Of a stretch of DNA of 64,000 nucleotides, positions 1-64,000 are shown piece by piece. The position numbers and the translations under genes are program-made. Source of the DNA: Verrucomicrobiales bacterium (GTDB lineage: Bacteria; Verrucomicrobiota; Verrucomicrobiia; Verrucomicrobiales; V1-33). The first letter of the stretch is position 1; each line of letters starts with the position of its first letter. The notes under the pieces were generated by a model. That model searched no databases, was not told the DNA's origin, and was given only the letters and a program-made list of their open reading frames with translations. The stretch is from NCBI GenBank assembly GCA_018003315.1, contig JAGNEJ010000003.1:62001-126000 (forward strand). Reading direction: 5' to 3'.

Positions 1-498
1 CTCCAGTTCCGCCATGTTGCCGTTGGCGTAGCGAAAGCGCTTCGCCTTGCACAGTCGGATGCCGTCGATGATCGAAGCATGGTTCAGGGCATCGCTGATG
101 ACGGCATCCTGATCGGTTAGAAGCGTCTCAAAAAGCCCGCCGTTTGCATCGAAACAAGACGTGTAAAGAATGGTGTCCTCCGTCCCGAGGAAGTTGCTCA
201 GTGCCTTTTCCAATTCCTGATGCAGTGACTGCGTGCCGCAGATGAACCGGACCGAAGCCATGCCATACCCCCAGCGTTCCAAGGCTTCACGGGCGGCACA
301 TTCAATTTCCGGATGGTGGGCCAGCCCCAGGTAGTTGTTGGCGCACATGTTGATGACCTCCCGTCCATCCTCCAGGCGGATGACGGCGTCCTGGGTGCCG
401 GCGATGCGGCGCTCCTCCTTCCAGAGTCCGGCAGTGCGGATTCCCTCAAGCAGTGAATTCAAATGCAGCTGGAATGCGGCGTTCATGACGGCTTCCAT
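1..498 (-). CDS. kbl: 2-amino-3-ketobutyrate CoA ligase (glycine C-acetyltransferase), 5' part only
   Basis: PLP-dependent enzyme that splits 2-amino-3-ketobutyrate with CoA into glycine and acetyl-CoA in threonine catabolism. The 166 visible codons stay open to the window edge, so the C-terminal half, including the PLP lysine, is missing. Family signatures are very clear: [41 protein letters not shown] and [20 protein letters not shown]. These favour Kbl over the related 8-amino-7-oxononanoate synthase and ALA synthase. The start at 498 is chosen because AGGAAG lies a few bases upstream; an ATG at 486 is the alternative. The usual partner, threonine dehydrogenase, is not visible here. Confidence 0.95.
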
Positions 499-643
499 TG
501 GCTGCTTCCTGCGCCCTTTGCACGCAAAAAATGAGTTTCATCCCGTCACGGATATTCAAGCGCCCGACACTCCGCCGCCTGTCCCGTTCCGCCCCTGGCC
601 GGTTTTTCCCAGACCGCCCAGGGGGATGCGTGCGATCCGACGC

Positions 644-1426
644 TCACTCGTCTTCAGACCCATCAAACGCGTAGGAAATCCAATCATAGGAATCAGTGTT
701 GTGATAGATCTCCTCTCGCAGGTCGCGGCACAGCCCATTGAGCCCCGGATTGATAAACTGGTGATCGATCCCCAGGAGGGCGAGATCGCGGCGCAGTCCG
801 TGCTTGCTGTCGGCCGGAATGATCATCTTGCTCAGGACGAGCCGGTCGGACCCGGATTTATAGATCTGCTCGAAGGTTTGCGGCGCGGCATCCCCGAGCG
901 GGAGCGGGTGGGAGAGAAAGCAGACCCGCTGGTTGCGCATCCCCGCATCCAACCGCCTGGGCAGGTAGAGTCGGGACTGGTCGGGAATTTGCTCGAAATC
1001 GTGGGCGATGGTGAAGTTGCTCTCGCCGGGCATGATGCGCCAGACCACGCCATCCTTGCACGGAAACGCAGGATCCGTCGCATAGAAAAGTGCAACCAAG
1101 GCGTTCTCCGACCAACTGGACAGCCGTGTCGGCAGCCCGTGCTGCGCCCCGAGGGCCATCCACTCGAGTTCGCTCGCTGGATCGTAGGGCAACTCTCCGC
1201 GGGCCTGCTGCTTCAGACTGATGAGAAAGGCCGCTTCCAGCTCCGTCCAGGTCTGGTGCCCGCTCTTTGCCATATCCTCGCGGTAGAGCGAAGGAATAAG
1301 ACTCCATTCGGCCGACGCCTGCCCCCGATAGACGGGTTTCCGCTGGAAGCCCAACCTCGGCACCATTTCCTCGCGGAAAGACTCGAGCGTTGACACCTCA
1401 AACGTTTCAATTTTCCTTGTCTTCAT
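644..1426 (-). CDS. FRG-domain protein
   Basis: 260-residue protein with a recognisable FRG domain (named for its Phe/Tyr-Arg-Gly motif): VYRGQASAEWSLIPSLYR at about residues 32-49 and GLPTRLSSWSENALVALFYA at about 95-114 are the two diagnostic blocks. The biochemical function of FRG domains is not established, and they often sit in accessory or mobile regions. There is no signal peptide or membrane segment, so it is probably cytoplasmic. It is divergently placed to a winged-helix-like gene across an AT-rich gap and lies next to an IS remnant, which suggests a horizontally acquired patch. Calling it a toxin or defence effector would be speculation. Confidence 0.8.
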   Translation of the reverse strand: MKTRKIETFEVSTLESFREEMVPRLGFQRKPVYRGQASAEWSLIPSLYREDMAKSGHQTWTELEAAFLISLKQQARGELPYDPASELEWMALGAQHGLPTRLSSWSENALVALFYATDPAFPCKDGVVWRIMPGESNFTIAHDFEQIPDQSRLYLPRRLDAGMRNQRVCFLSHPLPLGDAAPQTFEQIYKSGSDRLVLSKMIIPADSKHGLRRDLALLGIDHQFINPGLNGLCRDLREEIYHNTDSYDWISYAFDGSEDE

Positions 1427-1541
1427 TTGATCTCCTGTGGTTTAGTTTCGTGAAAAATTTGTGAAAACCTTGTTGACTGGGACGCAAAATCGGGAAATTT
1501 ACAAAAAATACTCGCGGATAGAGGAGTATTCTCATATTTGA
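1427..1541. promoter_or_regulatory. AT-rich divergent intergenic region between the FRG and winged-helix-like genes
   Basis: The 115-bp spacer is visibly richer in A and T than the flanking chromosome and must hold the promoters for both divergent genes. TTGACT at 1473-1478 could be a rightward -35 element, but no convincing -10 follows at normal spacing. GAGGAG at 1521-1526 is a possible but distant ribosome-binding site for the GTG start at 1542. The assignment rests on gene geometry only. Confidence 0.35.
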
Positions 1542-2063
1542 GTGAAAAGACAAGCAAAAAAACGAGGCAAATTTGATAAAAAAATGAGATTACAAGATCG
1601 GAATGACTTGCTTGCCTTGATTTCGAACATGGAATTGTCGGAACTTTACTCGCTTGAGATGGCGCTGCAGGTGGCGATCCGGCTCCGCAGACAGGCGACG
1701 CTCTCGACTGACCACTCCGAAGAGTCACCACACGAAGGAGAAGGTCCCGCCCTGCATGACGAAGCTCGGACCATCCTTGAAAACCACTCTGTTCACGATC
1801 TGACGCTGGCAGATCAAGCGCTCCTCGCCGCCCTGATCCTTCACGACGCCTATCAACAGGACACCTTCTCAAGTCGGGCCATCAATGATGTCATCGTGGA
1901 ATGCGGACGCCCCCGCGTCGCCCACATCACTTCGGCGATCGCCGGTCTGACAGGCCGCGCCTACATCAGGGCGGAGGAAAAATCCCTTTCCCTGACTAAC
2001 CAGGGCCGCACCAAGGCCCGAAGCCTCATAGGAATGTTGAAACGCCAGACATCTGCGGCTTGA
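1542..2063 (+). CDS. Hypothetical protein with a C-terminal winged-helix-like region
   Basis: 173 residues, with a Lys/Arg-rich N-terminus, a helical segment (about 18-50), an acidic linker (about 55-75) and a C-terminal region (about 88-165). The last shows the pattern of a small winged helix: helix ADQALLAALILHDAYQ, then RAINDVIVECGRPRVAHITSAI, then a basic LTNQGRTKARSLI end like the terminal helix of MarR-type domains. The DNA-binding role is inferred from this pattern only. The start is uncertain: GTG 1542 gives the full form and ATG 1584 is in frame. It diverges from the FRG-domain gene and may regulate it. Confidence 0.6.
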   Translation: MKRQAKKRGKFDKKMRLQDRNDLLALISNMELSELYSLEMALQVAIRLRRQATLSTDHSEESPHEGEGPALHDEARTILENHSVHDLTLADQALLAALILHDAYQQDTFSSRAINDVIVECGRPRVAHITSAIAGLTGRAYIRAEEKSLSLTNQGRTKARSLIGMLKRQTSAA

Positions 2064-2144
2064 TGCATCCCCGGACGGTGTTTGTGTCTGGTGGAAATTC
2101 AAGGGTTCCGCTCTTGTGCCGGCTGCGCCCGGGGGTCCAAAAAA

Positions 2145-2816
2145 GGCCCTTCCCGGACTCGTGTGGGAAAAAGTCTGCGATTCGGGCTTTTTTGAGGAGA
2201 TGGAAGGATGACTGCGAAAGACCTCGAACAGATGCTGAGCCTGTCGGAAGCTTGGCAAGTTACTCCGTTGGAGATGGACCATGCGGCCCGCAAGGCGCGG
2301 CTGCGGGGGGGGGGAGTGTGCGGCGGCGGGAACACGCAGTGTTGCCAGCGCAGGGCGATACCACCCTGACCAACACCAAATACCTGTGGCTGACCAACCC
2401 CCTGAATTTGAGTTCCGAGAAACTCATCCGCTTTGAAGCCATGGCGCGACTCACGCTGAAGACATCGCGGGCAAGGGAAATCCAGGAACTCTTCGGCGGA
2501 TTCTGGGAACAGACCGGCGCGCTGCAGGGCGCGGAGTATTTTGCGAAGTGGCACCGCCGCACCCAGCGCTGCCGACTGGAGCGGATGAAGAAGTCCGGGC
2601 GCCGCTTCAAAGCCAGCCTGCCGCGCTTGCTCAACCGGTTTGCCCACCCCATCAGCAACGCCCTGGCCGATGGCTTTAACAGCGTGATCCAAGCTAACAA
2701 ATCCGCCGCCAGAGGGTTCCGCAACTTTGCACACTACCGCGTCCGCATTCTCTTCCTCCTCGGAAAACTCGACCTCTCGCTGCCGTAAAAATTCCCACAC
2801 GAATCCGGGAAGAGCC
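2145..2816 (+). mobile_element. Internally deleted ISL3-family insertion sequence
   Basis: Left and right terminal inverted repeats are at 2145-2169 and 2792-2816. The 25-bp arms differ at only two positions and begin GGCCCTTCC / GGCTCTTCC, matching the GGCTCTT-type ends known for the ISL3 family. The 672-bp element carries the start and the last third of an ISL3 transposase but has lost the middle. The 8 bp outside each end do not match, so no target-site duplication survives. The ends look intact enough for mobilisation in trans by a related full-length element, if one exists in the genome. Confidence 0.85.
2208..2788 (+). pseudogene. ISL3-family transposase remnant, internally deleted and frameshifted
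   Basis: ATG at 2208 follows a good GGAG/GGAAGG ribosome-binding region and starts MTAKDLEQMLSLSEAWQV, the usual ISL3 transposase N-terminus. This frame is lost near a run of ten G at about 2305-2314. The C-terminal third resumes in another frame from about 2362: TLTNTKYLWLTNP, then NALADGFNSVIQANKSAARG and FRNFAHYRVRILFL up to the TAA at 2788. The central catalytic region is missing, so no active transposase can be made. Confidence 0.85.
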
Positions 2817-2961
2817 GGATTTTCTGACGGCGGGTTTTGCGGACGTGGAGTTTTTCGATGCCGGGTCGTGGCCGTATGACATGACGGATGAACTGTTTCC
2901 CGGCCACGCCGAAGCATTTCATGGCGTGGCGATTCCGAATCTGGGTGTCGCCGGGCGCAAA

Positions 2962-3020
2962 GCACCCGGTACAATGTCGCAGGCCGCGGCCATCACGAAC
3001 GGCCCGGAAGCACCGGGTGC
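2962..3020. repeat. Inverted repeat with 9-bp perfect arms
   Basis: GCACCCGGT (2962-2970) is the exact reverse complement of ACCGGGTGC (3012-3020). A 10-bp palindrome, GGCCGCGGCC, lies between the arms. The repeat sits in a gene-poor stretch with decayed coding sequence, so it could be the stem of a structured RNA, a terminator relic or the edge of a small element. It has no T-run. Confidence 0.45.
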
Positions 3021-3045
3021 GGTTTATTCACCCAGTGTGCTGCGG

Positions 3046-3126
3046 GGGGGAATTCCTAAGATCATTCACCAGACGTGGAAAATCCGAGAAATCCCGCAGC
3101 CTGGTTTTTGGCAGCCTTTTCCGCCT
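3046..3126 (+). pseudogene. Fragment of a GT32-type glycosyltransferase
   Basis: The frame reads GGIPKIIHQTWKIREIP and then WQPF. IPKIIHQTWK plus a following W-x-P/x-F is the conserved N-terminal signature of GT32 (OCH1/DXD-type) glycosyltransferases. The similarity stops after about 25 residues, with no DXD motif or remaining fold, so this is a truncated relic. It supports the idea that the 640-3270 patch has undergone insertion and deletion. Confidence 0.4.
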
Positions 3127-3274
3127 TTGCCAGTTTCCATCCCAAAAATCGTCCGGCAACTCGGAAATCGGATGCTGACTGGCAAATGTCTTGACGTTTC
3201 GTCCCGCGGGCTGGCAGACTGCGGCTGTTCTTGGATGATCAATGTTTTGAATCAACCCTCCGCCCGCCACTGCA

Positions 3275-6200
3275 ATGAATCCGCTCTCACTTATCCATTC
3301 TGTTTTCGCCCGCTCTGCCCTGCTCACCGTTCCTCTGCTGGCCGCATGGCCGCAGCAGGCCCGGGCGGGTTCTGCCTCTTGGAATGTCAATGCCGCAGGC
3401 AACTGGAATGCTCCAGCGAACTGGACTCCGAACAACACGTTTCCGAATGGCCCCGCGGACGTGGCCACCATCACCAACGACATTAGCGCGGCCCGCATCA
3501 TCAGCCTCGGTGCGGTGGCACAGAACATCACGGTCAACGACCTGAATTTGGGGGATTCCAACGCCAGTCACAGCTTCACCATCGCACCGGGCTTGGCGGG
3601 AAACACGCTGATTTTCGGGGGAGCCAGTCCTTCCCTGGACATTCTCACTGGACCGGTGCACACCATTTCCGCACCGGTGCAGTTCGATGCGGATACGGTG
3701 CTGCGCAGTCAAACCACCAACCAACATGTGCTCTCCGGCGGCCTGCGGGACGGCGGTGCGGCCCGGGTCATCACGTTCAACAACGACACCAACGGCATCG
3801 CACGTCCGGCGGCAAGTGTGGAGGGTCAATTCATCGTGAACACCGTGGCGGCTGCCTTTGACCCGGGCACTACGATCCACGTTGATGACGTGCGGTTGAA
3901 TACCAATTTCGCCGGGGCGCTGGGTGCCGCCGCATCGAACAGCATTACTGTCACCGGAGCTGGCCAGCTTTATGTTTCCGGCGCTACGCATGTGAACGAT
4001 CTGGTGCTCGACAGCACCGGCTGGGTCGAAGGCGTGGGCAACCTCGGTGCGCTGCGCCTCGAAAACGGGACTGTCTCTGGCAGCGTGAAGCTGCTGCAGG
4101 ACACCATCGTTGGAAACAACGCGAACAACACCGGCACTCTGAGCGGTCCGATCAACGGTGCGTTCAATATCACCAAAGTCGGCGGAACCACGACCGCCGG
4201 CCAGGGCGTGATCCAGCTTTCCGGCGACAATTCCGGCTGGTCCGGCAACCTGGTGGTGAATCGCGGGGCGGTCCGCTTCGGCAATGCCCTCGCCCAGGGT
4301 TCCGGCACTGACATTTTGGTGGATGGCAGCAACATTCCGGTGGGTGTTTTCGCCGCGGGTCAACTCGGGGCGAATCTGGAACTGGCAGGCTCCGCAGCCT
4401 ATGGCGCAGGAAAAACGCTCACCCTGCGGACCGGCACGCTGGCGCAGAACTACCGCGCCTCGGTCGTGAACCAGGCCGGGAGTAATTCCTGGGACGGCCC
4501 GGTGGTGCTCAGCAGCATGGAGCCAGGCGGCGCCCTGGCGCAGTTCATCAACAATGTGGCCGGCAACACCCTGACACTGAACGGCACCGTGACCACCACC
4601 GGTCCCAACTATCCCGGCACGCTCTTTTTCCGCGGCTCCTCCAGCGGCGTGATTGCTCCCGCCGCCAAGTTTGACATGCCCAACACGGACTTTGCCAAAA
4701 CGGATTCCGGCACATGGACCATCAGCAGCACGGGAAATAACTGGCGCAACAGCATCGCGGCGGATGGCACGATCCAACTGGGCGCGACCGATGCGTTGGA
4801 TCCCACCGGCGATCTCGTGATCGGCCAGGGCTCTGCGACCACTGGCCAGGTGGACTTGAATGGTTTTGATCAGACCGTCGCCGCATTCACCTCCAACCCG
4901 CTTTCCAGCAGTGCGGGTCTGATTCTCAAAAACACCGCGGCTGGTCCCTCTGCTCTCCGGTTTTTCACCACCTCCCTGACCGACACGTTCAAAGGCACGC
5001 TTTCCGGCAGCGTTATCCTTCAGAAGAACGGTCCCGGTAATTTCACCTTCAACAGTACCCTCCCGTCGGTTGTGGTTCCGGCATGGACCGGTGCCATCTC
5101 CGTCAACGCTGGTGGCTTGACCCTCACCGGCCCGGCCACGCTGGGCGACCCCACTGCGCTGGTCCGGCTGGCGGATGGCACGATGATGAGCGGTGAAGGT
5201 TCGCTGGGCGGTAGTCTGGTGCTGGGAACCGCCCTGGGAATGGCCCGTTTTGAGGTGGATGGAGCCTCCGCCAGCGCACTCTCGCTGGGCGGTACGCTCA
5301 CCACCAACGGAACCATCCCGGTGGCCACCAGCAGCGGTTTTCCTGCTGCCGGCATCGCCCGTCTCATCAATGTTGCCGCTCCCCCGCTGGGTGGGGGCCT
5401 TCCGGCCTTTGACGTTTCCGGCCTGAATCTGCGCGGGCCCGCCGTGGTTTTCAACGCCCTTCCGGTTCCTGGCGTGGACCTCACCTACACCAGCTTGCCG
5501 CTGCGCTGGAACAACGCCAATGGCCCCATCTGGGATGTCGGGGTCACGGCGAGCTGGCAGGGGCCGCTCATTCCGCCGATGACTGCGATGAATGGCGACG
5601 CCCTGACGCTCGACGATCTGCCGGGAGTGGACCAAAAGATTGCCGTTACCGGCGTGGTCATGCCGGGCAGCGTCACGTTTGACAATGCGGCGATCAGCTA
5701 CCTGATCGTCGGTGGTCCGGGGGCGAGCATTGCCACGCCCATCACCAAACAGAACACTGGCACCGCCATCATTGGCTTTGACAATCCCTCCCCCCAACCG
5801 GCCGTGATCAACGGAGGCACCCTGCAGTTGGGCGACGGCGGCACCGTTGGATCCCTAACCGGCCCCATCGACAATAACCGCTCCTTGGTCTTCAACCACG
5901 GAGCCGGAGCCATCATTCCCATTCCGGGAGTCATTTCCGGCGGCGGAGACATCACCAAAAATGGCGCAGGCACCGTTGTCCTCACAGGAGCCAGCACTGC
6001 CATCGGCGCTTGCTTTGTGAATGACGGCATCCTCGAAGTGGATCGCGACACCGGCAATATCGCCAACCCGACGGTGAATGTGAATGGTTCCGGAATCCTC
6101 AGTTATACGCGCAATGACGGCGGTTTCGCTTTCGATCGGGAGGTGGCTGGCGGGGGCACCGTTTCGCTGAATCCCCACGCCGCCATCGGCGGCAGCGCGT

Positions 6201-8869
6201 CGCACAGCATCACCATCACCAGCGTGAGCCCGGGCTTTGCCGGAAAGTGGATTCTTCCTTCGCCCACCACCGGCACCTACCGGGTCAACGGTGCCGTGGC
6301 CGCGGCTTATGGGAATGGCTCCATCGAAGTGCAGAACCGCGCGCAGGTGCTGGCCGCAGCCAGCCAGGTTTATACGAATCCCATCACCATCACCGGCACG
6401 GGATACGCCGATACGAACGGCAACATTGGCGCCCTGCGGATCGACAATACCAACTGGAACGGTCCGGTCATCATCGCCGGCGCGGCCCGCATCGGGGCCC
6501 ACAACACTGCGCTGACCACCGCGGGCATTGTCAGCGGCGACATTTCCGGGGGGGACCTGGAAGTGAATGTCACCAACTACAACAACAACTACACGGTTGT
6601 CTTCACCGGCACGAACAGCTACGGAACCACCACCATTGGCGGTGGAAACACCCAGACAGCAGGCACTCCATCCATGCGGCTGAATATTGGGAACGGAGGC
6701 ACCACCGGCACCCTGGGCAACGGGGCGGTCACCATCAACGGTGACAGCGCCAACGGGATCCTCGGGTTCGACCGTTCCGACGGCTTCACCTTAAAATCCG
6801 GCAATACCATCACCGGCGCCGGCTCCCGACCCGACCGCACCTATGTGGATTTCGACACCCAGGGCACCGGCTTCGACAACAACGGTCAGACCATTGATCT
6901 CGGCACTGCGGGCGGCATTGGCGGTCAGTTGCGCGCCGGAGTCACCCGGACGGATACGGTCACCACGTTCTCCGGACTCGTGGAGGCCGGGGTGCTGCTG
7001 GTGGGCACCTTTAACGCAACCGTCCCGACGACGAATGCCGCCGTCACCATTTCCAGCGGCGGAACCGTTTCAGTCACCAACGTTTCCGTCCCCGCCGGGG
7101 GCGGCAGCACGCCGTTCGGAAATTCCAGCGGCGCATCCCTCACCATTGCCGCGGGCGGCACCCTCAACGCGGCCACCCAGTTCTTCCTTGGCGATGCCAA
7201 CACCGGAGCCGGCACGGTCAATCACAACGGTGATGCGGTGGTTGGCCAGCAGGTGCGCGTCGGCCACTGGCCCAATGGTCTGAGCACCTACAACATGAAC
7301 TCGGGTGCGCTCACGCTCACGGGGGACTCTCCGCTGTTCACTCCGTCCACCTCCGGGGGCGGCGCAGCCAATGCCACGGGGGATAACAACCTCAATGCGC
7401 TTCCGGTCGTCGCCACCGTCGGCGGCGGCATCTACATCGGCATCGACGGCACTGGTGTTTTCAACCACAATGGCGGCACCGTCACCACCAACTGGATCGT
7501 GCTCGACAACCGCGGCAATTCCACCGTCGGCGGCGACGGCATTGACCGCTACAACCTCAGCGGCAGCGGCCTGCTCCTGCTTCGCAGTGAATGGGGCATC
7601 ATCGCCCGGAACACTTCCACGGAGGTCAATCTTGGCGGCGGCACCATCCGGCTCGACAACACTGGCACCGGCGGTCCCGTCGGCAACACCGGGCCCGACC
7701 TCGACGTGCCCCTCAGCGCCATTCTGAACACCGTCGCCGCGACCACGACAACGCTCGACACCAACGGGGTGGATAATGCGTTTCTCCTCCTGCGCGACGT
7801 GACCGGCAGTGGGCTGCTGGACCTCCAGGGCGGCGGCACCGTGCAGATCGGCAACGCGGGGACCCAGATCATCAGCGCCGGATTCACCGGCAGCACCGGC
7901 ATCACGAAAGCCAATCCTGGCACCACCATCCTCAGCGGCAACAGCAGCGGTTATACCGGCGTCACCACGGTCTCCACCGGCGTTCTGCAGGTGGACGGGA
8001 CCCTCGGCGGCAGCGTGGTGGTGCAAAGCGGAGGCACTCTGGCCGGCAATGGCGCCACGGGCACCGTCACCGTCCAGAGCGGCGGCATCGTCTCCCCGGG
8101 AGCCAGCGTTGGCACCCTCGGTGCCGCTTCCGCCAACCTCCAGACCGGCTCCCGCTACGATGTGGAAATCACCGCCGCTGCAACCGCGGACAAGCTCAAT
8201 GTCACCGGGGCACTGACCACCGATGGAATGATCAAAGTCATGCTCATCGGTTATGTGCCCGTTGCCGGTGACAGCTTCGACATTGCCGATGCCGCGTCCT
8301 TCGCGGGTTCGCCGACCTTCGACTTCACCTCCGCCGTGCTTTCCGCCGGGCTCCTCTGGGATGCATCGCAGTTTCCGACGGATGGCACCATCCGCGTGGT
8401 TAGTGGCGATCCCTACGACGCCTGGGCCGCCCTTTACGGCGTCACTGGCGGCAAGACCGGCGACGACGACAAGGACGGCGCCAGCAACCTGCTGGAGTTT
8501 GCCACCAATTCCCATCCTCTGACCAATGGTTCCGGCCCGCGCACCTACGACCGGCTCCACCCGCTTGGCGGCGATCAGGTGCTGACCCTGACCATTGCCA
8601 CCCGCAGCGGCGCGGCCTTCAGCGGTGCCGTTCAGCAGACCGCCACCAAGGACAAAATCATCTACACCGTTGCAGGCAGCGATGATCTCGCCATCTGGAA
8701 CACCGTCGTCATTTCCGAACTCAACGCCGTGGATTCCGCCGCGGTGCAGGCCGCCCTCGGACTTCCGACCCTCGACACCGGGTGGGAATGGCACAGTTTC
8801 CGTACGGATGGAGGCACCTCCAGCGATCCCCGCGATTTCATCCGCCTCTCCGTTGCGCCGCAGCCCTGA
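3275..8869 (+). CDS. Large secreted protein with autotransporter-associated beta-strand repeats
   Basis: 1864 residues. An N-terminal signal peptide (about 1-31, cleavage after AWPQQARA) is followed by a Gly/Thr/Asn-rich repetitive body typical of right-handed beta-helix proteins. Recurrent units such as DITKNGAGTVVLTG, ITKANPGTTILSGNSSGYTG and GVLQVDGTLGG are PATR-type repeats. Near the C-terminus, GDDDKDGASNLLEFATNSHP is a thrombospondin-3/EF-hand-like loop, followed by a ~110-residue beta-rich tail ending FIRLSVAPQP. There is no classical 12-strand autotransporter barrel. It is likely surface-exposed or extracellular with an adhesive or matrix role. The ATG at 3275 is chosen because it yields the signal peptide; its ribosome-binding site is weak. 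Confidence 0.85.
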   Translation: MNPLSLIHSVFARSALLTVPLLAAWPQQARAGSASWNVNAAGNWNAPANWTPNNTFPNGPADVATITNDISAARIISLGAVAQNITVNDLNLGDSNASHSFTIAPGLAGNTLIFGGASPSLDILTGPVHTISAPVQFDADTVLRSQTTNQHVLSGGLRDGGAARVITFNNDTNGIARPAASVEGQFIVNTVAAAFDPGTTIHVDDVRLNTNFAGALGAAASNSITVTGAGQLYVSGATHVNDLVLDSTGWVEGVGNLGALRLENGTVSGSVKLLQDTIVGNNANNTGTLSGPINGAFNITKVGGTTTAGQGVIQLSGDNSGWSGNLVVNRGAVRFGNALAQGSGTDILVDGSNIPVGVFAAGQLGANLELAGSAAYGAGKTLTLRTGTLAQNYRASVVNQAGSNSWDGPVVLSSMEPGGALAQFINNVAGNTLTLNGTVTTTGPNYPGTLFFRGSSSGVIAPAAKFDMPNTDFAKTDSGTWTISSTGNNWRNSIAADGTIQLGATDALDPTGDLVIGQGSATTGQVDLNGFDQTVAAFTSNPLSSSAGLILKNTAAGPSALRFFTTSLTDTFKGTLSGSVILQKNGPGNFTFNSTLPSVVVPAWTGAISVNAGGLTLTGPATLGDPTALVRLADGTMMSGEGSLGGSLVLGTALGMARFEVDGASASALSLGGTLTTNGTIPVATSSGFPAAGIARLINVAAPPLGGGLPAFDVSGLNLRGPAVVFNALPVPGVDLTYTSLPLRWNNANGPIWDVGVTASWQGPLIPPMTAMNGDALTLDDLPGVDQKIAVTGVVMPGSVTFDNAAISYLIVGGPGASIATPITKQNTGTAIIGFDNPSPQPAVINGGTLQLGDGGTVGSLTGPIDNNRSLVFNHGAGAIIPIPGVISGGGDITKNGAGTVVLTGASTAIGACFVNDGILEVDRDTGNIANPTVNVNGSGILSYTRNDGGFAFDREVAGGGTVSLNPHAAIGGSASHSITITSVSPGFAGKWILPSPTTGTYRVNGAVAAAYGNGSIEVQNRAQVLAAASQVYTNPITITGTGYADTNGNIGALRIDNTNWNGPVIIAGAARIGAHNTALTTAGIVSGDISGGDLEVNVTNYNNNYTVVFTGTNSYGTTTIGGGNTQTAGTPSMRLNIGNGGTTGTLGNGAVTINGDSANGILGFDRSDGFTLKSGNTITGAGSRPDRTYVDFDTQGTGFDNNGQTIDLGTAGGIGGQLRAGVTRTDTVTTFSGLVEAGVLLVGTFNATVPTTNAAVTISSGGTVSVTNVSVPAGGGSTPFGNSSGASLTIAAGGTLNAATQFFLGDANTGAGTVNHNGDAVVGQQVRVGHWPNGLSTYNMNSGALTLTGDSPLFTPSTSGGGAANATGDNNLNALPVVATVGGGIYIGIDGTGVFNHNGGTVTTNWIVLDNRGNSTVGGDGIDRYNLSGSGLLLLRSEWGIIARNTSTEVNLGGGTIRLDNTGTGGPVGNTGPDLDVPLSAILNTVAATTTTLDTNGVDNAFLLLRDVTGSGLLDLQGGGTVQIGNAGTQIISAGFTGSTGITKANPGTTILSGNSSGYTGVTTVSTGVLQVDGTLGGSVVVQSGGTLAGNGATGTVTVQSGGIVSPGASVGTLGAASANLQTGSRYDVEITAAATADKLNVTGALTTDGMIKVMLIGYVPVAGDSFDIADAASFAGSPTFDFTSAVLSAGLLWDASQFPTDGTIRVVSGDPYDAWAALYGVTGGKTGDDDKDGASNLLEFATNSHPLTNGSGPRTYDRLHPLGGDQVLTLTIATRSGAAFSGAVQQTATKDKIIYTVAGSDDLAIWNTVVISELNAVDSAAVQAALGLPTLDTGWEWHSFRTDGGTSSDPRDFIRLSVAPQP

Positions 8870-8894
8870 TCACTTCTGCGGCAGCGCCCGCCGC

Positions 8895-8929
8895 CGCCCG
8901 GTGCAGGCCCATGCGATTGGCACCGGGCG
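8895..8929 (+). terminator. GC-rich hairpin between the two surface-protein genes
   Basis: CGCCCGGTGC (8895-8904) pairs perfectly with GCACCGGGCG (8920-8929) around a 15-nt loop, 26 nt after the stop of the first gene and 40 nt before the second start. There is no T-run, so it could be a Rho-associated or partial terminator, or an mRNA-stabilising stem that sets relative expression of the tandem genes. Confidence 0.45.
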
Positions 8930-8969
8930 CTGAACCACGCCGTCATCCACCGCTCTCAAATACACCGTT

Positions 8970-11603
8970 ATGAATACGCACCCATTGCTTCTTGCTGCAT
9001 TACTCGGTTTTGCTGCGATCACCTCCGCCAGCGCCGCAACGGTTTATTGGGATTCCAATGCGGATACTCCGGGTGCCGGGGTTGCTCCGGCGGGGGCATG
9101 GGACGCCAGTCCATTTTGGAGTCCGGACTTCGACGGTCTGGCGGCGGGCACCGCGAACTGGGTGCCTGGAGACACGGCGGTATTTTCCGCCGGCACAGAT
9201 GCCACCGATGCCTTCACCGTTTCCGGCAATGCCACCGCATCAGGAATCGTTGTCGAAGAAGGGGCGCTGACCATTTCAGGGACGATCGCGCTGGGGACGG
9301 GAACAGTCCACGTCGGTGCGGGAGCTTCGCTCACCACCAACAGTTCGCTGCGCATTTCCACCGCGGTCGGTTCTGTTTATACCCTGGATGGAGGAAAACT
9401 GGAAACCACGAACACGGGAAATGCCGGATCGTTTATTGACACGGACTCCACGATTTTCCTGGCAGGCGGGGGCGGAACGATCGCCTACTCCGGGACGGTG
9501 CTGAACATCATCAACTTCACCGGCGCCAACCCTGCGGGCACCACCATTTCCGGTCCCGGTGCCCTGACAAAAGCGGGAACCGGCGTCATCGCAGTCGCCA
9601 CCGCCTGCTCGTATGGTGGAGCCACCATCATCAACGAAGGGGAACTTCGCATCCGGACCACGCCCAACCGGCTGCCCTTCACCACCCCGGTCACCGTGAC
9701 GAACCCGGGAATTCTGAATCTCAACGGCGTCAGCCAGCAGATTGGCTCGCTGACCGGAAACGGGAGCGTGGGCCTGGCCAACGCAACATTGACCGTGGGT
9801 GACGGCAGCGATTTCGCTTTTGACGGCGTCATCAAAGACACGGCCAACGCCGGAGCCGGCGGCTCCGCGGCCACTGGGGGCAAACTGGCCAAGGTGGGCA
9901 CCGGGACCATGACCATCAATGGCCTGAATGCCCATACGGGATTGACCACGCTCTTTGAGGGCGGTCTTACCGTGGCTTCCGGGGCTTCCCTTTCTGCCGC
10001 CACCGCCAACCTGACCGTGGACGGTGGAATTCTGAATTTGAACAACGCGGCGCAGACCATCAAAGGCCTGGCAGGCATTGGTGGGACCATCCATCTCAGC
10101 GCGGGACATGTGCTGACCTCCGACCCCGTTTCCAGCACCACCTGCGCCAGCACCATTTCCGGTCCCGGGGGCCTGACGCGGCTGAATGCCGATGCCACCA
10201 ACCGCACCCTGACGCTGACGGGTGCGAACACCTACGACGGCATCACCACCGTTGCCAAAGGCATCATCGCCGTCGGTTCGGCCACGGCCCTCGGCAGCAC
10301 AACGGGCGACACCGATGTTCAAGCGACTGGCGGCGAGATTCTGTTCACCGGTGCCACGACCAATTTCACCGTCGCCGAACCGTTCCGCATCGCTGGAACC
10401 GGAAGCACCGACAACGGAGCCCTGGCCGTCATTGCCGGGGCGAATCCCACCCTGACCGGAGCGATCACTCTGACCGGCGATGCCACGGTGACCGTTTCCA
10501 GCAGCGCTTCAGCCGGGTTCACCAGTTTCGCAGCGCCTGGAAACCACACCCTGACCCTGGCCGGCGGGAACAATGCCGCCGGCTTCAAGGTCATCACCGG
10601 CGCACTCGATCTGGGCACCGGCGGATTGATCAAAACGCAGGGCGGCAAGTGGACGCTCAACGGCACCAGCCCCTACAGCGGACCGACGACCATCAGCGCC
10701 GGCATCCTCCAGGTGGACGGCGCACTCACCGCCAGTCCGGTTAGCGTGAACACCGGCGGCACCCTGGGCGGCAGCGGCACTCTCGGCGCGGCTGCCACCG
10801 TCGCATCCGGAGGCACCGTCGCCCCCGGTGCCAGCGCGGGCACGCTCAGCTTCGGCTCCACTCTGACGTTTGACGCCGGTTCATTCTACGAAGCGGAAAT
10901 CACGGGTGCGGCGGCCAGTGACAAGGTGAACGTTGCCGGTGTCCTTGCCGCCAACGGCACCATCAAGGTGGTGCTCGCCGGCTACAGCCCCGTCGGTGGC
11001 GAGACCTATGATCTCGCGGATGCCGCTTCCATCACGGGCGTTCCCGTATTCGACTTCAGTGCCGCCGCTCTGGGCGTCGGCCTCACCTGGGATACGTCCC
11101 AGTTTCTGACCAGCGGCACCATCAAAGTGTCCGGTGCCGGCGATCCCTACAGCGCCTGGGCCGCAGCCAGCGGCGTCACTGGCGGACGGAATGACGACGA
11201 TGACAAGGACGGTGCCAGCAACCTCCTGGAGTTCGCCACCAACTCCCATCCCCTGACCAACAGCGCTGGTCCCCGCGTTTATGGCAAACTGCACCCGCTC
11301 GGCGGCGACCAGGTGCTGACCCTGACCATTGCCGCCCGCAGCGGTGCTGTGTTCTCCGGTCCAGTCCGGCAGACCGCCACCAGGGACACGGTGGTGTACA
11401 CCGTGGAAGGCAGCGACGATCTCGCCGTCTGGAATACGGTCGTCATTTCCGAACTCAACGCCGTGGATTCCGCCGCGGTGCAGGCTGCCCTCGGACTTCC
11501 GGCACTTGACGTCGGCTGGGAATGGCACACCTTCCGCACCGACGGCGGCACCTCCACCGACCCGGGCGACTTTGCCCGCCTCGCCGTCGGAACAGATCCC
11601 TAA
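8970..11603 (+). CDS. Secreted protein with autotransporter-associated beta-strand repeats (paralogue of the upstream gene)
   Basis: 877 residues with a signal peptide of about 23 residues (LLGFAAITSASA|A). The first mature residues, TVYWDSNADTPGAG, start a beta-helical PATR body (PGALTKAGTGVIAVATA, GGKLAKVGTGTMTINGLNAHTG, ILQVDGALTASPVSV). The last ~150 residues are nearly identical to those of the upstream 1864-residue protein: same DDDDKDGASNLLEFATNSHP loop, same ELNAVDSAAVQAALGLP block, ending FARLAVGTDP. The pair probably arose by duplication or gene conversion with expansion of the repeat body in the larger copy. A surface or extracellular structural role is inferred. Confidence 0.85.
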   Translation: MNTHPLLLAALLGFAAITSASAATVYWDSNADTPGAGVAPAGAWDASPFWSPDFDGLAAGTANWVPGDTAVFSAGTDATDAFTVSGNATASGIVVEEGALTISGTIALGTGTVHVGAGASLTTNSSLRISTAVGSVYTLDGGKLETTNTGNAGSFIDTDSTIFLAGGGGTIAYSGTVLNIINFTGANPAGTTISGPGALTKAGTGVIAVATACSYGGATIINEGELRIRTTPNRLPFTTPVTVTNPGILNLNGVSQQIGSLTGNGSVGLANATLTVGDGSDFAFDGVIKDTANAGAGGSAATGGKLAKVGTGTMTINGLNAHTGLTTLFEGGLTVASGASLSAATANLTVDGGILNLNNAAQTIKGLAGIGGTIHLSAGHVLTSDPVSSTTCASTISGPGGLTRLNADATNRTLTLTGANTYDGITTVAKGIIAVGSATALGSTTGDTDVQATGGEILFTGATTNFTVAEPFRIAGTGSTDNGALAVIAGANPTLTGAITLTGDATVTVSSSASAGFTSFAAPGNHTLTLAGGNNAAGFKVITGALDLGTGGLIKTQGGKWTLNGTSPYSGPTTISAGILQVDGALTASPVSVNTGGTLGGSGTLGAAATVASGGTVAPGASAGTLSFGSTLTFDAGSFYEAEITGAAASDKVNVAGVLAANGTIKVVLAGYSPVGGETYDLADAASITGVPVFDFSAAALGVGLTWDTSQFLTSGTIKVSGAGDPYSAWAAASGVTGGRNDDDDKDGASNLLEFATNSHPLTNSAGPRVYGKLHPLGGDQVLTLTIAARSGAVFSGPVRQTATRDTVVYTVEGSDDLAVWNTVVISELNAVDSAAVQAALGLPALDVGWEWHTFRTDGGTSTDPGDFARLAVGTDP

Positions 11604-11675
11604 CCGGTGGCTGGACCGCACGCGGCCTGGTGCCGGTTGAAGACACCGGAAAACGGGACCCACTTCACTGCCTGC

Positions 11676-12290
11676 ATGCGCACACTGGTCATCACGGGTG
11701 GCATCGCCACCGGAAAAACAACGTTTGGACGCCTGCTGATGGAGAAGGTCGGTTCCGTCGGCGTTTTATTCGACTGCGACCGTGCGGTTCACGAGTTGTT
11801 GACAAGACCCGCCATTGTGGGAAAAGTGGCCGCGTCGCTGGGTGACGGGGTTCTGGCACCCGATGGCAGCCTTGACCGCAGCCGAACCAGCGCCGTTGTA
11901 TTTGCCGATTCCGGCAAACGCCGGGCCTTGGAAGCGATCCTCCACCCGCTGGTTCGCGAGGCTTGTCACGAAGCCGGGCACCGTGCCGCGGACACCGGCA
12001 TTTCCTACTTTTTTACTGATGTTCCCCTTTACTTTGAAACGGACTTCCCACTGGAGTCCGACCTGGTCGTCCTCGTCGCCTGCGGGCCGGACGTGCAGCG
12101 CCAGCGGCTGCTTGCCCGCACTGGCGCGGCCGATGCCCACCGTGTCGAGCGACGCCTCGCCGCCCAGATTCCCATTCTCGAAAAAATCCCCCGGGCCGGT
12201 GCCGTCATCTGGAACGGCGGCTCCCTCCAGTCACTCGCACAACAGACCGACTACTTCCTATCATGGTTGACTCAGAAACTTCCACCCTGA
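11676..12290 (+). CDS. coaE: Dephospho-CoA kinase
   Basis: Phosphorylates the 3'-hydroxyl of dephospho-CoA, the last step of coenzyme A biosynthesis. 204 residues, the usual length. The P-loop ITGGIATGKTT starts at residue 6, CDRAVHELL is the DAD-like substrate motif region, and HPLVREACHEA and TDVPLYFE match the conserved second half of the family. The ATG at 11676 is chosen over an in-frame upstream extension because it places the P-loop at the normal distance. The end overlaps the start of rho by 28 bp, so the two are probably co-transcribed. Confidence 0.92.
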   Translation: MRTLVITGGIATGKTTFGRLLMEKVGSVGVLFDCDRAVHELLTRPAIVGKVAASLGDGVLAPDGSLDRSRTSAVVFADSGKRRALEAILHPLVREACHEAGHRAADTGISYFFTDVPLYFETDFPLESDLVVLVACGPDVQRQRLLARTGAADAHRVERRLAAQIPILEKIPRAGAVIWNGGSLQSLAQQTDYFLSWLTQKLPP

Positions 12291-13693
12291 ACGACTCCGA
12301 CACCGGCGCGCCGTCCGCGGACGTCTTTCCGAACGATGACCAGCCGACGACGGCGGACACTTCCTCTGAAACGGGGGGAGATGACTCCGGAGCACCGCCC
12401 CAGACGGCTCCGCCCATTCCGGAACGCATCAAACTCAATGAATTTCAGGTCCAGACATTGGCTCAGCTCTACGACATCGGGGCGGCCCACGGCCTGCGCG
12501 TCGGCGGCAGCCGGTCAAAGCACCAGCTTGTCTTTGAAATTCTCGTCCATTTCGCCCGCCGCGGCTGCATCATCGAAGCCGACGGAGTGGTTGAAATCAT
12601 CAAGGATTCCTTTGGAGTCCTGCGCGATCCTCGCTACAGCTACGCCCCGCTTCCGGATGACGTTTTCGTGCCCACGGCACTGGTGAAACGCCACCAACTC
12701 CGCCCCTCACAGTTCATTTCGGTCCTCGTGCGGGCTCCGCGCGACCACAAGGAACGCTTCCTGGTGGCCGAAAGCATCGTTTCCATCGAGGGGGTCGAGG
12801 CGGAAAAATGGGAAGCGCCAGTTCCGTTCGACAAACTCACCCCGTTGTTTCCCAACGAGCGGCTCATGCTGGAAAACCGGCGCACCAAGTCGGTGAGCGC
12901 CCGTGCGGTGGACATCATCGCCCCCCTCGGCAAGGGCCAGCGCGGACTGATCTGCGCACCGCCCCGCGGAGGCAAAACGATCCTGCTCAAGGAAATCGCC
13001 CAATCGATTCAGGAAAACCATCCGGAGGTGCACCTGATGATCCTCCTGCTGGATGAACGGCCCGAGGAAGTGACCGATTTTCAGGAAACCGTGCGGCAGA
13101 ATGCCACCTGTCAGATCACCTCCTCCACCTTCGATGAACCCGCCATGCGCCACCAGCAGGTGGCCGAACTGACCCTGGACCGCGCCAAGCGCTTGGTCGA
13201 GCTGGGCAGGGACGTGGTTATTCTGCTCGACAGCCTCACCCGGCTCACCCGCGGCATCAACAACTCCATCCGCGGCAAGGGCCCCATTGGCTCCGGCGGC
13301 ATTGACCCCCGGGCGCTTCAGATGGCCCGCAAGTGGTTTGGAGTGGCCCGAAAGGTCGAGGAAGGAGGCAGCCTGACCATTTTGGCCACGGCGCTGATTG
13401 AGACCGAAAGCAAGATGGACGAAGTCATCTTTGAGGAATTCAAGGGCAGCGGCAACATGGAGATTCACCTGGACCGGGAACTGGTGGAGCGGCGCATCTA
13501 CCCCGCCATCAACATTGCCAAGTCCGGCACCCGCAAGGATGACCTCCTCTACCACCCCGACGAATTCCGCCGCATCGGCCACGTCCGCAAGCAAATGGCC
13601 CAAATGCCCGCAGGGGAAGCCATGGAAGTCCTGACCAAAAACATCCGGGTTACCCAGGCCAACGCGGAACTGCTGCTGACCGGCCTGCGTTGA
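12263..13693 (+). CDS. rho: Transcription termination factor Rho
   Basis: Hexameric RNA-dependent ATPase/helicase that terminates transcription. 476 residues: an acidic low-complexity N-terminal tail (about 1-55), Rho N-terminal helical domain, cold-shock-like RNA-binding domain (about 100-180) and RecA-type motor. Visible motifs are the Walker A region CAPPRGGKT (about 231-239), [24 protein letters not shown] (Q-loop/Walker B side), [27 protein letters not shown] and [21 protein letters not shown]. The P-loop has Arg-Gly where E. coli has Lys-Ala (K181, A182). It overlaps coaE by 28 bp. Confidence 0.97.
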
Positions 13694-13720
13694 GCAGAAA
13701 AATTGGACGGTCGCTGCCAG

Positions 13721-13749
13721 TTGACGCCCTGCGCAGCGGCGGCTAAGTA
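13721..13749 (+). promoter_or_regulatory. Possible promoter for pgk-tpiA
   Basis: TTGACG at 13721-13726 is followed after 17 bp by TAAGTA at 13744-13749, about 100 bp upstream of the pgk start in the rho-pgk gap. The -35 is good and the -10 is poor, so this is only a candidate. Confidence 0.3.
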
Positions 13750-13849
13750 ACGCCCCCTTTTCCTGGCGGTGAGGTCGGCAGCGCCCAGTCCGCCGCGACG
13801 CCCTCCGCAGGGGATTCCCCATCCATTCACCCCAATCTCCGCTCCCATC

Positions 13850-15082
13850 ATGGCCAAAATGAACATTCGCGACATCGACGTCTCAGGAAAACGCTGCCTG
13901 GTGCGGGTCGATTTCAACGTGCCCTTGGAAGAAAAGGGTGGCGAGATGGTCATCACCGACGACACCCGGATTCGGGAAACGCTGCCAACCCTGCAGGCAT
14001 TGCGGGAGGCGGGGGCCAAACTCATCTTGTGCAGCCACCTCGGACGGCCAAACGGGGTCCGCGATCCCAAACAGAGCCTCAAACCGGTGGCGAAAGCCCT
14101 GGCCGCACTGCTGGGGACCACGGTGGATTTCGCCGACGACTGCGTGGGGGAAGCCGCCAAGGCAAAGGCACTGGCATTGGCACCCGGCGGAGTCCTGCTG
14201 CTGGAAAACGTGCGCTTCCACGCCGGCGAGGAAACAAACGATTCCGCACTGGCGGCACAGTTGGCGGAGTTGGCGGAAATTTATGTGAACGACGCCTTTG
14301 GCAGCGCCCACCGTGCACACGCATCCACCGCCGGCGTCGCCAAATTCCTGCCGTCGGTGAGCGGACTGCTCATGGAAAAGGAACTGGCCTACCTGCACGA
14401 TGAACTGGAAGCACCGGCCCGTCCGTTCGTTGTCATTCTGGGCGGAGCGAAAGTCAGCGACAAAATCAATGTCATTAACCGCCTGCTCGACAAGGCGGAC
14501 ACCGTCATCATCGGCGGCGGCATGGCCTACACCTTCCGCAAGCTGGTCCAGGGCATCTCCCTGGGCAAAAGCCTTTACAAGCCGGAATGGGAGCCGATCG
14601 CCGCAGCGGCCCTGGCCAAGGCCAGGCAGCGCGGAGTGAAGTTTCTGATTCCCGTGGATGCAATGATCACCGACCGCTTCGATTTCGAGGCGAAGCAGGT
14701 GGGGACGACAAGATTCACCGCGGTGAACGAAAGCATTCCCGACGGTTGGGAAGGCGTGGACATCGGACCGGAAAGCGTGAAGCTTTTTGCCGCGGAAATC
14801 GCTGGAGCCAAAACTCTGCTCTGGAACGGACCGATGGGCGTTTTTGAAATCAAGGACTGTGCCGGCGGGACGTTTGCCGTTGCGCGGGCCATTGCGCAGA
14901 ACCGCGAATGCCAGAGCATCATCGGCGGAGGCGACAGCGTGAAGGCGGTGAAGCAGGCCGGGGTTGCCGACAGGGTGACGTTCATTTCCACGGGCGGCGG
15001 CGCCAGCCTGGAACTCCTGGAGGGCAAGGACCTTCCCGGTGTCACTGCCCTGGCAGAGAAGCCCGGCAGCGCTTGCGCCTAA
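13850..15082 (+). CDS. pgk: Phosphoglycerate kinase
   Basis: Glycolytic/gluconeogenic enzyme transferring phosphate between 1,3-bisphosphoglycerate and ADP. 410 residues, normal for a monomeric bacterial PGK. N-domain signatures RVDFNVPLEE, DDTRIRETLPT, SHLGRPNG and LLENVRFHAGEE line the 3-PG site; the C-domain has VILGGAKVSDKI, IIGGGMAYTF, LWNGPMGVFE and the nucleotide-binding GGGDSVKAV with STGGGASLELLEGK. The start at 13850 gives MAKMNIRDIDV, the usual N-terminus, rather than a longer upstream in-frame start. tpiA follows after 41 bp. Confidence 0.97.
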   Translation: MAKMNIRDIDVSGKRCLVRVDFNVPLEEKGGEMVITDDTRIRETLPTLQALREAGAKLILCSHLGRPNGVRDPKQSLKPVAKALAALLGTTVDFADDCVGEAAKAKALALAPGGVLLLENVRFHAGEETNDSALAAQLAELAEIYVNDAFGSAHRAHASTAGVAKFLPSVSGLLMEKELAYLHDELEAPARPFVVILGGAKVSDKINVINRLLDKADTVIIGGGMAYTFRKLVQGISLGKSLYKPEWEPIAAAALAKARQRGVKFLIPVDAMITDRFDFEAKQVGTTRFTAVNESIPDGWEGVDIGPESVKLFAAEIAGAKTLLWNGPMGVFEIKDCAGGTFAVARAIAQNRECQSIIGGGDSVKAVKQAGVADRVTFISTGGGASLELLEGKDLPGVTALAEKPGSACA

Positions 15083-15123
15083 CCATTCACCTCCCGTTTT
15101 TCACCCCTTTGCTTTTCTCTCCC

Positions 15124-15894
15124 ATGTCCACTCGAAAACCGATCACTGCCGCCAACTGGAAGATGCACAAAACTCCCGCAGAAGCCGCGGAGTTTCTCAA
15201 GGACTTCCTCGTACTGGCCTCCGGCGAAGAGCGCATCGACATCGTGATCGCCCCGCCGTTTGTGAGTCTGGCCGCCGCCCAGGCGATGCTGAAAAATCGC
15301 GACCATGTCCGCCTGGCCGCACAGAACATGCATTTTGAACAGAACGGGGCGTTCACCGGAGAGATTAGCCCGATGATGCTGCGGGAAATGTTCATCACCT
15401 ACGTGATTCTCGGCCACAGCGAGCGGCGGACCATTTTTGGGGAAACGGACGCGATGATTAACAAAAAGGTCGCTGCGGCGCACCATTTCCACCTCAAGCC
15501 GATCCTGTGCGTGGGGGAAACCCTGGCGGAACGGGACGGCGGACGAGTCAAGGAGGTGCTCGCCCGGCAATTGTCCGAAGACCTCGCCGGTTTGGATGCC
15601 GACCAGGCGACCAACACGGTGATCGCCTACGAGCCGGTGTGGGCGATCGGAACCGGGCGCAATGCCACTCCGGAACAGGCACAGGAGGCCCATGCCTCGA
15701 TTCGCGAGGTTTTGGCCGGGCTTTATGATGCCTCCGTCGCCCAGCGGGTGCGCATCCAGTACGGCGGCAGTGTAAAACCCGGAAATGCCGCGGACCTCAT
15801 GGCCCAGCCGGACGTGGATGGTTTCCTGGTGGGCGGTGCCAGCCTGGAGAGCGGGAGTTTTTGGGAAATCGTCAAAGCCGGGGCAGAACGCTGA
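15124..15894 (+). CDS. tpiA: Triosephosphate isomerase
   Basis: Interconverts dihydroxyacetone phosphate and glyceraldehyde 3-phosphate. 256 residues, TIM barrel. The catalytic set is intact: ANWKMHK (Asn/Lys), ILGHSERR (electrophilic His), AYEPVWAIGTGRNAT (catalytic Glu and flexible loop 6), IQYGGSVKPGN and GGASLES (phosphate-binding loops 7 and 8). The ATG at 15124 gives the normal N-terminus. It is co-directional with pgk at 41 bp, a common glycolytic pairing, and its stop codon lies within a hairpin shared with the convergent peptidase gene. Confidence 0.97.
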   Translation: MSTRKPITAANWKMHKTPAEAAEFLKDFLVLASGEERIDIVIAPPFVSLAAAQAMLKNRDHVRLAAQNMHFEQNGAFTGEISPMMLREMFITYVILGHSERRTIFGETDAMINKKVAAAHHFHLKPILCVGETLAERDGGRVKEVLARQLSEDLAGLDADQATNTVIAYEPVWAIGTGRNATPEQAQEAHASIREVLAGLYDASVAQRVRIQYGGSVKPGNAADLMAQPDVDGFLVGGASLESGSFWEIVKAGAER

Positions 15895-15914
15895 TTCCGG
15901 CGGCGCGGAATCAG
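15891..15914. terminator. Hairpin spanning the stop codons of two convergent genes
   Basis: CTGATTCCG (15891-15899) and CGGAATCAG (15906-15914) form a perfect 9-bp stem with a 6-nt loop. The arms contain the tpiA stop (15892-15894) and the stop of the leftward peptidase gene (15911-15913). There is no U-tract on either side, so it may work as a weak or Rho-dependent bidirectional end, or in 3'-end protection. Confidence 0.5.
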
Positions 15915-17125
15915 GGAAGAAAATACACCGCGTAGTAGCTGGTGGCTTCCAGTTCCTCGACGCGCATCCTCCGACTGCGTGCGGCCACCGCCCAGCTTTC
16001 GGTGAAAATGACTTCACGACGCTGGTCGTTGTAACCATGAACGATGGAGGCATGGGCTGGCGCATTTTTCCCCGGCCAGGTTTTGCGGTCCTCCATGCCG
16101 GGCTCCGGCAGCCGGGCCGGGGCGCCGCCTTCCTTGAGCCGGTTGGAATGGAGCGTGTGGAGATAGTCCCGTTCCGCAGCCCAGCGCCGGAAAACCACCA
16201 CGGGCATGCCGGCGTCGATGGAGGTTTTCGCCAGTGCATAGTCGAATTTCCCTGACCGCCGCGCCGTGACTCCGGCGGCGCGGGCAATCTGGCTGCTCAG
16301 ATTTCGAATGTCCGGGCTGGTGGTTGCGCCGTAGCGGAAATCGGCAAGCACGGCGAGTTCTTCGGTTCCGGTTTGCAGGCCGAGGTAGTGTGCGGTCATG
16401 GCTAGGATGGCCGCCCCGCAGTAGCCGCGGTTGCCTTGCGGCAGCATCGGAATGCCGCGGATTTCCCGGTCTCCAGCGCACGGCAGGCCGTCCGTTTTCA
16501 ACCAGGCGCGGAACTCTTCTCCGCGCCGGCGGCGCATTTCCAGCCATGGGGCACAGCGCACGCTCAGCGCCTCCGGAACGGTGGGAAACACATCCAGCAG
16601 GATCAACTGCTGTTCGACCGCGATCAGTCGCAGCGCCGTTCCTTCACAGGCATACAGCCGCGCCGGCCATGTCAGGCCGTTTTTTTCACCCAGGGTGAAT
16701 TTCTTCTCCCTGCCTCCGGAGGCGGTCAGCAGCCCGCTGCGGACGCTTTCCAGTCGCCGGTGGAATTCGGCATCAAATTTCCGGTGCGCCGTTTCGACCG
16801 GTCCGGTGATGTTTTGATTTTGAAATCCAAAATAGGTTCCGGCATCAAAGATCGCAAATGACAGGGAATCGATCGCGCCATGGGCGATCCGGGCCGAAGC
16901 AGAATGCGGCTGGACGCCGAAAATGGCGGGTGGCGATTTCCAGAAATGTCGCAGCACCGGTCCGTCCGCCGCTGCTTCCGGCGCCGTGAGGGCGGCGGTG
17001 AAATCCGGATGCTTCCATGCCGCTGCATTTGTCAGGAACTCCGGTGTGTCCGCCGGTGCAGAAAGCGCCGCCGTGCTGCCGAGGAGCCCGACGAACGCCA
17101 GTGCCCGGCGGTGTGTGGTCTTCAC
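15911..17125 (-). CDS. Secreted C39-like cysteine peptidase
   Basis: 404 residues. A signal peptide (about 1-22) and an N-terminal domain of about 180 residues containing FGVQPHSASARIA precede a papain-fold C39-like domain. IPMLPQGNRGYCGAAILAMT places the catalytic Cys at residue 236 with a preceding oxyanion-type Gln (230), and AHASIVHGYN gives the candidate His at 358. The start is GTG at 17125, overlapping the upstream stop as GTGA, so translation is probably coupled. The neighbouring gene encodes a stand-alone relative of this protein's N-terminal domain. The substrate is unknown; export to the periplasm or outside is inferred. Confidence 0.75.
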   Translation of the reverse strand: MKTTHRRALAFVGLLGSTAALSAPADTPEFLTNAAAWKHPDFTAALTAPEAAADGPVLRHFWKSPPAIFGVQPHSASARIAHGAIDSLSFAIFDAGTYFGFQNQNITGPVETAHRKFDAEFHRRLESVRSGLLTASGGREKKFTLGEKNGLTWPARLYACEGTALRLIAVEQQLILLDVFPTVPEALSVRCAPWLEMRRRRGEEFRAWLKTDGLPCAGDREIRGIPMLPQGNRGYCGAAILAMTAHYLGLQTGTEELAVLADFRYGATTSPDIRNLSSQIARAAGVTARRSGKFDYALAKTSIDAGMPVVVFRRWAAERDYLHTLHSNRLKEGGAPARLPEPGMEDRKTWPGKNAPAHASIVHGYNDQRREVIFTESWAVAARSRRMRVEELEATSYYAVYFLP

Positions 17126-17661
17126 TTTTTCTCAACCTTGACAGGGGGACCGCCAGCCGCGGAAGTCAGATGCAGCACGGGACCTCCGGCGGTTTTTTTC
17201 AAGGCGATGACCAGCCCGCTCCCGGCATACTTCTCCAAACCACCGGAGACAGCCGGCTTTGCGGCGGTGAACGATTTGAGGTTGGTCCGCAGTCTGGCGA
17301 GCAATGCGGTTTCCGCCAGTCCGGAGCCCTTCGGACTGTAACCGACACGAATTTCCGTGATGGTCCCGTCATCCTCCCGGACCAGCGTCAGGGAATCCGC
17401 CTGCACTCCAAAAACCGGCCCCGGTTCCCTGGCCCGCACCGCACTCGGCGGCGTTTCCACGGGAATCCACTCGCCCGGCAGTTTTGCTCCGGGTTTCCAC
17501 ATGGCGATGTTGGCGAAAAACTGCTCGGCTGGCTTGTCCACCGCACTCAGAAACTGACCGCCGCCGAAGGTCTGCGGAATGGCGCGGAGTGCGGCGGAAG
17601 TGCTGAGCAGCAGGAGTCCTGAAATCAGCAGGGAATGGAACGAACGGCGGTCGGTTTTCAT
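17122..17661 (-). CDS. Small secreted protein related to the N-terminal domain of the adjacent peptidase
   Basis: 179 residues with a signal peptide (RRSFHSLLISGLLLLSTSAALRA). The mature part has QFFANIAMWK, then PGPVFGVQADSLTLV and LRTNLKSFTAAKP. The neighbouring peptidase has the same order in its N-terminal half (EFLTNAAAWK, PPAIFGVQPHSASAR, LESVRSGLLTASGG). The Cys/His domain is absent. It is the first gene of the leftward pair and its TGA overlaps the peptidase GTG by 4 bp. A propeptide-like inhibitor or chaperone role is an inference. The start at 17661 is chosen for the signal peptide; longer in-frame starts exist upstream. Confidence 0.65.
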   Translation of the reverse strand: MKTDRRSFHSLLISGLLLLSTSAALRAIPQTFGGGQFLSAVDKPAEQFFANIAMWKPGAKLPGEWIPVETPPSAVRAREPGPVFGVQADSLTLVREDDGTITEIRVGYSPKGSGLAETALLARLRTNLKSFTAAKPAVSGGLEKYAGSGLVIALKKTAGGPVLHLTSAAGGPPVKVEKK

Positions 17662-17822
17662 GAGACAGCGGTGCAAACCACCCAGACAATACGAAACGGT
17701 CCCTGCCGCGTCAATGCAGCGCATGACGGGGATTTTCCTATGGTCAATTCCCCCGTTTCGCATTGACATTGGAACCGGCAATCTGGCAGGTTTCCTGACA
17801 GCATTTTCAACCGGAGAATTCC

Positions 17823-20798
17823 ATGAACAAAAATCCCACTGCTTCATCCGCATCTTCAAATCCCGCTCCCGGTGCCCAGATGCCCGCGCGCTCAGCCTTT
17901 TGCCGCAGCCTCCTGGTGCAGGGCGTGATTCTGGCCATGCCCGCCTTCGCACTGGCGGCTCCGCCTGCCAATGACCATTTCGCCAGTCGCCAGGTGCTCG
18001 CCAGTGCGGCCAGCGTCAATGTCAACGGCACCACGGGCGAAGCCACCCAGGAGCCGCTGGAACCCATCTATCGTTCGGAAGGAGCCAGTGTCTGGTATGA
18101 ATGGACCGCCCCTTCCACCGGAGGATTCAAGCTGGAAGCGACCGCAGCCGTCGGAGACGACCCGCCGCTGGTGGGCGTCCTGCAGGGAACGTCCCTGGAC
18201 ACGCTCGAACTGCTGGCCCCGGACGGGGTGCTCTCATTGGCTTATTTCTCCGCCACCTCTGGACAGAAATACTATTTCCATGTCGCCGCCGGAAACTACC
18301 TGACTGCTGGTCCGTTCAACCTGAAGCTTTCCGCTTCCGCAGCCCCCGCGGTTCCGGCAAATGATTCGTTCAGCGCGGCCACGGTCATCTCCGGAGCCCT
18401 TCCGCGCAGCGTCAACGGTTCCCTGGCGGCCGCTACGATGGAATCCCGCGAACCGCGCCCGGACATTGGGGATGAATCAAGTGTGCAGCGTTCCGTCTGG
18501 TATTCCTGGACGCCCAGCACTGCCGGATGGACGGCCGTTCAGGTGGATGGCCTCCAGAGCGTGAACATCTATACCGGTTCCAGCGTGACCGCCCTCGCGG
18601 AAATCGCGAGAGCAGACTATTGGGGGGAATCGCGCTTCCAGGCCGCAGCAGGAACCACCTATCGCATTCAGGTTCAGACCACCTGGTCGGACGGAGCGGT
18701 TCCATTCACCCTGACCGTCATGCGTCCGACCGACCCGCAGCCTGTCGGGGACAACTTCGCCTCGGCCATTTCCCTCGGAAATTCGAACAGCATCACCCGT
18801 GCCGATTCGACCGCCGGTGCAAGGGTCGAAACCGGGGAGAAGCTTCCACAGGATGTCCGATCCACGGTTTGGTATACTTGGACGGCTCCGGCCACGGGGG
18901 TCTATGCGGTCGAGGTCACTTCCCCGGATTTTTATCCGGTGGCGCATCTGTATTCCGGCGCGACGCTCCCTTCCCTAAGCCTGTTGGCCGGATCGAGGTA
19001 TCAGGACGAGACCGACAGCGATCTCCTAGTGTTCAAGGCCACGGCTGGACAAGTCTGCCGGTTTCAGATAGGCGATCCTGGAGAATGGGGCGACTGGGAT
19101 TTCGATTTTGCACTCCGCGTGGCGACTGCGACCGACGTTGCCCACCACACGTTGATGACAAGTTTTTCCGCCACTCCTGCCACGGTGAATCTAACCTCTG
19201 CAGGTGGCAGTTTTTCGGCGGAGGCGAAAACCTCGACGGATGCCGCTCCCTCGCTGTATCTCGTGGCGTTCTCGGTGCCACCCTGGCGGCAGCAGGGATC
19301 TGGGTCACCGTCGCGCGACCTGTGGGACACATCTGCGGACCTGGCCTATGTCGATGAACTGATAACCGGCAACCTGACGGAATATCGACATGCCGAAACC
19401 GTGGAACTCCCCGGCTCTCTGCCCGCAGGGGACTACGGCGTTTATTTTTACGGGGGTTCAGGCGCAGCCAATTTCGGTCCTTATTCAGGGAATCCCCTGG
19501 CTCCGGTCTATCCCGGCAGTTGGAGCCATGCGGTCCCTGGGGGAGGCAGGATCACTGTCACCAATTCCAATGTGGACGCACTGCCGGTGCTGACGCAGTT
19601 CACGGTAAGTCCGACATCGGTCGATGTGACATCCGCCGCCCGGACACTGAATCTTTCCGCCCAAGCCACGGATGACCATGGGGTGGCGGATGGCGGAGTC
19701 AACGTAGCCGTTCATGATTCAACCTCACGTATGGGCGGATTCATGAATATGGGTAGCAGCGGCATCTCTCACCTGCAGCGCACAGTCGGCAGTGCTACCA
19801 ACGGCACTTATACCGGCACTTTTCAAGTTCCCCGCTACAGCCGCCCGGGAACCTATTTCATGACTCCCACCGTTGAGGATGAACGGGATGGCATGTTTCG
19901 TGGGTTTGGCCGGGATTACGGGTATTTTAATCCCCTCGGGAGTGCGCTTCCAGCCGGAGCCACCGCCAGCATCACCGTGGTGAACAACGGCCCGGTGGAC
20001 ATCATGATACCGCAGTGGTTGACCACGGATTTTGAACCGCAAACCGTGGATGTCCGCGCCGGTCCCCAGGCGGTGCAAATGCGGGTGCGCATCCGTGACG
20101 GACTGAGCGGTTTCCAGTGGGCGTTTGCTGATCTGACATCCGCGAGTTCTGAATATCTTGGGTCTGTCGGCTTGGGGGAGGCGGCTGGGCCGGAGGCGGA
20201 GGCGCCCATTTCGGGGGACAGAAATGATGGCATCTGGCAGACGGTGCTGGTGGTGGACCGGACCAGCAGTTCCGGGCCGTGCACGTTGTCCGGACAACTC
20301 GCTGACAATGCGGGAAATTATGGAGGCTTAAATGATGGCGGCCTCGGACCCATTGGACCGCAGAATGAAATCCTCAATGTCATCGGCGGCGGTCCGGCCA
20401 ACCCGGCGGAAACAGCGTGGTCGCAGACGGAACTGGGCGGGTTTCCCTGGGTTGTGGACACGGCATTAAACCGCGATGCGGATCACGACGGGCTTCCGAA
20501 CGTGGTGGAGTTCCATCTGGGCACCGATCCCGAGGATGCAACCAATGCGGCAAATCCGGCAGCCTTGCCCGTGGTGGCGGCAGCGGGAACCGTGCTGCGC
20601 ATGGAATTTGGCCAGTCGGCAGCCAATCAGGCACTGGGTGACGGAGCGGTGACACAATTGGTGGGACAATCCTCGCCCAACCTGAACGCATGGACCACCA
20701 TCATCCCTGCGCCCATCGGCGGCGGCCGTTATCGGGTGGAGGCACCGGCAGTGGCTGGAAAAATTTATCTACGACTGGCTGTGGTGCCCAAGCCCTGA
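17823..20798 (+). CDS. Large secreted protein with three N-terminal PPC-like domains and a calcium-loop C-terminus
   Basis: 991 residues. A long signal sequence is cleaved near ALAA|PPANDHF. Three tandem ~110-residue beta-sandwich repeats each start with an N-D-x-F motif (PANDHFASRQVL, PANDSFSAATVIS, GDNFASAISLG) and contain SVWYEWTAP / SVWYSWTPS / TVWYTWTAP, the pattern of pre-peptidase C-terminal-like domains. A middle beta-rich region with Ig-like character follows (about 440-810). The C-terminus carries NRDADHDGLPNVVEFHLGTD and a tail ending YLRLAVVPKP, like the two repeat proteins at 3275 and 8970. GGAG precedes the ATG closely. No catalytic motif was found; an extracellular binding or structural role is likely. 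Confidence 0.75.
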   Translation: MNKNPTASSASSNPAPGAQMPARSAFCRSLLVQGVILAMPAFALAAPPANDHFASRQVLASAASVNVNGTTGEATQEPLEPIYRSEGASVWYEWTAPSTGGFKLEATAAVGDDPPLVGVLQGTSLDTLELLAPDGVLSLAYFSATSGQKYYFHVAAGNYLTAGPFNLKLSASAAPAVPANDSFSAATVISGALPRSVNGSLAAATMESREPRPDIGDESSVQRSVWYSWTPSTAGWTAVQVDGLQSVNIYTGSSVTALAEIARADYWGESRFQAAAGTTYRIQVQTTWSDGAVPFTLTVMRPTDPQPVGDNFASAISLGNSNSITRADSTAGARVETGEKLPQDVRSTVWYTWTAPATGVYAVEVTSPDFYPVAHLYSGATLPSLSLLAGSRYQDETDSDLLVFKATAGQVCRFQIGDPGEWGDWDFDFALRVATATDVAHHTLMTSFSATPATVNLTSAGGSFSAEAKTSTDAAPSLYLVAFSVPPWRQQGSGSPSRDLWDTSADLAYVDELITGNLTEYRHAETVELPGSLPAGDYGVYFYGGSGAANFGPYSGNPLAPVYPGSWSHAVPGGGRITVTNSNVDALPVLTQFTVSPTSVDVTSAARTLNLSAQATDDHGVADGGVNVAVHDSTSRMGGFMNMGSSGISHLQRTVGSATNGTYTGTFQVPRYSRPGTYFMTPTVEDERDGMFRGFGRDYGYFNPLGSALPAGATASITVVNNGPVDIMIPQWLTTDFEPQTVDVRAGPQAVQMRVRIRDGLSGFQWAFADLTSASSEYLGSVGLGEAAGPEAEAPISGDRNDGIWQTVLVVDRTSSSGPCTLSGQLADNAGNYGGLNDGGLGPIGPQNEILNVIGGGPANPAETAWSQTELGGFPWVVDTALNRDADHDGLPNVVEFHLGTDPEDATNAANPAALPVVAAAGTVLRMEFGQSAANQALGDGAVTQLVGQSSPNLNAWTTIIPAPIGGGRYRVEAPAVAGKIYLRLAVVPKP

Positions 20799-20826
20799 CG
20801 GCGGCTTCCGGCTTGTGACCTCCGGA

Positions 20827-22434
20827 ATGGACGCTGCCGCGGTTGTTTCCCGGCGATGGACCGGATGGTGCTTCCTGGCTGCGGGCATCGCCGTGTTCCT
20901 GCTGTTCTGGCCGTCCCGGAATTTCAAGGCCATTACCTATGATGACCCGCAGTTCATCTTCGGCGAGCCGCGGGTGGCGAGTGGTCTTTCCCTCGAAAAT
21001 GCCCGGTGGGCGCTGACCAGCCGGGCGGAGCGGAACTGGATCCCCCTGGCCCGCTGGTCGCATCAACTGGATGCGTCACTTTTCGGTGCCAATGCAGGAC
21101 CGCCGCATTTGGTTTCCGCCGCGCTTCATGCCATCAATTGCGTGTTGCTCGCCCTGCTGCTCCACCGGCTGACAGGAAATTCCTGCGTGGCGCTGTTGGC
21201 CGCCCTGGCTTGGGCGGTGCATCCATTGCAGGTTGAAGCGGTGGCTTGGCTCAGCAATCGCAAGCACTTGCTTGCGGCCAGCGGTGCCTTCGCCGCGAGT
21301 CTTTGCTGGTGGCGGCTGCGCCCGGGATTGCCGCCGCGCTGGGCCGGTGCGGCGGTTTTTCTGGCGCTGAGTCTCATGGCTCGCCCCACCGCGGTCCTGC
21401 TTCCACTGGTCTGGTGGTGGGGTGACCGCTGCCTCCGGCGTGCGCTAGACAAACCCTGGCGGCGGTTCCTGCTTCCCGTGCTGCTCGGTGTCGTCGGCAT
21501 TCTGGTGACGCTCTGGGCGCAGTCGCAGCCAGATTCCCCGTTCGGAACAAAGCCGCCGCTGCGAGCGGGCATCTGGCTTGCACCCGCCGGTGCGGCGCAT
21601 CTGGTGTCGCTTTTCCTCTGGCCATCCGCCCTGGCTTTTCACTATCCAATGCCGAAGGCTGTTCCATGGGATTTGGTGGCTGTCGGCGCCGCAATGCTGG
21701 TCGCCGCGGTGGTTTTCGTTTGGCGGTGGAAATACTCCCGACCCCTCGTTAGTCTGGGGTTGGTCTGGATGCTGGCGCTGTGGCTTCCAGCCAGCGGACT
21801 GATTCCAGCTGGAGACTTGCTGACGGCGGACCGTTTTGCCAATCTGCCACTGGCGGGTGCGGTGCTCCTTTTCGGAACGCTGGCTTGCCGTCTGCCGCCC
21901 GCCGCTGGACGAATCAGCATGGTGGCGGCAGTGCTGGGGATCCTGACATGGACGGTGCTGGCGCGGCGGCAGTTGCTGCTCTGGCGGGATGCGCCCACCC
22001 TGTACGCGAGCGCCATTTCCAGGCAGCCCCAGGACCCGCTGCCCCGCCTGCAACTGGGTCTGTGGCATGCAGGCCGCGGTGAAGTGGAAATGGCTGGTCC
22101 ATTCTTTCGTGAGGCGGTGGCGGCGGACCCGGAGAGTCTGCTGGCCCAGTATAACCTCGCGGTGTTCGCCTTGCGGACCATGCATCCAGAGGAGGTGCTG
22201 GCACACGCCGGCGTTCTGGTGCGCGAGCGCCCGGACTTTGCCGAAGGACACTGGCTGGTTTCTCAGGCGCACTATCAAATGGCTGATCTGCCAAAGGCCC
22301 TCGCCGCAGCCCGCAGGGTGCTGGAACTTAACCCCGCCGACCTGGCGGCACAGGCCCGCGTGGCGGAACTGACGGCGACACGGCCGCGTCCGGCGAAATC
22401 GCGGCGTCCCCGCGGACGGGAACGCTTGCCGTGA
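20827..22434 (+). CDS. Multi-pass membrane protein with C-terminal TPRs (TMTC/GT-C-like)
   Basis: 535 residues. Roughly nine to ten hydrophobic segments cover residues 10-380, followed by about three TPR units (PLPRLQLGLWHAGRGEVEMA, LLAQYNLAVFALRTMHPEEV, AEGHWLVSQAHYQMADLPKA). The first loop carries YDDPQFIFGEPRV, NWIPLARWSHQLDASLFG and WAVHPLQVEAVAWLSNRKHL. These match bacterial TPR membrane proteins related to eukaryotic TMTC O-mannosyltransferases, whose loop DD motif suggests lipid-linked sugar transfer. Activity is unproven. The ATG at 20827 is used; GTG 20815 is in frame. It starts 28 bp after the upstream secreted-protein gene. Confidence 0.7.
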   Translation: MDAAAVVSRRWTGWCFLAAGIAVFLLFWPSRNFKAITYDDPQFIFGEPRVASGLSLENARWALTSRAERNWIPLARWSHQLDASLFGANAGPPHLVSAALHAINCVLLALLLHRLTGNSCVALLAALAWAVHPLQVEAVAWLSNRKHLLAASGAFAASLCWWRLRPGLPPRWAGAAVFLALSLMARPTAVLLPLVWWWGDRCLRRALDKPWRRFLLPVLLGVVGILVTLWAQSQPDSPFGTKPPLRAGIWLAPAGAAHLVSLFLWPSALAFHYPMPKAVPWDLVAVGAAMLVAAVVFVWRWKYSRPLVSLGLVWMLALWLPASGLIPAGDLLTADRFANLPLAGAVLLFGTLACRLPPAAGRISMVAAVLGILTWTVLARRQLLLWRDAPTLYASAISRQPQDPLPRLQLGLWHAGRGEVEMAGPFFREAVAADPESLLAQYNLAVFALRTMHPEEVLAHAGVLVRERPDFAEGHWLVSQAHYQMADLPKALAAARRVLELNPADLAAQARVAELTATRPRPAKSRRPRGRERLP

Positions 22435-22468
22435 CCGGATTTCCCTCTACGCTGTCCGCGATTCCCCC

Positions 22469-24382
22469 ATGAAATTTTCCTCTCTCCATGCCGTGGTGCT
22501 GGCGGCACTGGCCGCCGTTGGCTGGTTTGCCGGCCGGGCCATGCGGCCCCCCGCGGTCGTGCTGCCGGGCACTCCGCCAGAGGAAGCGGTCCGGCCCGTT
22601 CCGCCGGTCCTGACAAATTCTGCGGATGCACCGTCGAACAACGCCGCCCTGGCGGCGCGGTGGAATTTTGCCCTGAAAGCCGCGGGAGCCGAGGCACCGG
22701 AACTGCGCATGCTGCTGGAGGAACTCGCCGCGGTGACCGACGTGGCGGAGCGCCAGCAGCGCGAACAGCTTCTCGCCCTGCGCTGGGGTGAACTGCGGCC
22801 TGTGGAGGACATGGAAAAATTCATCGCCGCAGACAATCCGTTCATGATGACGCTGTTCGACGGATGGCTGGAGCGGGACCCCGCCGGAGCCACCCATTGG
22901 ATTTTGACGACAAACCATCCGGAATTCAAACCGGCCGGACTGGGGGCCGATGCCATGCTGATGACCGCGGCAAAAGCCTCGCCGGACCGTTTTCTGGACG
23001 AAATGCTGAAGCGGACAACCTTTGCATCCAAGGACATTCCCCCGGTGAACAAGGCCTTTGATTTGATGACCCGCATCGATCCGCAGCACGCCGTGGCACG
23101 GCTGGACCAGCTTCAGGAGCGGGCGCTGCGCATTGGTGCCATCGAGGCCATCGCCCGCCAGTGGGCGAATAACAATTATCAGGAAGCGGCCGCCTGGGCG
23201 CGCCATCTGGAAAATCCGAAGGAACGGGCCACCGCCCTGCAGGCTGCGGTGGGGACACTGGCAAGAACGGATCCCCGCAAAGCCATGACGGAACTCAACG
23301 GCGTGGATCCCGGCCAGCATCCGGAGGGTGCCGTTCCCCATCCACAGATCGCCGCCTCGCTGGCGCAGACGGATGCAAAGGCCGCAGCCGACTGGGTGAA
23401 GTCTCTGGATCCCGCACGTTTCAACCAGGAGGAACTGCTTGCGGAACAGGTGCTGCCAGCCTTGGAAGCGGCGACTCCCGCTGCGCTGGTGGAGTTGTTC
23501 AAAGGGGTGGTCGTGGAAGGACGGCAGCATGATTTTTCCGAGACGGTGAATGTGCCGCCAGGCATGGTGCGATCCCTGCTGCGCTGGCAGCCGCAAAATG
23601 CCGGGGCGGCCCTGGATGAGGTGCGCGGCCTGCCGTCCAGCGAGGCTAGGGACTGCATGGCCAATTATCTGGCCTGGCGCTGCGCCCAGCAGGATCCCGC
23701 AGCGGCGCTGGCCCGCGCACAGGGCGCAGATGGCTGGGAGCGCGAGAGACTGGCGGCGCATGCCGCGGCGGCATTTGCGAACTCCGGCGAGGTGGAAAAA
23801 CTTTCTGCGGCCATCGCGTTGAACAGCGATCCAACCGATGCGGGACTGGCGGCGCGCACTCAGGCCGTCACCCTGGCAAAAAACCATCCGGAACTGGGTG
23901 CGGAATTTCTCTCCCGCCTGCCGGAGGTGCACCGCGCCGCTGCTGCAGCGCAGTTTGCCCAGGATCTGGTGCAGCGCGATCCGCAGGCCGCTCTGGCCCT
24001 GGCAGGCGGCTTGCCGCAGGAGGTTCAGGCGGACTACCAAGCGATCGTCGCCAGCCGGTGGGCGGTGTTGAATCCTGTCGCGGCGCAGCACTGGGCTGCC
24101 GGGGTGCCCGCCGGACCGCAGCACGATGCCGCCGCAGCGGGGCTTGCTTCCGGTCTGATGAAAAAAGACCCCGCTTCTGCCTTTCGCTGGGCGGGGGTGA
24201 TTTCTGATCCTGAACGCAAGGTGAACCATTTGCGCTCCATTTTTAACGAATGGCGTTTCCAGGATTCAGTGGGAGCCTTCGCCGCCGCCCGGCGTCTCGG
24301 CCTTAGTGCGGAGCAGTTGCAGACGGTGCTCACGCCTCCGCCGGACGAAAATCCCAACCCCGAGGCCCGGCCGCTCCAGTAA
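22469..24382 (+). CDS. Membrane-anchored alpha-helical repeat protein
   Basis: 637 residues. An N-terminal uncleaved anchor or signal (MKFSSLHAVVLAALAAVGWFAG) is followed by a long all-helical region of degenerate ~40-60-residue repeats marked by W-x(3)-DP-x-A(A/G) and A-x-A-R-x-W-A units: LERDPAGATHWILT, IARQWANNNYQEAAAWARHL, LAQTDAKAAADWVKSL, WRCAQQDPAAALARAQ. This is the layout of HEAT/TPR-like scaffold proteins common in Verrucomicrobiota. No enzyme motif is seen. It is separated from the next gene, a paralogue of similar design, by one base, so the two are co-transcribed. Confidence 0.6.
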   Translation: MKFSSLHAVVLAALAAVGWFAGRAMRPPAVVLPGTPPEEAVRPVPPVLTNSADAPSNNAALAARWNFALKAAGAEAPELRMLLEELAAVTDVAERQQREQLLALRWGELRPVEDMEKFIAADNPFMMTLFDGWLERDPAGATHWILTTNHPEFKPAGLGADAMLMTAAKASPDRFLDEMLKRTTFASKDIPPVNKAFDLMTRIDPQHAVARLDQLQERALRIGAIEAIARQWANNNYQEAAAWARHLENPKERATALQAAVGTLARTDPRKAMTELNGVDPGQHPEGAVPHPQIAASLAQTDAKAAADWVKSLDPARFNQEELLAEQVLPALEAATPAALVELFKGVVVEGRQHDFSETVNVPPGMVRSLLRWQPQNAGAALDEVRGLPSSEARDCMANYLAWRCAQQDPAAALARAQGADGWERERLAAHAAAAFANSGEVEKLSAAIALNSDPTDAGLAARTQAVTLAKNHPELGAEFLSRLPEVHRAAAAAQFAQDLVQRDPQAALALAGGLPQEVQADYQAIVASRWAVLNPVAAQHWAAGVPAGPQHDAAAAGLASGLMKKDPASAFRWAGVISDPERKVNHLRSIFNEWRFQDSVGAFAAARRLGLSAEQLQTVLTPPPDENPNPEARPLQ

Positions 24383-24383
24383 C

Positions 24384-26090
24384 ATGAGGAAGCATCCGCA
24401 AGTGCAGAAGCCCAAACGGACCGCCACGGCAAAGCCGGTGGCTGATGCCAGGCAGGGGGAAAACGATGCCCGGTCCGCAGCTTCGGTTTCGCCATGGCGC
24501 CGGGTTGCCCTGGTCGGCGTGCTGGCCGCGGCGGCCGCCTGGTGTGCAGGTCGGTATTGGAGCGGTGAACGCCCGCCGGTGGCCGCTGCTGCGGTGTCGG
24601 CTGCCTCCAGCAAAACCGCTGCGCGGCCAAGGTCGGAAATCCTGTCCGTTGCGGAGGAACTGCGGCGGATGCCGGAGAGCATTGGCCGGAGGCAGCGCGT
24701 CCTGACCTTGGTTGACCGGCTGACACCGGCGGATTTTCCGCAGGCCTTGGCCGCGCTGGAGGGGGACGATTCTGGAACCCTGGCGCTGGCCGGGCGTTGG
24801 GCGGAAGAGGATCCCGCGGGCTTCTTCCAGCACATCAAATCCATGCCGGACAGCACGCTCAGGACCTTTCCGCTCACCCGCACCCTGTTTGCCGCCTGGG
24901 CGCAAAAAGACCCCGCCGCCGCCTTGGCCGCGGCCAAGGCGAATCATTTTCGCCCCGCTTTTTCCAATGCCGCAATCCTGACAATCGAGGCGGTGATGAT
25001 GCAGGATCTGGACAAGGGCGTCGCCATGCTCAAAGAGTTTCCGGTGCTGCCCAATGCGCACACATTCCCCGAAGCACTCTGGAAACTGGATCCAGCCTCG
25101 CTGGTGCGTGCGGTCGTCGGCCACGGAATCGTTCCCGACAAAAATCTTTCCATTGCGCTGCGCGGACCGGTCACTGCCTGGGCGCAAAAGGAGCCGAAAG
25201 CAGTGCGTCAGTGGATGGAAGCGCTGCCGGTGGAAACCCTGCGCGGAGTGCTGGCCGGCGCCATGGATGGCCTGGCGGCCGATGATCCCGCCGCCGCTGC
25301 AGCACTGGTGCTGAAGCTGCCTTCCGCGGCCGACCGGGAGGCTGCCAGCGTGAATCTGGTCCGCTCCTGGGTGCTCCGGGACGCAGGCGCAGCCTATCAA
25401 TTTGCCGCTTCCCAGCTGGGTGCCAATCGGCGTTACGCCATGGAGAACATGGCCATGTCGCTGATTGGTCAGGGACCGCAGGCGGTTGCGGCCGCCAGCG
25501 CCGTGCTGCCGGAAGGGGCGGTGCGCACCGAAGCCCTCACCGCCATTGCCTGGCGCTGGCTGGACGAGGACCCGGACAGCGCCGCACGCTGGATTGCCCA
25601 GCTTCCCGCAGGCCAGAGCCGGGCTGACGCCGTGACTGCGGTCGCCTCCCGCTGGGCGGAAAGCAGCCCGGAGACCGGACGCCAGTATCTGCTGGCAAAT
25701 GCCGCCGATGCGGCAACGGACGAGGCCTTCCGCCTGTTCACCGCACGCCACGCACCCTATCATCCGGAGGAATGCCTGCAGTTCGTGCTGCAGATGCCGG
25801 CTGAGCGCCAGGAGGAAGGAACACGCATTGCCTTCAACGCACTGGCGATGGACTACCAGCTCGACGAGGCGGCCGCCCTGCTGCAAAAACTTCCCGCCGC
25901 ACTGCAGGTGGAAGCGGTGCGCAGCGTGGTCATGCCCAGTGCGAGCGGCTTCACCCAGGTGGAAGCCGTTTCCCAGTGGGCGGCGAAACTGCCTCCCGGT
26001 CCGCTGCGCGACACCGCCCGGGACCTGTTTCAAAACACGCCTGGCATGGAGCCGGAAAACCGCGCCAAGGCCCTGGACGCCCTCAAGTAA
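24384..26090 (+). CDS. Membrane-anchored alpha-helical repeat protein (paralogue of the preceding gene)
   Basis: 568 residues: a basic cytoplasmic N-terminus (about 1-40), one transmembrane segment (RVALVGVLAAAAAWCAGRYW) and a periplasmic all-helical repeat domain with the same W-A-x-x-DP-A-A-A signature as its upstream neighbour (RWAEEDPAGFFQHIKSMP, AWAQKDPAAALAAAK, WRWLDEDPDSAARWIAQLP). The ATG at 24384 follows the preceding stop after one base. A scaffold or protein-binding role is inferred; no catalytic motif is visible. Confidence 0.6.
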   Translation: MRKHPQVQKPKRTATAKPVADARQGENDARSAASVSPWRRVALVGVLAAAAAWCAGRYWSGERPPVAAAAVSAASSKTAARPRSEILSVAEELRRMPESIGRRQRVLTLVDRLTPADFPQALAALEGDDSGTLALAGRWAEEDPAGFFQHIKSMPDSTLRTFPLTRTLFAAWAQKDPAAALAAAKANHFRPAFSNAAILTIEAVMMQDLDKGVAMLKEFPVLPNAHTFPEALWKLDPASLVRAVVGHGIVPDKNLSIALRGPVTAWAQKEPKAVRQWMEALPVETLRGVLAGAMDGLAADDPAAAAALVLKLPSAADREAASVNLVRSWVLRDAGAAYQFAASQLGANRRYAMENMAMSLIGQGPQAVAAASAVLPEGAVRTEALTAIAWRWLDEDPDSAARWIAQLPAGQSRADAVTAVASRWAESSPETGRQYLLANAADAATDEAFRLFTARHAPYHPEECLQFVLQMPAERQEEGTRIAFNALAMDYQLDEAAALLQKLPAALQVEAVRSVVMPSASGFTQVEAVSQWAAKLPPGPLRDTARDLFQNTPGMEPENRAKALDALK

Positions 26091-26121
26091 AGAACCTCGC
26101 GGCGGCCATCCGGACCATTTC

Positions 26122-27222
26122 ATGAATTCCTTGCCCTATCCTCTGCCCACGCCGCGCCAGTCAGCCTTTCGGATGCCGGCGGAATGGGAGCCGCACCACG
26201 CCACCTGCATGACCTGGCCGGCGCGGGAGGACACTTCCTTCCCCGGAGCGGGGCACCACGATGCCGTGCTGCCGGTCTTCGTGGAAATGATCCGGGCTCT
26301 GGTGCAGTCGGAATTCGTTCTGCTCAACGGCTGCCAAGGCGAGGACTTGGATTATGTCAGGCAGGCCCTGAGTCAGCCAGAAATTTCGCGGGTCTGCGTC
26401 ACGGGAATTCCCGCCGTTTATCCCTGGTGCCGGGACCATGGACCGACCTTTCTCGTCAGTCAGGACGGGGCACATCTGGGGGCCGTGAACTGGGACTACA
26501 ATGCCTGGGGCGGCAAATATCCGGAAATTTTGCCGAAGGATTTCCAGATCAACCGGCGCATGGCCGCACTGCTGGGGGCCCGCTCGTTTCTGCCGGGGGT
26601 GGTCATGGAGGGGGGATCCATTGAGGTGAATGGTGCCGGAGCGGTGCTCACCACCACCCAGTGCCTCCTGAACTCCAACCGGAATCCGCACCTCCGGCGG
26701 GAACAAATCGAGGAGGTTCTGCGCGAGTTTCTGGATGTGTCCACCGTGCTCTGGCTGGAGGAGGGAATCGTGGGGGATGATACCGACGGGCACATCGACG
26801 ACATTACCCGGTTTGTGAATGCGGACACGGTGCTCACCGTCGTGGAGCCGGACACCACCGATGCCAACCACGAACCGCTGCGCCGCAATTTGGAGTTGTT
26901 GAAGAAAATGAAGACCGCTTCCGGCAGTCGCCTGAACATTTTGGAACTGCCCATGCCCGCACCGGTGGTCATCGAGGACTGCCGCCTTCCGGCCAGTTAT
27001 GCCAATTTTTACATCGCCAACGGCATCATCCTGCAGCCGGTGTTCGGTGACCAACACGACGACAAGGCGGTGGAAACGGTCGGAAAGTGTTTCCCTGGCA
27101 GGCAGATGGTCCCGATCAACTGCCGGGAACTGGTCTGGGGTCTCGGAACTTTCCACTGTCTCACCCAGCAGCTTCCCGAATGGCGGCACCGCGAATGGCT
27201 GATGCCTGCGGTCGGAAAATGA
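26122..27222 (+). CDS. aguA: Agmatine deiminase (peptidyl-arginine deiminase family)
   Basis: Hydrolyses agmatine to N-carbamoylputrescine and ammonia. 366 residues, typical for the family. Conserved blocks are present: MPAEWEPHHATCMTWP, YPWCRDHGPTF, NWDYNAWGGKYP, GGSIEVNGAG, DDTDGHIDDITRFV (Asp/His of the active site) and GLGTFHCLTQQ near the end, with the nucleophilic Cys. The ATG at 26122 gives the normal N-terminus. It closes a co-directional run 31 bp after the second repeat protein. Together with the arginine decarboxylase at 55186 it could supply putrescine. Confidence 0.92.
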   Translation: MNSLPYPLPTPRQSAFRMPAEWEPHHATCMTWPAREDTSFPGAGHHDAVLPVFVEMIRALVQSEFVLLNGCQGEDLDYVRQALSQPEISRVCVTGIPAVYPWCRDHGPTFLVSQDGAHLGAVNWDYNAWGGKYPEILPKDFQINRRMAALLGARSFLPGVVMEGGSIEVNGAGAVLTTTQCLLNSNRNPHLRREQIEEVLREFLDVSTVLWLEEGIVGDDTDGHIDDITRFVNADTVLTVVEPDTTDANHEPLRRNLELLKKMKTASGSRLNILELPMPAPVVIEDCRLPASYANFYIANGIILQPVFGDQHDDKAVETVGKCFPGRQMVPINCRELVWGLGTFHCLTQQLPEWRHREWLMPAVGK

Positions 27223-27368
27223 TCCGGGATCGCAAGCCGCTTTGCTTGTGGCAAATGGTCCGGCGACAAACGGATACCTGAAAACGCGTAGGCGGAAAAT
27301 TTGACTTGGAGCAACGGAGCGGAAACGGGTTACGATCCACTGCACTATTTGCAAACTTCAAAATACTC

Positions 27369-28319
27369 ATGAGAAATTCCACCATCAATCGTCGTCATTT
27401 TCTTTCCGCTGGTGCCGCCGCAGCCGGTGCCTTTTCCCTGGCTGAGGTGTCCCGTGGGGCGGATGAAAAGCCGGGGAAGATTGCGCTGCCTCCGACTGGC
27501 AAGCGCATCCTGCTTTCCTGCAAACTCGGGATGATCGCCAACAAAGCCAACGGCAAACCGTTGACGATTGTCGAACGTCTGAAAATGGCTGCAGAAGCGG
27601 GGTTTGACGGCGTGGATTTCGACGAGGCGGGCGGCTTCACTCCGGAACAGGCCCGGGCGGCGGTGCAGGAATCCGGGGTGTTTGTCCACAACGCGATCAA
27701 TCATGCGCATTGGAAAATCCGCCTGACCGACCCAAAGCAAGAAACCCGCGACCAGGCACGGGCCAATCTGGATCACTGCATCCGCCTTTCCCATGCCGCC
27801 GGCGGCAGCGGAGTGCTCCTGGTGATCGGACGGAAGGACGATGGCCCAGCCGAGGAAATAGAGGAGCGATGCCGGGCGGAAATCAAAAAGAGCATTCCGC
27901 TGGCTGCATCGTTGGGGCAGCGCATTCTCTTCGAAAACGTTTGGAACGGGATGCAGTATGACCACGACAAGGGTCCGGAACAGACCGCGGACCGATTCAT
28001 CAAATTCATCGACAGCTTCAACAGCCCGTGGGTGGACCAGTATTACGATCTGGGCAACCACTGGAAATACGGCCAGGTGGGCGACTGGCTGCGTGCCTTT
28101 GGCCGCCGTGCGGTGAAACTCGATGTCAAAGGCTTCAGCCGCGCGAAGGGAAAATTTGTGGACATCACCGGCCCGGATGACGACATGCCCTGGGCGGACA
28201 TCCGCAAGGCGCTCGATGAAATCGGCTTCACCGGCTGGACCACCGCAGAAGTGGACGGCGGCGATGTGAAACGGCTAACCACGGTGCGCGAGCAGATGCA
28301 AAAGGCCTTCGGAATCTGA
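27369..28319 (+). CDS. Exported xylose-isomerase-like TIM-barrel protein
   Basis: 316 residues. The N-terminus INRRHFLSAGAAAAGAFSLA has the twin-arginine and hydrophobic layout of a Tat signal. The rest is a sugar isomerase/AP-endonuclease-2 type barrel: MAAEAGFDGVDFDEAGGFT, VHNAINHAHWKI, GSGVLLVIGRKD, LGQRILFENVWNG, YYDLGNHWKYG, VKLDVKGFSR and GWTTAEVDGG, with Glu, Asp, His and Glu at the usual strand ends for metal binding. Such proteins are abundant in Planctomycetes and Verrucomicrobia and act on sugars or inositols; the substrate here is unknown. A strong terminator follows 15 bp after the stop. Confidence 0.8.
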   Translation: MRNSTINRRHFLSAGAAAAGAFSLAEVSRGADEKPGKIALPPTGKRILLSCKLGMIANKANGKPLTIVERLKMAAEAGFDGVDFDEAGGFTPEQARAAVQESGVFVHNAINHAHWKIRLTDPKQETRDQARANLDHCIRLSHAAGGSGVLLVIGRKDDGPAEEIEERCRAEIKKSIPLAASLGQRILFENVWNGMQYDHDKGPEQTADRFIKFIDSFNSPWVDQYYDLGNHWKYGQVGDWLRAFGRRAVKLDVKGFSRAKGKFVDITGPDDDMPWADIRKALDEIGFTGWTTAEVDGGDVKRLTTVREQMQKAFGI

Positions 28320-28333
28320 CTCACGCACCATTC

Positions 28334-28372
28334 CAAAAAAAAAACAGGGGCAGCTCATGCCCCTGTTTTTTT
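28334..28372. terminator. Bidirectional intrinsic terminator
   Basis: ACAGGGGCA (28344-28352) and TGCCCCTGT (28358-28366) form a perfect 9-bp stem with a 5-nt loop, flanked by a run of A on the left and a run of T on the right. It can therefore terminate both the rightward TIM-barrel gene and the leftward pth-rpsF operon. Confidence 0.92.
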
Positions 28373-28398
28373 GAAATGCGCTGGAAAATTTTACCGGT

Positions 28399-28686
28399 TC
28401 AGGCCCGCACCTGATAGTGCTGCTGGTGGACCTCGCTGGTGAGCTTCAGTTTGCTGCGCACTTTGTCGATGGTGGCGGGCTCGGCTTCGAACTGGTAGCA
28501 GACGTAGTAGCCGTCGGTCAGTCCTTTCGAGCCATAGGGGAACCGGCGTTTGCCGACGTGGTCGATCTGTTCGAGCTTGGCTCCTTCGAGTTCCATTTCC
28601 CGGCCGATTTTGCTGACCAGACTGTCCACGGTGTCTTCCTTGCCGCGGGTGTCCAGGACGACGAGACTTTCATACTTTCGCTTCAT
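28399..28686 (-). CDS. rpsF: 30S ribosomal protein S6
   Basis: 95 residues, normal length. YESLVVLDTRGKED, GREMELEGAKLEQIDHVGKR and FPYGSKGLTDGYYVCYQFEA match the S6 fold; it binds the platform of the small subunit with S18. The start overlaps the pth stop as ATGA. In many bacteria ssb, rpsR and rplI follow, but here a terminator closes the operon directly, so those genes must lie elsewhere. Confidence 0.95.
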   Translation of the reverse strand: MKRKYESLVVLDTRGKEDTVDSLVSKIGREMELEGAKLEQIDHVGKRRFPYGSKGLTDGYYVCYQFEAEPATIDKVRSKLKLTSEVHQQHYQVRA

Positions 28687-29363
28687 GATTCGGATGGTTG
28701 TTTTGGTTTGTCTTGGGAAAGGGATTTGCCGGAATCCGGCGGGGTGGCGGCGGGGGCGGCCTCCGCTTGTTGCTGGGGTTTGCTTTCTTTGGTGTTGAAA
28801 GCATTCATCGCGGCCGCCCAGCCGTTGAGGGTGGCAAAGATGACTGCTTCCACGGCGCGATCAAGCGATTTATCCAGCGTTTCCCGTTCCGGAGCGGAGA
28901 ATCGTCCGAGCACATGGCCGGTGAGATTCTGGCGTTCGGCGCCGCCGATGCCAAGCCGCAGGCGGGGAAACTTGTCGGTGCCGAGATGCTGGATCAGGCT
29001 TTTCATTCCGTTGTGGCCTCCCGCGGAGCCGCCGGGGCGCAGGCGCATTTTGCCCAGTGGCAGGGCGACTTCGTCATACACTGCCAGCACTTGTTCCGGA
29101 GGAATTTTGAAAAACTGGCAGCAGACGGAAACGGCCAGACCGCTTTCGTTCATGAAAGTTTGCGGTTTCAACAAATGGTAGCGGCCATGTTTCGCCGCCA
29201 GGGCTTCCCATTTCGGCTGGGTGGTGAAATCCGTCCGCCACTGCTTGGCCAGGCGGTCCAGCGCCATGAACCCGATGTTGTGCCGGGTATGCGCGTAGTC
29301 ACGGCCAGGATTTCCCAGGCCCACAATGAGGCGGAATGGAGGCGGTGACGGGGTGGAAGACAT
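28683..29363 (-). CDS. pth: Peptidyl-tRNA hydrolase
   Basis: Releases peptides from peptidyl-tRNA that has dropped off the ribosome. 226 residues: LIVGLGNPGRDYAHTRHNIGF carries the catalytic His, KPQTFMNESG the Asn, and YDEVALPLGKMRLR plus GGSAGGHNGMKSLI the remaining active-site loops. A ~35-residue Pro/Gln/Ala-rich C-terminal tail (after FNTKESKPQQQ) is longer than in E. coli. The ATG at 29363 gives MSSTPSPPPFRLIVG; longer in-frame starts are less likely. It is translationally coupled to rpsF by a 4-bp overlap. Confidence 0.95.
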   Translation of the reverse strand: MSSTPSPPPFRLIVGLGNPGRDYAHTRHNIGFMALDRLAKQWRTDFTTQPKWEALAAKHGRYHLLKPQTFMNESGLAVSVCCQFFKIPPEQVLAVYDEVALPLGKMRLRPGGSAGGHNGMKSLIQHLGTDKFPRLRLGIGGAERQNLTGHVLGRFSAPERETLDKSLDRAVEAVIFATLNGWAAAMNAFNTKESKPQQQAEAAPAATPPDSGKSLSQDKPKQPSES

Positions 29364-29503
29364 GAGGGGGTGGGGGAGCCCCGGCAGGCGGATGCCGGAG
29401 GGACCGCCTGCAAACACCACATTCCCCGGTTCTTCAAGTGGTTTGCGCAGCCGGGGCAACCTCGCATTTGCAAATCCACCGGGGCGCTTTACGCATAGCC
29501 AGC

Positions 29504-30244
29504 ATGAGCAAGGAACATTTCTGGCAGGGGCTGCGGCCCGAAGCAGTGGCCGCCGTTGATCAGCGTGACTATTCCAAGCCGCCTCTGGAGGAACGCTTGC
29601 GCACCTCCGGCGTGGAGGCCCGGGAAATTGCCGGGCGGGACCTGGGCACTGCGGGCATTCCCGGCGTGGTGGTGTTTCCGCGCAAGGTTTTCGCACAGCA
29701 CCACCGGGGCTTTTTTGGCGAGTTTGCCCGGGAAACGGAAGGCCCTCTGCATTCCATCGGCCTGTGGCCGCGGCAATGGGCCACTGCCCGCATGTTTGCC
29801 GGCACTGCGAAGGGTTTTCACATTCACCCGCCGCACATTCCGCAGGGCACCGACCCCGCCGCATGGTTCCGCCGCCTGTTCGTGGAGGAGCCGGGAAATT
29901 GCACGCTTCGCCCCTATGATCGCGAACAGTGGGACGCCATGTTTTTCATCCAGGGCATTGTCGAAATGCTACTGGTCGATGAACGACCTGGTCTGCCGCG
30001 CAATGTCATGCGATTTTTGATATACGGCGATGATCTTCCTGGTGACAACAACGCCGGCGTGATCATTCCCGCCGGGGTTGCCCATGCCCTTCGCAGCGCC
30101 AGTTCCCAGGACCTCCTCATGGTCTATGGCACTTCCACCACCTACCTTCCGGAAAACGAGGGCCGCATCGCCCACAGCGTGGAGTTTGCTCCGCTTCCCG
30201 CGGTGTGGGATGCCTATGTTTTCGGTGCTTCGAACCAGGGTTGA
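29504..30244 (+). CDS. RmlC-like cupin (divergent dTDP-4-dehydrorhamnose 3,5-epimerase relative)
   Basis: 246 residues. The second half follows the RmlC plan: FHIHPPHIPQ (metal/active-site-like His region), AMFFIQGIVEMLLVDERPG for the interaction-with-lipid-carrier strand, GVIIPAGVAHALRSASSQDLLMVYGTS, and YLPENEGRI. It is longer than standard RmlC (~180) because of an N-terminal extension, and no other dTDP-rhamnose genes are nearby, so the substrate is uncertain. It diverges from pth across 140 bp. Confidence 0.65.
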   Translation: MSKEHFWQGLRPEAVAAVDQRDYSKPPLEERLRTSGVEAREIAGRDLGTAGIPGVVVFPRKVFAQHHRGFFGEFARETEGPLHSIGLWPRQWATARMFAGTAKGFHIHPPHIPQGTDPAAWFRRLFVEEPGNCTLRPYDREQWDAMFFIQGIVEMLLVDERPGLPRNVMRFLIYGDDLPGDNNAGVIIPAGVAHALRSASSQDLLMVYGTSTTYLPENEGRIAHSVEFAPLPAVWDAYVFGASNQG

Positions 30245-30276
30245 CGTCGCTGACGGTCTCCCCGCACCTCCAGCAA

Positions 30277-30606
30277 ATGCCACCGCCCGAAGAAACCCGC
30301 TGGGACTTCCACGCCTACGACCGCACCGTGGTCGATGCCGTCTGGGCAAATGCACAACCCGTGGTCGGAAACGATGCCGCGCTCTGGCGCAAAGACGAAT
30401 GCGGTGCTTGGATCCACCGCCTCGAATACGGCAGCCGCTCCTCCCAGTTCGGCTGGGAAATTTACGACCCCAATCTCGCTCCCTCCCAGTTTGGTCTCGC
30501 CGCCCTGCGACCGCTCCAGTGGCAGAACTACCTCGACAAAGTCGCGTTCGAAAACGCCTTCCGGATGACCGCGGACGGCCTCCGCAACGTCCGACGACTG
30601 CTCTGA
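30277..30606 (+). CDS. Small HNH-like protein with an incomplete active site
   Basis: 109 residues. ALWRKDECGAWIHRLEYG, SQFGWEIYDPN and ALRPLQWQNYLDK have the layout of small HNH endonuclease domains, in which W-K-D-x-C-G-x-x-I, GWEIDH and NLxPLxWxxN recur. The EIDH histidine is replaced (EIYD), so the metal-dependent nuclease centre is probably broken. It may be an inactive binding module. It starts 32 bp after the cupin gene and is co-directional with it. Confidence 0.55.
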   Translation: MPPPEETRWDFHAYDRTVVDAVWANAQPVVGNDAALWRKDECGAWIHRLEYGSRSSQFGWEIYDPNLAPSQFGLAALRPLQWQNYLDKVAFENAFRMTADGLRNVRRLL

Positions 30607-30646
30607 CCCATCCTCGCCCAGCGGGGGACGACCATTCAAATTGAAG

Positions 30647-30675
30647 TTGACATGCCAAGGGCACCTGGGTAAAGG
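30647..30675 (+). promoter_or_regulatory. Candidate promoter for the flavin-redox cluster
   Basis: TTGACA at 30647-30652 (perfect -35) is followed after 17 bp by TAAAGG at 30670-30675 (weak -10). It lies about 60-90 bp upstream of the beta-barrel gene at 30735, in the gap after the HNH-like gene. Confidence 0.4.
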
Positions 30676-30734
30676 AATGAGACAGAGTCTCAAAATCAAT
30701 CACAACGGTGCTTGCAACCAAAAATCCATTTCCC

Positions 30735-31586
30735 ATGAACCTGCGCTACACCTCTCTTGCTGCTGTCATTTTGGCTGCGGGCCTGCTTGGTCCTGTTGCC
30801 ACGACCCATGCCGATGAAAACATGTTCGGTTACGTGTATGGTGCCGACACCCTGCCCAAGGGGAAGTTTGAACTCTACAACTGGACCACCTGGCGACATG
30901 ACAAGAATCAGGGGGAATACGATGCTTTCGATGTTCAGTTCGAGCTGGAATACGGCATCACCGACCGGTTTCAGACCAGCACCTATCTGGTATTCGACGG
31001 ACGGGACCAAAGCGGACTGGGTTCGCACGGGCTGGAGGACATCAGCGATTTTCGTTTTGATGGGTTGAAACAGGCGTTCAAATACAATGTTCTGAGCACC
31101 TACAAGGACCCCATCGGCCTCTCGCTCTATTTCGAGCCCGGATACAGTCGTTTCCACAAGGTGACGGGCGAGCGCCTGGATGAATTTGAAATCGAAACGA
31201 AGCTCATCCTGCAGAAAAACTTCCTGGATGACACCCTGCTCTGGGCGCTGAACGTGACGCCGGAATTTGAATGGTATTTTCCGGACGGAGAATCCAGCGA
31301 AACCGAATTCATCCTCGAACTCTCCTCCGGCCTCTCCTATCGCGTTGCCAAAAACTGGTTTGTCGGTGTGGAAACACGGTACCACACGGAGTTTCCGGAA
31401 TATGGTGCCCAGGAACACCAGGCGATTTTCCTCGGGCCGAACATTCACTACGGCGGCAAGAAATGGTGGTTCACCCTCACCTGGCTGCCCCAGATCTGGG
31501 GGGAGCCGAACGAAAACGGTTCCAGTCTGCACTTCGGTGAACACGAACGTTCCGAAGTCCGCCTGAAGGTGGGATTCAACTTCTGA
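30735..31586 (+). CDS. Predicted outer-membrane beta-barrel protein
   Basis: 283 residues with a signal peptide (SLAAVILAAGLLGPVATTHA|DE). The mature chain is a series of amphipathic strands rich in aromatic residues: KGKFELYNWTTWRHD, AFDVQFELEYGITDRFQTST, DPIGLSLYFEPGYSRFHK, ALNVTPEFEWYFP, LSYRVAKNWFVGVETRYHT and a final Phe (EVRLKVGFNF), the typical C-terminal signature of outer-membrane barrels. About 12 strands are plausible. It is the first gene of the redox cluster (FMN-binding protein, ApbE, DUF4405). The ATG at 30735 is chosen; GTG 30708 is in frame. Confidence 0.7.
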   Translation: MNLRYTSLAAVILAAGLLGPVATTHADENMFGYVYGADTLPKGKFELYNWTTWRHDKNQGEYDAFDVQFELEYGITDRFQTSTYLVFDGRDQSGLGSHGLEDISDFRFDGLKQAFKYNVLSTYKDPIGLSLYFEPGYSRFHKVTGERLDEFEIETKLILQKNFLDDTLLWALNVTPEFEWYFPDGESSETEFILELSSGLSYRVAKNWFVGVETRYHTEFPEYGAQEHQAIFLGPNIHYGGKKWWFTLTWLPQIWGEPNENGSSLHFGEHERSEVRLKVGFNF

Positions 31587-31610
31587 TGGTGCCCCGCTCT
31601 TTCTGACGCC

Positions 31611-32138
31611 ATGCGAAAGCGCAATTTCCTGAAAGTATTCGTGCCCGCGGTGGCTTCCGGGCTGGGCTGGGCGCGCAGCGAAACGTTTCTGACTTCGGAA
31701 CAGGCAGCCGCCCAATTGTGGCCGGGCAAGAAGCTCACCCCAGCGCCGGTCACACTGACCTCAGAACAGAAGTCGGCCATTGCCAAGGCCTCCGGTGTCA
31801 GGGTGCGCGGCAATGAAGTCAAGGCGTGGAAAGTCGAGGGCGGCGGCTGGTTGATCGTGGACAACGTCGTGGGCAAGCATGAATACATCGACTTTGCCAT
31901 GGCGATCACGGCGGGCGGGGCGGTGAAAGGCGTGGAAATCCTAACCTACCGTGAAACCTACGGCGGGGAAGTGCGCAATGCCAAGTGGCGTTCCCAGTTC
32001 ACCGGGAAAAACAGCGCTGCGCCGCTCAAGGTGGACACGGACATCAAAAATATTTCCGGAGCCACCCTGTCCTGCGTCCATGTCTCCGAAGGGGTGAAGC
32101 GGTTGCTGCACACCTGGGAGGTTGCCTTAAAAGGCTGA
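31611..32138 (+). CDS. FMN-binding domain protein with a flavinylation motif
   Basis: 175 residues with an N-terminal export signal (RKRNFLKVFVPAVASGLGWA). The FMN-binding domain covers about 75-168: VEGGGWLIVDNVVGKHEY, AITAGGAVKGVEILTYRE and the SGATLS motif at residues 149-154. In RnfG/NqrC-type domains ApbE attaches FMN through a phosphoester to the Thr of this motif, so Thr152 is the predicted site. The gene is followed 4 bp later by apbE. It is an extracytoplasmic electron carrier by inference. Confidence 0.88.
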   Translation: MRKRNFLKVFVPAVASGLGWARSETFLTSEQAAAQLWPGKKLTPAPVTLTSEQKSAIAKASGVRVRGNEVKAWKVEGGGWLIVDNVVGKHEYIDFAMAITAGGAVKGVEILTYRETYGGEVRNAKWRSQFTGKNSAAPLKVDTDIKNISGATLSCVHVSEGVKRLLHTWEVALKG

Positions 32139-32142
32139 CTAC

Positions 32143-33033
32143 ATGAAAAACAACCTGTCCGTGCATCGCATCAAACGCTGCCAGCCGCTGCTGGGGACGT
32201 TTGTGGAAATCACGCTGGAGGGAGCACAGTCGGAAGCCTGGCTGCATCAGGCGGCGGGGAAAACGTTCCACCTGATCGAAAGCGTGCAGAAACTCATGAG
32301 TTTTCACGATCCGGACAGCGATGTGTCCCGTCTGAATCAGTGCGGCTACATCAGTCCGCTGCAGGTGCATCCCTGGACCCGGCAGGTGCTGGAACGGGCC
32401 GTGCGCCTGAGCGAGACGACCGACGGCGCTTTTGACATCACCCTGGTGCCGCGCCTCGTGGCCTCCGGGTTGCTGCCGCGCCACGGTCGCGCACAGGGGC
32501 TCAGCGAAGCCGGACGGTGGGCGGAAATTGAATTTCCTGGCGAAAACACCGTGTTTTTCCGCCGTCCGTTGAAAATCGACCTTGGCGGCATCGCCAAGGG
32601 ATTTGCCGTGGACAAAGCGATCGACTACCTGGCGTCCCGCGGCCTGACCCGAGCCGTGGTCAATGCGGGAGGGGACCTGCGCGTGCATGGCTCCTCCCAG
32701 TTGGAAATCGCCGTGCGTCACCCCGCCATGCCGCATCGGGACACCATTCCCGCCGTGATGCTGCGGCCTGCGGTGGCCACTTCCGCCGCCTATTTTGTCC
32801 GGATGCGGACCGGGGTCACCCGTGCCAACCACATCATTCATCCGCGGACTGGTCGGATGCTGCGCACCAATGACAGTGTTTCCGTCTTCGCCCCCACCTG
32901 CGTGCAGGCGGATGCCCTGACAAAAGCGGTGCTGCTGGCGCCGCAGCCGGTCTGGAACCGCGTGCTGGCGGAGAATGACAGCCTGGCCCTCTTCATTACT
33001 CGGAAGGGCGAACAGGTGCTGTATCCGAACTGA
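32143..33033 (+). CDS. apbE: FAD:protein FMN transferase
   Basis: Uses FAD and Mg2+ to attach FMN covalently to Thr/Ser of target proteins. 296 residues. Family motifs are present: QPLLGTFVEITLEG, MSFHDPDSDVSRLN, DGAFDITLVPRLV, KIDLGGIAKGFAVDKAIDYL, VVNAGGDLRVHG, ATSAAYFVRM and NHIIHPRTGRM, and VQADALTKAVLL near the end. No clear signal peptide or lipobox is seen at the chosen start, which is unusual for an enzyme that normally works outside the cytoplasm. Its likely substrate is the upstream FMN-binding protein. Confidence 0.93.
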   Translation: MKNNLSVHRIKRCQPLLGTFVEITLEGAQSEAWLHQAAGKTFHLIESVQKLMSFHDPDSDVSRLNQCGYISPLQVHPWTRQVLERAVRLSETTDGAFDITLVPRLVASGLLPRHGRAQGLSEAGRWAEIEFPGENTVFFRRPLKIDLGGIAKGFAVDKAIDYLASRGLTRAVVNAGGDLRVHGSSQLEIAVRHPAMPHRDTIPAVMLRPAVATSAAYFVRMRTGVTRANHIIHPRTGRMLRTNDSVSVFAPTCVQADALTKAVLLAPQPVWNRVLAENDSLALFITRKGEQVLYPN

Positions 33034-33052
33034 CCGCCTCCGTTTCCTCCGC

Positions 33053-33538
33053 ATGGCTCGTGTTGCGCTACGTTTTCCCCGCAGAGCCAAATGGCTGCTC
33101 TATGCCGTCGCCCTAACCAGCATGGTCAGCGGCATCGGCTGGTATGTCCTGAACCGCTGGTTTCAAGTGGTCGATGAATTCGACATCGTGCAGAAGCATC
33201 CCTGGCAGACCACTCTCTTGAAGGTGCACGGAGCTTCCGCTTTTCTGGTGCTCATTGGATTTGGCTATCTGCTGGCCAGCCACATCCACGTCGGCTGGAG
33301 ATCCCGCCGCAACCGGGTCTTCGGCATCCTGCTCGTTGCGGATGTGACCGTGCAAATCCTTTCGGGCTACGGGCTCTATTATGCGGGTGTGGACCGGCGG
33401 GAAAACATTGCCTCCCTGCATTTTTATTCCGGTTTGGCGCTTCCGGTGCTCCTCATTGCCCATGTTCTCCTTGGGCACCGCCAGCGCCGCGTTCAGGATG
33501 CCAGGCGCCTGGGTGCAGCATCGCCGGTCAATTCCTGA
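33053..33538 (+). CDS. DUF4405-like four-helix membrane protein, candidate b-type cytochrome
   Basis: 161 residues with four hydrophobic segments (about 14-34, 57-76, 89-110, 121-141). His residues lie at helix ends and in pairs: H59 in KVHGASAF, H77/H79 in ASHIHVGW, H123 in SLHFYSG and H137 in LIAHVLLGH. The 14-residue spacing of H123 and H137 and the placement of H59/H77 suit transmembrane haem b coordination. Placed after the FMN-binding protein and ApbE, it could pass quinol or haem electrons to the exported flavoprotein. Haem binding is inferred. Confidence 0.65.
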   Translation: MARVALRFPRRAKWLLYAVALTSMVSGIGWYVLNRWFQVVDEFDIVQKHPWQTTLLKVHGASAFLVLIGFGYLLASHIHVGWRSRRNRVFGILLVADVTVQILSGYGLYYAGVDRRENIASLHFYSGLALPVLLIAHVLLGHRQRRVQDARRLGAASPVNS

Positions 33539-33543
33539 TGGCG

Positions 33544-33575
33544 CGCCGTCACGGACTGCGCACCGGTTGACGGCG
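33544..33575 (+). terminator. Hairpin after the redox cluster, overlapping the xylB upstream region
   Basis: CGCCGTCA (33544-33551) pairs perfectly with TGACGGCG (33568-33575). It lies just after the stop of the DUF4405 gene and overlaps a TTGACG (33567-33572) that could be a -35 for xylB. Without a T-run it is only a weak terminator candidate; a regulatory role is possible. Confidence 0.35.
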
Positions 33576-33619
33576 GAAATCTTGTTGCCACATTGGCAGT
33601 CACATCCACCGGAGCACCC

Positions 33620-35119
33620 ATGTATTTCCTAGGCATCGACAGCGGAACCCAGAGCAGCAAGGCCATCGTCATCGATCTGGAGGACGGAAGGATCGTGGCG
33701 CAGGCCGCGCAAAAATATGGTCTCATCGACGGTCTGCCGCCTGGCCATCTGGAGCAGCATCCGCAGCACTGGACCGCCGCGGTGGATGCCGTCATCGCTG
33801 ACTGCGTGGAGCAACTCGGCAGCCGCAGGAGTGCCATCCGGGGAATCGGTGTCAGCGGACAGCAGCATGGGCTGGTGCCGCTGGACCGCGAGGGAAATCC
33901 GGTGCGTCCCGCCAAACTCTGGTGCGACACGTCCACCGCCGCAGAGTGTGAAGAGCTGGCTGCTGCCTTTGGCGGAGCAGCCGGGCTCATTGAACTTGCC
34001 GGAAACGCCATTCCTCCCGGTTTCACCGCACCCAAGATTCTCTGGCTGAAAAAGCACGAGCCCGCAAATTTCAACCGCACCTGCAGCATCCTCCTCCCGC
34101 ATGATTATTTGAATTTCCACCTCACCGGCAGCAAGCGCATGGAATACGGGGACGCTTCCGGGACCGGGCTCCTCAACGTGCGCCGCCGCCAATGGTGTGA
34201 AGCGCTCACGGATTTTATCGATCCCCGGGTCATCGAAATGCTGCCGCCGCTTGGCTCCAGTCTGGAACCGCATGGCGAACTGCGGCCCGAACTGAGGGAG
34301 CGCTGGGGACTTGAAAAAGGCGTCATCGTCTCGGCAGGCGGCGGCGACAACATGATGGGAGCCATCGGCACCGGAAACGTTTGTCAGGGCGTGGTTACCG
34401 CCAGCCTCGGAACCTCCGGCACGCTGTATGCCTGCAGCGCGACACCGGTGGTTGATCCGAAGGGCGAAGTCGCCGCCTTTTGTGACAGCGCGGACCAATG
34501 GATGCCGCTGGTCTGCACCATGAATGTGACTGTCCTAACCGAACAGGTGCGCGGGCTGTTCCAGTGGGATCACCCAACCTTGGAAACCCATTTTGCCGCC
34601 ACTCCGGCCGGTGCCGATGGGTTGACGTTTCTTCCCTATCTGAACGGCGAACGCACCCCGAACCTTCCCAAAGGCAGCGGCGTGCTTCACGGTCTGACCA
34701 TGGATAACATGACTCCATCCCACATCGCCCGCGCGGCCGTGGAAGGCGTCACGGTGGGGCTGGCCTACGGCCTGAAGCGCTTTCGGGACCTGGGTCTCAC
34801 CCCCACAGAAATCCGGCTCACTGGCGGTGGCAGTAACAGCCGCACCTGGAGGCAGATTGCCGCGGACAGTTTCGGTGTTCCCGTTGTCTGCCTGGAAACG
34901 GCGGAAGGTGCCGGACTGGGTGCCGCCATCCAGGCCGCCTGCGTGGCCTTGCAGGAGTCCGGGCAAGTCCAGAGTCTGCCCGAACTGTGCTCCCGCCTGG
35001 TAAAGCCAGCCTCCGACTCTCGGGTCGAGCCCGATCCGGCCCGCCAGTCCCTGTATGCCGCCCAGTTGAAACGGCAGATGGATCTCACCCGCGCGCTTTC
35101 CACTGCCGGATACTTGTAA
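33620..35119 (+). CDS. xylB: Xylulokinase (FGGY family)
   Basis: Phosphorylates D-xylulose to xylulose 5-phosphate. 499 residues with both FGGY domains: the N-terminal nucleotide-site GIDSGTQSSKAIVIDL, GIGVSGQQHGLVPLD (substrate region), LWCDTSTAAECEEL, HDYLNFHLTG and the catalytic-Asp region YGDASGTGLLNVR. The C-terminal half has GGGDNMMGAIGTG, SLGTSGTLYA, FLPYLNGERTPNLP and RLTGGGSNSRTWRQIAAD. GGAG lies 5 bp before the ATG at 33620. No xylose isomerase or transporter is adjacent, so the sugar (xylulose versus another ketose) should be held open. Confidence 0.88.
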   Translation: MYFLGIDSGTQSSKAIVIDLEDGRIVAQAAQKYGLIDGLPPGHLEQHPQHWTAAVDAVIADCVEQLGSRRSAIRGIGVSGQQHGLVPLDREGNPVRPAKLWCDTSTAAECEELAAAFGGAAGLIELAGNAIPPGFTAPKILWLKKHEPANFNRTCSILLPHDYLNFHLTGSKRMEYGDASGTGLLNVRRRQWCEALTDFIDPRVIEMLPPLGSSLEPHGELRPELRERWGLEKGVIVSAGGGDNMMGAIGTGNVCQGVVTASLGTSGTLYACSATPVVDPKGEVAAFCDSADQWMPLVCTMNVTVLTEQVRGLFQWDHPTLETHFAATPAGADGLTFLPYLNGERTPNLPKGSGVLHGLTMDNMTPSHIARAAVEGVTVGLAYGLKRFRDLGLTPTEIRLTGGGSNSRTWRQIAADSFGVPVVCLETAEGAGLGAAIQAACVALQESGQVQSLPELCSRLVKPASDSRVEPDPARQSLYAAQLKRQMDLTRALSTAGYL

Positions 35120-35192
35120 ACCATCGCCGTCAAACTGCTGGCGACGGGACAGCATCGCTGAACGATGTTGTTGGAGATGCGGATGTCTTCGC

Positions 35193-35717
35193 TCAGGGTG
35201 GAGCTTTTGCAGACTTCCGCTTCTTCCCGGGAAACGATTGTTCCTGGCCGGAGCGTTGCTGTCCGGCTCCGGCATCCCTGGACTGACGAGTGTCGGTCGG
35301 TGCTGCACCCAGTCGGTGCAGCAGTTTGCTCAGTTCCGGACCGATGCGGCGGAGTTCCTCCTGATGAGCGGAGGAAAGCCGGTCGAGGATGCGTTCGCCC
35401 CGCTTTGTCAGGTGAATGTGGACGCGGCGGCGGTCCACGGCGGATTGGGTGCGTGAGACCAGGGTCAGCCCGGCCAGGCGGTCCACCAGTCCCACGGTGC
35501 TGTGGTGGCGCAGTTGCAGCCGTTCGGCGAGAGCGCTGACGGTGACCGCACTGCGTTTCGGAAAGCCCTTGATGGCCAGCAGCGCCTGATGCTGCTGCGG
35601 CGTCAGTCCCGCGCGTTTGGCGGCGTCCTCGCTGAACCGATGAAAACACCGCAATGCATGGCGCAACGCGGCGAGGTGTTCGTATTGCAGTTGGGAAAGT
35701 TTTTTGCGCACGGCCAT
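35193..35717 (-). CDS. MarR-family transcriptional regulator
   Basis: 174 residues. The winged helix-turn-helix is clear: GLTPQQHQALLAIKGFP, VTVSALAERLQLRHHSTVGLVDRL and LVSRTQSAVDRRRVHIHLTKRGERIL, the wing with its DxR motif. An N-terminal helix (YEHLAALRHALRCFHRF) is for dimerisation. A basic ~35-residue C-terminal tail is extra. It is divergent from a membrane protein/methyltransferase/dehydrogenase operon; a palindromic site in the shared promoter region (35773-35787) is the likely operator. The inducer is unknown. Confidence 0.88.
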   Translation of the reverse strand: MAVRKKLSQLQYEHLAALRHALRCFHRFSEDAAKRAGLTPQQHQALLAIKGFPKRSAVTVSALAERLQLRHHSTVGLVDRLAGLTLVSRTQSAVDRRRVHIHLTKRGERILDRLSSAHQEELRRIGPELSKLLHRLGAAPTDTRQSRDAGAGQQRSGQEQSFPGKKRKSAKAPP

Positions 35718-35764
35718 GTGCCGCGGAGTCTAGCACCAGCCATTCCTGCTGCGCCACAGATGAA

Positions 35765-35791
35765 TTGACGTGTATCGCACTGCGATATACT
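35765..35791 (+). promoter_or_regulatory. Promoter with embedded palindromic operator (predicted MarR site)
   Basis: TTGACG (35765-35770) and TATACT (35786-35791) are good -35 and -10 elements, although the 15-bp spacing is short. The spacer and part of the -10 are filled by TATCGCA-C-TGCGATA (35773-35787), a perfect 7-bp inverted repeat around one base. A dimeric repressor bound here would block RNA polymerase. The divergent MarR gene starts about 50 bp to the left, so autoregulation plus control of the rightward operon is the natural reading. Confidence 0.65.
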
Positions 35792-35839
35792 TTCCCAACC
35801 TTGCTGCACGGCCTCATTTAACCGGCGGTGCCTCCATTT

Positions 35840-35911
35840 ATGCTGAAACCATTCCTGTTGAAATTCGCCATCGCCACGCTGGCCGGCTGGTCCATCCTTG
35901 CGCTGCTTTGA
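35840..35911 (+). CDS. Possible 23-residue hydrophobic leader peptide
   Basis: ATG at 35840 encodes 23 residues: two Lys near the start, then a hydrophobic stretch (FAIATLAGWSILALL). Its TGA overlaps the ATG of the next gene at 35911 as TGATG. This could be a small membrane protein or a translational coupling device. A longer in-frame upstream start for the downstream gene would make it only a shadow. No strong ribosome-binding site is visible. Confidence 0.3.
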   Translation: MLKPFLLKFAIATLAGWSILALL

Positions 35912-36309
35912 TGAAGCGCCGCTTTGGCTACTGCTGCGACCCGCTCTTTATCGTGGGCTGCATTGTTTACGTCCTCAACCGGTGGATCGTCAAACCACAC
36001 GTCCACGGCGGCGTTTTTCATTCCCATTTCAATGACTTCTGGCTGATCCCCTGCGCGTTGCCGCCGGTTTTGTGGATCTACCGGCGGCTTGGTCTGAGGG
36101 AGGACGATGCGAGGCCGCGTGGATCCGAAATTCTGCAGCATCTTGTGTTCTGGTCGCTGCTGTTTGAGGGCATCGGCCCACGGTTCATGTCCCACGCGAC
36201 GGGGGATGTCCGTGATGTGGCCGCCTATGCCCTGGGCGCCTTGTGCGCGGCGTTATGGTGGTCCCGTGAGCGGTGGCTCCTGCTGTTCCGGCCCGTTCAT
36301 GAGCTTTGA
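35911..36309 (+). CDS. Small integral membrane protein of unknown function
   Basis: 132 residues with a short basic N-terminus (MKRRFGYCCDPLF), a first hydrophobic helix (FIVGCIVYVLNRWIV), a His-rich loop (KPHVHGGVFHSHFNDFW), and further hydrophobic segments (WLIPCALPPVLWIY, LQHLVFWSLLFEGIG, AAYALGALCAALWW). The HVHGGVFHSHFNDF loop could bind metal but matches no motif I can name. It is the first substantial gene of the operon downstream of the predicted MarR operator and overlaps the methyltransferase gene by 11 bp. Confidence 0.55.
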   Translation: MKRRFGYCCDPLFIVGCIVYVLNRWIVKPHVHGGVFHSHFNDFWLIPCALPPVLWIYRRLGLREDDARPRGSEILQHLVFWSLLFEGIGPRFMSHATGDVRDVAAYALGALCAALWWSRERWLLLFRPVHEL

Positions 36310-37024
36310 CGCCCTGGCACCCCATTACCGTTGGATGGAATTCGTTCTGGCGGGGGAGAAACTTCAGCGCTGCCGCACGCGGTTTCTGGGTGCCGTTGCC
36401 TCCCCGCAACGGATTCTGCTGCTGGGCGAGGGACATGGCCGCTGCCTGACGGAATGCTGCCGCAGGTTTCCTCACGCGCAAATCACCTGCGCGGATGCCA
36501 GTGCCAACATGCTGGCGCAGGCGGAGCGGAGGCTGAAAGGCAGCGGACGTGGAGGTGCGCAGGTGCAATTCATCCACGCGGATGTTCTCGACTGGAAACC
36601 GCCGCCGCGGAGTTTCGATCTGGTCATCACCAACTTCTTCTTCGACTGCTTCAGGGCGGATCAGGTGGCGCGGATCGTTTCGAGCATTGCAGCCGTCACT
36701 GCTCCCCATGCAGACTGGCTGGTTGCGGATTTCCAAATGCCATCCAGCGGATTAAAACGAGTCCGAGCCCAGGTGATCCTGTGGATGATGTATGCCTTTT
36801 TCCGCATGGCCACGCAACTGCCAGCGAAACGTCTAACCACGCCCGATTGCTCTCTCCGGTGTGCGGGATTCACTCTCCACCGCCGCATTGATGCGGAATG
36901 GGGGCTGCTCTGCAGCGATTGGTGGAGGCGCGCTCCCGCCGGTGAGGAAGGATCGCATGGCAATGCACTGCGGGAGATTTCTTCTGGCAAATGCGCCTCC
37001 GAGGCGTATGCGCTGGATGTATGA
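36299..37024 (+). CDS. Class I SAM-dependent methyltransferase
   Basis: 241 residues with a Rossmann methyltransferase core. Motif I is ILLLGEGHGRCL (about 37-48), the acidic SAM-ribose strand ITCADASANMLAQAE, the post-II motif QFIHADVLDWKPP and the motif IV region FDLVITNFFFDCF. The C-terminal region (VILWMMYAFFRMATQLPAKR) resembles small-molecule or quinone/lipid-type methyltransferases more than rRNA ones, but the substrate is unknown. It overlaps the membrane-protein gene by 11 bp and the dehydrogenase gene by 4 bp (ATGA), so all three are translated together. Confidence 0.78.
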   Translation: MSFDALAPHYRWMEFVLAGEKLQRCRTRFLGAVASPQRILLLGEGHGRCLTECCRRFPHAQITCADASANMLAQAERRLKGSGRGGAQVQFIHADVLDWKPPPRSFDLVITNFFFDCFRADQVARIVSSIAAVTAPHADWLVADFQMPSSGLKRVRAQVILWMMYAFFRMATQLPAKRLTTPDCSLRCAGFTLHRRIDAEWGLLCSDWWRRAPAGEEGSHGNALREISSGKCASEAYALDV

Positions 37025-37815
37025 AATCGACTCCACCGAACATTCTGGTTACTGGATCCAGCCGGGGACTGGGCCGCGGCGTGGCTCTAGAACTGGCCCG
37101 GGCAGGCATGAGTGTAGCCATCCACTACGTCTCCAACCTCGATGCGGCATCGGCGACGGCTGCGGACTGTGCCGCCGCGGCCCCGAGTGCCGCGCAGCAG
37201 TTTCCTCTGGTCTGCGGTGACCTGGGGGATGCGGCACAGCGCGAGGCGGTCTTTGCCCGGACGCTGTCCGCATTTGGGCGGCTGGATGCGCTGGTCAACA
37301 ATGCCGGCATCACGTCCCCGGGACGCAAGGACGTGGTGGATGCAGAGGAGGAGGGCTTTGACCGCGTGGTGGCCGTCAATTTGAAGGGACCGCACTTTCT
37401 CAGCCAACTGGCCGCGCGGCACTGGCTCGCGCAGCCGGGTCAGAGTGTGCTGCCTGGGGGCTTCAAACTGGTCTTTGTCACGAGCGTTTCCGCGGTGCTC
37501 GGCTCTGTGAATCGCGGCGACTACTGCATTTCCAAGGCCGGTCTGGGCATGAGCGCCCAGGTGTGGGCGCTGCGGCTGGCCGAAGCCGGCATCCAGGTCG
37601 TGGAGTTCCGCCCCGGCATCATGGAAACGGACATGACCGCCGGAGTGAAGCAGAAGTATGACCCGATGATCACAGGCGGCACGGTGCCGCTACGGCGGTG
37701 GGGGAATCCTGCGGATGTCGGGGCGGCGGTTCGGACATTTTTGTCAGGGAGTTTTCCGTTCAGCACCGGCGAGGTGATTTACCTCGACGGAGGGCTGCAC
37801 CTTGGGCGGCTCTGA
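37021..37815 (+). CDS. Short-chain dehydrogenase/reductase (FabG-like)
   Basis: 264 residues with a classical SDR fold: the NAD(P)-binding TGSSRGLGRG (about 11-20), NNAG in ALVNNAGITSPG, catalytic Ser in VTSVSAVLGS and the YxxxK motif in DYCISKAGLG, with IYLDGGLHLG closing the barrel. This is close to 3-oxoacyl-ACP reductases, but it is not in a fatty-acid cluster; coupling to a methyltransferase under a MarR promoter suggests modification of a small hydrophobic compound. It begins within the methyltransferase stop (ATGA). Confidence 0.85.
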   Translation: MKSTPPNILVTGSSRGLGRGVALELARAGMSVAIHYVSNLDAASATAADCAAAAPSAAQQFPLVCGDLGDAAQREAVFARTLSAFGRLDALVNNAGITSPGRKDVVDAEEEGFDRVVAVNLKGPHFLSQLAARHWLAQPGQSVLPGGFKLVFVTSVSAVLGSVNRGDYCISKAGLGMSAQVWALRLAEAGIQVVEFRPGIMETDMTAGVKQKYDPMITGGTVPLRRWGNPADVGAAVRTFLSGSFPFSTGEVIYLDGGLHLGRL

Positions 37816-37817
37816 AT

Positions 37818-39521
37818 TCACAGGCCGCGCAGTTGCCAGACGAACATTCCCGCCAGCAAGGCGAGTTCGAGCGCCGAACGCGTCAGGGCGTCCAGGGCCG
37901 CAGCCAGGCCAAGATCCCAGGAGCCTAACATCAGCGCCGACGAAAACAAAAGCGCCGTGCCGGTAAGGTGGACAAATTCCGGCCCCATGGCATTTCCGCG
38001 CGGTTCCCGCACCCGGCGCAGGGTGGTGAGATAGCGCAGGGCCAGGACGATGAAGAGAATGATGGAAAAACCGCCCAGATGCATGGTTTCCGGGAGGTCC
38101 GGGGAGAACAGCATGAAATCGTAGAGTCCGTGGAGCACCACCATGGACAGGATGACCACCAGGCTTTGTTCCCAGCAGGCCGCCGGGCGGCGGACCCAGC
38201 GGTGCAGGGCATGACCGCAGAGGGCGGTCAGGGAAATGTGGAAAAAATTCGCCATGACGAAGCGCCCCCAGACGTCCAGTCCGGAACTGGCAGCGAAATA
38301 GGCGAGGTTTTCGGCGATGGCGAAACCGAGTCCGACGCAGCCGGCCGCCACCAACACCTCCGCTTCTGAGGACCGGCGCAGCACCAGCAGCAGCGGGGCA
38401 AAAAACAGGAGCTTGGAAAATTCCTCCCGCAGGCCGACACCGGCCACAAAATACAGCAGGTCATTGAGAAAATCGCCGGACTGTTCGAAGGCATTGTGGT
38501 ATTCCTGCAGGCTGAGAATGAGCAGGGTGGCGGTCACGCTGAGGGCGCCGAGCACCGCGGCGAGCAGGCTGCGCCAACTGCTGCGAAGCCGCAGACCGGC
38601 AACCTGGTGGAGCATGACATACCAGATGACGCCGCAGAGCAGGGTGACGGCGGCGGAGCCGGGGGAATTTCCAACCTGCTGGAGGATGAGGCCGAACTGC
38701 ACCCTGACAAGTCCTGGAAAATCCCCCGCCGCGAGGACGATGTCGTTCTGGTGCAGCGGGGAAAGCAGGCGAAGTGCGGTCTGGTAGGCGGGCTCTTCGA
38801 GCAGCCTGCGCAGTTGGACTCCACGCCGGTGGGCCGCGGCGCAGAGCAGGGCCTGCATGCGGGCATCGACTGCTTCCGGGGATTCCGGACCGGCGGTTCC
38901 CGCGGAGACATAGGTGGCGATCGCTTCCGCCGGGAAACGCTGGATGCGCAGCAGGTCCCCCTTCATGGCCAAGGCAATCGGATCCGGCGGAGTGGCGGCT
39001 GCCGCAGCCAGCAGGGCCGTTTCGCCCATCGTTCTGGTTTCACCCTCAGCCGTGGTGGCTGCGAGGTAGTCTTCAAAGATCTGCCGACGTGCCGCAGGCA
39101 GGTCGGCCAAACTTGGGGAGGTCACGGAGGAAAGCTGTCTGGCGGCATCGGAAAGGTGGTCGCGATCCGTTCCGTCCCCAGCAGGGTTGTCCTGCTGCGG
39201 AAAGTGTTGCGGACGGTGGGGGTTGCGCAGTTCCCTGCCTCCGTTGGTCGCTTCCTCTAGGAGGTGACGAATGAAATCCTCCGGTGAATGCCCGTCGTGC
39301 CGGTCGCGAATTTGGTTCAGCAAATCCAGTTCCGGCGTGGTCGGGGCGGAGCTGTGCTCCCACTCGGATGCCTTTGCCAGGAGGCGTATGAGGCGGACTT
39401 CCTCAGGATTGTTCCGTGAAAGCACGATGCTTGCCAGCAGTCCTGCAGCCATCACGAGGGCAACACACCAGGCAATGACAGCCGGGCGGCGGGTGAGGCG
39501 GTGGAGATCGCTCCGTTTCAT
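37818..39521 (-). CDS. PrsW-like intramembrane metalloprotease with a large extracytoplasmic N-terminal region
   Basis: 567 residues. One N-terminal transmembrane helix (about 14-33) is followed by a ~240-residue soluble helical region, then about eight hydrophobic segments from about 290. PrsW signatures are present: LREEFSKLLFF (the E-E-x-x-K motif), GFAIAENLAYF (conserved Glu), FFHISLTALCGHAL and HGLYDFMLF. PrsW proteases cut anti-sigma factors in Firmicutes; no sigma or anti-sigma gene is nearby, so the substrate is open. The ATG at 39521 (MKRSDLHRLTRR) is preferred to longer in-frame starts because it sits just before the first helix. Confidence 0.78.
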   Translation of the reverse strand: MKRSDLHRLTRRPAVIAWCVALVMAAGLLASIVLSRNNPEEVRLIRLLAKASEWEHSSAPTTPELDLLNQIRDRHDGHSPEDFIRHLLEEATNGGRELRNPHRPQHFPQQDNPAGDGTDRDHLSDAARQLSSVTSPSLADLPAARRQIFEDYLAATTAEGETRTMGETALLAAAAATPPDPIALAMKGDLLRIQRFPAEAIATYVSAGTAGPESPEAVDARMQALLCAAAHRRGVQLRRLLEEPAYQTALRLLSPLHQNDIVLAAGDFPGLVRVQFGLILQQVGNSPGSAAVTLLCGVIWYVMLHQVAGLRLRSSWRSLLAAVLGALSVTATLLILSLQEYHNAFEQSGDFLNDLLYFVAGVGLREEFSKLLFFAPLLLVLRRSSEAEVLVAAGCVGLGFAIAENLAYFAASSGLDVWGRFVMANFFHISLTALCGHALHRWVRRPAACWEQSLVVILSMVVLHGLYDFMLFSPDLPETMHLGGFSIILFIVLALRYLTTLRRVREPRGNAMGPEFVHLTGTALLFSSALMLGSWDLGLAAALDALTRSALELALLAGMFVWQLRGL

Positions 39522-39698
39522 TTCTGCCCAGGGTATGCCGGGGGTGTGGCGGGGCCTGCTTCGGTGGAAAAGAGCATGCGCGATTTCGACACGGATTTCC
39601 AGACACCCCAGTCCCGTGGGACGACCACCACAAGCCATTGCGAATGTCCCGGCGGTGCGCTGGTGGCTTCACGGGAAAACATGACGCATGAAACAATG

Positions 39699-40694
39699 TC
39701 AGGAAACGGCCGACAGCAGTTCCTGCGGGGTCACGGTGGCGGTGCCGACCTTGCCGACGACGATGCCGCTGGCGATGTTGCTGAGTTCCGCCGCTTCGCG
39801 GGGCGAGGCTCCGGCGGCCAGTGCCAGCGTGAAGAGCGCGATGGCGGTGTCCCCGGCACCGGAAACGTCAAAGACTTCCCGGGCACGGGTTGGAGTATGA
39901 TAGGCGGGACGGCCTTTTTCCAGCAGCGCCATGCCATGCTCTCCCAGGGTGATGAGCAGCATGTTCGTCTGCCACAGGCCGAACAATTTTTCCGCCAGAG
40001 GCTCCAGGGACTTGAGCAAGGGGGCTTCAGCGCTCTCGCCTGGATCGGGCAGTCCTGCGGCGGCGAAGGCTTCCTTGCGGTTGGGCTTGATGGCGGTGAC
40101 GCCCTTCCAGTGCAGGGGATTTCCCGGATTGGGATCGACGGTCAGGATCATCCGACGCCCGGCAAGCCGTGTGGCCAGTCCATCGACCAGTGCCTGAGTG
40201 AGGAAGCCTTTGGCGTAGTCCTCCAGAATGATGGCGTCGATGTCGCCCAGGCGTGGTTCCAGCCAGGACCAGAGGCGATCGAGAATGGCAGGGTTTGTGG
40301 GGTGCGGCTGCTCGCGGTCAATGCGGACGACCTGCTGGCTGCGCGCGATGACGCGGGTTTTGACAATGGTTTCCCGGTCCGGATCCAGCAGAATGCCGGA
40401 GACGTCGATGCCTGTTTCCTCCAGCAAACCGCAGAGATGGGCGGCGTGGGCGTCCGTTCCGGCCAGTCCCAGCAGGTGCACGGTCCTGACAAATGGGGCG
40501 AGGTTCCGCGCCACATTGGCGGCTCCCCCGGGGTAGGAAGATTCGCGGGTCACCTGCACCACGGGGACCGGTGCTTCCGGGGAAATGCGTGTCACGTTGC
40601 CCCACAGGAATCGGTCGAGCATGACATCCCCAATCACCAGTACGCGAAGCTCGCGGAAGGCGCGGAGATGGTTGGTCAGCGTTTCGGCATTCAT
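39699..40694 (-). CDS. hldA: D-glycero-beta-D-manno-heptose-7-phosphate kinase (kinase-only form)
   Basis: PfkB-family kinase making heptose 1,7-bisphosphate in ADP-heptose synthesis for LPS core. 331 residues, covering only the first domain of E. coli HldE, so the adenylyltransferase (HldC) must be separate. Motifs are VIGDVMLDRFLWGNVTRISP, SYPGGAANVARNLA (PfkB 1), DPNPGNPLHWKG, IKPNRKEAFAAAG and the catalytic FDVSGAGDTAIALF (PfkB 2, with the Asp base). It supports a Gram-negative envelope with heptose-containing LPS. It lies in a leftward run with the lipoprotein and PrsW genes. Confidence 0.9.
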   Translation of the reverse strand: MNAETLTNHLRAFRELRVLVIGDVMLDRFLWGNVTRISPEAPVPVVQVTRESSYPGGAANVARNLAPFVRTVHLLGLAGTDAHAAHLCGLLEETGIDVSGILLDPDRETIVKTRVIARSQQVVRIDREQPHPTNPAILDRLWSWLEPRLGDIDAIILEDYAKGFLTQALVDGLATRLAGRRMILTVDPNPGNPLHWKGVTAIKPNRKEAFAAAGLPDPGESAEAPLLKSLEPLAEKLFGLWQTNMLLITLGEHGMALLEKGRPAYHTPTRAREVFDVSGAGDTAIALFTLALAAGASPREAAELSNIASGIVVGKVGTATVTPQELLSAVS

Positions 40695-40757
40695 TGCTGC
40701 CCCGGACAGTGGGTGGGCGGGGCGGAATGTAAAGAAGGAACGGTGGTTGGCGGCGGC

Positions 40758-43130
40758 TCAGTGTTTCCGCGGACTGCGCGCCTCGGATTCCCTGCGTTGG
40801 TGTTCCTGGGCTGCGCGTTGTGCATGCTCCCGTTGTGCCTGTTGTTCCCGTTGCGCTTGAATCCGCTCCCGCTGGGCGTTTTCCTCCCGGGTGCGGTGCT
40901 GGGCCATTTCTCGCTGGCGTTCCTGGACTTCCCGCTGGGATGATTCCTCCTGCGCCTTGCGCTGGAGTTCTGCGGCCAAGCGCTGCTGTTCAAGGCGGGC
41001 GGTTTCATCACGCATTTTTCGCTGTTGTTCATCGGCGGCACGGCGGGTTTGTGCTGCTGCCGCTCGTTCCTGCTGCGCAGCCTCCAGGGTGCGCTTTTGT
41101 TGAAGCTCGAAAGCGTGGCGCTGACTTTCCTCTCTGCGTGTCCGCTCGGTGCGGTCTGATTCGAGCTTCGTGTGGCGGTGCTGGTCGTCGGCGAGTTGTC
41201 GGGATTTGGCTGCCAGTTCCTGTTCCCTCCGATCTGCTTGCAGGGCCACTTCATGCTGCTCTGCTTCCCTGGCAGCGTTTTGGGCTGCCTGAAGCCGGGT
41301 TGCTTCGTCACTGAGTTTCCGCTGATGAATCTCGGCGGTTTTTTGGGCTTGCTCTGTCTGTTCTCGTTGCCGTCGCGCCAGTTCCAGAAGCAGATGCTGA
41401 CGCTGTTCCTCTGCTTCGCGCTGCCGGGCGTCGCGCTGCAGCTTTTCGCGTCGAGCAGATTCCATCTGGCGGTTTTTCTGCTCCTCCAGCGCCTTGCGCT
41501 GCATTGCCTCGCGGCGAGCCTGCTCTACGCGATCCGCTTCGTCCTGCAAACGCTGCCGCTGCTGCTCCACTGCACGCAGCCGTTCCTGTCGGCGCATTTC
41601 TTCCTCCTGAACGAGGCGCTGCTGCTGCGCTTGCGCCGCGGCCGCCGTTTCCTGGCTGCGCGTTGGTGGCGAGGGCGGGCGAGCCGGACCGGCTGGGGGC
41701 GGATGGGCCAAGTTCCCGCGTTGCTGTCCGATTTCCTGGCGAATTTTGGCTAGTCGAAGCTGGGTGTCCGCGTCGTTGCCGCGAGGTTTTCCGGAGCGGG
41801 TGCTTTCCGCAGGCCCCTGTTTCGCATTCACTGGGGCTGCGGAATCCAGTCCAAGTGCATGGCGCTGCCGGAAAATTTCCGAGCGCAGGTGTTGCTGCGC
41901 CATCACTTTCTGACCGGTGCCGCTGCGCACCGCTTCCTCCGCGAGCCGCCGCCGCTTTTGCACAGCCTCGTTGAAACGGCGCAGTTGCGCGTCTTTTGCC
42001 GGCCGCTGTGCCCTGACAATTTCGACCTTGCCGAGCTGTTCGACCAGCCCGGCGGGACGCAGGCGGGGATTCCACGGTGCCCGGATTTCCGGGGTGAACA
42101 GGCGCACCTTGTGGCCGTCCAGGTGATGCCGGCGTTCGCCGTGGGGGTCACAGTTGAGCACGTAATGCGGCATCGGTTTTTTCAGGCAGCGGTTCACCCA
42201 CTCGATTTTCGGTCCGTGGCATTGCACGCGGTGGGGCCGGACGATCAGGCTGGTCACATTCACCGTGGAGGAGAAAAACGCGGCGCAGGCCGCGGGGGGC
42301 ACCCGGTTGGACAGCACGGGCTGGTCAAAACTTGAGGCTGGCACGAAGGTATAACACTCCGGACTGATGCTGTAGTCGTCGTCGGTGCTGGAACCAAAAA
42401 TTCCGTCATCGAAACATCCGGTTTCCGGGGGCAGCGGGCACCAGCCGATGTAGTCGTCACAGTGCCGCCAGGCCACCCAGGACGGTGCCCAGATTTCGCC
42501 AGGAACCCAGATCCAACCGCGTCCAGCCAGCAGTGCCCAGCGCCCATAATGGTAGCAGGCCCAACCAAACGGCTCATCGGAAAGCCACGCCCAGCCCTGA
42601 TCGGAGTCGATCCATCGCCCGCTGGTGTAGGGCCGCCAGGCGGTGTCCAAGCGGGCAGCGGATGGCTGCCAGACACAGCCGTATTCCGTGGTTTCAAACC
42701 ACGCTCCGTGTCCGGCCAGGGAGTCGAAAAATAATTGATAGTCTGCGCCAGGCACCGCTGCGGGGAGCGGATCAGTCACCGGATCAAGCTTGGAAACGAC
42801 AGGTGGGTTTGCGCTTTCGAGAATCGTCGGCTCCGGAGCTGCTTCCGCCATTTTCCGGTCCTTCTCCAATGCCTCCCGGTCCCGGTTGAGTTGTTCGCGT
42901 TCTGCGGTGAGGGCGGATTGTTGAGCGTTCAGCTTTTCCTCATCAATCTGCCGCTGCAGTTCGCGCTCCCGGGCTTCCATCTCCCGAAGGCGCTGGTGCA
43001 GATCCTCCGTTTTGGAGTCGGTATTGGTTTTTGCACCTGCTGCTTCCGCGTTCTTGAAGGTTGGGCGGTTGCATGAAAACTGGAAAAATGCGAAACCAAC
43101 GCAGAGGAGGAGAATGGCCTGGCGGTGCAT
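40758..43130 (-). CDS. DUF6600-like lipoprotein with a very long charged coiled-coil tail
   Basis: 790 residues. A lipoprotein-type signal ends at FFQFSC (Cys20). Then come a coiled coil (about 42-95), and a Trp-rich domain (about 130-240) with repeated units WQPSAARLDTAWRPYTSGRW, WAWLSDEPFGWACYHYGRWA and GWIWVPGEIWAPSWVAWR, the layout of DUF6600-type YXWV repeats. Residues from about 490 to the end are almost wholly Gln/Glu/Arg/Ala in heptad-like order, a predicted single helix or coiled coil of some 300 residues. It is likely tethered to the outer membrane and reaching far across or outside the periplasm. No catalytic motif is seen. Confidence 0.65.
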   Translation of the reverse strand: MHRQAILLLCVGFAFFQFSCNRPTFKNAEAAGAKTNTDSKTEDLHQRLREMEARERELQRQIDEEKLNAQQSALTAEREQLNRDREALEKDRKMAEAAPEPTILESANPPVVSKLDPVTDPLPAAVPGADYQLFFDSLAGHGAWFETTEYGCVWQPSAARLDTAWRPYTSGRWIDSDQGWAWLSDEPFGWACYHYGRWALLAGRGWIWVPGEIWAPSWVAWRHCDDYIGWCPLPPETGCFDDGIFGSSTDDDYSISPECYTFVPASSFDQPVLSNRVPPAACAAFFSSTVNVTSLIVRPHRVQCHGPKIEWVNRCLKKPMPHYVLNCDPHGERRHHLDGHKVRLFTPEIRAPWNPRLRPAGLVEQLGKVEIVRAQRPAKDAQLRRFNEAVQKRRRLAEEAVRSGTGQKVMAQQHLRSEIFRQRHALGLDSAAPVNAKQGPAESTRSGKPRGNDADTQLRLAKIRQEIGQQRGNLAHPPPAGPARPPSPPTRSQETAAAAQAQQQRLVQEEEMRRQERLRAVEQQRQRLQDEADRVEQARREAMQRKALEEQKNRQMESARREKLQRDARQREAEEQRQHLLLELARRQREQTEQAQKTAEIHQRKLSDEATRLQAAQNAAREAEQHEVALQADRREQELAAKSRQLADDQHRHTKLESDRTERTRREESQRHAFELQQKRTLEAAQQERAAAAQTRRAADEQQRKMRDETARLEQQRLAAELQRKAQEESSQREVQERQREMAQHRTREENAQRERIQAQREQQAQREHAQRAAQEHQRRESEARSPRKH

Positions 43131-43203
43131 GGCGGGAGGCGAAAGCGGAAAAATTACCGCCTATTTTGACGTGGCCGCTGCCAGGGGCATTCACCTGTTT
43201 TTT

Positions 43204-44316
43204 TCAGCATGCATTTCCCAGCGCATCCAGCGGACCGGCGCGGGCGGTTTCGTCGTTGTTCGGGTAGCTGCCGAGGATTTTGACGAAGCTGCAGTGTTTC
43301 TCGAGTTCGGCCAGGGCTTGGACCAGCTTGGGGTCATCGCAGTGGCCCATGACATCGACAAAGAAGAAATATTCCCAGTCGCGGCGCTTTGACGGGCGGC
43401 TCTCGATTTTCGACATGTTGAGCTGGAATTCGTTGAAGGGAGAAAGCGCCTTGTAAAGCGAGCCGGGCTGGTTGCGGACGCTGAACATGATGCTGGTGCG
43501 GTCCTGTCCGGTGGGCGGGCAGGTGCGTTCGCTGAGCACCAGAAAGCGCGTGGTGTTGGTGGCGCTGTCCTGGATGCTCTCCTCCAGCACGGCGAGGCCG
43601 TGGAGTTTTCCGGCCAGCCGTCCGCCGAGCGCCGCGGCTTTTGGATTTTTGGCGGCGGTTTCCGCGGCCTTGGTGGTGCTGGAACAGTCGATCAGCGGCA
43701 CCTTTGGAAAATGTTTCGCCAGATAGTTGCGGCACTGGCCGAAGACTTGCGGGTGGCTGTAGATGAGTTCAATTTCGCCGCGCGGGCAGTTGGCTAGCAG
43801 CGCATTTTCAATGCGCAGCAGAATCTGGGCGCAGATGCGCAGCGGCGAATCGGCAAACAAGTCCAGGGTGTGATTGACCGCGCCTTCGGTCGAATTTTCG
43901 ATCGGGACCACCCCGTAGTCCGCACGGCGGCGGGCCACTTCGTCGAAGACTTCATGGAAATTCGCCATGGCCGAATACTTCACGCTCTGGCCGAACTTGT
44001 TGATGGCCGCCTGGTGCGTCCAGGTGCCTTCCGGTCCGAGGTAGGCGATTTTCAAATCCTCCTCCAGGGCGAGGGCGGCGGACATGATTTCGCGGTAGAT
44101 GGCGCGGATGGAGCGTTCCGGGAGGCGGCCGTCACTGCGTTTGGCGAGGCTTTGCAGGAGCGCTTCCTCGCGTTCCGGTGCATAGATTTGAAGGCCGTCG
44201 CGCTTTTTGATGAGGCCGACTTCATGCACCAGATCCGCCCTGGCGTTGAGCAGGTGCAGCAGTTGGTTGTCAACTTCGTCGATTTTTTTGCGAATCTCCT
44301 CAAGGGACATGGACAT
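43204..44316 (-). CDS. pheA: Bifunctional chorismate mutase / prephenate dehydratase
   Basis: P-protein converting chorismate to phenylpyruvate in phenylalanine biosynthesis. 370 residues: AroQ-type chorismate mutase (about 1-88: IRKKIDEVDNQLLHLLNARA, YAPEREEALLQSLAKR), prephenate dehydratase (about 90-270: YLGPEGTWTHQAAINKFG, VVPIENSTEGAVNHTLD, with the catalytic Thr in NTTRFLVL) and a C-terminal ACT domain (about 285-355: QPGSLYKALSPFNEFQLNM, KIESRPSKRRDWEYFFFVD), which gives feedback inhibition by phenylalanine. ESRP is the phenylalanine-binding motif, so the enzyme should be allosterically regulated. Confidence 0.95.
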   Translation of the reverse strand: MSMSLEEIRKKIDEVDNQLLHLLNARADLVHEVGLIKKRDGLQIYAPEREEALLQSLAKRSDGRLPERSIRAIYREIMSAALALEEDLKIAYLGPEGTWTHQAAINKFGQSVKYSAMANFHEVFDEVARRRADYGVVPIENSTEGAVNHTLDLFADSPLRICAQILLRIENALLANCPRGEIELIYSHPQVFGQCRNYLAKHFPKVPLIDCSSTTKAAETAAKNPKAAALGGRLAGKLHGLAVLEESIQDSATNTTRFLVLSERTCPPTGQDRTSIMFSVRNQPGSLYKALSPFNEFQLNMSKIESRPSKRRDWEYFFFVDVMGHCDDPKLVQALAELEKHCSFVKILGSYPNNDETARAGPLDALGNAC

Positions 44317-44425
44317 GGCGGATCGGACCTTTCAGGCGCGGAGTTTGAAGGAGATTTGCCGGGGATGCAAACGGTTCGCTCGCGTCTTGACTTTCCCGCT
44401 GCCCGCAGCGACAAAACCGCCCGCC

Positions 44426-46117
44426 ATGAGTCTCCGATTCGTTTTCCGCCGCCTGTTGCTTCCCGCCGTTTTGTGTTGCCTGTGCCGCCCGGCAGCGCAG
44501 GGACGCTTCGTCACTCCCGATGAAGTGATTACCGAAGGGGCGCTGAAAAGTTCTGCGGCGGTCTTCAAACGCTCCATGACGGGCGAGCAGCCGACGAAGG
44601 AGGCGATCAAGTCAGCGGTGGAAGCGATTAGAAAGGCTTCCGACAGCGGGGACAAAAACGGACAGTTTGCCTACGCCTTTGCCCTGCACCAGGGAGCGGC
44701 AGGCGACCCTCCGAAGGACAAGCCGCTGGCGCTGGTGGAGGAAGCCAAGACACTTTACAAGAAAGCGGCGGACGCCGGTGTGCCCGCGGCGCAGAACAAT
44801 CTGGGGCTGCTGAAGCTGGCCACGCAGGAGGATGCCAAGCAGTCGATCGCCCTCATCGAGGAAGCGGCCACTGCGGGCTACGGCAAGGCCCGCATTACCA
44901 TGGCTCAGATCTACATGGAAGGCACGGGGGTGGAAAAAAATCTGGAACAGGCCAGCCGCTGGCTGCAGCGCGCGGAGGCATCTGACCCGGAGGAGGCGCA
45001 CTACCTGCTGGGACTGGTGAGCGAAGCCAGCAACGACCAGCCCGGGGCGGTCGCGAACCTGACAAAAGCCGCGGAAAAAAACTATCTGCCGGCGATTCTG
45101 CAGCTGGGTGCGAAGTTCATGAATGCGCAGGCGACGAGTGCGGAAGCCGCGGCGGCAGGCCGGGAGGAGGCGCGCAAATGGTTCACAAAGGCCATGGAGG
45201 CCGGCGCTCCGGTGGCAAAGGTCAATCTGGGCTTGATTGAGGAAACGCAGGGAGCCGCAGAAAAAGACAAGACCAAGCAGGCGGAATTTTACAAAAAAGC
45301 GCTGCAATTTTACCAGCAGGCCGCCGCGTCCAAGGTGCCGGATGCCTACAATAAGCTCGGGTATTTCTACGAAAACGGCCTCGGAGTCGAAAAGAGCGCG
45401 GACAAGGCCTATTCCTACTACAAACAGGGGGCGGATGCCGGGCTGCCCATTTCCATGTACAATGTTGCCGTGATGAGCGAGGAGGGGCGCGGGGTGAAGG
45501 AAAAAAACGAGAGCGAGGCGGTGAAGCTGTTCACGGATGCGGCCAAGCGCGGGTTTGGTCCGGCGCAGCTGGCGTTGGGTGAACGTTACCGTGCCGGAAA
45601 AACCGGGCTGGACCGCGACCCGATCGCCGCCATGGCGTGGATCGAAAAATCTGCCCAGAGCGGAAATGTGGTGGCGCAGTTGGAGCTTGGGAACATGCTG
45701 GAGTCAGGCGAGGCGGGTTTTGCCAACCTGGAGGCAGCAGCCAAGATTTACCTGGAGCTGGCCAGGAAGGGACAACCCATCGCCATGTTCCAACTGGCAG
45801 ACATGTTCCAGAAGGGACGCGGCTTGAAGCAGGATTTGGCCAAGGCCTACGGATTCATGACCGCTGCGGCCAAGATTCTTGCCAGCGATGAAAAACTGGG
45901 CAAGCAGGCGGCGGATCGGCTTGCTGAATTGAAAAAGTCCATGTCCGCGGAACAGGTGAAGGAGGGGGAAGCGTTTTTGAAAGAATTGATGCCGTCTTCT
46001 GGGACCGCCGGTTCCGCAGAGAAAACCGCGGAGGAAACCCCGGCAAAGCCGAGGACGGATTCCACCAAGCCGAAGTCGGCAGGAGGAGCCACGGGTGCCA
46101 AGCCGAAGCCGCGATGA
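44426..46117 (+). CDS. Secreted Sel1-repeat (TPR-like) protein
   Basis: 563 residues with a signal peptide (about 1-25). At least eight Sel1-like repeats of about 36 residues follow, marked by A-x-x-x-L-G-x-x-Y-x-x-G-x-G-V and A-A-x-x-G-x-x-x-A: AADAGVPAAQNNLGLLKLA, ATAGYGKARITMAQIYMEG, AASKVPDAYNKLGYFYENG, GADAGLPISMYNVAVMSEEG, AAKRGFGPAQLALGERYRAG. The C-terminus is Lys/Pro/Thr-rich. Sel1 proteins are scaffolds for protein-protein contacts in the envelope. It is convergent with exbB. Confidence 0.82.
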   Translation: MSLRFVFRRLLLPAVLCCLCRPAAQGRFVTPDEVITEGALKSSAAVFKRSMTGEQPTKEAIKSAVEAIRKASDSGDKNGQFAYAFALHQGAAGDPPKDKPLALVEEAKTLYKKAADAGVPAAQNNLGLLKLATQEDAKQSIALIEEAATAGYGKARITMAQIYMEGTGVEKNLEQASRWLQRAEASDPEEAHYLLGLVSEASNDQPGAVANLTKAAEKNYLPAILQLGAKFMNAQATSAEAAAAGREEARKWFTKAMEAGAPVAKVNLGLIEETQGAAEKDKTKQAEFYKKALQFYQQAAASKVPDAYNKLGYFYENGLGVEKSADKAYSYYKQGADAGLPISMYNVAVMSEEGRGVKEKNESEAVKLFTDAAKRGFGPAQLALGERYRAGKTGLDRDPIAAMAWIEKSAQSGNVVAQLELGNMLESGEAGFANLEAAAKIYLELARKGQPIAMFQLADMFQKGRGLKQDLAKAYGFMTAAAKILASDEKLGKQAADRLAELKKSMSAEQVKEGEAFLKELMPSSGTAGSAEKTAEETPAKPRTDSTKPKSAGGATGAKPKPR

Positions 46118-46219
46118 TCGCCCGCCGGGGTGCCACCCAAGCGCCGAGACGGGCGAGGTGGCAGGTATCCTAACCGACGGCAAAATCACCTGCTGGTGAC
46201 TCCGGAAAGGGAGGCTGCA

Positions 46220-46951
46220 TCAGCGTCCTTGCGCGGGGATGGCGGGTTCGAATTCCGGCTCGGCACCGGTGCGATAGGCTGCGTTGAGCAGTCCGGTAGC
46301 CAGGGTGTTCATGCGCAAGGCCAAGGCTTCGATGCGCCGAGCGAAATGACTTTGAAAAATGTAGGCCGGCACAGCCACAAGCAATCCGGCGATGGTGCAG
46401 TTGAGCGCCTCGGAAATGCCGGCGGAAATGAATCGCGACTGGTCCGCGACCGAGGCCTTGGCACCGAAACTTCCGAAGATGACCACCAGGCCGCTGACGG
46501 TGCCGATGAGGCCGAGCAGCGGAGCAATGGTGAAGATGACTTCCAGTGCGGGAATGCCGCGCTCCAGCCGTGAGATCTCCTCGCGGGCCAGGGCTTCGGT
46601 GGACCGGGCCGCGGCATCCTTGGAATCGTGGTCCACCAGAATGGCCTGTCGGCAGATGCGGGCGAGGGGAGTTTCGCTGTCCCGGGCGAAGCGCTCCACT
46701 TCAGCGAGTCGCCCCGCTGCGGCGAGTGTTTCCGCCCGTTCCAGCAGGCGCTGCAGGGCCTTGGGGGCAGTGGCTTCCCGCCGGAGGTCCAGAAATTTGA
46801 AGATGACGAGCACCGCGGCGGTGAACATGCAGGCAATGATGGGAGCCATGAACCAGCCGCCGGACGTGAAGAAATGCCAGACGGAATGGAGGCCGTCGGC
46901 AAACGTGCCGCCTTGCGCTAGCAACAGCCTCTCAGTGGAAGATGAAACCAT
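46220..46951 (-). CDS. exbB: ExbB/TolQ/MotA-family proton channel
   Basis: 243 residues with the ExbB layout: a first transmembrane helix (FMAPIIACMFTAAVLVIFKFLDL), a large cytoplasmic loop rich in charged residues, and two C-terminal helices (LEVIFTIAPLLGLIGTVSGLVVIFGS and ALNCTIAGLLVAVPAYIFQ), including the conserved LLGLIGTV-x-G and the T-x-x-G-L-x-x-A-x-P block. It uses proton motive force to energise a TonB-like partner. The partner gene is immediately upstream and overlaps it by 20 bp. No exbD is present in this cluster. Confidence 0.85.
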   Translation of the reverse strand: MVSSSTERLLLAQGGTFADGLHSVWHFFTSGGWFMAPIIACMFTAAVLVIFKFLDLRREATAPKALQRLLERAETLAAAGRLAEVERFARDSETPLARICRQAILVDHDSKDAAARSTEALAREEISRLERGIPALEVIFTIAPLLGLIGTVSGLVVIFGSFGAKASVADQSRFISAGISEALNCTIAGLLVAVPAYIFQSHFARRIEALALRMNTLATGLLNAAYRTGAEPEFEPAIPAQGR

Positions 46952-48272
46952 AGGAAATATGCAGCCGGTTGCCGATTAGATAGTCGGTGAGATCCGCTGG
47001 GATGGCCGGGAGTTTGGATTGAAGAATGACATTGAGCACCAGATCCTGGGTGGCTGCATTGGTGCCACCGCCATCGGTAATGCGCAAGTTTTCGGCCACT
47101 CCCTTCGGGTTGATGTCGAATTCCACCTGCACGGTGCCGTAGGTGATGCGGTCGGAATGCCGCATGCAGGCAGGCCGGAAGACGCGACCCACCGAGTTGC
47201 GCACTTTTTCCATGTAGCGGCCCAGCGGCGTTTCCACGGCGTCCACCGACCCGGGTCCCTTGGCGGTGATGGCTCCGTTGAGTTTGGTTTTCACTGCTTG
47301 CAGCTGCAGAGCATCTTTCACCTTTCCTCTGGGCGCGCCGGGGCTGCCTCCCTGCGGGGATTCAACCGGCATGGCGCGGTTGGGTTTGGGCAGGTTCCGG
47401 TCGGGTTGGACAGGTGTTTCCTTTGGATGGACCTGTTCCCAGTTCGGTTCGCGGAAAGCCAGTTCTTTTGGCCGGTCCCCGGACGGTGTTTGCTGATGTG
47501 CGGTGAGTTCGGATTCCGCATCAACAACCGGATTCGCTTCGGCAAGGATTTTGGGTTTCGGAGGCGCAGCCGCCGACGGCGCAGGGGGCTGCGGCGTTTC
47601 CGAAGTGGCAGCCGGATTCGGGAGGGGAGGCAATGGCTTGGGTGCTCCGGCACCGGGACCTGCATCCATGCGTTCTTCCTCCTTGTCCTCGCCTTCGGCG
47701 AATTCGCGGTTTGCCAAGTCAACCAGGGGGATGTCCAGGCCCTGTTGCTTGGGCAGTCCGCGGATGGCTTCGGGTTCCGGTTCACCCTCCGAGGCGGCCC
47801 GGGTGTTGCGGTTGGAAATGAATTTCGCTGCAGCCAAATCCGGCGAGGTGGGGGATTCTTCCAGCGCCGTGGTGGGGAGAAACCGGATGCTCTCCTTCTG
47901 CGCCGGAGGCGCGGGTGGCGGCAGGGGGGGGGCCGGTTCCAGCATGACCATGACTTCGTCCAGGGAGGTTTCTTCTGCGACCGCGGACGGTGACCACTCC
48001 GAGCGCCAGATGTTCAGCCAGGCCAACACTGCTGCCAGCAGAAAGAGCACACCCAATGCGCCTACCGCCCCGCTCACCGAAATGAGCAGGGCACCACCCG
48101 TGGAAAGCGGGACTTGCAGCCTGCTTCCCATTGTCGCTGCCTGGTGGGGAGATTTCATGGTCATGGCTGGGCTGCCTGGGTTGCTTTTCGGCTGCCCCAT
48201 TTTTACCATCTGCCAGCCAGGCTGCAGGCTCCAGTTTTCCGAACGCGGAGGTTTCCGCCCGGTGCCGGACAC
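46932..48272 (-). CDS. TonB-like energy-transducing protein
   Basis: Up to 446 residues: a cytoplasmic N-terminus, one transmembrane helix (ALLISVSGAVGALGVLFLLAAVLAW), a long Pro/Glu/Lys-rich spacer (about 95-330: EPAPPLPPPAPPAQKES, PKPLPPLPNPAATSETPQPP) and a C-terminal domain (about 350-446: YMEKVRNSVGRVFRPAC, YGTVQVEFDINPKGVAENLR) of TonB/TolA type. The spacer would span the periplasm. The start is uncertain: GTG 48272 lies 6 bp after the mscL stop, while ATG 48209 and 48200 are in frame and would shorten the tail. It overlaps exbB by 20 bp. Confidence 0.75.
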   Translation of the reverse strand: MSGTGRKPPRSENWSLQPGWQMVKMGQPKSNPGSPAMTMKSPHQAATMGSRLQVPLSTGGALLISVSGAVGALGVLFLLAAVLAWLNIWRSEWSPSAVAEETSLDEVMVMLEPAPPLPPPAPPAQKESIRFLPTTALEESPTSPDLAAAKFISNRNTRAASEGEPEPEAIRGLPKQQGLDIPLVDLANREFAEGEDKEEERMDAGPGAGAPKPLPPLPNPAATSETPQPPAPSAAAPPKPKILAEANPVVDAESELTAHQQTPSGDRPKELAFREPNWEQVHPKETPVQPDRNLPKPNRAMPVESPQGGSPGAPRGKVKDALQLQAVKTKLNGAITAKGPGSVDAVETPLGRYMEKVRNSVGRVFRPACMRHSDRITYGTVQVEFDINPKGVAENLRITDGGGTNAATQDLVLNVILQSKLPAIPADLTDYLIGNRLHISYGFIFH

Positions 48273-48278
48273 CAGGCC

Positions 48279-48647
48279 TCAAGCTCCGTGCTGTTTGCGC
48301 AGACTGTCGCGGATTTCAGTGAGCAGCTTTTCGGTGGGAGTGGGTTCCGGTGGCGCGGCGGGAGCGGTTTCCTTTGGCGCGGTTACTTTGGTGTAGGCCT
48401 TGATGACCAGAAACAGCACGAAGCCGACGATCAGCAGGTTGATGATCGTATTGATGAAGACGCCGATGGGAATGTTCCACGGCGTGAAACTGCTGAAGTC
48501 CGGCTGGCCGCCGATTTTTCCCAGCAGGTTGGTGACGATCGCCGTGAAACCTTCGGTTACTTTGCCAAAAGCTCCGCCCATAATGAAGGCGACGGCGGTT
48601 TGCAGGAGGTTGCCCTTGACGATGAAATCGCGGAATTCTTTGATCAT
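48279..48647 (-). CDS. mscL: Large-conductance mechanosensitive channel
   Basis: 122 residues, slightly shorter than E. coli MscL (136). The diagnostic N-terminus KEFRDFIVKGNLLQTAVAF, the pore-lining first helix with its GGAFGKV glycines, the periplasmic loop (FSSFTPWNIPIGVFI) and the second helix (NTIINLLIVGFVLFLVIKAY) are present, followed by a charged C-terminal helix (PTEKLLTEIRDSLRKQ). It opens on membrane tension to release solutes during hypo-osmotic shock. The gene lies directly upstream of the tonB-like gene on the same strand. Confidence 0.95.
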   Translation of the reverse strand: MIKEFRDFIVKGNLLQTAVAFIMGGAFGKVTEGFTAIVTNLLGKIGGQPDFSSFTPWNIPIGVFINTIINLLIVGFVLFLVIKAYTKVTAPKETAPAAPPEPTPTEKLLTEIRDSLRKQHGA

Positions 48648-48752
48648 GGCTGGTGGTGTGGGTTGTGCGGGTGGAATGGATGCGATATGCAGAAGGCTCT
48701 GTAATGCAAATCCGTCAGGAATGCTCGGAAAAATTCAACCGTGAGAGGCTGG

Positions 48753-50465
48753 TCAGTTTCCGGCCTGCTTGTCGCGGGCGATTTGTTTGGCCTCGAACAT
48801 TTCCGCGATATGCAGGACCATCGGATCATTGCGGAATGCCTCGTCCGCTGCGGCCTGTTTTTCCTCGGGGGTCAGTTCTTTTGCCTTGGGAGCGGGCGGT
48901 TCCGGTGGCGGCGCAGCCAACGGTGCTTCCGGTTCCGGTTCGGTTGCTTGAGGCGGAGTGATTTCCTTGCGGACTTCCGGAGAAAACTCCCATGCCGTGC
49001 CGCCCAGCGACCGCAGAATGGATTCGATTTCCGTCCGGGTAGCGGGACGCATCAGGCTCTCGCAGGCAATCGAATCGTCAGGGTGAAAGCCGACAACGAG
49101 CCTGGAGCCTTTGGTTTCGCAATAAATGCCTTGTGCTGCCCAAGAGGAGGTGAGCGGCATGCGACGCTCGATTTCCTGCAAGGTAGCCGCCCATAACGCT
49201 TCGCCGGAAAGGTTGCCGGTAGTTTTCGGATGAGATGCGGGTGCTGGCGGCGATCCGGCTTGCCCCGCGTCAGGAACACCGGCGGAAGGCGACAGACCGG
49301 CAGCTGCAGCCACTGCCTGTGGCGGGGCATTTCCCAGGGCGCCGTTGAGGGCCAGAATGACATCGCTCAGTCCCGCTTCACCCAGCACTTGCACGGCTTT
49401 GATGATGCCGATTTCAAAACAAAGGCGCTTGTTGGGTGCCCAGCGCATGGCGGAGTCCACCTCCGCAAACTGGTCGAGCAGATTCATGAGCCTCTCACTG
49501 TTGACCAGCCTGCTCTGTTCCGCCATGAGACCGGCGAATTCCGGCGGCAGTTCATGCAGAGCCACCGCGGGGTCCACCTGGTAGATGAGGATGTTGCGAA
49601 AATGCAGGATGAGATCGGCCAGCAGCGTGGCCAGATCTTTTCCCGCTTCCGACTGGGCGTGCAATTCGGTCAAGGCTCCGGCAGTTTTTCCGCGCAGGAT
49701 GTCATCGGAGAGCTTGGCGACGGTTTCGTGCGAGGTGAAGCCGAAGATATGCAGCACATCGGCCTCGGAAATCTCCGTGCCGCAGAAGGCCACCAGTTGG
49801 TCCAGCATCGACTGCGCGTCGCGCATCCCGCCGTCTGCACCGCGGGCAATCGCATGGGCTGCCAGCCGGTCCAGTTTCAAGCGCTCCTCGCGGGCGATGT
49901 GGAGCAGGTGGTCAGCAATGACGTTGGCAGGGATGCGCCGCAGGTCGAATCGCTGGCAGCGGCTGAGAATCGTGGGCAGGATTTTTTGAACCTCCGTGGT
50001 GGCGAAGATGAACTTCACATGCGGTGGCGGCTCCTCCAGCGTCCTGAGCAGCGCATTAAACGCCGCGGTGGAGAGCATGTGGACTTCGTCGATGTAATAG
50101 ATGCGGTATTTTCCGCGGGCGGGAGCGAAACCAACCCCCTCGCGCAGCGCCCGGATGTCATCGACGCTGTTGTTGGAGGCCCCGTCGATTTCCGTAACGT
50201 CCAGGCTGCGCCCTTCCGCGATTTCCTGGCAAATGTCGTCGTCAGGATCGAAATCCACCTTCGGCCCACCGGTGCAGTTGAGGGCTTTGGCAAGGATCCG
50301 TGCGGTAGAGGTCTTTCCCGTGCCGCGCGGCCCAACGAACAGATAGGCCTGGGCCAGCCGATCCTTGGCAATGGCATTGCTCAAGGTGCGGACGACATGA
50401 TCCTGCCCCAGCACGTCCGCAAACGTTCTGGGGCGGTATTTTCTGGCAAAAACCGTGTAACTCAC
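48753..50465 (-). CDS. dnaX: DNA polymerase III subunit gamma/tau (clamp loader)
   Basis: 570 residues. The AAA+ clamp-loader ATPase has YTVFARKYRPRTFADVLGQ, Walker A FVGPRGTGKTSTARILAKAL, Walker B YYIDEVHMLS, the FATTE sensor 1 region, the SRC motif (ILSRCQRFDLRR) and sensor 2 (GGMRDAQSMLDQLVAF). Domain III and a Pro/Ala-rich C-terminal tau-like region follow. The zinc module between Walker A and the DGASN motif keeps only two of the usual four Cys. GTG at 50465 is the start; longer frames add unrelated hydrophobic residues. No frameshift site for a separate gamma form was identified. Confidence 0.93.
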   Translation of the reverse strand: MSYTVFARKYRPRTFADVLGQDHVVRTLSNAIAKDRLAQAYLFVGPRGTGKTSTARILAKALNCTGGPKVDFDPDDDICQEIAEGRSLDVTEIDGASNNSVDDIRALREGVGFAPARGKYRIYYIDEVHMLSTAAFNALLRTLEEPPPHVKFIFATTEVQKILPTILSRCQRFDLRRIPANVIADHLLHIAREERLKLDRLAAHAIARGADGGMRDAQSMLDQLVAFCGTEISEADVLHIFGFTSHETVAKLSDDILRGKTAGALTELHAQSEAGKDLATLLADLILHFRNILIYQVDPAVALHELPPEFAGLMAEQSRLVNSERLMNLLDQFAEVDSAMRWAPNKRLCFEIGIIKAVQVLGEAGLSDVILALNGALGNAPPQAVAAAAGLSPSAGVPDAGQAGSPPAPASHPKTTGNLSGEALWAATLQEIERRMPLTSSWAAQGIYCETKGSRLVVGFHPDDSIACESLMRPATRTEIESILRSLGGTAWEFSPEVRKEITPPQATEPEPEAPLAAPPPEPPAPKAKELTPEEKQAAADEAFRNDPMVLHIAEMFEAKQIARDKQAGN

Positions 50466-50583
50466 GCTGCCGACTGTAAAAAAGAGCCAGACAATGTCGA
50501 ATGCCAAAAATATCAATAGAATGCCAGGCAGTATATTTGGAAAAAAGTTGCACTTCCTGATTTCTTGTGTTCGTTGTCTGGTC

Positions 50584-51612
50584 ATGGCTTCTCATTACCG
50601 ATTTCGTCCTGCGTCCGGCCAGCGGGTGCTGGCGCATGTTACCAGCCGCATTGTGAACCGGGCCTACTGGTTTGATGAGGAGGCCAAGCGGGTTTTTCTG
50701 GGGTTGATGCGCCGGTATGAGGCTTTTGGGTGTGTTCGCGTCATCACCTACTGCCTGATGTCCAATCATTTTCACATCCTGGTGGAAGTTCCTGAGCGGC
50801 CAACGCAACCGCTGGATGAGGAGGCGATGCTGGCGCATCTGGAGGTGGCGTTCGGAAAGAGGAAGACGCGGGAGTATCGGGATCTGTTTGGCCTGTGGCG
50901 CAGCAATGGGTGTGCGGGGGAGATTCCCAAGGTACTGGCGGCGCTGTGGAGGCGGATGTATGATTTGAGCGCGTTTGTGCAGTCGGTGAAGCTGGGTTTT
51001 TCCAAATGGTACAATCGGAAACACGGGCGCAAGGGGACGTTGTGGGAGGAGCGGTTTGGTAGTGTGTTGGTGGAAGGGGCGGGCAATGCGGTGGCGACGA
51101 TGGCGGCTTACATTGATTTGAACCCGGTTAGGGCCGGATTGGTGAGTGATCCGAAGGAATACCCGTGGAGTGGGTATGGGGAGGCAGTCGGCGGGGGCCG
51201 CAAGGCGCGGCAGGGCATCGCGATGGCTGCAGGGGCGCTGCATCGGCAGAATCTGGAGGATGCGGCCGCGATGCGGTGGGATGAGGCGCAGGCGGTGTAT
51301 CGGAAATGGATTTACTGGGAGGGCCAGGAGGTGAGAGCCGATGGGGCGACGCCTGGAAGGCAAGGATTTGCCGCGGAGCAGATCGCAGAAGTGCTGAAAG
51401 CAGGGGGCAAGCTGCGGCTGGCAGATGCGGTGCGGCTGCGGGTGCGGCATTTCACGGCTGGAGCGGTGGTGGGGAGCCGTGAATTTGTCGATGCGGTTTT
51501 CGCAAATGCCAGGGAACGATTCGGACCGAAACGAACCAGCGGTGCCCGGAGACTGAAGATTTTGGAACGCAAGGCTGGACTGTATGCCCTGCGGGATTTG
51601 CAGCGGGAATGA
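50584..51612 (+). CDS. RAYT-type Y1 HUH transposase
   Basis: 342 residues with a transposase-IS200-like (Y1) domain. VITYCLMSNHFHILVEVP carries the HUH motif (H-F-H) that binds the metal, SAFVQSVKLGFSKWYNRKHG holds the catalytic Tyr region, and KGTLWEERFGSVLV, AAYIDLNPVRAGLV and YPWSGY are standard for REP-associated tyrosine transposases. A ~120-residue C-terminal extension with FTAGAVVGSREFVDAVF and RFGPKRTSGARR is also known in this family. No REP arrays or element ends were recognised around it, so it looks like a single-copy, possibly domesticated gene. It diverges from dnaX across 118 bp. Confidence 0.88.
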   Translation: MASHYRFRPASGQRVLAHVTSRIVNRAYWFDEEAKRVFLGLMRRYEAFGCVRVITYCLMSNHFHILVEVPERPTQPLDEEAMLAHLEVAFGKRKTREYRDLFGLWRSNGCAGEIPKVLAALWRRMYDLSAFVQSVKLGFSKWYNRKHGRKGTLWEERFGSVLVEGAGNAVATMAAYIDLNPVRAGLVSDPKEYPWSGYGEAVGGGRKARQGIAMAAGALHRQNLEDAAAMRWDEAQAVYRKWIYWEGQEVRADGATPGRQGFAAEQIAEVLKAGGKLRLADAVRLRVRHFTAGAVVGSREFVDAVFANARERFGPKRTSGARRLKILERKAGLYALRDLQRE

Positions 51613-51689
51613 GTCTGTTCCGTCGGTTGAGGGTGCTTCAGGCCAGAGAATTGCCGTTGGCGCAGGGAAAAATGAGGGGAAATTGCCGC

Positions 51690-52619
51690 ATGCGCCGCCA
51701 ATTTGTTTCCGCATGGTTCGCGTGGACCAGCGTCTGCGGATTTCTCGCTGCTTCTGGAGCGCAGCCGCTTCCATTTGAAGTGCATTCGGGGTATTTCGTT
51801 TCGAACAAGTTTGAGCCGGACGAGGCGGCGTCTTTTGTTTGGCTGGATGACCAGAGGGAATTCGATGCGGTGTTTGGAACGGTCATGATCGGAGGAAACA
51901 AGGAGCACCGGCTTCCGCCCGGAGCGTTTGAAAAACGCGTGGTGGTTGCGGTCATTCATCGGGGAAATGCCGTGGTGGACTATTCGGTGCAGAAGGTTTC
52001 GATGGATGGCCGACTGCTCGTTTTGCGCTATGCCGCCCGATTTGCGAAGCGGGAGACGACGACGTTTGCCTGTCCGTTGATTGTCGCGCTGCCGAAGGGC
52101 GATTTCGACGCAGTGCAGTTTGTCGAAAACGGAAAGGTTTTGCACCAACTGAAACGCAAGCCTACTGCCGAAGCGTGGGACGTCGAATGCAAGGAACCTG
52201 GTGCCGTGACGGCGTCCGTTGCCGACGACCGGGCCGTCCTGTCCATTCAAGGCGGCAAGGGCATTGGCCGGGCTACGGTGCGGGCTCCTGTGGCGGGATG
52301 GCCGAAGGCGGTGGTCATCCGTGCGCATCTGCGGGGATTGGAGCAGATGGTGCTGGCGTGCGGTGGCGAAAAACTGAGTGCCGCAGTGGCCAGCCACGGC
52401 GGCCATGCTGCGCGGATCCACCGATGGCGAGGTGGCACGGAGGGGCCTGCGCTGGCGAAGGACAGCCCGTTTTGGATGGAAATCCGCCGCTGCAGTGCGG
52501 AAGGCAAACCGGTGGCCGGTTTGCCGCCGGAGGGCGGGTGGTTTGACCTTCCAGTGCCCGCAGCACTGCTGGAAAAGGGCGAGGCTCTGAGATTGGAATG
52601 GATCGACTTTTACCGCTGA
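51690..52619 (+). CDS. Secreted hypothetical protein
   Basis: 309 residues. The ATG at 51690 is preceded by GAGGGG and gives a signal peptide (MRRQFVSAWFAWTSVCGFLAASGA). In-frame ATGs at 51609 (overlapping the transposase stop) and 51672 would add residues before the signal and are less likely. The mature protein is beta-rich (FEVHSGYFVSNKFEPDEAAS, WLDDQREFDAVFGTVMIGG, LKRKPTAEAWDVECKEPGA) and ends with an LRLEWIDFYR strand. I do not recognise the family. Location outside the cytoplasm is the only supported statement. Confidence 0.55.
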   Translation: MRRQFVSAWFAWTSVCGFLAASGAQPLPFEVHSGYFVSNKFEPDEAASFVWLDDQREFDAVFGTVMIGGNKEHRLPPGAFEKRVVVAVIHRGNAVVDYSVQKVSMDGRLLVLRYAARFAKRETTTFACPLIVALPKGDFDAVQFVENGKVLHQLKRKPTAEAWDVECKEPGAVTASVADDRAVLSIQGGKGIGRATVRAPVAGWPKAVVIRAHLRGLEQMVLACGGEKLSAAVASHGGHAARIHRWRGGTEGPALAKDSPFWMEIRRCSAEGKPVAGLPPEGGWFDLPVPAALLEKGEALRLEWIDFYR

Positions 52620-52698
52620 CTGCGGGCTCTGGGGTGTCCACGTTCGCCATTGCAATTGCTGTGGTCAGACAGTAACGAACCATTTTTCTTCCCCGGGC

Positions 52699-53895
52699 AT
52701 GCCCATTCCCTACTTCGTTTGCGACAACTGCCACACGCGCTACCAGCACGCGGCGTCTTTGGTTGGGCATGCGATCCGGTGCAAGATGTGCGGCTTCGTA
52801 TTCCGGGTGCCGGCACAGGCGATGGTGGACCTGAATGAAAAGCCCCATGCTGAGGCTGCGGGCGGAACGGCTGCAGCACGGGGGACCGGACGGTGGTTTT
52901 TGCGTTTTTCCAATGGCCGCCAGTTCGGACCGGTGGTGCGTCCGATGATCGAGGAATGGCTGCATGAAGGCCGGGCGGATGCAGAAAGCTGGGTGCTGCA
53001 GGAAGGCACGGAAGACTGGATGCAGGTCAAGGATGCCTTTCCGGAACTGGTGGCGCTTAAAAATCAGGAACCGGAAAATCCCTATGCGCCGGTGCCCCTT
53101 TCCGTGGCGCAGATTCCGGCCGCCGGTCTGCTGGATTATTTTTCCGATGAGCGGCATTTACTGACATCCGCGGAGCAGCAGCAGCACGCCGAAGCGGTGG
53201 AAATGGTGAACCGGGAGTGCCATCGCTCCATGGGAGTGGTGCGACTGAAGCAGACAAAATCCGTCCGGGTCGGCGAACTGGTGGTGTTCGGCGAGAGCAT
53301 CCGCATGCCGGAGGAAGCCAGGCCGGAGAGTCTGACCGTGTTTTCCCTGATCAGCCAGAGCGCGGAATTTTACCTGGTGGTGCCCTGGTCAAAACTTGGC
53401 CGACTGGCGCACGAATTCGTCTCCATCGTTCCAGGGCGGCTGCCCTCGTCCATCGCCCTGCGACGGGTGGATGAAAAAGGATTTGCCGGCGGGATTTGGT
53501 GCGGCATGTCCGGCACGGAGGACGACGTGCTAGCCGTGGCGGCGAAACGCACCCAGGATGAACTGACAAGGGGCATCCGCTGGCAATGGTACAGTCAAAA
53601 AGGCGATTACACGATGGTGCAAGTCTGGGGTCTGCAGGTGGTGCCGCTGGGCGACGAAAAGTTCCTGCACATCATGCAGACTTCCTGCATGGGGCCGTCG
53701 GGACAGGACTTCGGACTGCTGTGGTACCAGGAAAGACAAAGCGCCTTTTTCCGCTTCAGTCGCCGCCTCAGCCTGCCGCAGGACCATGAGACGCATTTCC
53801 TCTTTTCCACCTCTGCGGGACAGCTCTTCGCCCGGCTGTCCGGGCTGGAGGCGTCCACGGAACCTGCACCCTGCGAGGTGGAGGAAGGTCCCTGA
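52699..53895 (+). CDS. Zinc-ribbon and GYF-like (DUF4339) domain protein
   Basis: 398 residues. The N-terminal MJ0042-type zinc ribbon has two CxxC pairs (C8/C11 and C28/C31 in FVCDNCHTRYQ and RCKMCGFVFRV). Next is a GYF_2/DUF4339-like domain (about 66-118: RWFLRFSNGRQFGPVVRP, then EGTEDWMQVKD). The remaining ~270 residues form an unrecognised alpha/beta region (VPWSKLGRLAHEFVSIVPGR, LFARLSGLEASTEP). No signal or membrane segment is seen, so it is cytoplasmic and possibly a protein-binding adaptor. The stop overlaps the next start by one base (TGATG), coupling it to the dGTPase gene. Confidence 0.62.
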   Translation: MPIPYFVCDNCHTRYQHAASLVGHAIRCKMCGFVFRVPAQAMVDLNEKPHAEAAGGTAAARGTGRWFLRFSNGRQFGPVVRPMIEEWLHEGRADAESWVLQEGTEDWMQVKDAFPELVALKNQEPENPYAPVPLSVAQIPAAGLLDYFSDERHLLTSAEQQQHAEAVEMVNRECHRSMGVVRLKQTKSVRVGELVVFGESIRMPEEARPESLTVFSLISQSAEFYLVVPWSKLGRLAHEFVSIVPGRLPSSIALRRVDEKGFAGGIWCGMSGTEDDVLAVAAKRTQDELTRGIRWQWYSQKGDYTMVQVWGLQVVPLGDEKFLHIMQTSCMGPSGQDFGLLWYQERQSAFFRFSRRLSLPQDHETHFLFSTSAGQLFARLSGLEASTEPAPCEVEEGP

Positions 53896-55034
53896 TGCTC
53901 CGCACCCGTCAGCAGCTTGAGGCGGCGGAGGCCCGCAGTCTGGCGCCCTATGCGCAGGCGGTGACGGCATCCGCAGGCCGCACCCATCCGGAGGCGCCTC
54001 ATGCCTTTCGCACGGATTTCCAGCGGGACCGGGCCCGCATCATCCACTCCCGCGCCTTCAGGCGGCTGGATGGAAAGACCCAGGTTTTTCTCAACGGACG
54101 CGGAGACCATTTCCGCACCCGCCTCACCCATACCATGGAGGTCGCGTCGATCAGCCGAGCCATTGCCCGTCCGCTCGGTGCCAATGAAGACCTCGCCGAA
54201 GCCATCGCCCTGGCGCACGACCTTGGTCACGCCCCATTCGGCCATGCCGGGGAGGAAACCCTCAACCGGCTCCTGAGCGGCCACGGAGGGTTCGAGCACA
54301 ATACCCAGAGCCTCCGCATCGTCGAACTCATCGAGTCAAAATACGTGCGGTTTCCCGGCCTGAACCTCACCTACGAAGTGCTGGAGGGGCTGCGCAAGCA
54401 CGACCGTGGATTCACCCGTCCATCCGCATCCGGCAGGCCGGAAGAAACCTTTCCCAGCCCCGGCTTGGAAGCTCAGATTGCCAACCTGGCGGACGAAATT
54501 GCCTACTCCAGCCATGATCTCGATGACGCCCTGGACTCCGGACTGGTGCGGGAGGAACAGCTCGCTGGTCTGGAAATCTGGGACCGCTGCGTTGCGGATG
54601 TCAGGACGCAGTTTCCCGATCTTGCCGGTGAAGCGCTGGTCCGCCATGTCATCCGTTCGCTCACTGATTTCCAGGTGGAGGCGCTCGTTGCCGCCACCCA
54701 CCAACGGTTGGAAGCGCTGGCCGTCGCCAGTGCCGATGCCGTTCGCCGGCATCCGGCGTCGCTCGCTGGTCATTCCCAGGAAATGCGGTTGCTCAACCAG
54801 CAGCTCCGCAAGTTTCTCTTCCAGAATTTCTATCTCCACCCTGACATCGCTGGCCCGACCCGCCACGCCTGTGCCGCCATGGAGGTGGTTTTCCACCGCT
54901 ATCTGGCACGCCCGGAATTGCTCGGCCCCAACGCCCTTCGCCGCGTCAGCCAGCATGGACTCCACCGCACCGTGGCCGACTATATTTCGGGAATGACCGA
55001 CGGCTATCTGTTGTCAGAAGCCGCCAAATTCTGA
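53895..55034 (+). CDS. dgt: Deoxyguanosinetriphosphate triphosphohydrolase-like protein
   Basis: HD-domain dNTP hydrolase, 379 residues. Motifs are RDRARIIHSRAFRRLDGKTQVF, the metal-binding RLTHTMEVASISRAIAR (first His) and ALAHDLGHAPFGHAGEE (HD), followed by GGFEHNTQSLRIVE and LTYEVLEGLRKHD. LADEIAYSSHDLDDAL holds the conserved last Asp. It releases inorganic triphosphate from dNTPs, controlling dNTP pools; some relatives have antiphage roles. It starts inside the stop of the GYF-like gene. Confidence 0.9.
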   Translation: MLRTRQQLEAAEARSLAPYAQAVTASAGRTHPEAPHAFRTDFQRDRARIIHSRAFRRLDGKTQVFLNGRGDHFRTRLTHTMEVASISRAIARPLGANEDLAEAIALAHDLGHAPFGHAGEETLNRLLSGHGGFEHNTQSLRIVELIESKYVRFPGLNLTYEVLEGLRKHDRGFTRPSASGRPEETFPSPGLEAQIANLADEIAYSSHDLDDALDSGLVREEQLAGLEIWDRCVADVRTQFPDLAGEALVRHVIRSLTDFQVEALVAATHQRLEALAVASADAVRRHPASLAGHSQEMRLLNQQLRKFLFQNFYLHPDIAGPTRHACAAMEVVFHRYLARPELLGPNALRRVSQHGLHRTVADYISGMTDGYLLSEAAKF

Positions 55035-55185
55035 GTCTGCAGTTTCTGTCGCCGCACGGGGAAAACTGTGCGATCCGCCGGAAAAAGCATTGCGGTGCCG
55101 CCAGAATCTCCATTAATACCGGCCCACGACGCCCCCTGCAAGGTTTCCCCTGTCCCCTCAACCCATACGATCCCGCCTGCTGCCG

Positions 55186-57150
55186 ATGAAAAAGTCTCCT
55201 GCGTCCCGCCGGGCCACGGTCCCGCCTGCCGCCGCTGTTGCGCCCACCCCGGATTGGTCTGTCGAACAATCGCGGGAACTTTACCGGCTCGACGCGTGGG
55301 GAAACGGATTTTTCGGCGTCAATGCCGATGGAGAAATCACCGTGCGCTTGCGCAATGGCGGGCATGAAGACGAAGTGAGCCTCATGCAGATTTTGCGCAG
55401 CTTGCGCACCAAGAGCAGAAATTTCCATCTCCCGGCGCTCTTTCGTTTTCCGGACCTTCTCTTCGCCCGCATCGCCGAACTGAACGAGGCGTTCAAATCC
55501 GCCATCAAATCCCAGGGCTACCAGGGACGCTACCACGGCGTCTATCCGGTCAAGGTCAACCAGCAGCAGCAGGTCATCAAGGAAATCACCGAATACGGAC
55601 GCCAGTACCATTACGGCCTGGAAGTCGGCAGCAAACCCGAACTGCTGGCCGCCCTCGCTTTCATGCACGACCGCAATGCCCTGCTGGTGTGCAATGGCTA
55701 TAAGGATTCCGAATTCATCGACCTCGCGCTCCAGGCCAAACGCATGGGTTTGCGCGTCATGCTGGTCATCGAAATGCCTCCGGAACTCGACCTGATCCTC
55801 GAACGCAGCAAAGTCCTGGGCATCGAACCCAACCTCGGCCTGCGCATCAAGCTCTCCACCAAGGGCAGCGGCCACTGGAGTGAAAGCGCCGGCGACCGCA
55901 GCCCGTTCGGCCTCAATTTCTCCCAGACCATCACCGTGGTCGATGACCTCAAGAACCGCGGCAAGCTGCACCTGCTCAAAATGCTGCACTACCATCAGGG
56001 GTCGCAGATTCCCAAGATCGCCACCGTGCGCCTCGCCGCCCAGGAGGCCTCGCGGGTGTATGTGAACCTCGTGAAGGAGGGAGCCCCCATGGGGCTGCTC
56101 AACCTTGGCGGTGGCCTGGCCGTGGACTATTCCGGCACCCGTCAGGCGGACGAAAGCAGCATGAACTACACGCTGCAGGAATACTGCGCGGACGTGGTGG
56201 AGGCCGTCCAGAAAATCATGGACGAAGCCAACGTCGAGCACCCGGACATCGTGACCGAATCCGGGCGGGCCATGGTCGCCTACTACAGCGTGCTCGTTTT
56301 CGACATTCTCGACGTCAACCGCACCGACCGGCGCGATCCCCTGCCAAAACTTTCCCGCCATGCTCCTGACATTCTCAAGAGCATGACCGAAGTGGTGGAC
56401 AACCTCGACAAGCTCAGCCTCCAGGAGTCCTATCATGACATCGTTTTTTATCGCGACGAGCTGCTCACGCTTTTCCGCACCGGCATCGTATCCCTTCGGG
56501 AACGGGCCGTTGGCGATCAGATTTACTGGACCGTGCTCAACGAAATCGCCCGCCGCACCAACGGCGTCACCGAGATCCCCGGAATGGAATCCAAGCTGGC
56601 GGATTTTTACTACGGCAACTTCAGCATGTTCCAGAGCCTCCCGGACGCCTGGGCCATCAAGCAGTTTTTCCCGGTGGCGCCCATCCACCGCCTTCAGGAA
56701 AAACCCACCCGCCAGGCGGTCATTTCCGACGTCACCTGCGACTGCGAAGGCACCCTCAACTGTTTCCTCGGTCCGAAAGGCACCAAGCGATCCACCATTC
56801 CCCTTCACGAAATCCAGGAAGGCCAGACCTGGCAGGATTATCTGATGGGCGTTTTCCTCGTCGGGGCCTATCAGGAAACGCTCGGAGACCTCCACAACCT
56901 TCTGGGCGATACCAGCGTCGTCACCGTTCGCCTGCGCAACGGGCGCATCTCCTTCAGCCGCCAGCTCCCAGGGGACACCGCCGCCGAGGTTCTCTCCTAC
57001 CTTGAGTACGAACCGCGCAACCTGCTCAAACGCTTCCGTGCCTTGACGGATGAAGCGGTCGAGAATGGCAAAATCAACGAGTCCACCGCGGAGGAGTTTT
57101 ACAAAAGCTACCGGAAAAACCTCAAATCCTATACGTATTTCACTTCCTGA
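55186..57150 (+). CDS. speA: Biosynthetic arginine decarboxylase
   Basis: PLP enzyme converting arginine to agmatine. 654 residues, normal for the SpeA family. GRYHGVYPVKVNQQQQV contains the PLP lysine (K123), LEVGSKPELLAAL, LGLRIKLSTKGSGHWSES and LNLGGGLAVDYSGT are barrel motifs, TESGRAMVAYYSVLVFDI and VISDVTCDCEGTLNCF carry the C-terminal Cys region, and YLEYEPRNLLKRFRA closes the protein. Together with agmatine deiminase at 26122 it supplies a route to putrescine. The ATG at 55186 gives a slightly extended Ala/Pro-rich N-terminus. Confidence 0.95.
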   Translation: MKKSPASRRATVPPAAAVAPTPDWSVEQSRELYRLDAWGNGFFGVNADGEITVRLRNGGHEDEVSLMQILRSLRTKSRNFHLPALFRFPDLLFARIAELNEAFKSAIKSQGYQGRYHGVYPVKVNQQQQVIKEITEYGRQYHYGLEVGSKPELLAALAFMHDRNALLVCNGYKDSEFIDLALQAKRMGLRVMLVIEMPPELDLILERSKVLGIEPNLGLRIKLSTKGSGHWSESAGDRSPFGLNFSQTITVVDDLKNRGKLHLLKMLHYHQGSQIPKIATVRLAAQEASRVYVNLVKEGAPMGLLNLGGGLAVDYSGTRQADESSMNYTLQEYCADVVEAVQKIMDEANVEHPDIVTESGRAMVAYYSVLVFDILDVNRTDRRDPLPKLSRHAPDILKSMTEVVDNLDKLSLQESYHDIVFYRDELLTLFRTGIVSLRERAVGDQIYWTVLNEIARRTNGVTEIPGMESKLADFYYGNFSMFQSLPDAWAIKQFFPVAPIHRLQEKPTRQAVISDVTCDCEGTLNCFLGPKGTKRSTIPLHEIQEGQTWQDYLMGVFLVGAYQETLGDLHNLLGDTSVVTVRLRNGRISFSRQLPGDTAAEVLSYLEYEPRNLLKRFRALTDEAVENGKINESTAEEFYKSYRKNLKSYTYFTS

Positions 57151-57490
57151 ACAGGGGTGAAGTATTCGTGATCAGATGCGGCACGCCGTTGGGCAGCCTC
57201 CTGGCATGCCATCCCAACACCGCCGCACCTCGTCCCAACCGCCCCGGAGGTGCTTCACGGTGCCGGGAGCATGGGTGGCGGCGGATTCTAACAAACTTTG
57301 TTCCGTGGAAAATGCCGGAAAAGTGCGCAGGATGATTGCGCTGCCGCTGGGTGCAATATGGTTAGCAGAAAGATGAAGCGACCGCTTGCCCGCACCACGG
57401 CGGCGTGCCATTGAACCACGCCGCATGACCAGAAAAACGGATGAGCATCCGCCAGCCCGGCACCCCCTCGCAGACAACCAACCAACCACC
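57151..57490. other. Long intergenic region between speA and tex
   Basis: 340 bp without a convincing gene. GCGGCGTG (57400-57407) and CACGCCGC (57417-57424) form a perfect 8-bp stem with a 9-nt loop, about 65-90 bp before the tex start; there is no T-run. This could be a leader structure for tex. No clear promoter pair was seen. Confidence 0.4.
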
Positions 57491-59917
57491 ATGAGACCCG
57501 ACTATTTCGAACGCATCGCCAGTGAATTGAAGATCAAACCGGCCCAGGTGGCTGCGACGGCGGAACTGCTGTCGGAAGGCGGCACGGTGCCGTTCATTTC
57601 ACGGTATCGCAAGGAAGCGACGGGCATGCTGGATGAAGTGGCCATCACCACCATCCGCGACCGGCTGGTGCAGTTTGCCGAGGTGGATCAGCGGCGTGAC
57701 GCCATCCTCAAAAGCCTGGGCGAGCGCAACCTGCTGACCGATGCGCTCAAGACGCAGCTCGCCAAGGCGGAGACGATGACGAAGCTGGAGGACATTTTTG
57801 CCCCCTACCGTCCGAAGCGCCGCACCCGGGCGACGATTGCCGCGGAAAAAGGACTGACGCCGCTGGCCGACTGGCTGATCGCCAACCAGAACGACCCCAA
57901 GGCCGACCCCAAGGCTGAAGCGCAGAACTATGTGACGGTCGCGGGAAAAGCGGCGGTTTCACCGGCTCCGGCTGCTTCCGCGGAAGCCGCTGCTGACACC
58001 CCGGAAGCCAAACTGGCGGCCAAAATCGCCGCAGCGGATGCCATCGACACCACGGTGAAATCTGCGGACGAAGCCCTGGCTGGGGCCCGTGACATCATTG
58101 CGGAGCGCATTTCCGATGACGCACAAATCCGCCCTGCGCTGCGGCAGGTCTATGAGAACGAGGCGGACCTTTCCTCAAAGATTTTGACTGGCAAGGAAGC
58201 GGACCAGGAAGCGGCCAAGTTCCGCGACTATTTCGAATGGTCGGAGCCGCTGAAAACCATTCCCAGCCACCGCCTGCTGGCGATTCGCCGCGGAGAAAAG
58301 GAGGGGTTTTTGATGATGCGCATCGCCATTGCCGACGAACGCGGCCTCGACACCGTCAAGCGCCTGTTCATCACTGGGAAAGGCCCCTGTGCGGATCAAA
58401 TCGCCCTCGCAGCGGCGGATTCCTGCAAGCGGCTGCTTTTTCCCAGCATGGAAACGGAAATGCGGCTCGGATCAAAGAAGAAGGCCGATGCGGAAGCGAT
58501 CCGCGTCTTTGCTGACAACCTGCGGGAGCTGCTCAATGCCGCCCCGCTGGGCGAAAAACGAGTTTTGGCGATTGATCCCGGATTCCGCACCGGATGTAAA
58601 ACGGTGGTTCTCAGCGCCCAGGGCGTCCTGGTCCACAACGACGTGATCCACCCGACCGCCGGCAGCAACACGCAGATGGTGGAGGCCGCACGGACGCTCA
58701 TCAATCTTTGCCAGGCCCACAAAATCGAGGCCGTCGCCATTGGCAACGGCACTGCCAGCCGCGAGACCGAACAATTTGTCAGGAAAGTGCTCAACACCGG
58801 CGAACTGGCGCGCATTCCGATTCTCATGGTCAATGAGTCCGGCGCTTCGATCTACAGCGCCAGCGAAGTGGCCCGCGAGGAGTTTCCCAATCACGACGTG
58901 ACCGTCCGCGGCGCAGTGAGCATCGGACGCCGCCTCATGGACCCGTTGGCGGAACTGGTGAAAATCGATCCAAAATCAATCGGAGTCGGGCAGTATCAGC
59001 ACGACGTGGACCAAACGCAGCTCAAGCATTCGCTCGACGACTCCGTCATTTCCTGCGTGAACCGCGTCGGCGTCGAGGTCAACACCGCCAGTCGGCAGCT
59101 GCTCAGCTACGTCGCCGGACTGAACAAAAGCATCGCCGAAAACATCGTGGCCTACCGGAATGAAAAGGGTCCGTTCAAAAGCCGCAGAGAACTGCTGAAA
59201 GTTTCCCGGCTCGGCGACAAAGCCTTCGAACAGGCCGCGGGATTTCTGAGAATCCGCGGTGCCGACGATCCGCTGGATGCCTCCGCCGTGCATCCGGAAC
59301 GCTATGCCCTGGTGGAAAAAATGGCCGCCGATGCGGGCTGCCGGGTGTCCGATCTCATTTCCGATGAGAAAAAACGTCAGGCCATCGACCTGCGGAAATA
59401 TGTCAGTGAATCCGCCGGCCTGCCCACCCTCCAGGACATCCTCGCAGAACTGGCCAAACCCGGGCGCGATCCGCGCAAGCAGTTTGAAATTTTCAGCTTC
59501 CAGGACGGCATCGAAAAGCCCGGCGACCTGCAGGTCGGCATGAAACTGCCCGGCATCGTCACCAATGTCACCGCCTTCGGAGCGTTCGTGGACGTGGGCG
59601 TGCACCAGGACGGACTGGTTCACATTTCCCAGCTCGCCGACACCTTCGTCAAGGACCCCAACGAAATCGTGAAGGTCGGCAAACAGGTCACCGTGACCGT
59701 CATGGAAGTCGATCTCCAGCGCAACCGCATCGCACTGAGCATGAAATCGAAACCCGATTTCGAGAACGCCAAAAAGTCCGGTGCCCCAGGCCAGACCCGA
59801 CCCGGCCAGCGCCCGGCCACGGGCGGCGGCGGAAACCGCAGTTTCAGCGAAGCCAGCCAGGGCGGTGGATTCGGTGGCGGGTGGTTCGACCAGGCAGTGA
59901 ACAAAGGGAAAAAGTAA
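57491..59917 (+). CDS. tex: Tex-family RNA-binding transcriptional accessory protein
   Basis: 808 residues with the full Tex architecture: N-terminal helical domain (VPFISRYRKEATGMLDEV, FAPYRPKRRTRATIA), a YqgF/RNase-H-like domain (VLAIDPGFRTGCKTVVLS, AVAIGNGTASRETEQFV), helix-hairpin-helix domains (SVGVGQYQHD-like IGVGQYQHDVDQTQL, ENIVAYRNEKGPFKSRREL) and a C-terminal S1 RNA-binding domain (GIVTNVTAFGAFVDVGVHQD, LVHISQLAD). An Ala-rich insert at about 150-200 and a Gly-rich tail are extra. It acts on the transcription/translation machinery; its essentiality varies. The start at 57491 begins MRPDYFERIASELKI. Confidence 0.95.
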   Translation: MRPDYFERIASELKIKPAQVAATAELLSEGGTVPFISRYRKEATGMLDEVAITTIRDRLVQFAEVDQRRDAILKSLGERNLLTDALKTQLAKAETMTKLEDIFAPYRPKRRTRATIAAEKGLTPLADWLIANQNDPKADPKAEAQNYVTVAGKAAVSPAPAASAEAAADTPEAKLAAKIAAADAIDTTVKSADEALAGARDIIAERISDDAQIRPALRQVYENEADLSSKILTGKEADQEAAKFRDYFEWSEPLKTIPSHRLLAIRRGEKEGFLMMRIAIADERGLDTVKRLFITGKGPCADQIALAAADSCKRLLFPSMETEMRLGSKKKADAEAIRVFADNLRELLNAAPLGEKRVLAIDPGFRTGCKTVVLSAQGVLVHNDVIHPTAGSNTQMVEAARTLINLCQAHKIEAVAIGNGTASRETEQFVRKVLNTGELARIPILMVNESGASIYSASEVAREEFPNHDVTVRGAVSIGRRLMDPLAELVKIDPKSIGVGQYQHDVDQTQLKHSLDDSVISCVNRVGVEVNTASRQLLSYVAGLNKSIAENIVAYRNEKGPFKSRRELLKVSRLGDKAFEQAAGFLRIRGADDPLDASAVHPERYALVEKMAADAGCRVSDLISDEKKRQAIDLRKYVSESAGLPTLQDILAELAKPGRDPRKQFEIFSFQDGIEKPGDLQVGMKLPGIVTNVTAFGAFVDVGVHQDGLVHISQLADTFVKDPNEIVKVGKQVTVTVMEVDLQRNRIALSMKSKPDFENAKKSGAPGQTRPGQRPATGGGGNRSFSEASQGGGFGGGWFDQAVNKGKK

Positions 59918-59939
59918 GGCTTCCCACTTTGTTCCAGCA

Positions 59940-59975
59940 AACAGCCCCACGCACCTAAAGGCACGTAGGGCTGTT
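59940..59975 (+). terminator. Possible terminator hairpin after tex
   Basis: AACAGCCC (59940-59947) can pair with GGGCTGTT (59968-59975), with an inner CACG/CGTA-like stem. It lies 22 bp after the tex stop, but the following sequence is a C-run and then AT-rich DNA rather than a T-run. Confidence 0.4.
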
Positions 59976-60152
59976 ATCCCCCCCCAAATTCGAAAACTTA
60001 ATTAAATAGAGATTAACGCATCTCGCCGCATTTTACAAGATAAATCATTAAGAAAAGATGAATCCGCAAATGCGGAGTATCGACATGGGGGAGGGAATCG
60101 TCCCTTGCATTTTCAAGCCGGCTCTGAACTTCAGTTCGAGCGGCTGGAAGTA
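59976..60152. other. AT-rich convergent intergenic region between tex and purA
   Basis: Between two convergent genes, so it should hold transcript ends, not promoters. It contains a C-run, a markedly AT-rich stretch (about 59995-60060) and a small dyad, CCGCA-AA-TGCGG (about 60065-60076). No open reading frame is supported. The AT-richness is unusual for this window; an unannotated small RNA cannot be excluded. Confidence 0.35.
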
Positions 60153-61430
60153 TCAGCCCTGAGCTTCGAGCGTTTGTTCCCGGTCCGGCCCCACGCCGAC
60201 GAGGGAAATGCGGGCTCCGGCCAGTTCTGCCATGCGGTCCAGATAAGCGCGGGCCGCTTTGGGCAGATCACCGAATTTGCGGATGGCGCTCAGGGAGGTT
60301 TTCCAGCCGGGATGTGTTTCGTAAACCGGGCGGCATCGCTCCAAGGCGGCGACGTCCGGTGGCGGGGCGGCGATGCGACTGCCGTCGAGTTCGTAAGCCG
60401 TGCAAAGCTGAACTTCGTCCAGATCATCCAAGCCGTCGAGATTGGTGACGGCCAAATCATCGAATCCGCTGAGGATGGAGGCATAGCGGACCAGCACCAT
60501 GTCCAGCCAGCCACAGCGCCGCGGACGTCCGGTGGTGGCGCCGAATTCGCGACCCATGTGGTGCAGGCGGTCACTCAGGGCCTCGTTTTCCGTGGTGAAT
60601 GGTCCGCCGCCCACCCGGGTGGTGTAGGCCTTGCAGACGCCCACCACGCGGTCGATGCGTCGGGGGGATACGCCGGAGCCGGTCAGGGCCCCGCCTGCGG
60701 TGGTGTTCGACGAGGTCACGAATGGATAGGTCCCGTGGTCGATGTCCAGGTAGGTTCCCTGGGCTCCTTCAAAGAGCAGGCTTTTGCCACTGGCCAATTC
60801 TGAATGCAGCAGGGAAGCGGTGTCGGTTACGTGGGGCTGCAGCCGTCTCCAGGCATCCAGATAAGTCCGACCGGTTTCTTCCAGACTGAGCGGCGCCACC
60901 CCGGCGGCGGCCAACAGCGCATTGCATTCCTCCAGGCGGGCAGTCAGCCGTTGGGAGAATTCCACGGGATCGTTCAGATCGCTCAGGCGAAAACCGCGCC
61001 GTTCGATCTTGTCCGCATACGCCGGTCCGATGCCCCTTCCGGTGGTGCCGATTTTGTTGTTCCCCAGCAGGGCCTCCCGCCGCTGGTCCAGGCCACGGTG
61101 ATAGGGCAGCACCAGGTGGGCGCGGTCGCTTAGTTTCAAGTTGTCGCTGGTGACGGCAATTCCCTGTGCTTTCAGCCCGTCCATTTCCTGCAGCAGCGAC
61201 ACCGGATCCAGGACGACGCCGTTGCCGATGACGCAGAGTTTTCCCGGCCACAGGATGCCGGATGGAATCAGGTGCAGAACGTATTTTTTTCCACCATGAA
61301 TCACGGTGTGTCCAGCGTTGTTGCCTCCCTGTGGACGCACCACCACGTCGGCCTTTTCCGTCAGAAAATCCACGATCTTACCCTTTCCTTCGTCTCCCCA
61401 CTGGGCTCCTACGATGATAATGTTTGGCAT
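60153..61430 (-). CDS. purA: Adenylosuccinate synthetase
   Basis: GTP-dependent ligation of IMP and aspartate, the first committed AMP step. 425 residues. GAQWGDEGKGKIVD carries the catalytic Asp and P-loop-like GDEGKGK, NNAGHTVI the His, TTGRGIGPAYADKIER, LFEGAQGTYLDIDHGTYPFV, GVCKAYTTRVGGGPF and GWLDMVLVRYA the other conserved blocks. The start MPNIIIVGAQ is standard. It is convergent with tex. Confidence 0.97.
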   Translation of the reverse strand: MPNIIIVGAQWGDEGKGKIVDFLTEKADVVVRPQGGNNAGHTVIHGGKKYVLHLIPSGILWPGKLCVIGNGVVLDPVSLLQEMDGLKAQGIAVTSDNLKLSDRAHLVLPYHRGLDQRREALLGNNKIGTTGRGIGPAYADKIERRGFRLSDLNDPVEFSQRLTARLEECNALLAAAGVAPLSLEETGRTYLDAWRRLQPHVTDTASLLHSELASGKSLLFEGAQGTYLDIDHGTYPFVTSSNTTAGGALTGSGVSPRRIDRVVGVCKAYTTRVGGGPFTTENEALSDRLHHMGREFGATTGRPRRCGWLDMVLVRYASILSGFDDLAVTNLDGLDDLDEVQLCTAYELDGSRIAAPPPDVAALERCRPVYETHPGWKTSLSAIRKFGDLPKAARAYLDRMAELAGARISLVGVGPDREQTLEAQG

Positions 61431-61521
61431 GGCGAGAATGGGATGGTGGACGGCGGAAAAATGCGTTCATCTCCGCGTTGGCAGCGGGAATTCAACGACT
61501 CCGCAGAATCAGGTTGCAGAA

Positions 61522-61716
61522 TCACTTCGAGCCGATGAACAGCACGGAGAGGACCATCGACAGGACACATGCCACGATTGCCAGCACGCCCAGCAGCATC
61601 AGGAGGCCTCCCATCGAATCCTTCTTTGTCGCCTTCTTCTTGAAGATGGCCTGGTTGGAGAATCCTGTGGGAGCCCCGTGGCTTCCTTCCGTGGTTGTTG
61701 TCGTATCGTCGCTCAC
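61522..61716 (-). CDS. Small single-pass membrane protein
   Basis: 64 residues from a GTG at 61716. The N-terminus is Thr/Asp-rich (SDDTTTTTEGSHGAP), then a basic stretch (IFKKKATKKDS) and one C-terminal transmembrane helix (GGLLMLLGVLAIVACVLSMVLSVLF). It might be tail-anchored or a small inner-membrane protein. The start is uncertain, with longer in-frame starts upstream. It lies between purA and the sulfatase gene on the same strand; the function is unknown. Confidence 0.5.
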   Translation of the reverse strand: MSDDTTTTTEGSHGAPTGFSNQAIFKKKATKKDSMGGLLMLLGVLAIVACVLSMVLSVLFIGSK

Positions 61717-61866
61717 GTGGGCTAGCTTTGAAGCAAAGCCACGCCCGTGTAAAGCGGAAATTTTCCGCCGTGAAGCCGGACTCCACGGCGGATTTCGGCA
61801 TCGGGCCAAAGCATGGGACGGTGAGCGGCAGGGGAAAATCAAATCCGGCAGCAGCGGGGGGAAAAC

Positions 61867-63246
61867 TCATTTTGCGAGCCGCGCAGCGAGGCGGCTTTCG
61901 AGGCTGCAAATGATTTCCTTATTGTCAGGGCGTGCCGCCAGATCCTGTTCCTCGCGCGGGTCGGTTTGGTGGTCGAAAAGCTGCACGCTGCCATCGGCCC
62001 ATTTGGTCAGACGCCAGCGTTCCGTGCGAAGGGAGTAGGCCATGCCCTTGCCGCGGGTGAGCTGGGAAATGGCCGGGCGGTCCCAGGCGGCGGAGGCATT
62101 TTCCAGGAGCGGACGGAGGCTGGTTCCGTCCAGTCTTTCCGGAATCGCATGACCGGTCAGGTCCGCCAGTGTCGGATAGAGGTCCAGCAGTTCCACGGTG
62201 CGCCCGCAGCCATTGGCCGCGGCCCTCACACCGGGTCCGGCGATGATCATGGGCACGCGGGTGGATTCTTCATAGAGGCTCATTTTCATGAACAGGCCGT
62301 GTTCTCCAAGGTGGTATCCGTGGTCGCTCCAAAACACGATGAGGGTGTTTTCCAGGAGTTTGAGGCGCTCCAGGGCGGCGAGCAGCCGGCCAACCTGCGC
62401 ATCGACGAAACTGATGGCCGCATAGTAGGCGCGGATGGTTTCGCGGACCTGCTGCGAGTTGACGCCAAACCAGGGCCAGGGCTGCGTGGACGCCAGGGCG
62501 GCTTTTGGAGCGACGGCGGCAGCCTCCCGGGAAAACTTCGGTTCAGCAATGGTTTCGAGCGGATAGAGATCGAAGTATTTCCTGGGAGCGATGTAGGGAC
62601 AGTGCGGGCGGTAAAATCCGGCGGCGATGAAAAATGGACGGTCCTTGTTTTCCTCGAGAAGCCGGATCACCTCGGTGGCCACTTTTCCATCGGTTTGCTC
62701 CTCGTCGGTTCCGGCTGCAGCCATAAAGGCCAGGGAAGCTCCGAGCCCGCGCTTCGGCGTGTGGTTTGTCAGGAGGTTTTCCTCGTCCTTGTCACGACCG
62801 CGCGGATTCAGGGCGGTTTGCCAGGTGGGCGGATCGTCCAAGCCCGGGGTCCCGATTTGTCCTGGGTTTCCGTAGTGGAAAATTTTTCCGACTCTCGCGA
62901 CGAAGGTGCCATGCTTTTTGAAAAACTGGCCGAGGGTGACGACTTCCGGCAGTTGTTCGCGGAAATGCCGCCGCAGGTCGTAAATGCCGGTTTTGTCAGG
63001 GAGCAGGCCGGTCATGAGCGAGGACCGGCTGGGGCTGCACAGGGGGAACTGGCAGTAGGCGCGGTCAAAGCGGACGCCGCGCGAGGCGAGCCGGTCGATG
63101 TTCGGCGTTTTCACCAGCGGGTGCCCGTAGCATCCGATGCAGTTGTTCAGATCATCCGCCGCGATGAACAACACATTGCGTGCTGGTGCCGCCATCGCGC
63201 CGGTGCCGAGTGTCGCGAGAAACACTGCCAGGATGAAATTCCGCAT
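61867..63246 (-). CDS. Exported sulfatase (iduronate-2-sulfatase-like)
   Basis: 459 residues with a signal peptide (about 1-20, LGTGAMAA|PAR). The sulfatase core is intact: FIAADDLNNCIGCYG (metal-binding Asp31/Asp32), KTPNIDRLASRGVRFDRAY, the formylglycine motif CSPSRSSLMTG with Cys70, GKIFHYGNPG, YRPHCPYIAP and FWSDHGYHLGEHGLFMKMSLYEESTRVP. The overall pattern resembles iduronate-2-sulfatase, suggesting desulfation of sulfated polysaccharides, a common trait of Verrucomicrobiota and Planctomycetes. It needs a formylglycine-generating enzyme or anSME, not present here. The ATG at 63246 is chosen because the signal begins there. Confidence 0.9.
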   Translation of the reverse strand: MRNFILAVFLATLGTGAMAAPARNVLFIAADDLNNCIGCYGHPLVKTPNIDRLASRGVRFDRAYCQFPLCSPSRSSLMTGLLPDKTGIYDLRRHFREQLPEVVTLGQFFKKHGTFVARVGKIFHYGNPGQIGTPGLDDPPTWQTALNPRGRDKDEENLLTNHTPKRGLGASLAFMAAAGTDEEQTDGKVATEVIRLLEENKDRPFFIAAGFYRPHCPYIAPRKYFDLYPLETIAEPKFSREAAAVAPKAALASTQPWPWFGVNSQQVRETIRAYYAAISFVDAQVGRLLAALERLKLLENTLIVFWSDHGYHLGEHGLFMKMSLYEESTRVPMIIAGPGVRAAANGCGRTVELLDLYPTLADLTGHAIPERLDGTSLRPLLENASAAWDRPAISQLTRGKGMAYSLRTERWRLTKWADGSVQLFDHQTDPREEQDLAARPDNKEIICSLESRLAARLAK

Positions 63247-63352
63247 GGCTGGCTTTTGCCATGAACCAGCGTGAACCGTCCAGCCCAATCAGCCGGCGCA
63301 TTCCCACGCGCTGGTTGTGGACTGACAAAAGCCGTGGCAGGATCATGGAACG

Positions 63353-64000
63353 ATGAGTGAAATGCGAACAGAAGCGGAGCGCCTGCTCCGTGTGCTGCGG
63401 GATGCGGGGTTCACCGCCTTTTTCGCCGGCGGGTGTGTGCGCGACATGCTGCTAGGGGAAGCGCCCAAGGATTATGACATCGCCACCGACGCCCTGCCGG
63501 AGCAGGTGACGCGGCTTTTCCCGACGGCGCAGACGGTGGGTGCGCACTTTGGGGTGGTGCTGGTGCGCTCCAAGGGGATGCATTTCGAAATCGCCACGTT
63601 TCGGACGGATGGAAGTTACAAGGACGGTCGCCGCCCGGAAACGGTGCGCTTTTCCACGCCGGAGGAGGATGCGCATCGCAGGGATTTTACCATCAACGGC
63701 ATCTTTTTCGATCCGTTGGACGGAAAGATGATCGATTTTGTCGGAGGCCGGGAAGACTTGAACAACCGGGTGCTGCGGGCCATCGGCAACCCTGCGGCCC
63801 GGTTCCGGGAGGACTACCTGCGGCTGCTGCGCTGCGTCCGGTTTGCCCAGGTGCTGCAGTTTCGCATCGAACCAGCCACGTGGGAGGCCATCCGCGACTG
63901 CGCCTCCGGCCTGCAGCGCATCAGCGCGGAGCGCACCCGGGAGGAATGGGTGCGGATGCTGCGGCACCATCGGCGGCTGCATGGATTCGACCTGTTGGTG
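63353..64000 (+). CDS. CCA-adding enzyme / poly(A) polymerase family nucleotidyltransferase, 5' part only
   Basis: 216 codons, open at the right window edge. Class II nucleotidyltransferase head domain: FFAGGCVRDMLLGEAPKDYDIATDALPEQV contains the conserved G-G-x-V-R-D and the catalytic D-x-D pair, followed by GAHFGVVLV, FEIATFRTDGSYKDGRRPETV and RRDFTINGIFFDP (neck-region signature). FREDYLRLLRCVRFA is the RRxRF-like helix binding the tRNA or primer. GGA lies 5 bp before the ATG at 63353. Whether it adds CCA or poly(A) cannot be decided from this part. Confidence 0.92.
   Translation, partial: MSEMRTEAERLLRVLRDAGFTAFFAGGCVRDMLLGEAPKDYDIATDALPEQVTRLFPTAQTVGAHFGVVLVRSKGMHFEIATFRTDGSYKDGRRPETVRFSTPEEDAHRRDFTINGIFFDPLDGKMIDFVGGREDLNNRVLRAIGNPAARFREDYLRLLRCVRFAQVLQFRIEPATWEAIRDCASGLQRISAERTREEWVRMLRHHRRLHGFDLLV

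Follow-up and report, generated by a model that had tools for sequence, protein, structure and literature searches.

Four consecutive genes in the window, the whole stretch of 64,000 nucleotides that was analysed, probably help the bacterium to reduce and take in iron when it is scarce. We favour the reading, at a probability of roughly 0.65, that they encode a flavin-based ferric reductase whose biochemical steps we infer, controlled by iron starvation and equipped with its own outer-membrane barrel. The genes occupy positions 30735-33538 of the forward strand. As first described, they run in one direction in the order barrel candidate, FMN carrier, ApbE and membrane protein, and the intergenic gaps are 24, 4 and 19 nt. 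A scan of the genome contigs returned one locus only.

The first gene (30735..31586, + strand) encodes a protein of 283 aa that belongs to the family DUF6662 (PF20367, 148.2 bits against a curated cut-off of 27). We call it an outer-membrane beta-barrel candidate because of this match, because its N-terminus is signal-like and its last residue a Phe, and because of a similarity to OMP_b-brl which, at 24.6 bits, stays under the cut-off of 28.7. The structure model of this protein was built from two sequences, reached a pLDDT of 31 and did not confirm the barrel fold. The second gene (31611..32138, + strand) encodes an exported electron carrier of 175 aa with an FMN_bind domain (PF04205, 41.8 bits, cut-off 22). 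The predicted flavinylation site at Thr152 was numbered correctly in the original prediction, and this Thr is invariant in 30/30 aligned homologues. The published flavinylation motif reads D-x-x-[ST]-G-A-[ST] (PMC12052999). In the carrier the region reads D144-I-K-N-I-S-G-A-T152, where D144 lies five and not three residues before Ser149, and the strict motif is therefore missed by an Asp that sits two residues too far away. Replacement of the motif Asp is described as having minor effects only (PMC12052999). A PDB sequence search with the carrier led to RnfG/NqrC; the other two PDB sequence searches gave no useful match.

The third gene (32143..33033, + strand) encodes the expected flavinylating enzyme, an ApbE flavin transferase of 296 aa (PF02424, 174.8 bits, cut-off 25.6) which retains the motifs ATS, DLGGIAKG and ADALTK. 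Judged by hydropathy only, we detected neither a signal peptide nor a lipobox, and the at most four further codons upstream of the start add no hydrophobic stretch. As the N-terminus is not signal-like, the enzyme perhaps acts in the cytoplasm before the carrier is exported. The fourth gene (33053..33538, + strand) encodes a membrane protein of 161 aa that resembles cytochrome b561 and DUF4405. Its score for cytochrome b561 (PF01292) is 31.4 bits, barely above the cut-off of 30.1, and the three scanned homologues that list this family scored 20.6 to 23.1 bits. The DUF4405 label given earlier has to be read as a resemblance, since the PF14358 score of 22.5 bits is below the cut-off of 26.7, and we rejected strict membership. 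The His residues emphasised at the same time were borne out: H59, H77, H123 and H137 are invariant in 16/16 homologues. The structure model shows four helices at medium quality (pLDDT 66.6). A Foldseek search with this model returned no match at E 0.001, and the best VIA-align hit was a designed bundle (Z 12.3, rmsd 2.8 over 137), a range that is uninformative for helical bundles. For these two reasons we claim no fold relation. Membership in the PepSY-like or MsrQ-like systems was also rejected, with no match to PepSY (PF03929/PF16357) or PF01794 among the four proteins.

The four genes form a genuine, conserved unit whose order recurs in relatives. We found the same four-gene order at six further loci, and at three additional loci the order is retained with a different porin-like protein as first gene. 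Verrucomicrobium sp. BvORR106 and Novosphingobium resinovorum are culturable bacteria that have the module. The four-gene order is absent at the Methylobacterium (L041) and Massilia (L046) loci. We now count 25 carrier loci (L090-L112, the window and L021); the full-width view left out 15 weaker carrier matches with loci (L062, L076-L089) and 4 without. The cytochrome was undetectable at five strong carrier-ApbE loci, and G301 has neither ApbE nor the cytochrome near its carrier. The association with a barrel, singled out in the original prediction as the unusual feature, is genuine and informative, though not universal: in the 16 strong homologous clusters the carrier is immediately preceded by a DUF6662 protein in 8 cases, by a different porin-like protein in 3 and by a TonB receptor in 1, whereas 4 have no barrel. 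Seen from the barrel, the gene that directly follows DUF6662-like proteins in the phylum (n = 26 loci) encodes the FMN carrier in 6 cases and a small CxxCH protein in 12. The relatives are not all independent (G299, G273 and G406 belong to one genus), the proteobacterial evidence comes from a plasmid collection only, and for Bradyrhizobium it covers one of four plasmids. An FGGY kinase gene and a cupin-like gene lie next to the module, but we rejected them as members of the unit because the module is flanked by other genes at the loci examined.

Upstream of the module we detected a predicted Fur site. The box AATGAGACAGAGTCTCAAA (30676..30694, + strand) ends 40 nt before the barrel start and agrees with the consensus at 12/14 positions; in the shuffling control 2/201 sequences, including the real one, scored as well (p 0.010). 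The consensus is background knowledge and was picked after the window site had been seen, and we used a threshold of at least 11/14. The core of the box has 3 copies in the genome including that of the window, compared to 0 for a backward-read control. One other copy lies 12 nt before feoA-feoA-feoB on contig C61, a locus that holds the only feoB found in this genome, which also has two genes of the Fur family. Boxes at or above the threshold precede 18/33 first genes including the window (17/32 without it), against 1, 1 and 0 of 33 for three control motifs. The two sets that make up this count gave 11/22 (controls 1, 0, 0) and 7/11 (controls 0, 1, 0). Such boxes occur before feoB at 8/26 loci (controls 0, 1, 0), a count that covers 26 of 30 loci, the excluded four being among those adjoining a barrel. 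The remaining 15/33 first-gene regions are under 11/14 and include BvORR106 and Sphingomonas, both with the full gene order and with scores of 9 and 8 of 14. By eye, and outside these counts, we noticed in these two a GCGACT..GTCTCA variant close to the start. A sigma-70 scan of 29400-34000 returned 0 sites (1.0 expected), and the tRNA scan also returned 0.

The gene neighbourhoods point in the same direction. In relatives feoB lies within ~1.5 kb of the barrel or carrier at 8 loci and FTR1 adjoins one of them at 2 loci, and this linkage to FeoA/FeoB and FTR1 recurs in unrelated lineages; the window genome has no feoB beside the module. Assuming uniform placement and using 23 carrier loci, we estimated the chance of such adjacency as 5e-10 for 5/26 loci and 5e-6 for 3/22 lineages. 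FeoB was checked against Pfam in L098, L114 (where the frame is only ~271 aa) and L115 and by a FeoB_N search, and FeoA was called by pairwise profile or by eye. Two-component systems adjoin three of the clusters.

An iron-regulated ferric reductase would work as follows. At low iron Fur would dissociate from its predicted site at 30676 and allow joint transcription of the four genes, as the box and the tight spacing suggest. The membrane protein may then take electrons, most likely from quinol, and pass them across two putative b hemes, for which the four His would serve as ligands, with H59/H123 and H77/H137 as the presumed pairs. ApbE would attach FMN to Thr152, perhaps while the carrier is still in the cytoplasm, and in the periplasm the carrier would reduce either Fe(III) or a chelate of ferric iron. 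The barrel could be either the entry point for iron or the site of its reduction. Fe(II) would finally reach the cytoplasm via FeoB, whose gene lies beside the module in several relatives but at a distant site in the window genome, where a similar box precedes it.

The extracellular acceptor suggested in the original prediction is not the best reading, because the Fur-like boxes and the Feo and FTR1 neighbours favour iron assimilation. Porin-cytochrome conduits also combine an outer-membrane barrel with a redox partner; their partners are multiheme cytochromes, in contrast to the single FMN of the window module or the small CxxCH protein that accompanies the barrel in relatives. A similar outward conduit with a flavin, in which the FMN carrier would pass electrons to the barrel, or through it, and on to an acceptor outside the cell, would fit the redox carrier that directly follows the DUF6662 barrel in 18/26 loci. 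Against it, the window barrel is not directly followed by a CxxCH frame, a single FMN cannot bridge a membrane, the neighbours are iron importers, and the box is common to the module and feo. We therefore rejected the conduit as first choice and consider it unlikely.

The cluster of Ideonella, which is directly preceded by a cytochrome c peroxidase, raises the possibility of a general supply of periplasmic reductant, for example to a peroxidase or to the repair of oxidised proteins as MsrQ provides it for MsrP. MsrPQ follows the same electron logic. The window cluster, however, has neither a peroxidase nor MsrP and it is iron genes that recur instead, so this role seems improbable too. Handling of copper or another metal is suggested by the copper oxidases near the Methylocystis cluster, a cupredoxin near the Methylocella barrel and a ZnuA-type gene divergent from L121. 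We regard it as very unlikely, as FeoA/FeoB and FTR1 recur across unrelated lineages, and multicopper oxidases and cupredoxins also work with iron permeases. A ferritin-like gene is likewise found near the Methylocystis cluster and could indicate iron export or protection from iron excess, to which we assign the lowest probability, since the partner genes encode importers and feo genes have such a box too.

Iron assimilation by reduction can be compared with several described systems, among which the Fur-repressed PepSY clusters, FsrB and the OmpC-FeoB pathway serve as precedents. Flavinylation-associated DUF4405 cytochrome clusters also link apbE to a small cytochrome in the membrane, again with four central His, and heme b was shown for one such protein by Huang et al. 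2024 (PMC11334425). Those proteins have six transmembrane helices, in contrast to four in our model, and the searched passages mention neither a barrel, DUF6662 nor a porin. The PepSY-like and MsrQ-like systems of Meheust et al. 2021 (PMC8238504) share with our predicted module ApbE, a flavinylated exported carrier and a heme membrane protein. They are implicated in iron assimilation with iron transporters nearby, and flavinylation-linked PepSY clusters are Fur-repressed in two species. Their partners are VIT1, P19/FTR1 and TonB receptors, whereas the window cluster has no PepSY or MsrQ match; FeoB, porin and barrel do not occur in the searched parts of that paper. TonB receptors in some clusters and outer-membrane flavinylation sites are mentioned in this literature. 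In Bradyrhizobium FsrB/FoxB is a periplasmic ferric siderophore reductase feeding FeoAB (PMC10760861), and there, as we propose here, iron is reduced in the periplasm before it reaches FeoB. It is a COG3182 protein, however, not flavin-based as described, and its outer-membrane part consists of TonB receptors. In E. coli the ferrous pathway OmpC-FeoB (PMC7315122), and in Francisella FupA-FeoB (PMC4905997), join an outer-membrane protein to FeoB in one pathway, but these are different proteins, and the consulted parts of both sources mention no linked flavin carrier.

Flavinylation-linked iron reduction is already known; the DUF6662 barrel family, its linkage to Feo and FTR1 and its interchangeable carrier look new. 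As a tentative and rather doubtful generalisation, DUF6662 barrels might form the outer-membrane half of a TonB-independent route of iron entry, each with one small carrier (covalent FMN or heme c) that would reduce Fe(III) either at the barrel or immediately inside it. The Fe(II) would be left to the inner-membrane permease that the cell happens to have, FeoB or FTR1, and a flavin-type carrier would be loaded by cytoplasmic ApbE before export. The module suggests a testable job for DUF6662, a barrel family without known function, and flavinylation-based iron reduction gains a linked outer-membrane barrel; we found neither a porin-type barrel nor a link to FeoB in the searched parts of PMC11334425 and PMC8238504. 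Behind one barrel family a small CxxCH protein can replace the FMN carrier, and FTR1 can replace FeoB; these exchanges form a natural experiment on the passage of poorly soluble iron across the outer membrane.

The four genes of the module (30735-33538, all on the forward strand) were present as originally predicted, consecutive and in the same direction, with intergenic gaps of 24, 4 and 19 nt. They encode a DUF6662 outer-membrane barrel candidate (30735-31586; Pfam 148.2 bits), an exported FMN_bind carrier (31611-32138; 41.8 bits), ApbE (32143-33033; 174.8 bits) and a membrane protein of 161 aa (33053-33538). The earlier DUF4405 label for the last protein could not be kept, with 22.5 bits against a cut-off of 26.7; the protein narrowly passed the cytochrome b561 cut-off (31.4 bits; cut-off 30.1). 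The module is preceded by a cupin-like gene and by an ORF of 133 aa (30205-30606) that matches nothing in Pfam, and an FGGY kinase gene starts ∼55 to 85 nt 3' of it. The window belongs to contig C142 of a 5.09-Mb genome.

We searched for the carrier with a profile (A2) built from seven sequences at a threshold of E 1e-8 and obtained matches in 13 of 141 relatives and in 32 of the 387 genomes surveyed from the phylum, with 11 loci above 90 bits. A tblastn search of the carrier against a plasmid collection returned 9 records; four were Bradyrhizobium plasmids of equal score, one of which was opened, and the Massilia match was weak, so that five distinct strong clusters joined the 11 genome loci (n = 16). 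The same order of DUF6662 barrel, carrier, ApbE and cytochrome was observed in 7 of these 16: the window, Verrucomicrobium sp. BvORR106, the genomes G152, G428 and G147, and the Sphingomonas parapaucimobilis and Novosphingobium resinovorum plasmids. Barrel and carrier occur in G301 with neither ApbE nor cytochrome nearby. In the Bradyrhizobium, Ideonella and Methylocystis clusters the order is unchanged but the first protein is longer and, by eye, ends in an aromatic residue, as in outer-membrane proteins; the Ideonella protein stayed below the cut-off of the porin family BBP2 (22.2 bits; cut-off 26.2) and the other two gave no informative Pfam match. The barrel association emphasized in the original prediction proved real; a barrel is absent before the carrier in G030, G051, G039 and the second G138 copy, and the others have DUF6662, a porin-like protein or, in G081, a TonB receptor. 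The cytochrome was not detected in these four clusters or in that of G081. Among carrier clusters of greater divergence, the gene ahead of the carrier matched Porin_O_P above the cut-off at loci L102 (42.3) and L109 (28.7) and below it at L106 and L108, with no informative Pfam match at L101 and L112. With porin-like proteins recurring ahead of the carrier in several distant clusters, the barrel slot tends to persist while the barrel family varies. A second porin-like family fills this slot before FMN carriers at L101, L103, L111 and L043-L045; by eye, a NELHEP...IIPTTWREN-like stretch is common to L101, L103 and L111 and, loosely, to the longer first proteins of the Bradyrhizobium, Ideonella and Methylocystis plasmids. 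Two-component regulator genes adjoin the module at L044 (1616-3180, annotated) and, by eye, at L021 (10066-12225) and L040 (∼9700-11776).

Both sets of predicted functional residues proved to be conserved. The four His of the membrane protein (H59, H77, H123 and H137) were invariant in 16/16 homologues and Thr152, the carrier's predicted flavinylation site, in 30/30, where the Sphingomonas carrier reads SGGT. The model helices of the 161-aa protein span 10-41, 50-81, 85-110 and 113-155; these boundaries place the His on helices 2 and 4, which would fit two bis-His hemes. By hydropathy, a signal-like N-terminus is lacking in all 15 module ApbEs that score above 200 bits, whereas their carriers have one, on a crude measure with a small margin (top ApbE 1.46, bottom carrier 1.50). 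Such an ApbE beside an exported FMN carrier was seen at 32143-33033 and 14 homologous loci and suggests that the carrier may be loaded with flavin before export. In Klebsiella, both an ApbE and its target are known to be cytosolic (PMC12052999); enzyme and exported target on opposite sides would be unusual.

The DUF6662 surveys of the 141 and 387 genomes yielded 26 loci, all of which were examined (three on short contigs). Directly 3' of the barrel and on the same strand we found an FMN carrier in six and a CxxCH frame of 107 to 202 codons in 12 (L154-L158, L160-L164, L114 and L121). YxxxCxxCHxxEP is common to ten of the 12 CxxCH proteins, five read by eye were lipoprotein-like, and among six scanned by Pfam Cytochrom_C was above the cut-off in L160 and L158 only (weak support). 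A possible thirteenth CxxCH frame, in L117, overlaps the barrel frame. Of the remaining eight loci, L115, L116 and L118 have feoA-feoB next to the barrel, L117 has FTR1, L120 carries binding protein, TonB receptor and PepSY_TM genes and L113 stops at the contig edge; none of these neighbours was seen at L159 and L119. On sequence grounds the small carrier behind the DUF6662 barrel is interchangeable, FMN or CxxCH, and the CxxCH version is a heme counterpart of the flavin module.

A Fur-like box, AATGAGACAGAGTCTCAAA, lies 40 nt 5' of the barrel start (30676..30694, forward strand). Its core TGAGANNNNNTCTCA has three sites in the window's genome, which contains two Fur-family genes, and zero in the backward-read control. 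One copy (L048, G000:C61:8677-8691) is located 12 nt 5' of a feoA-like ORF, a second feoA-like ORF and feoB, the sole feoB match in this genome. The third (L047, G000:C53:13059-13073) precedes an unrelated ORF whose end by eye resembles a PEP-CTERM anchor. We then took the best match to AATGAGANNNNNTCTCATT, a consensus chosen after the window site had been seen, within 400 nt of sequence surrounding each first gene. A match of at least 11/14 was observed at the first gene in 11 of 22 regions (controls 1, 0, 0), in 7/11 further DUF6662-like loci (controls 0, 1, 0) and before feoB in 8 of 26 cases (controls 0, 1, 0); 15 of the 26 DUF6662-like loci have such a box, as do many of the CxxCH loci. 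Matches fell below 11/14 in BvORR106, Sphingomonas, G152, G301, G030, G051, the second G138 copy, both G197 loci, G273, G290 and 4/11 further DUF6662-like loci. At L120 (1514-6315) a 13-of-14 box lies ahead of a row of DUF6662-like barrel, phosphate-type binding protein, TonB receptor and PepSY_TM.

FeoB was encountered within ∼1.5 kb of the barrel or carrier in the arrangements feoB-porin-carrier-cytochrome (L103, L111), feoA-feoB-porin-carrier (L102), barrel-feoA-feoB (L115, L116, L118) and barrel-CxxCH-feoB (L114), and divergently at L098. A FeoB_N search of 32 genomes detected it in 29, as a single copy in 26. Assuming uniform placement, the chance of FeoB adjacency is 5e-10 for 5/26 DUF6662-like loci and 5e-6 for 3/22 when collapsed to lineages. 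G290, which has no FeoB_N match, carries FTR1 immediately 5' of the barrel (48.5 bits), and on a Methylocella plasmid the barrel occurs with a cupredoxin and FTR1.

The conserved unit, the boxes, the iron permease neighbours and the carrier exchange together support the reading that the module is probably an assimilatory ferric reductase (probability about 65%). Electrons from the membrane would pass via heme to the FMN carrier and on to Fe(III), the reduced iron would then enter via FeoB or FTR1, and the barrel would serve as entry gate or as site of reduction. As precedents, FsrB is paired with FeoAB (PMC10760861) and OmpC with FeoB (PMC7315122), and flavinylation clusters are reported in the neighbourhood of VIT1, FTR1 and TonB receptors, with Fur repression of some (PMC8238504). 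We found no description of the barrel-carrier-Feo link in the mostly open-access literature searched on DUF6662, flavinylation, DUF4405/iron and Verrucomicrobia or in the part of the FeoB/porin literature that was covered. The link would extend the known flavinylation-associated iron reduction and, against that literature, looks like a new form of it.
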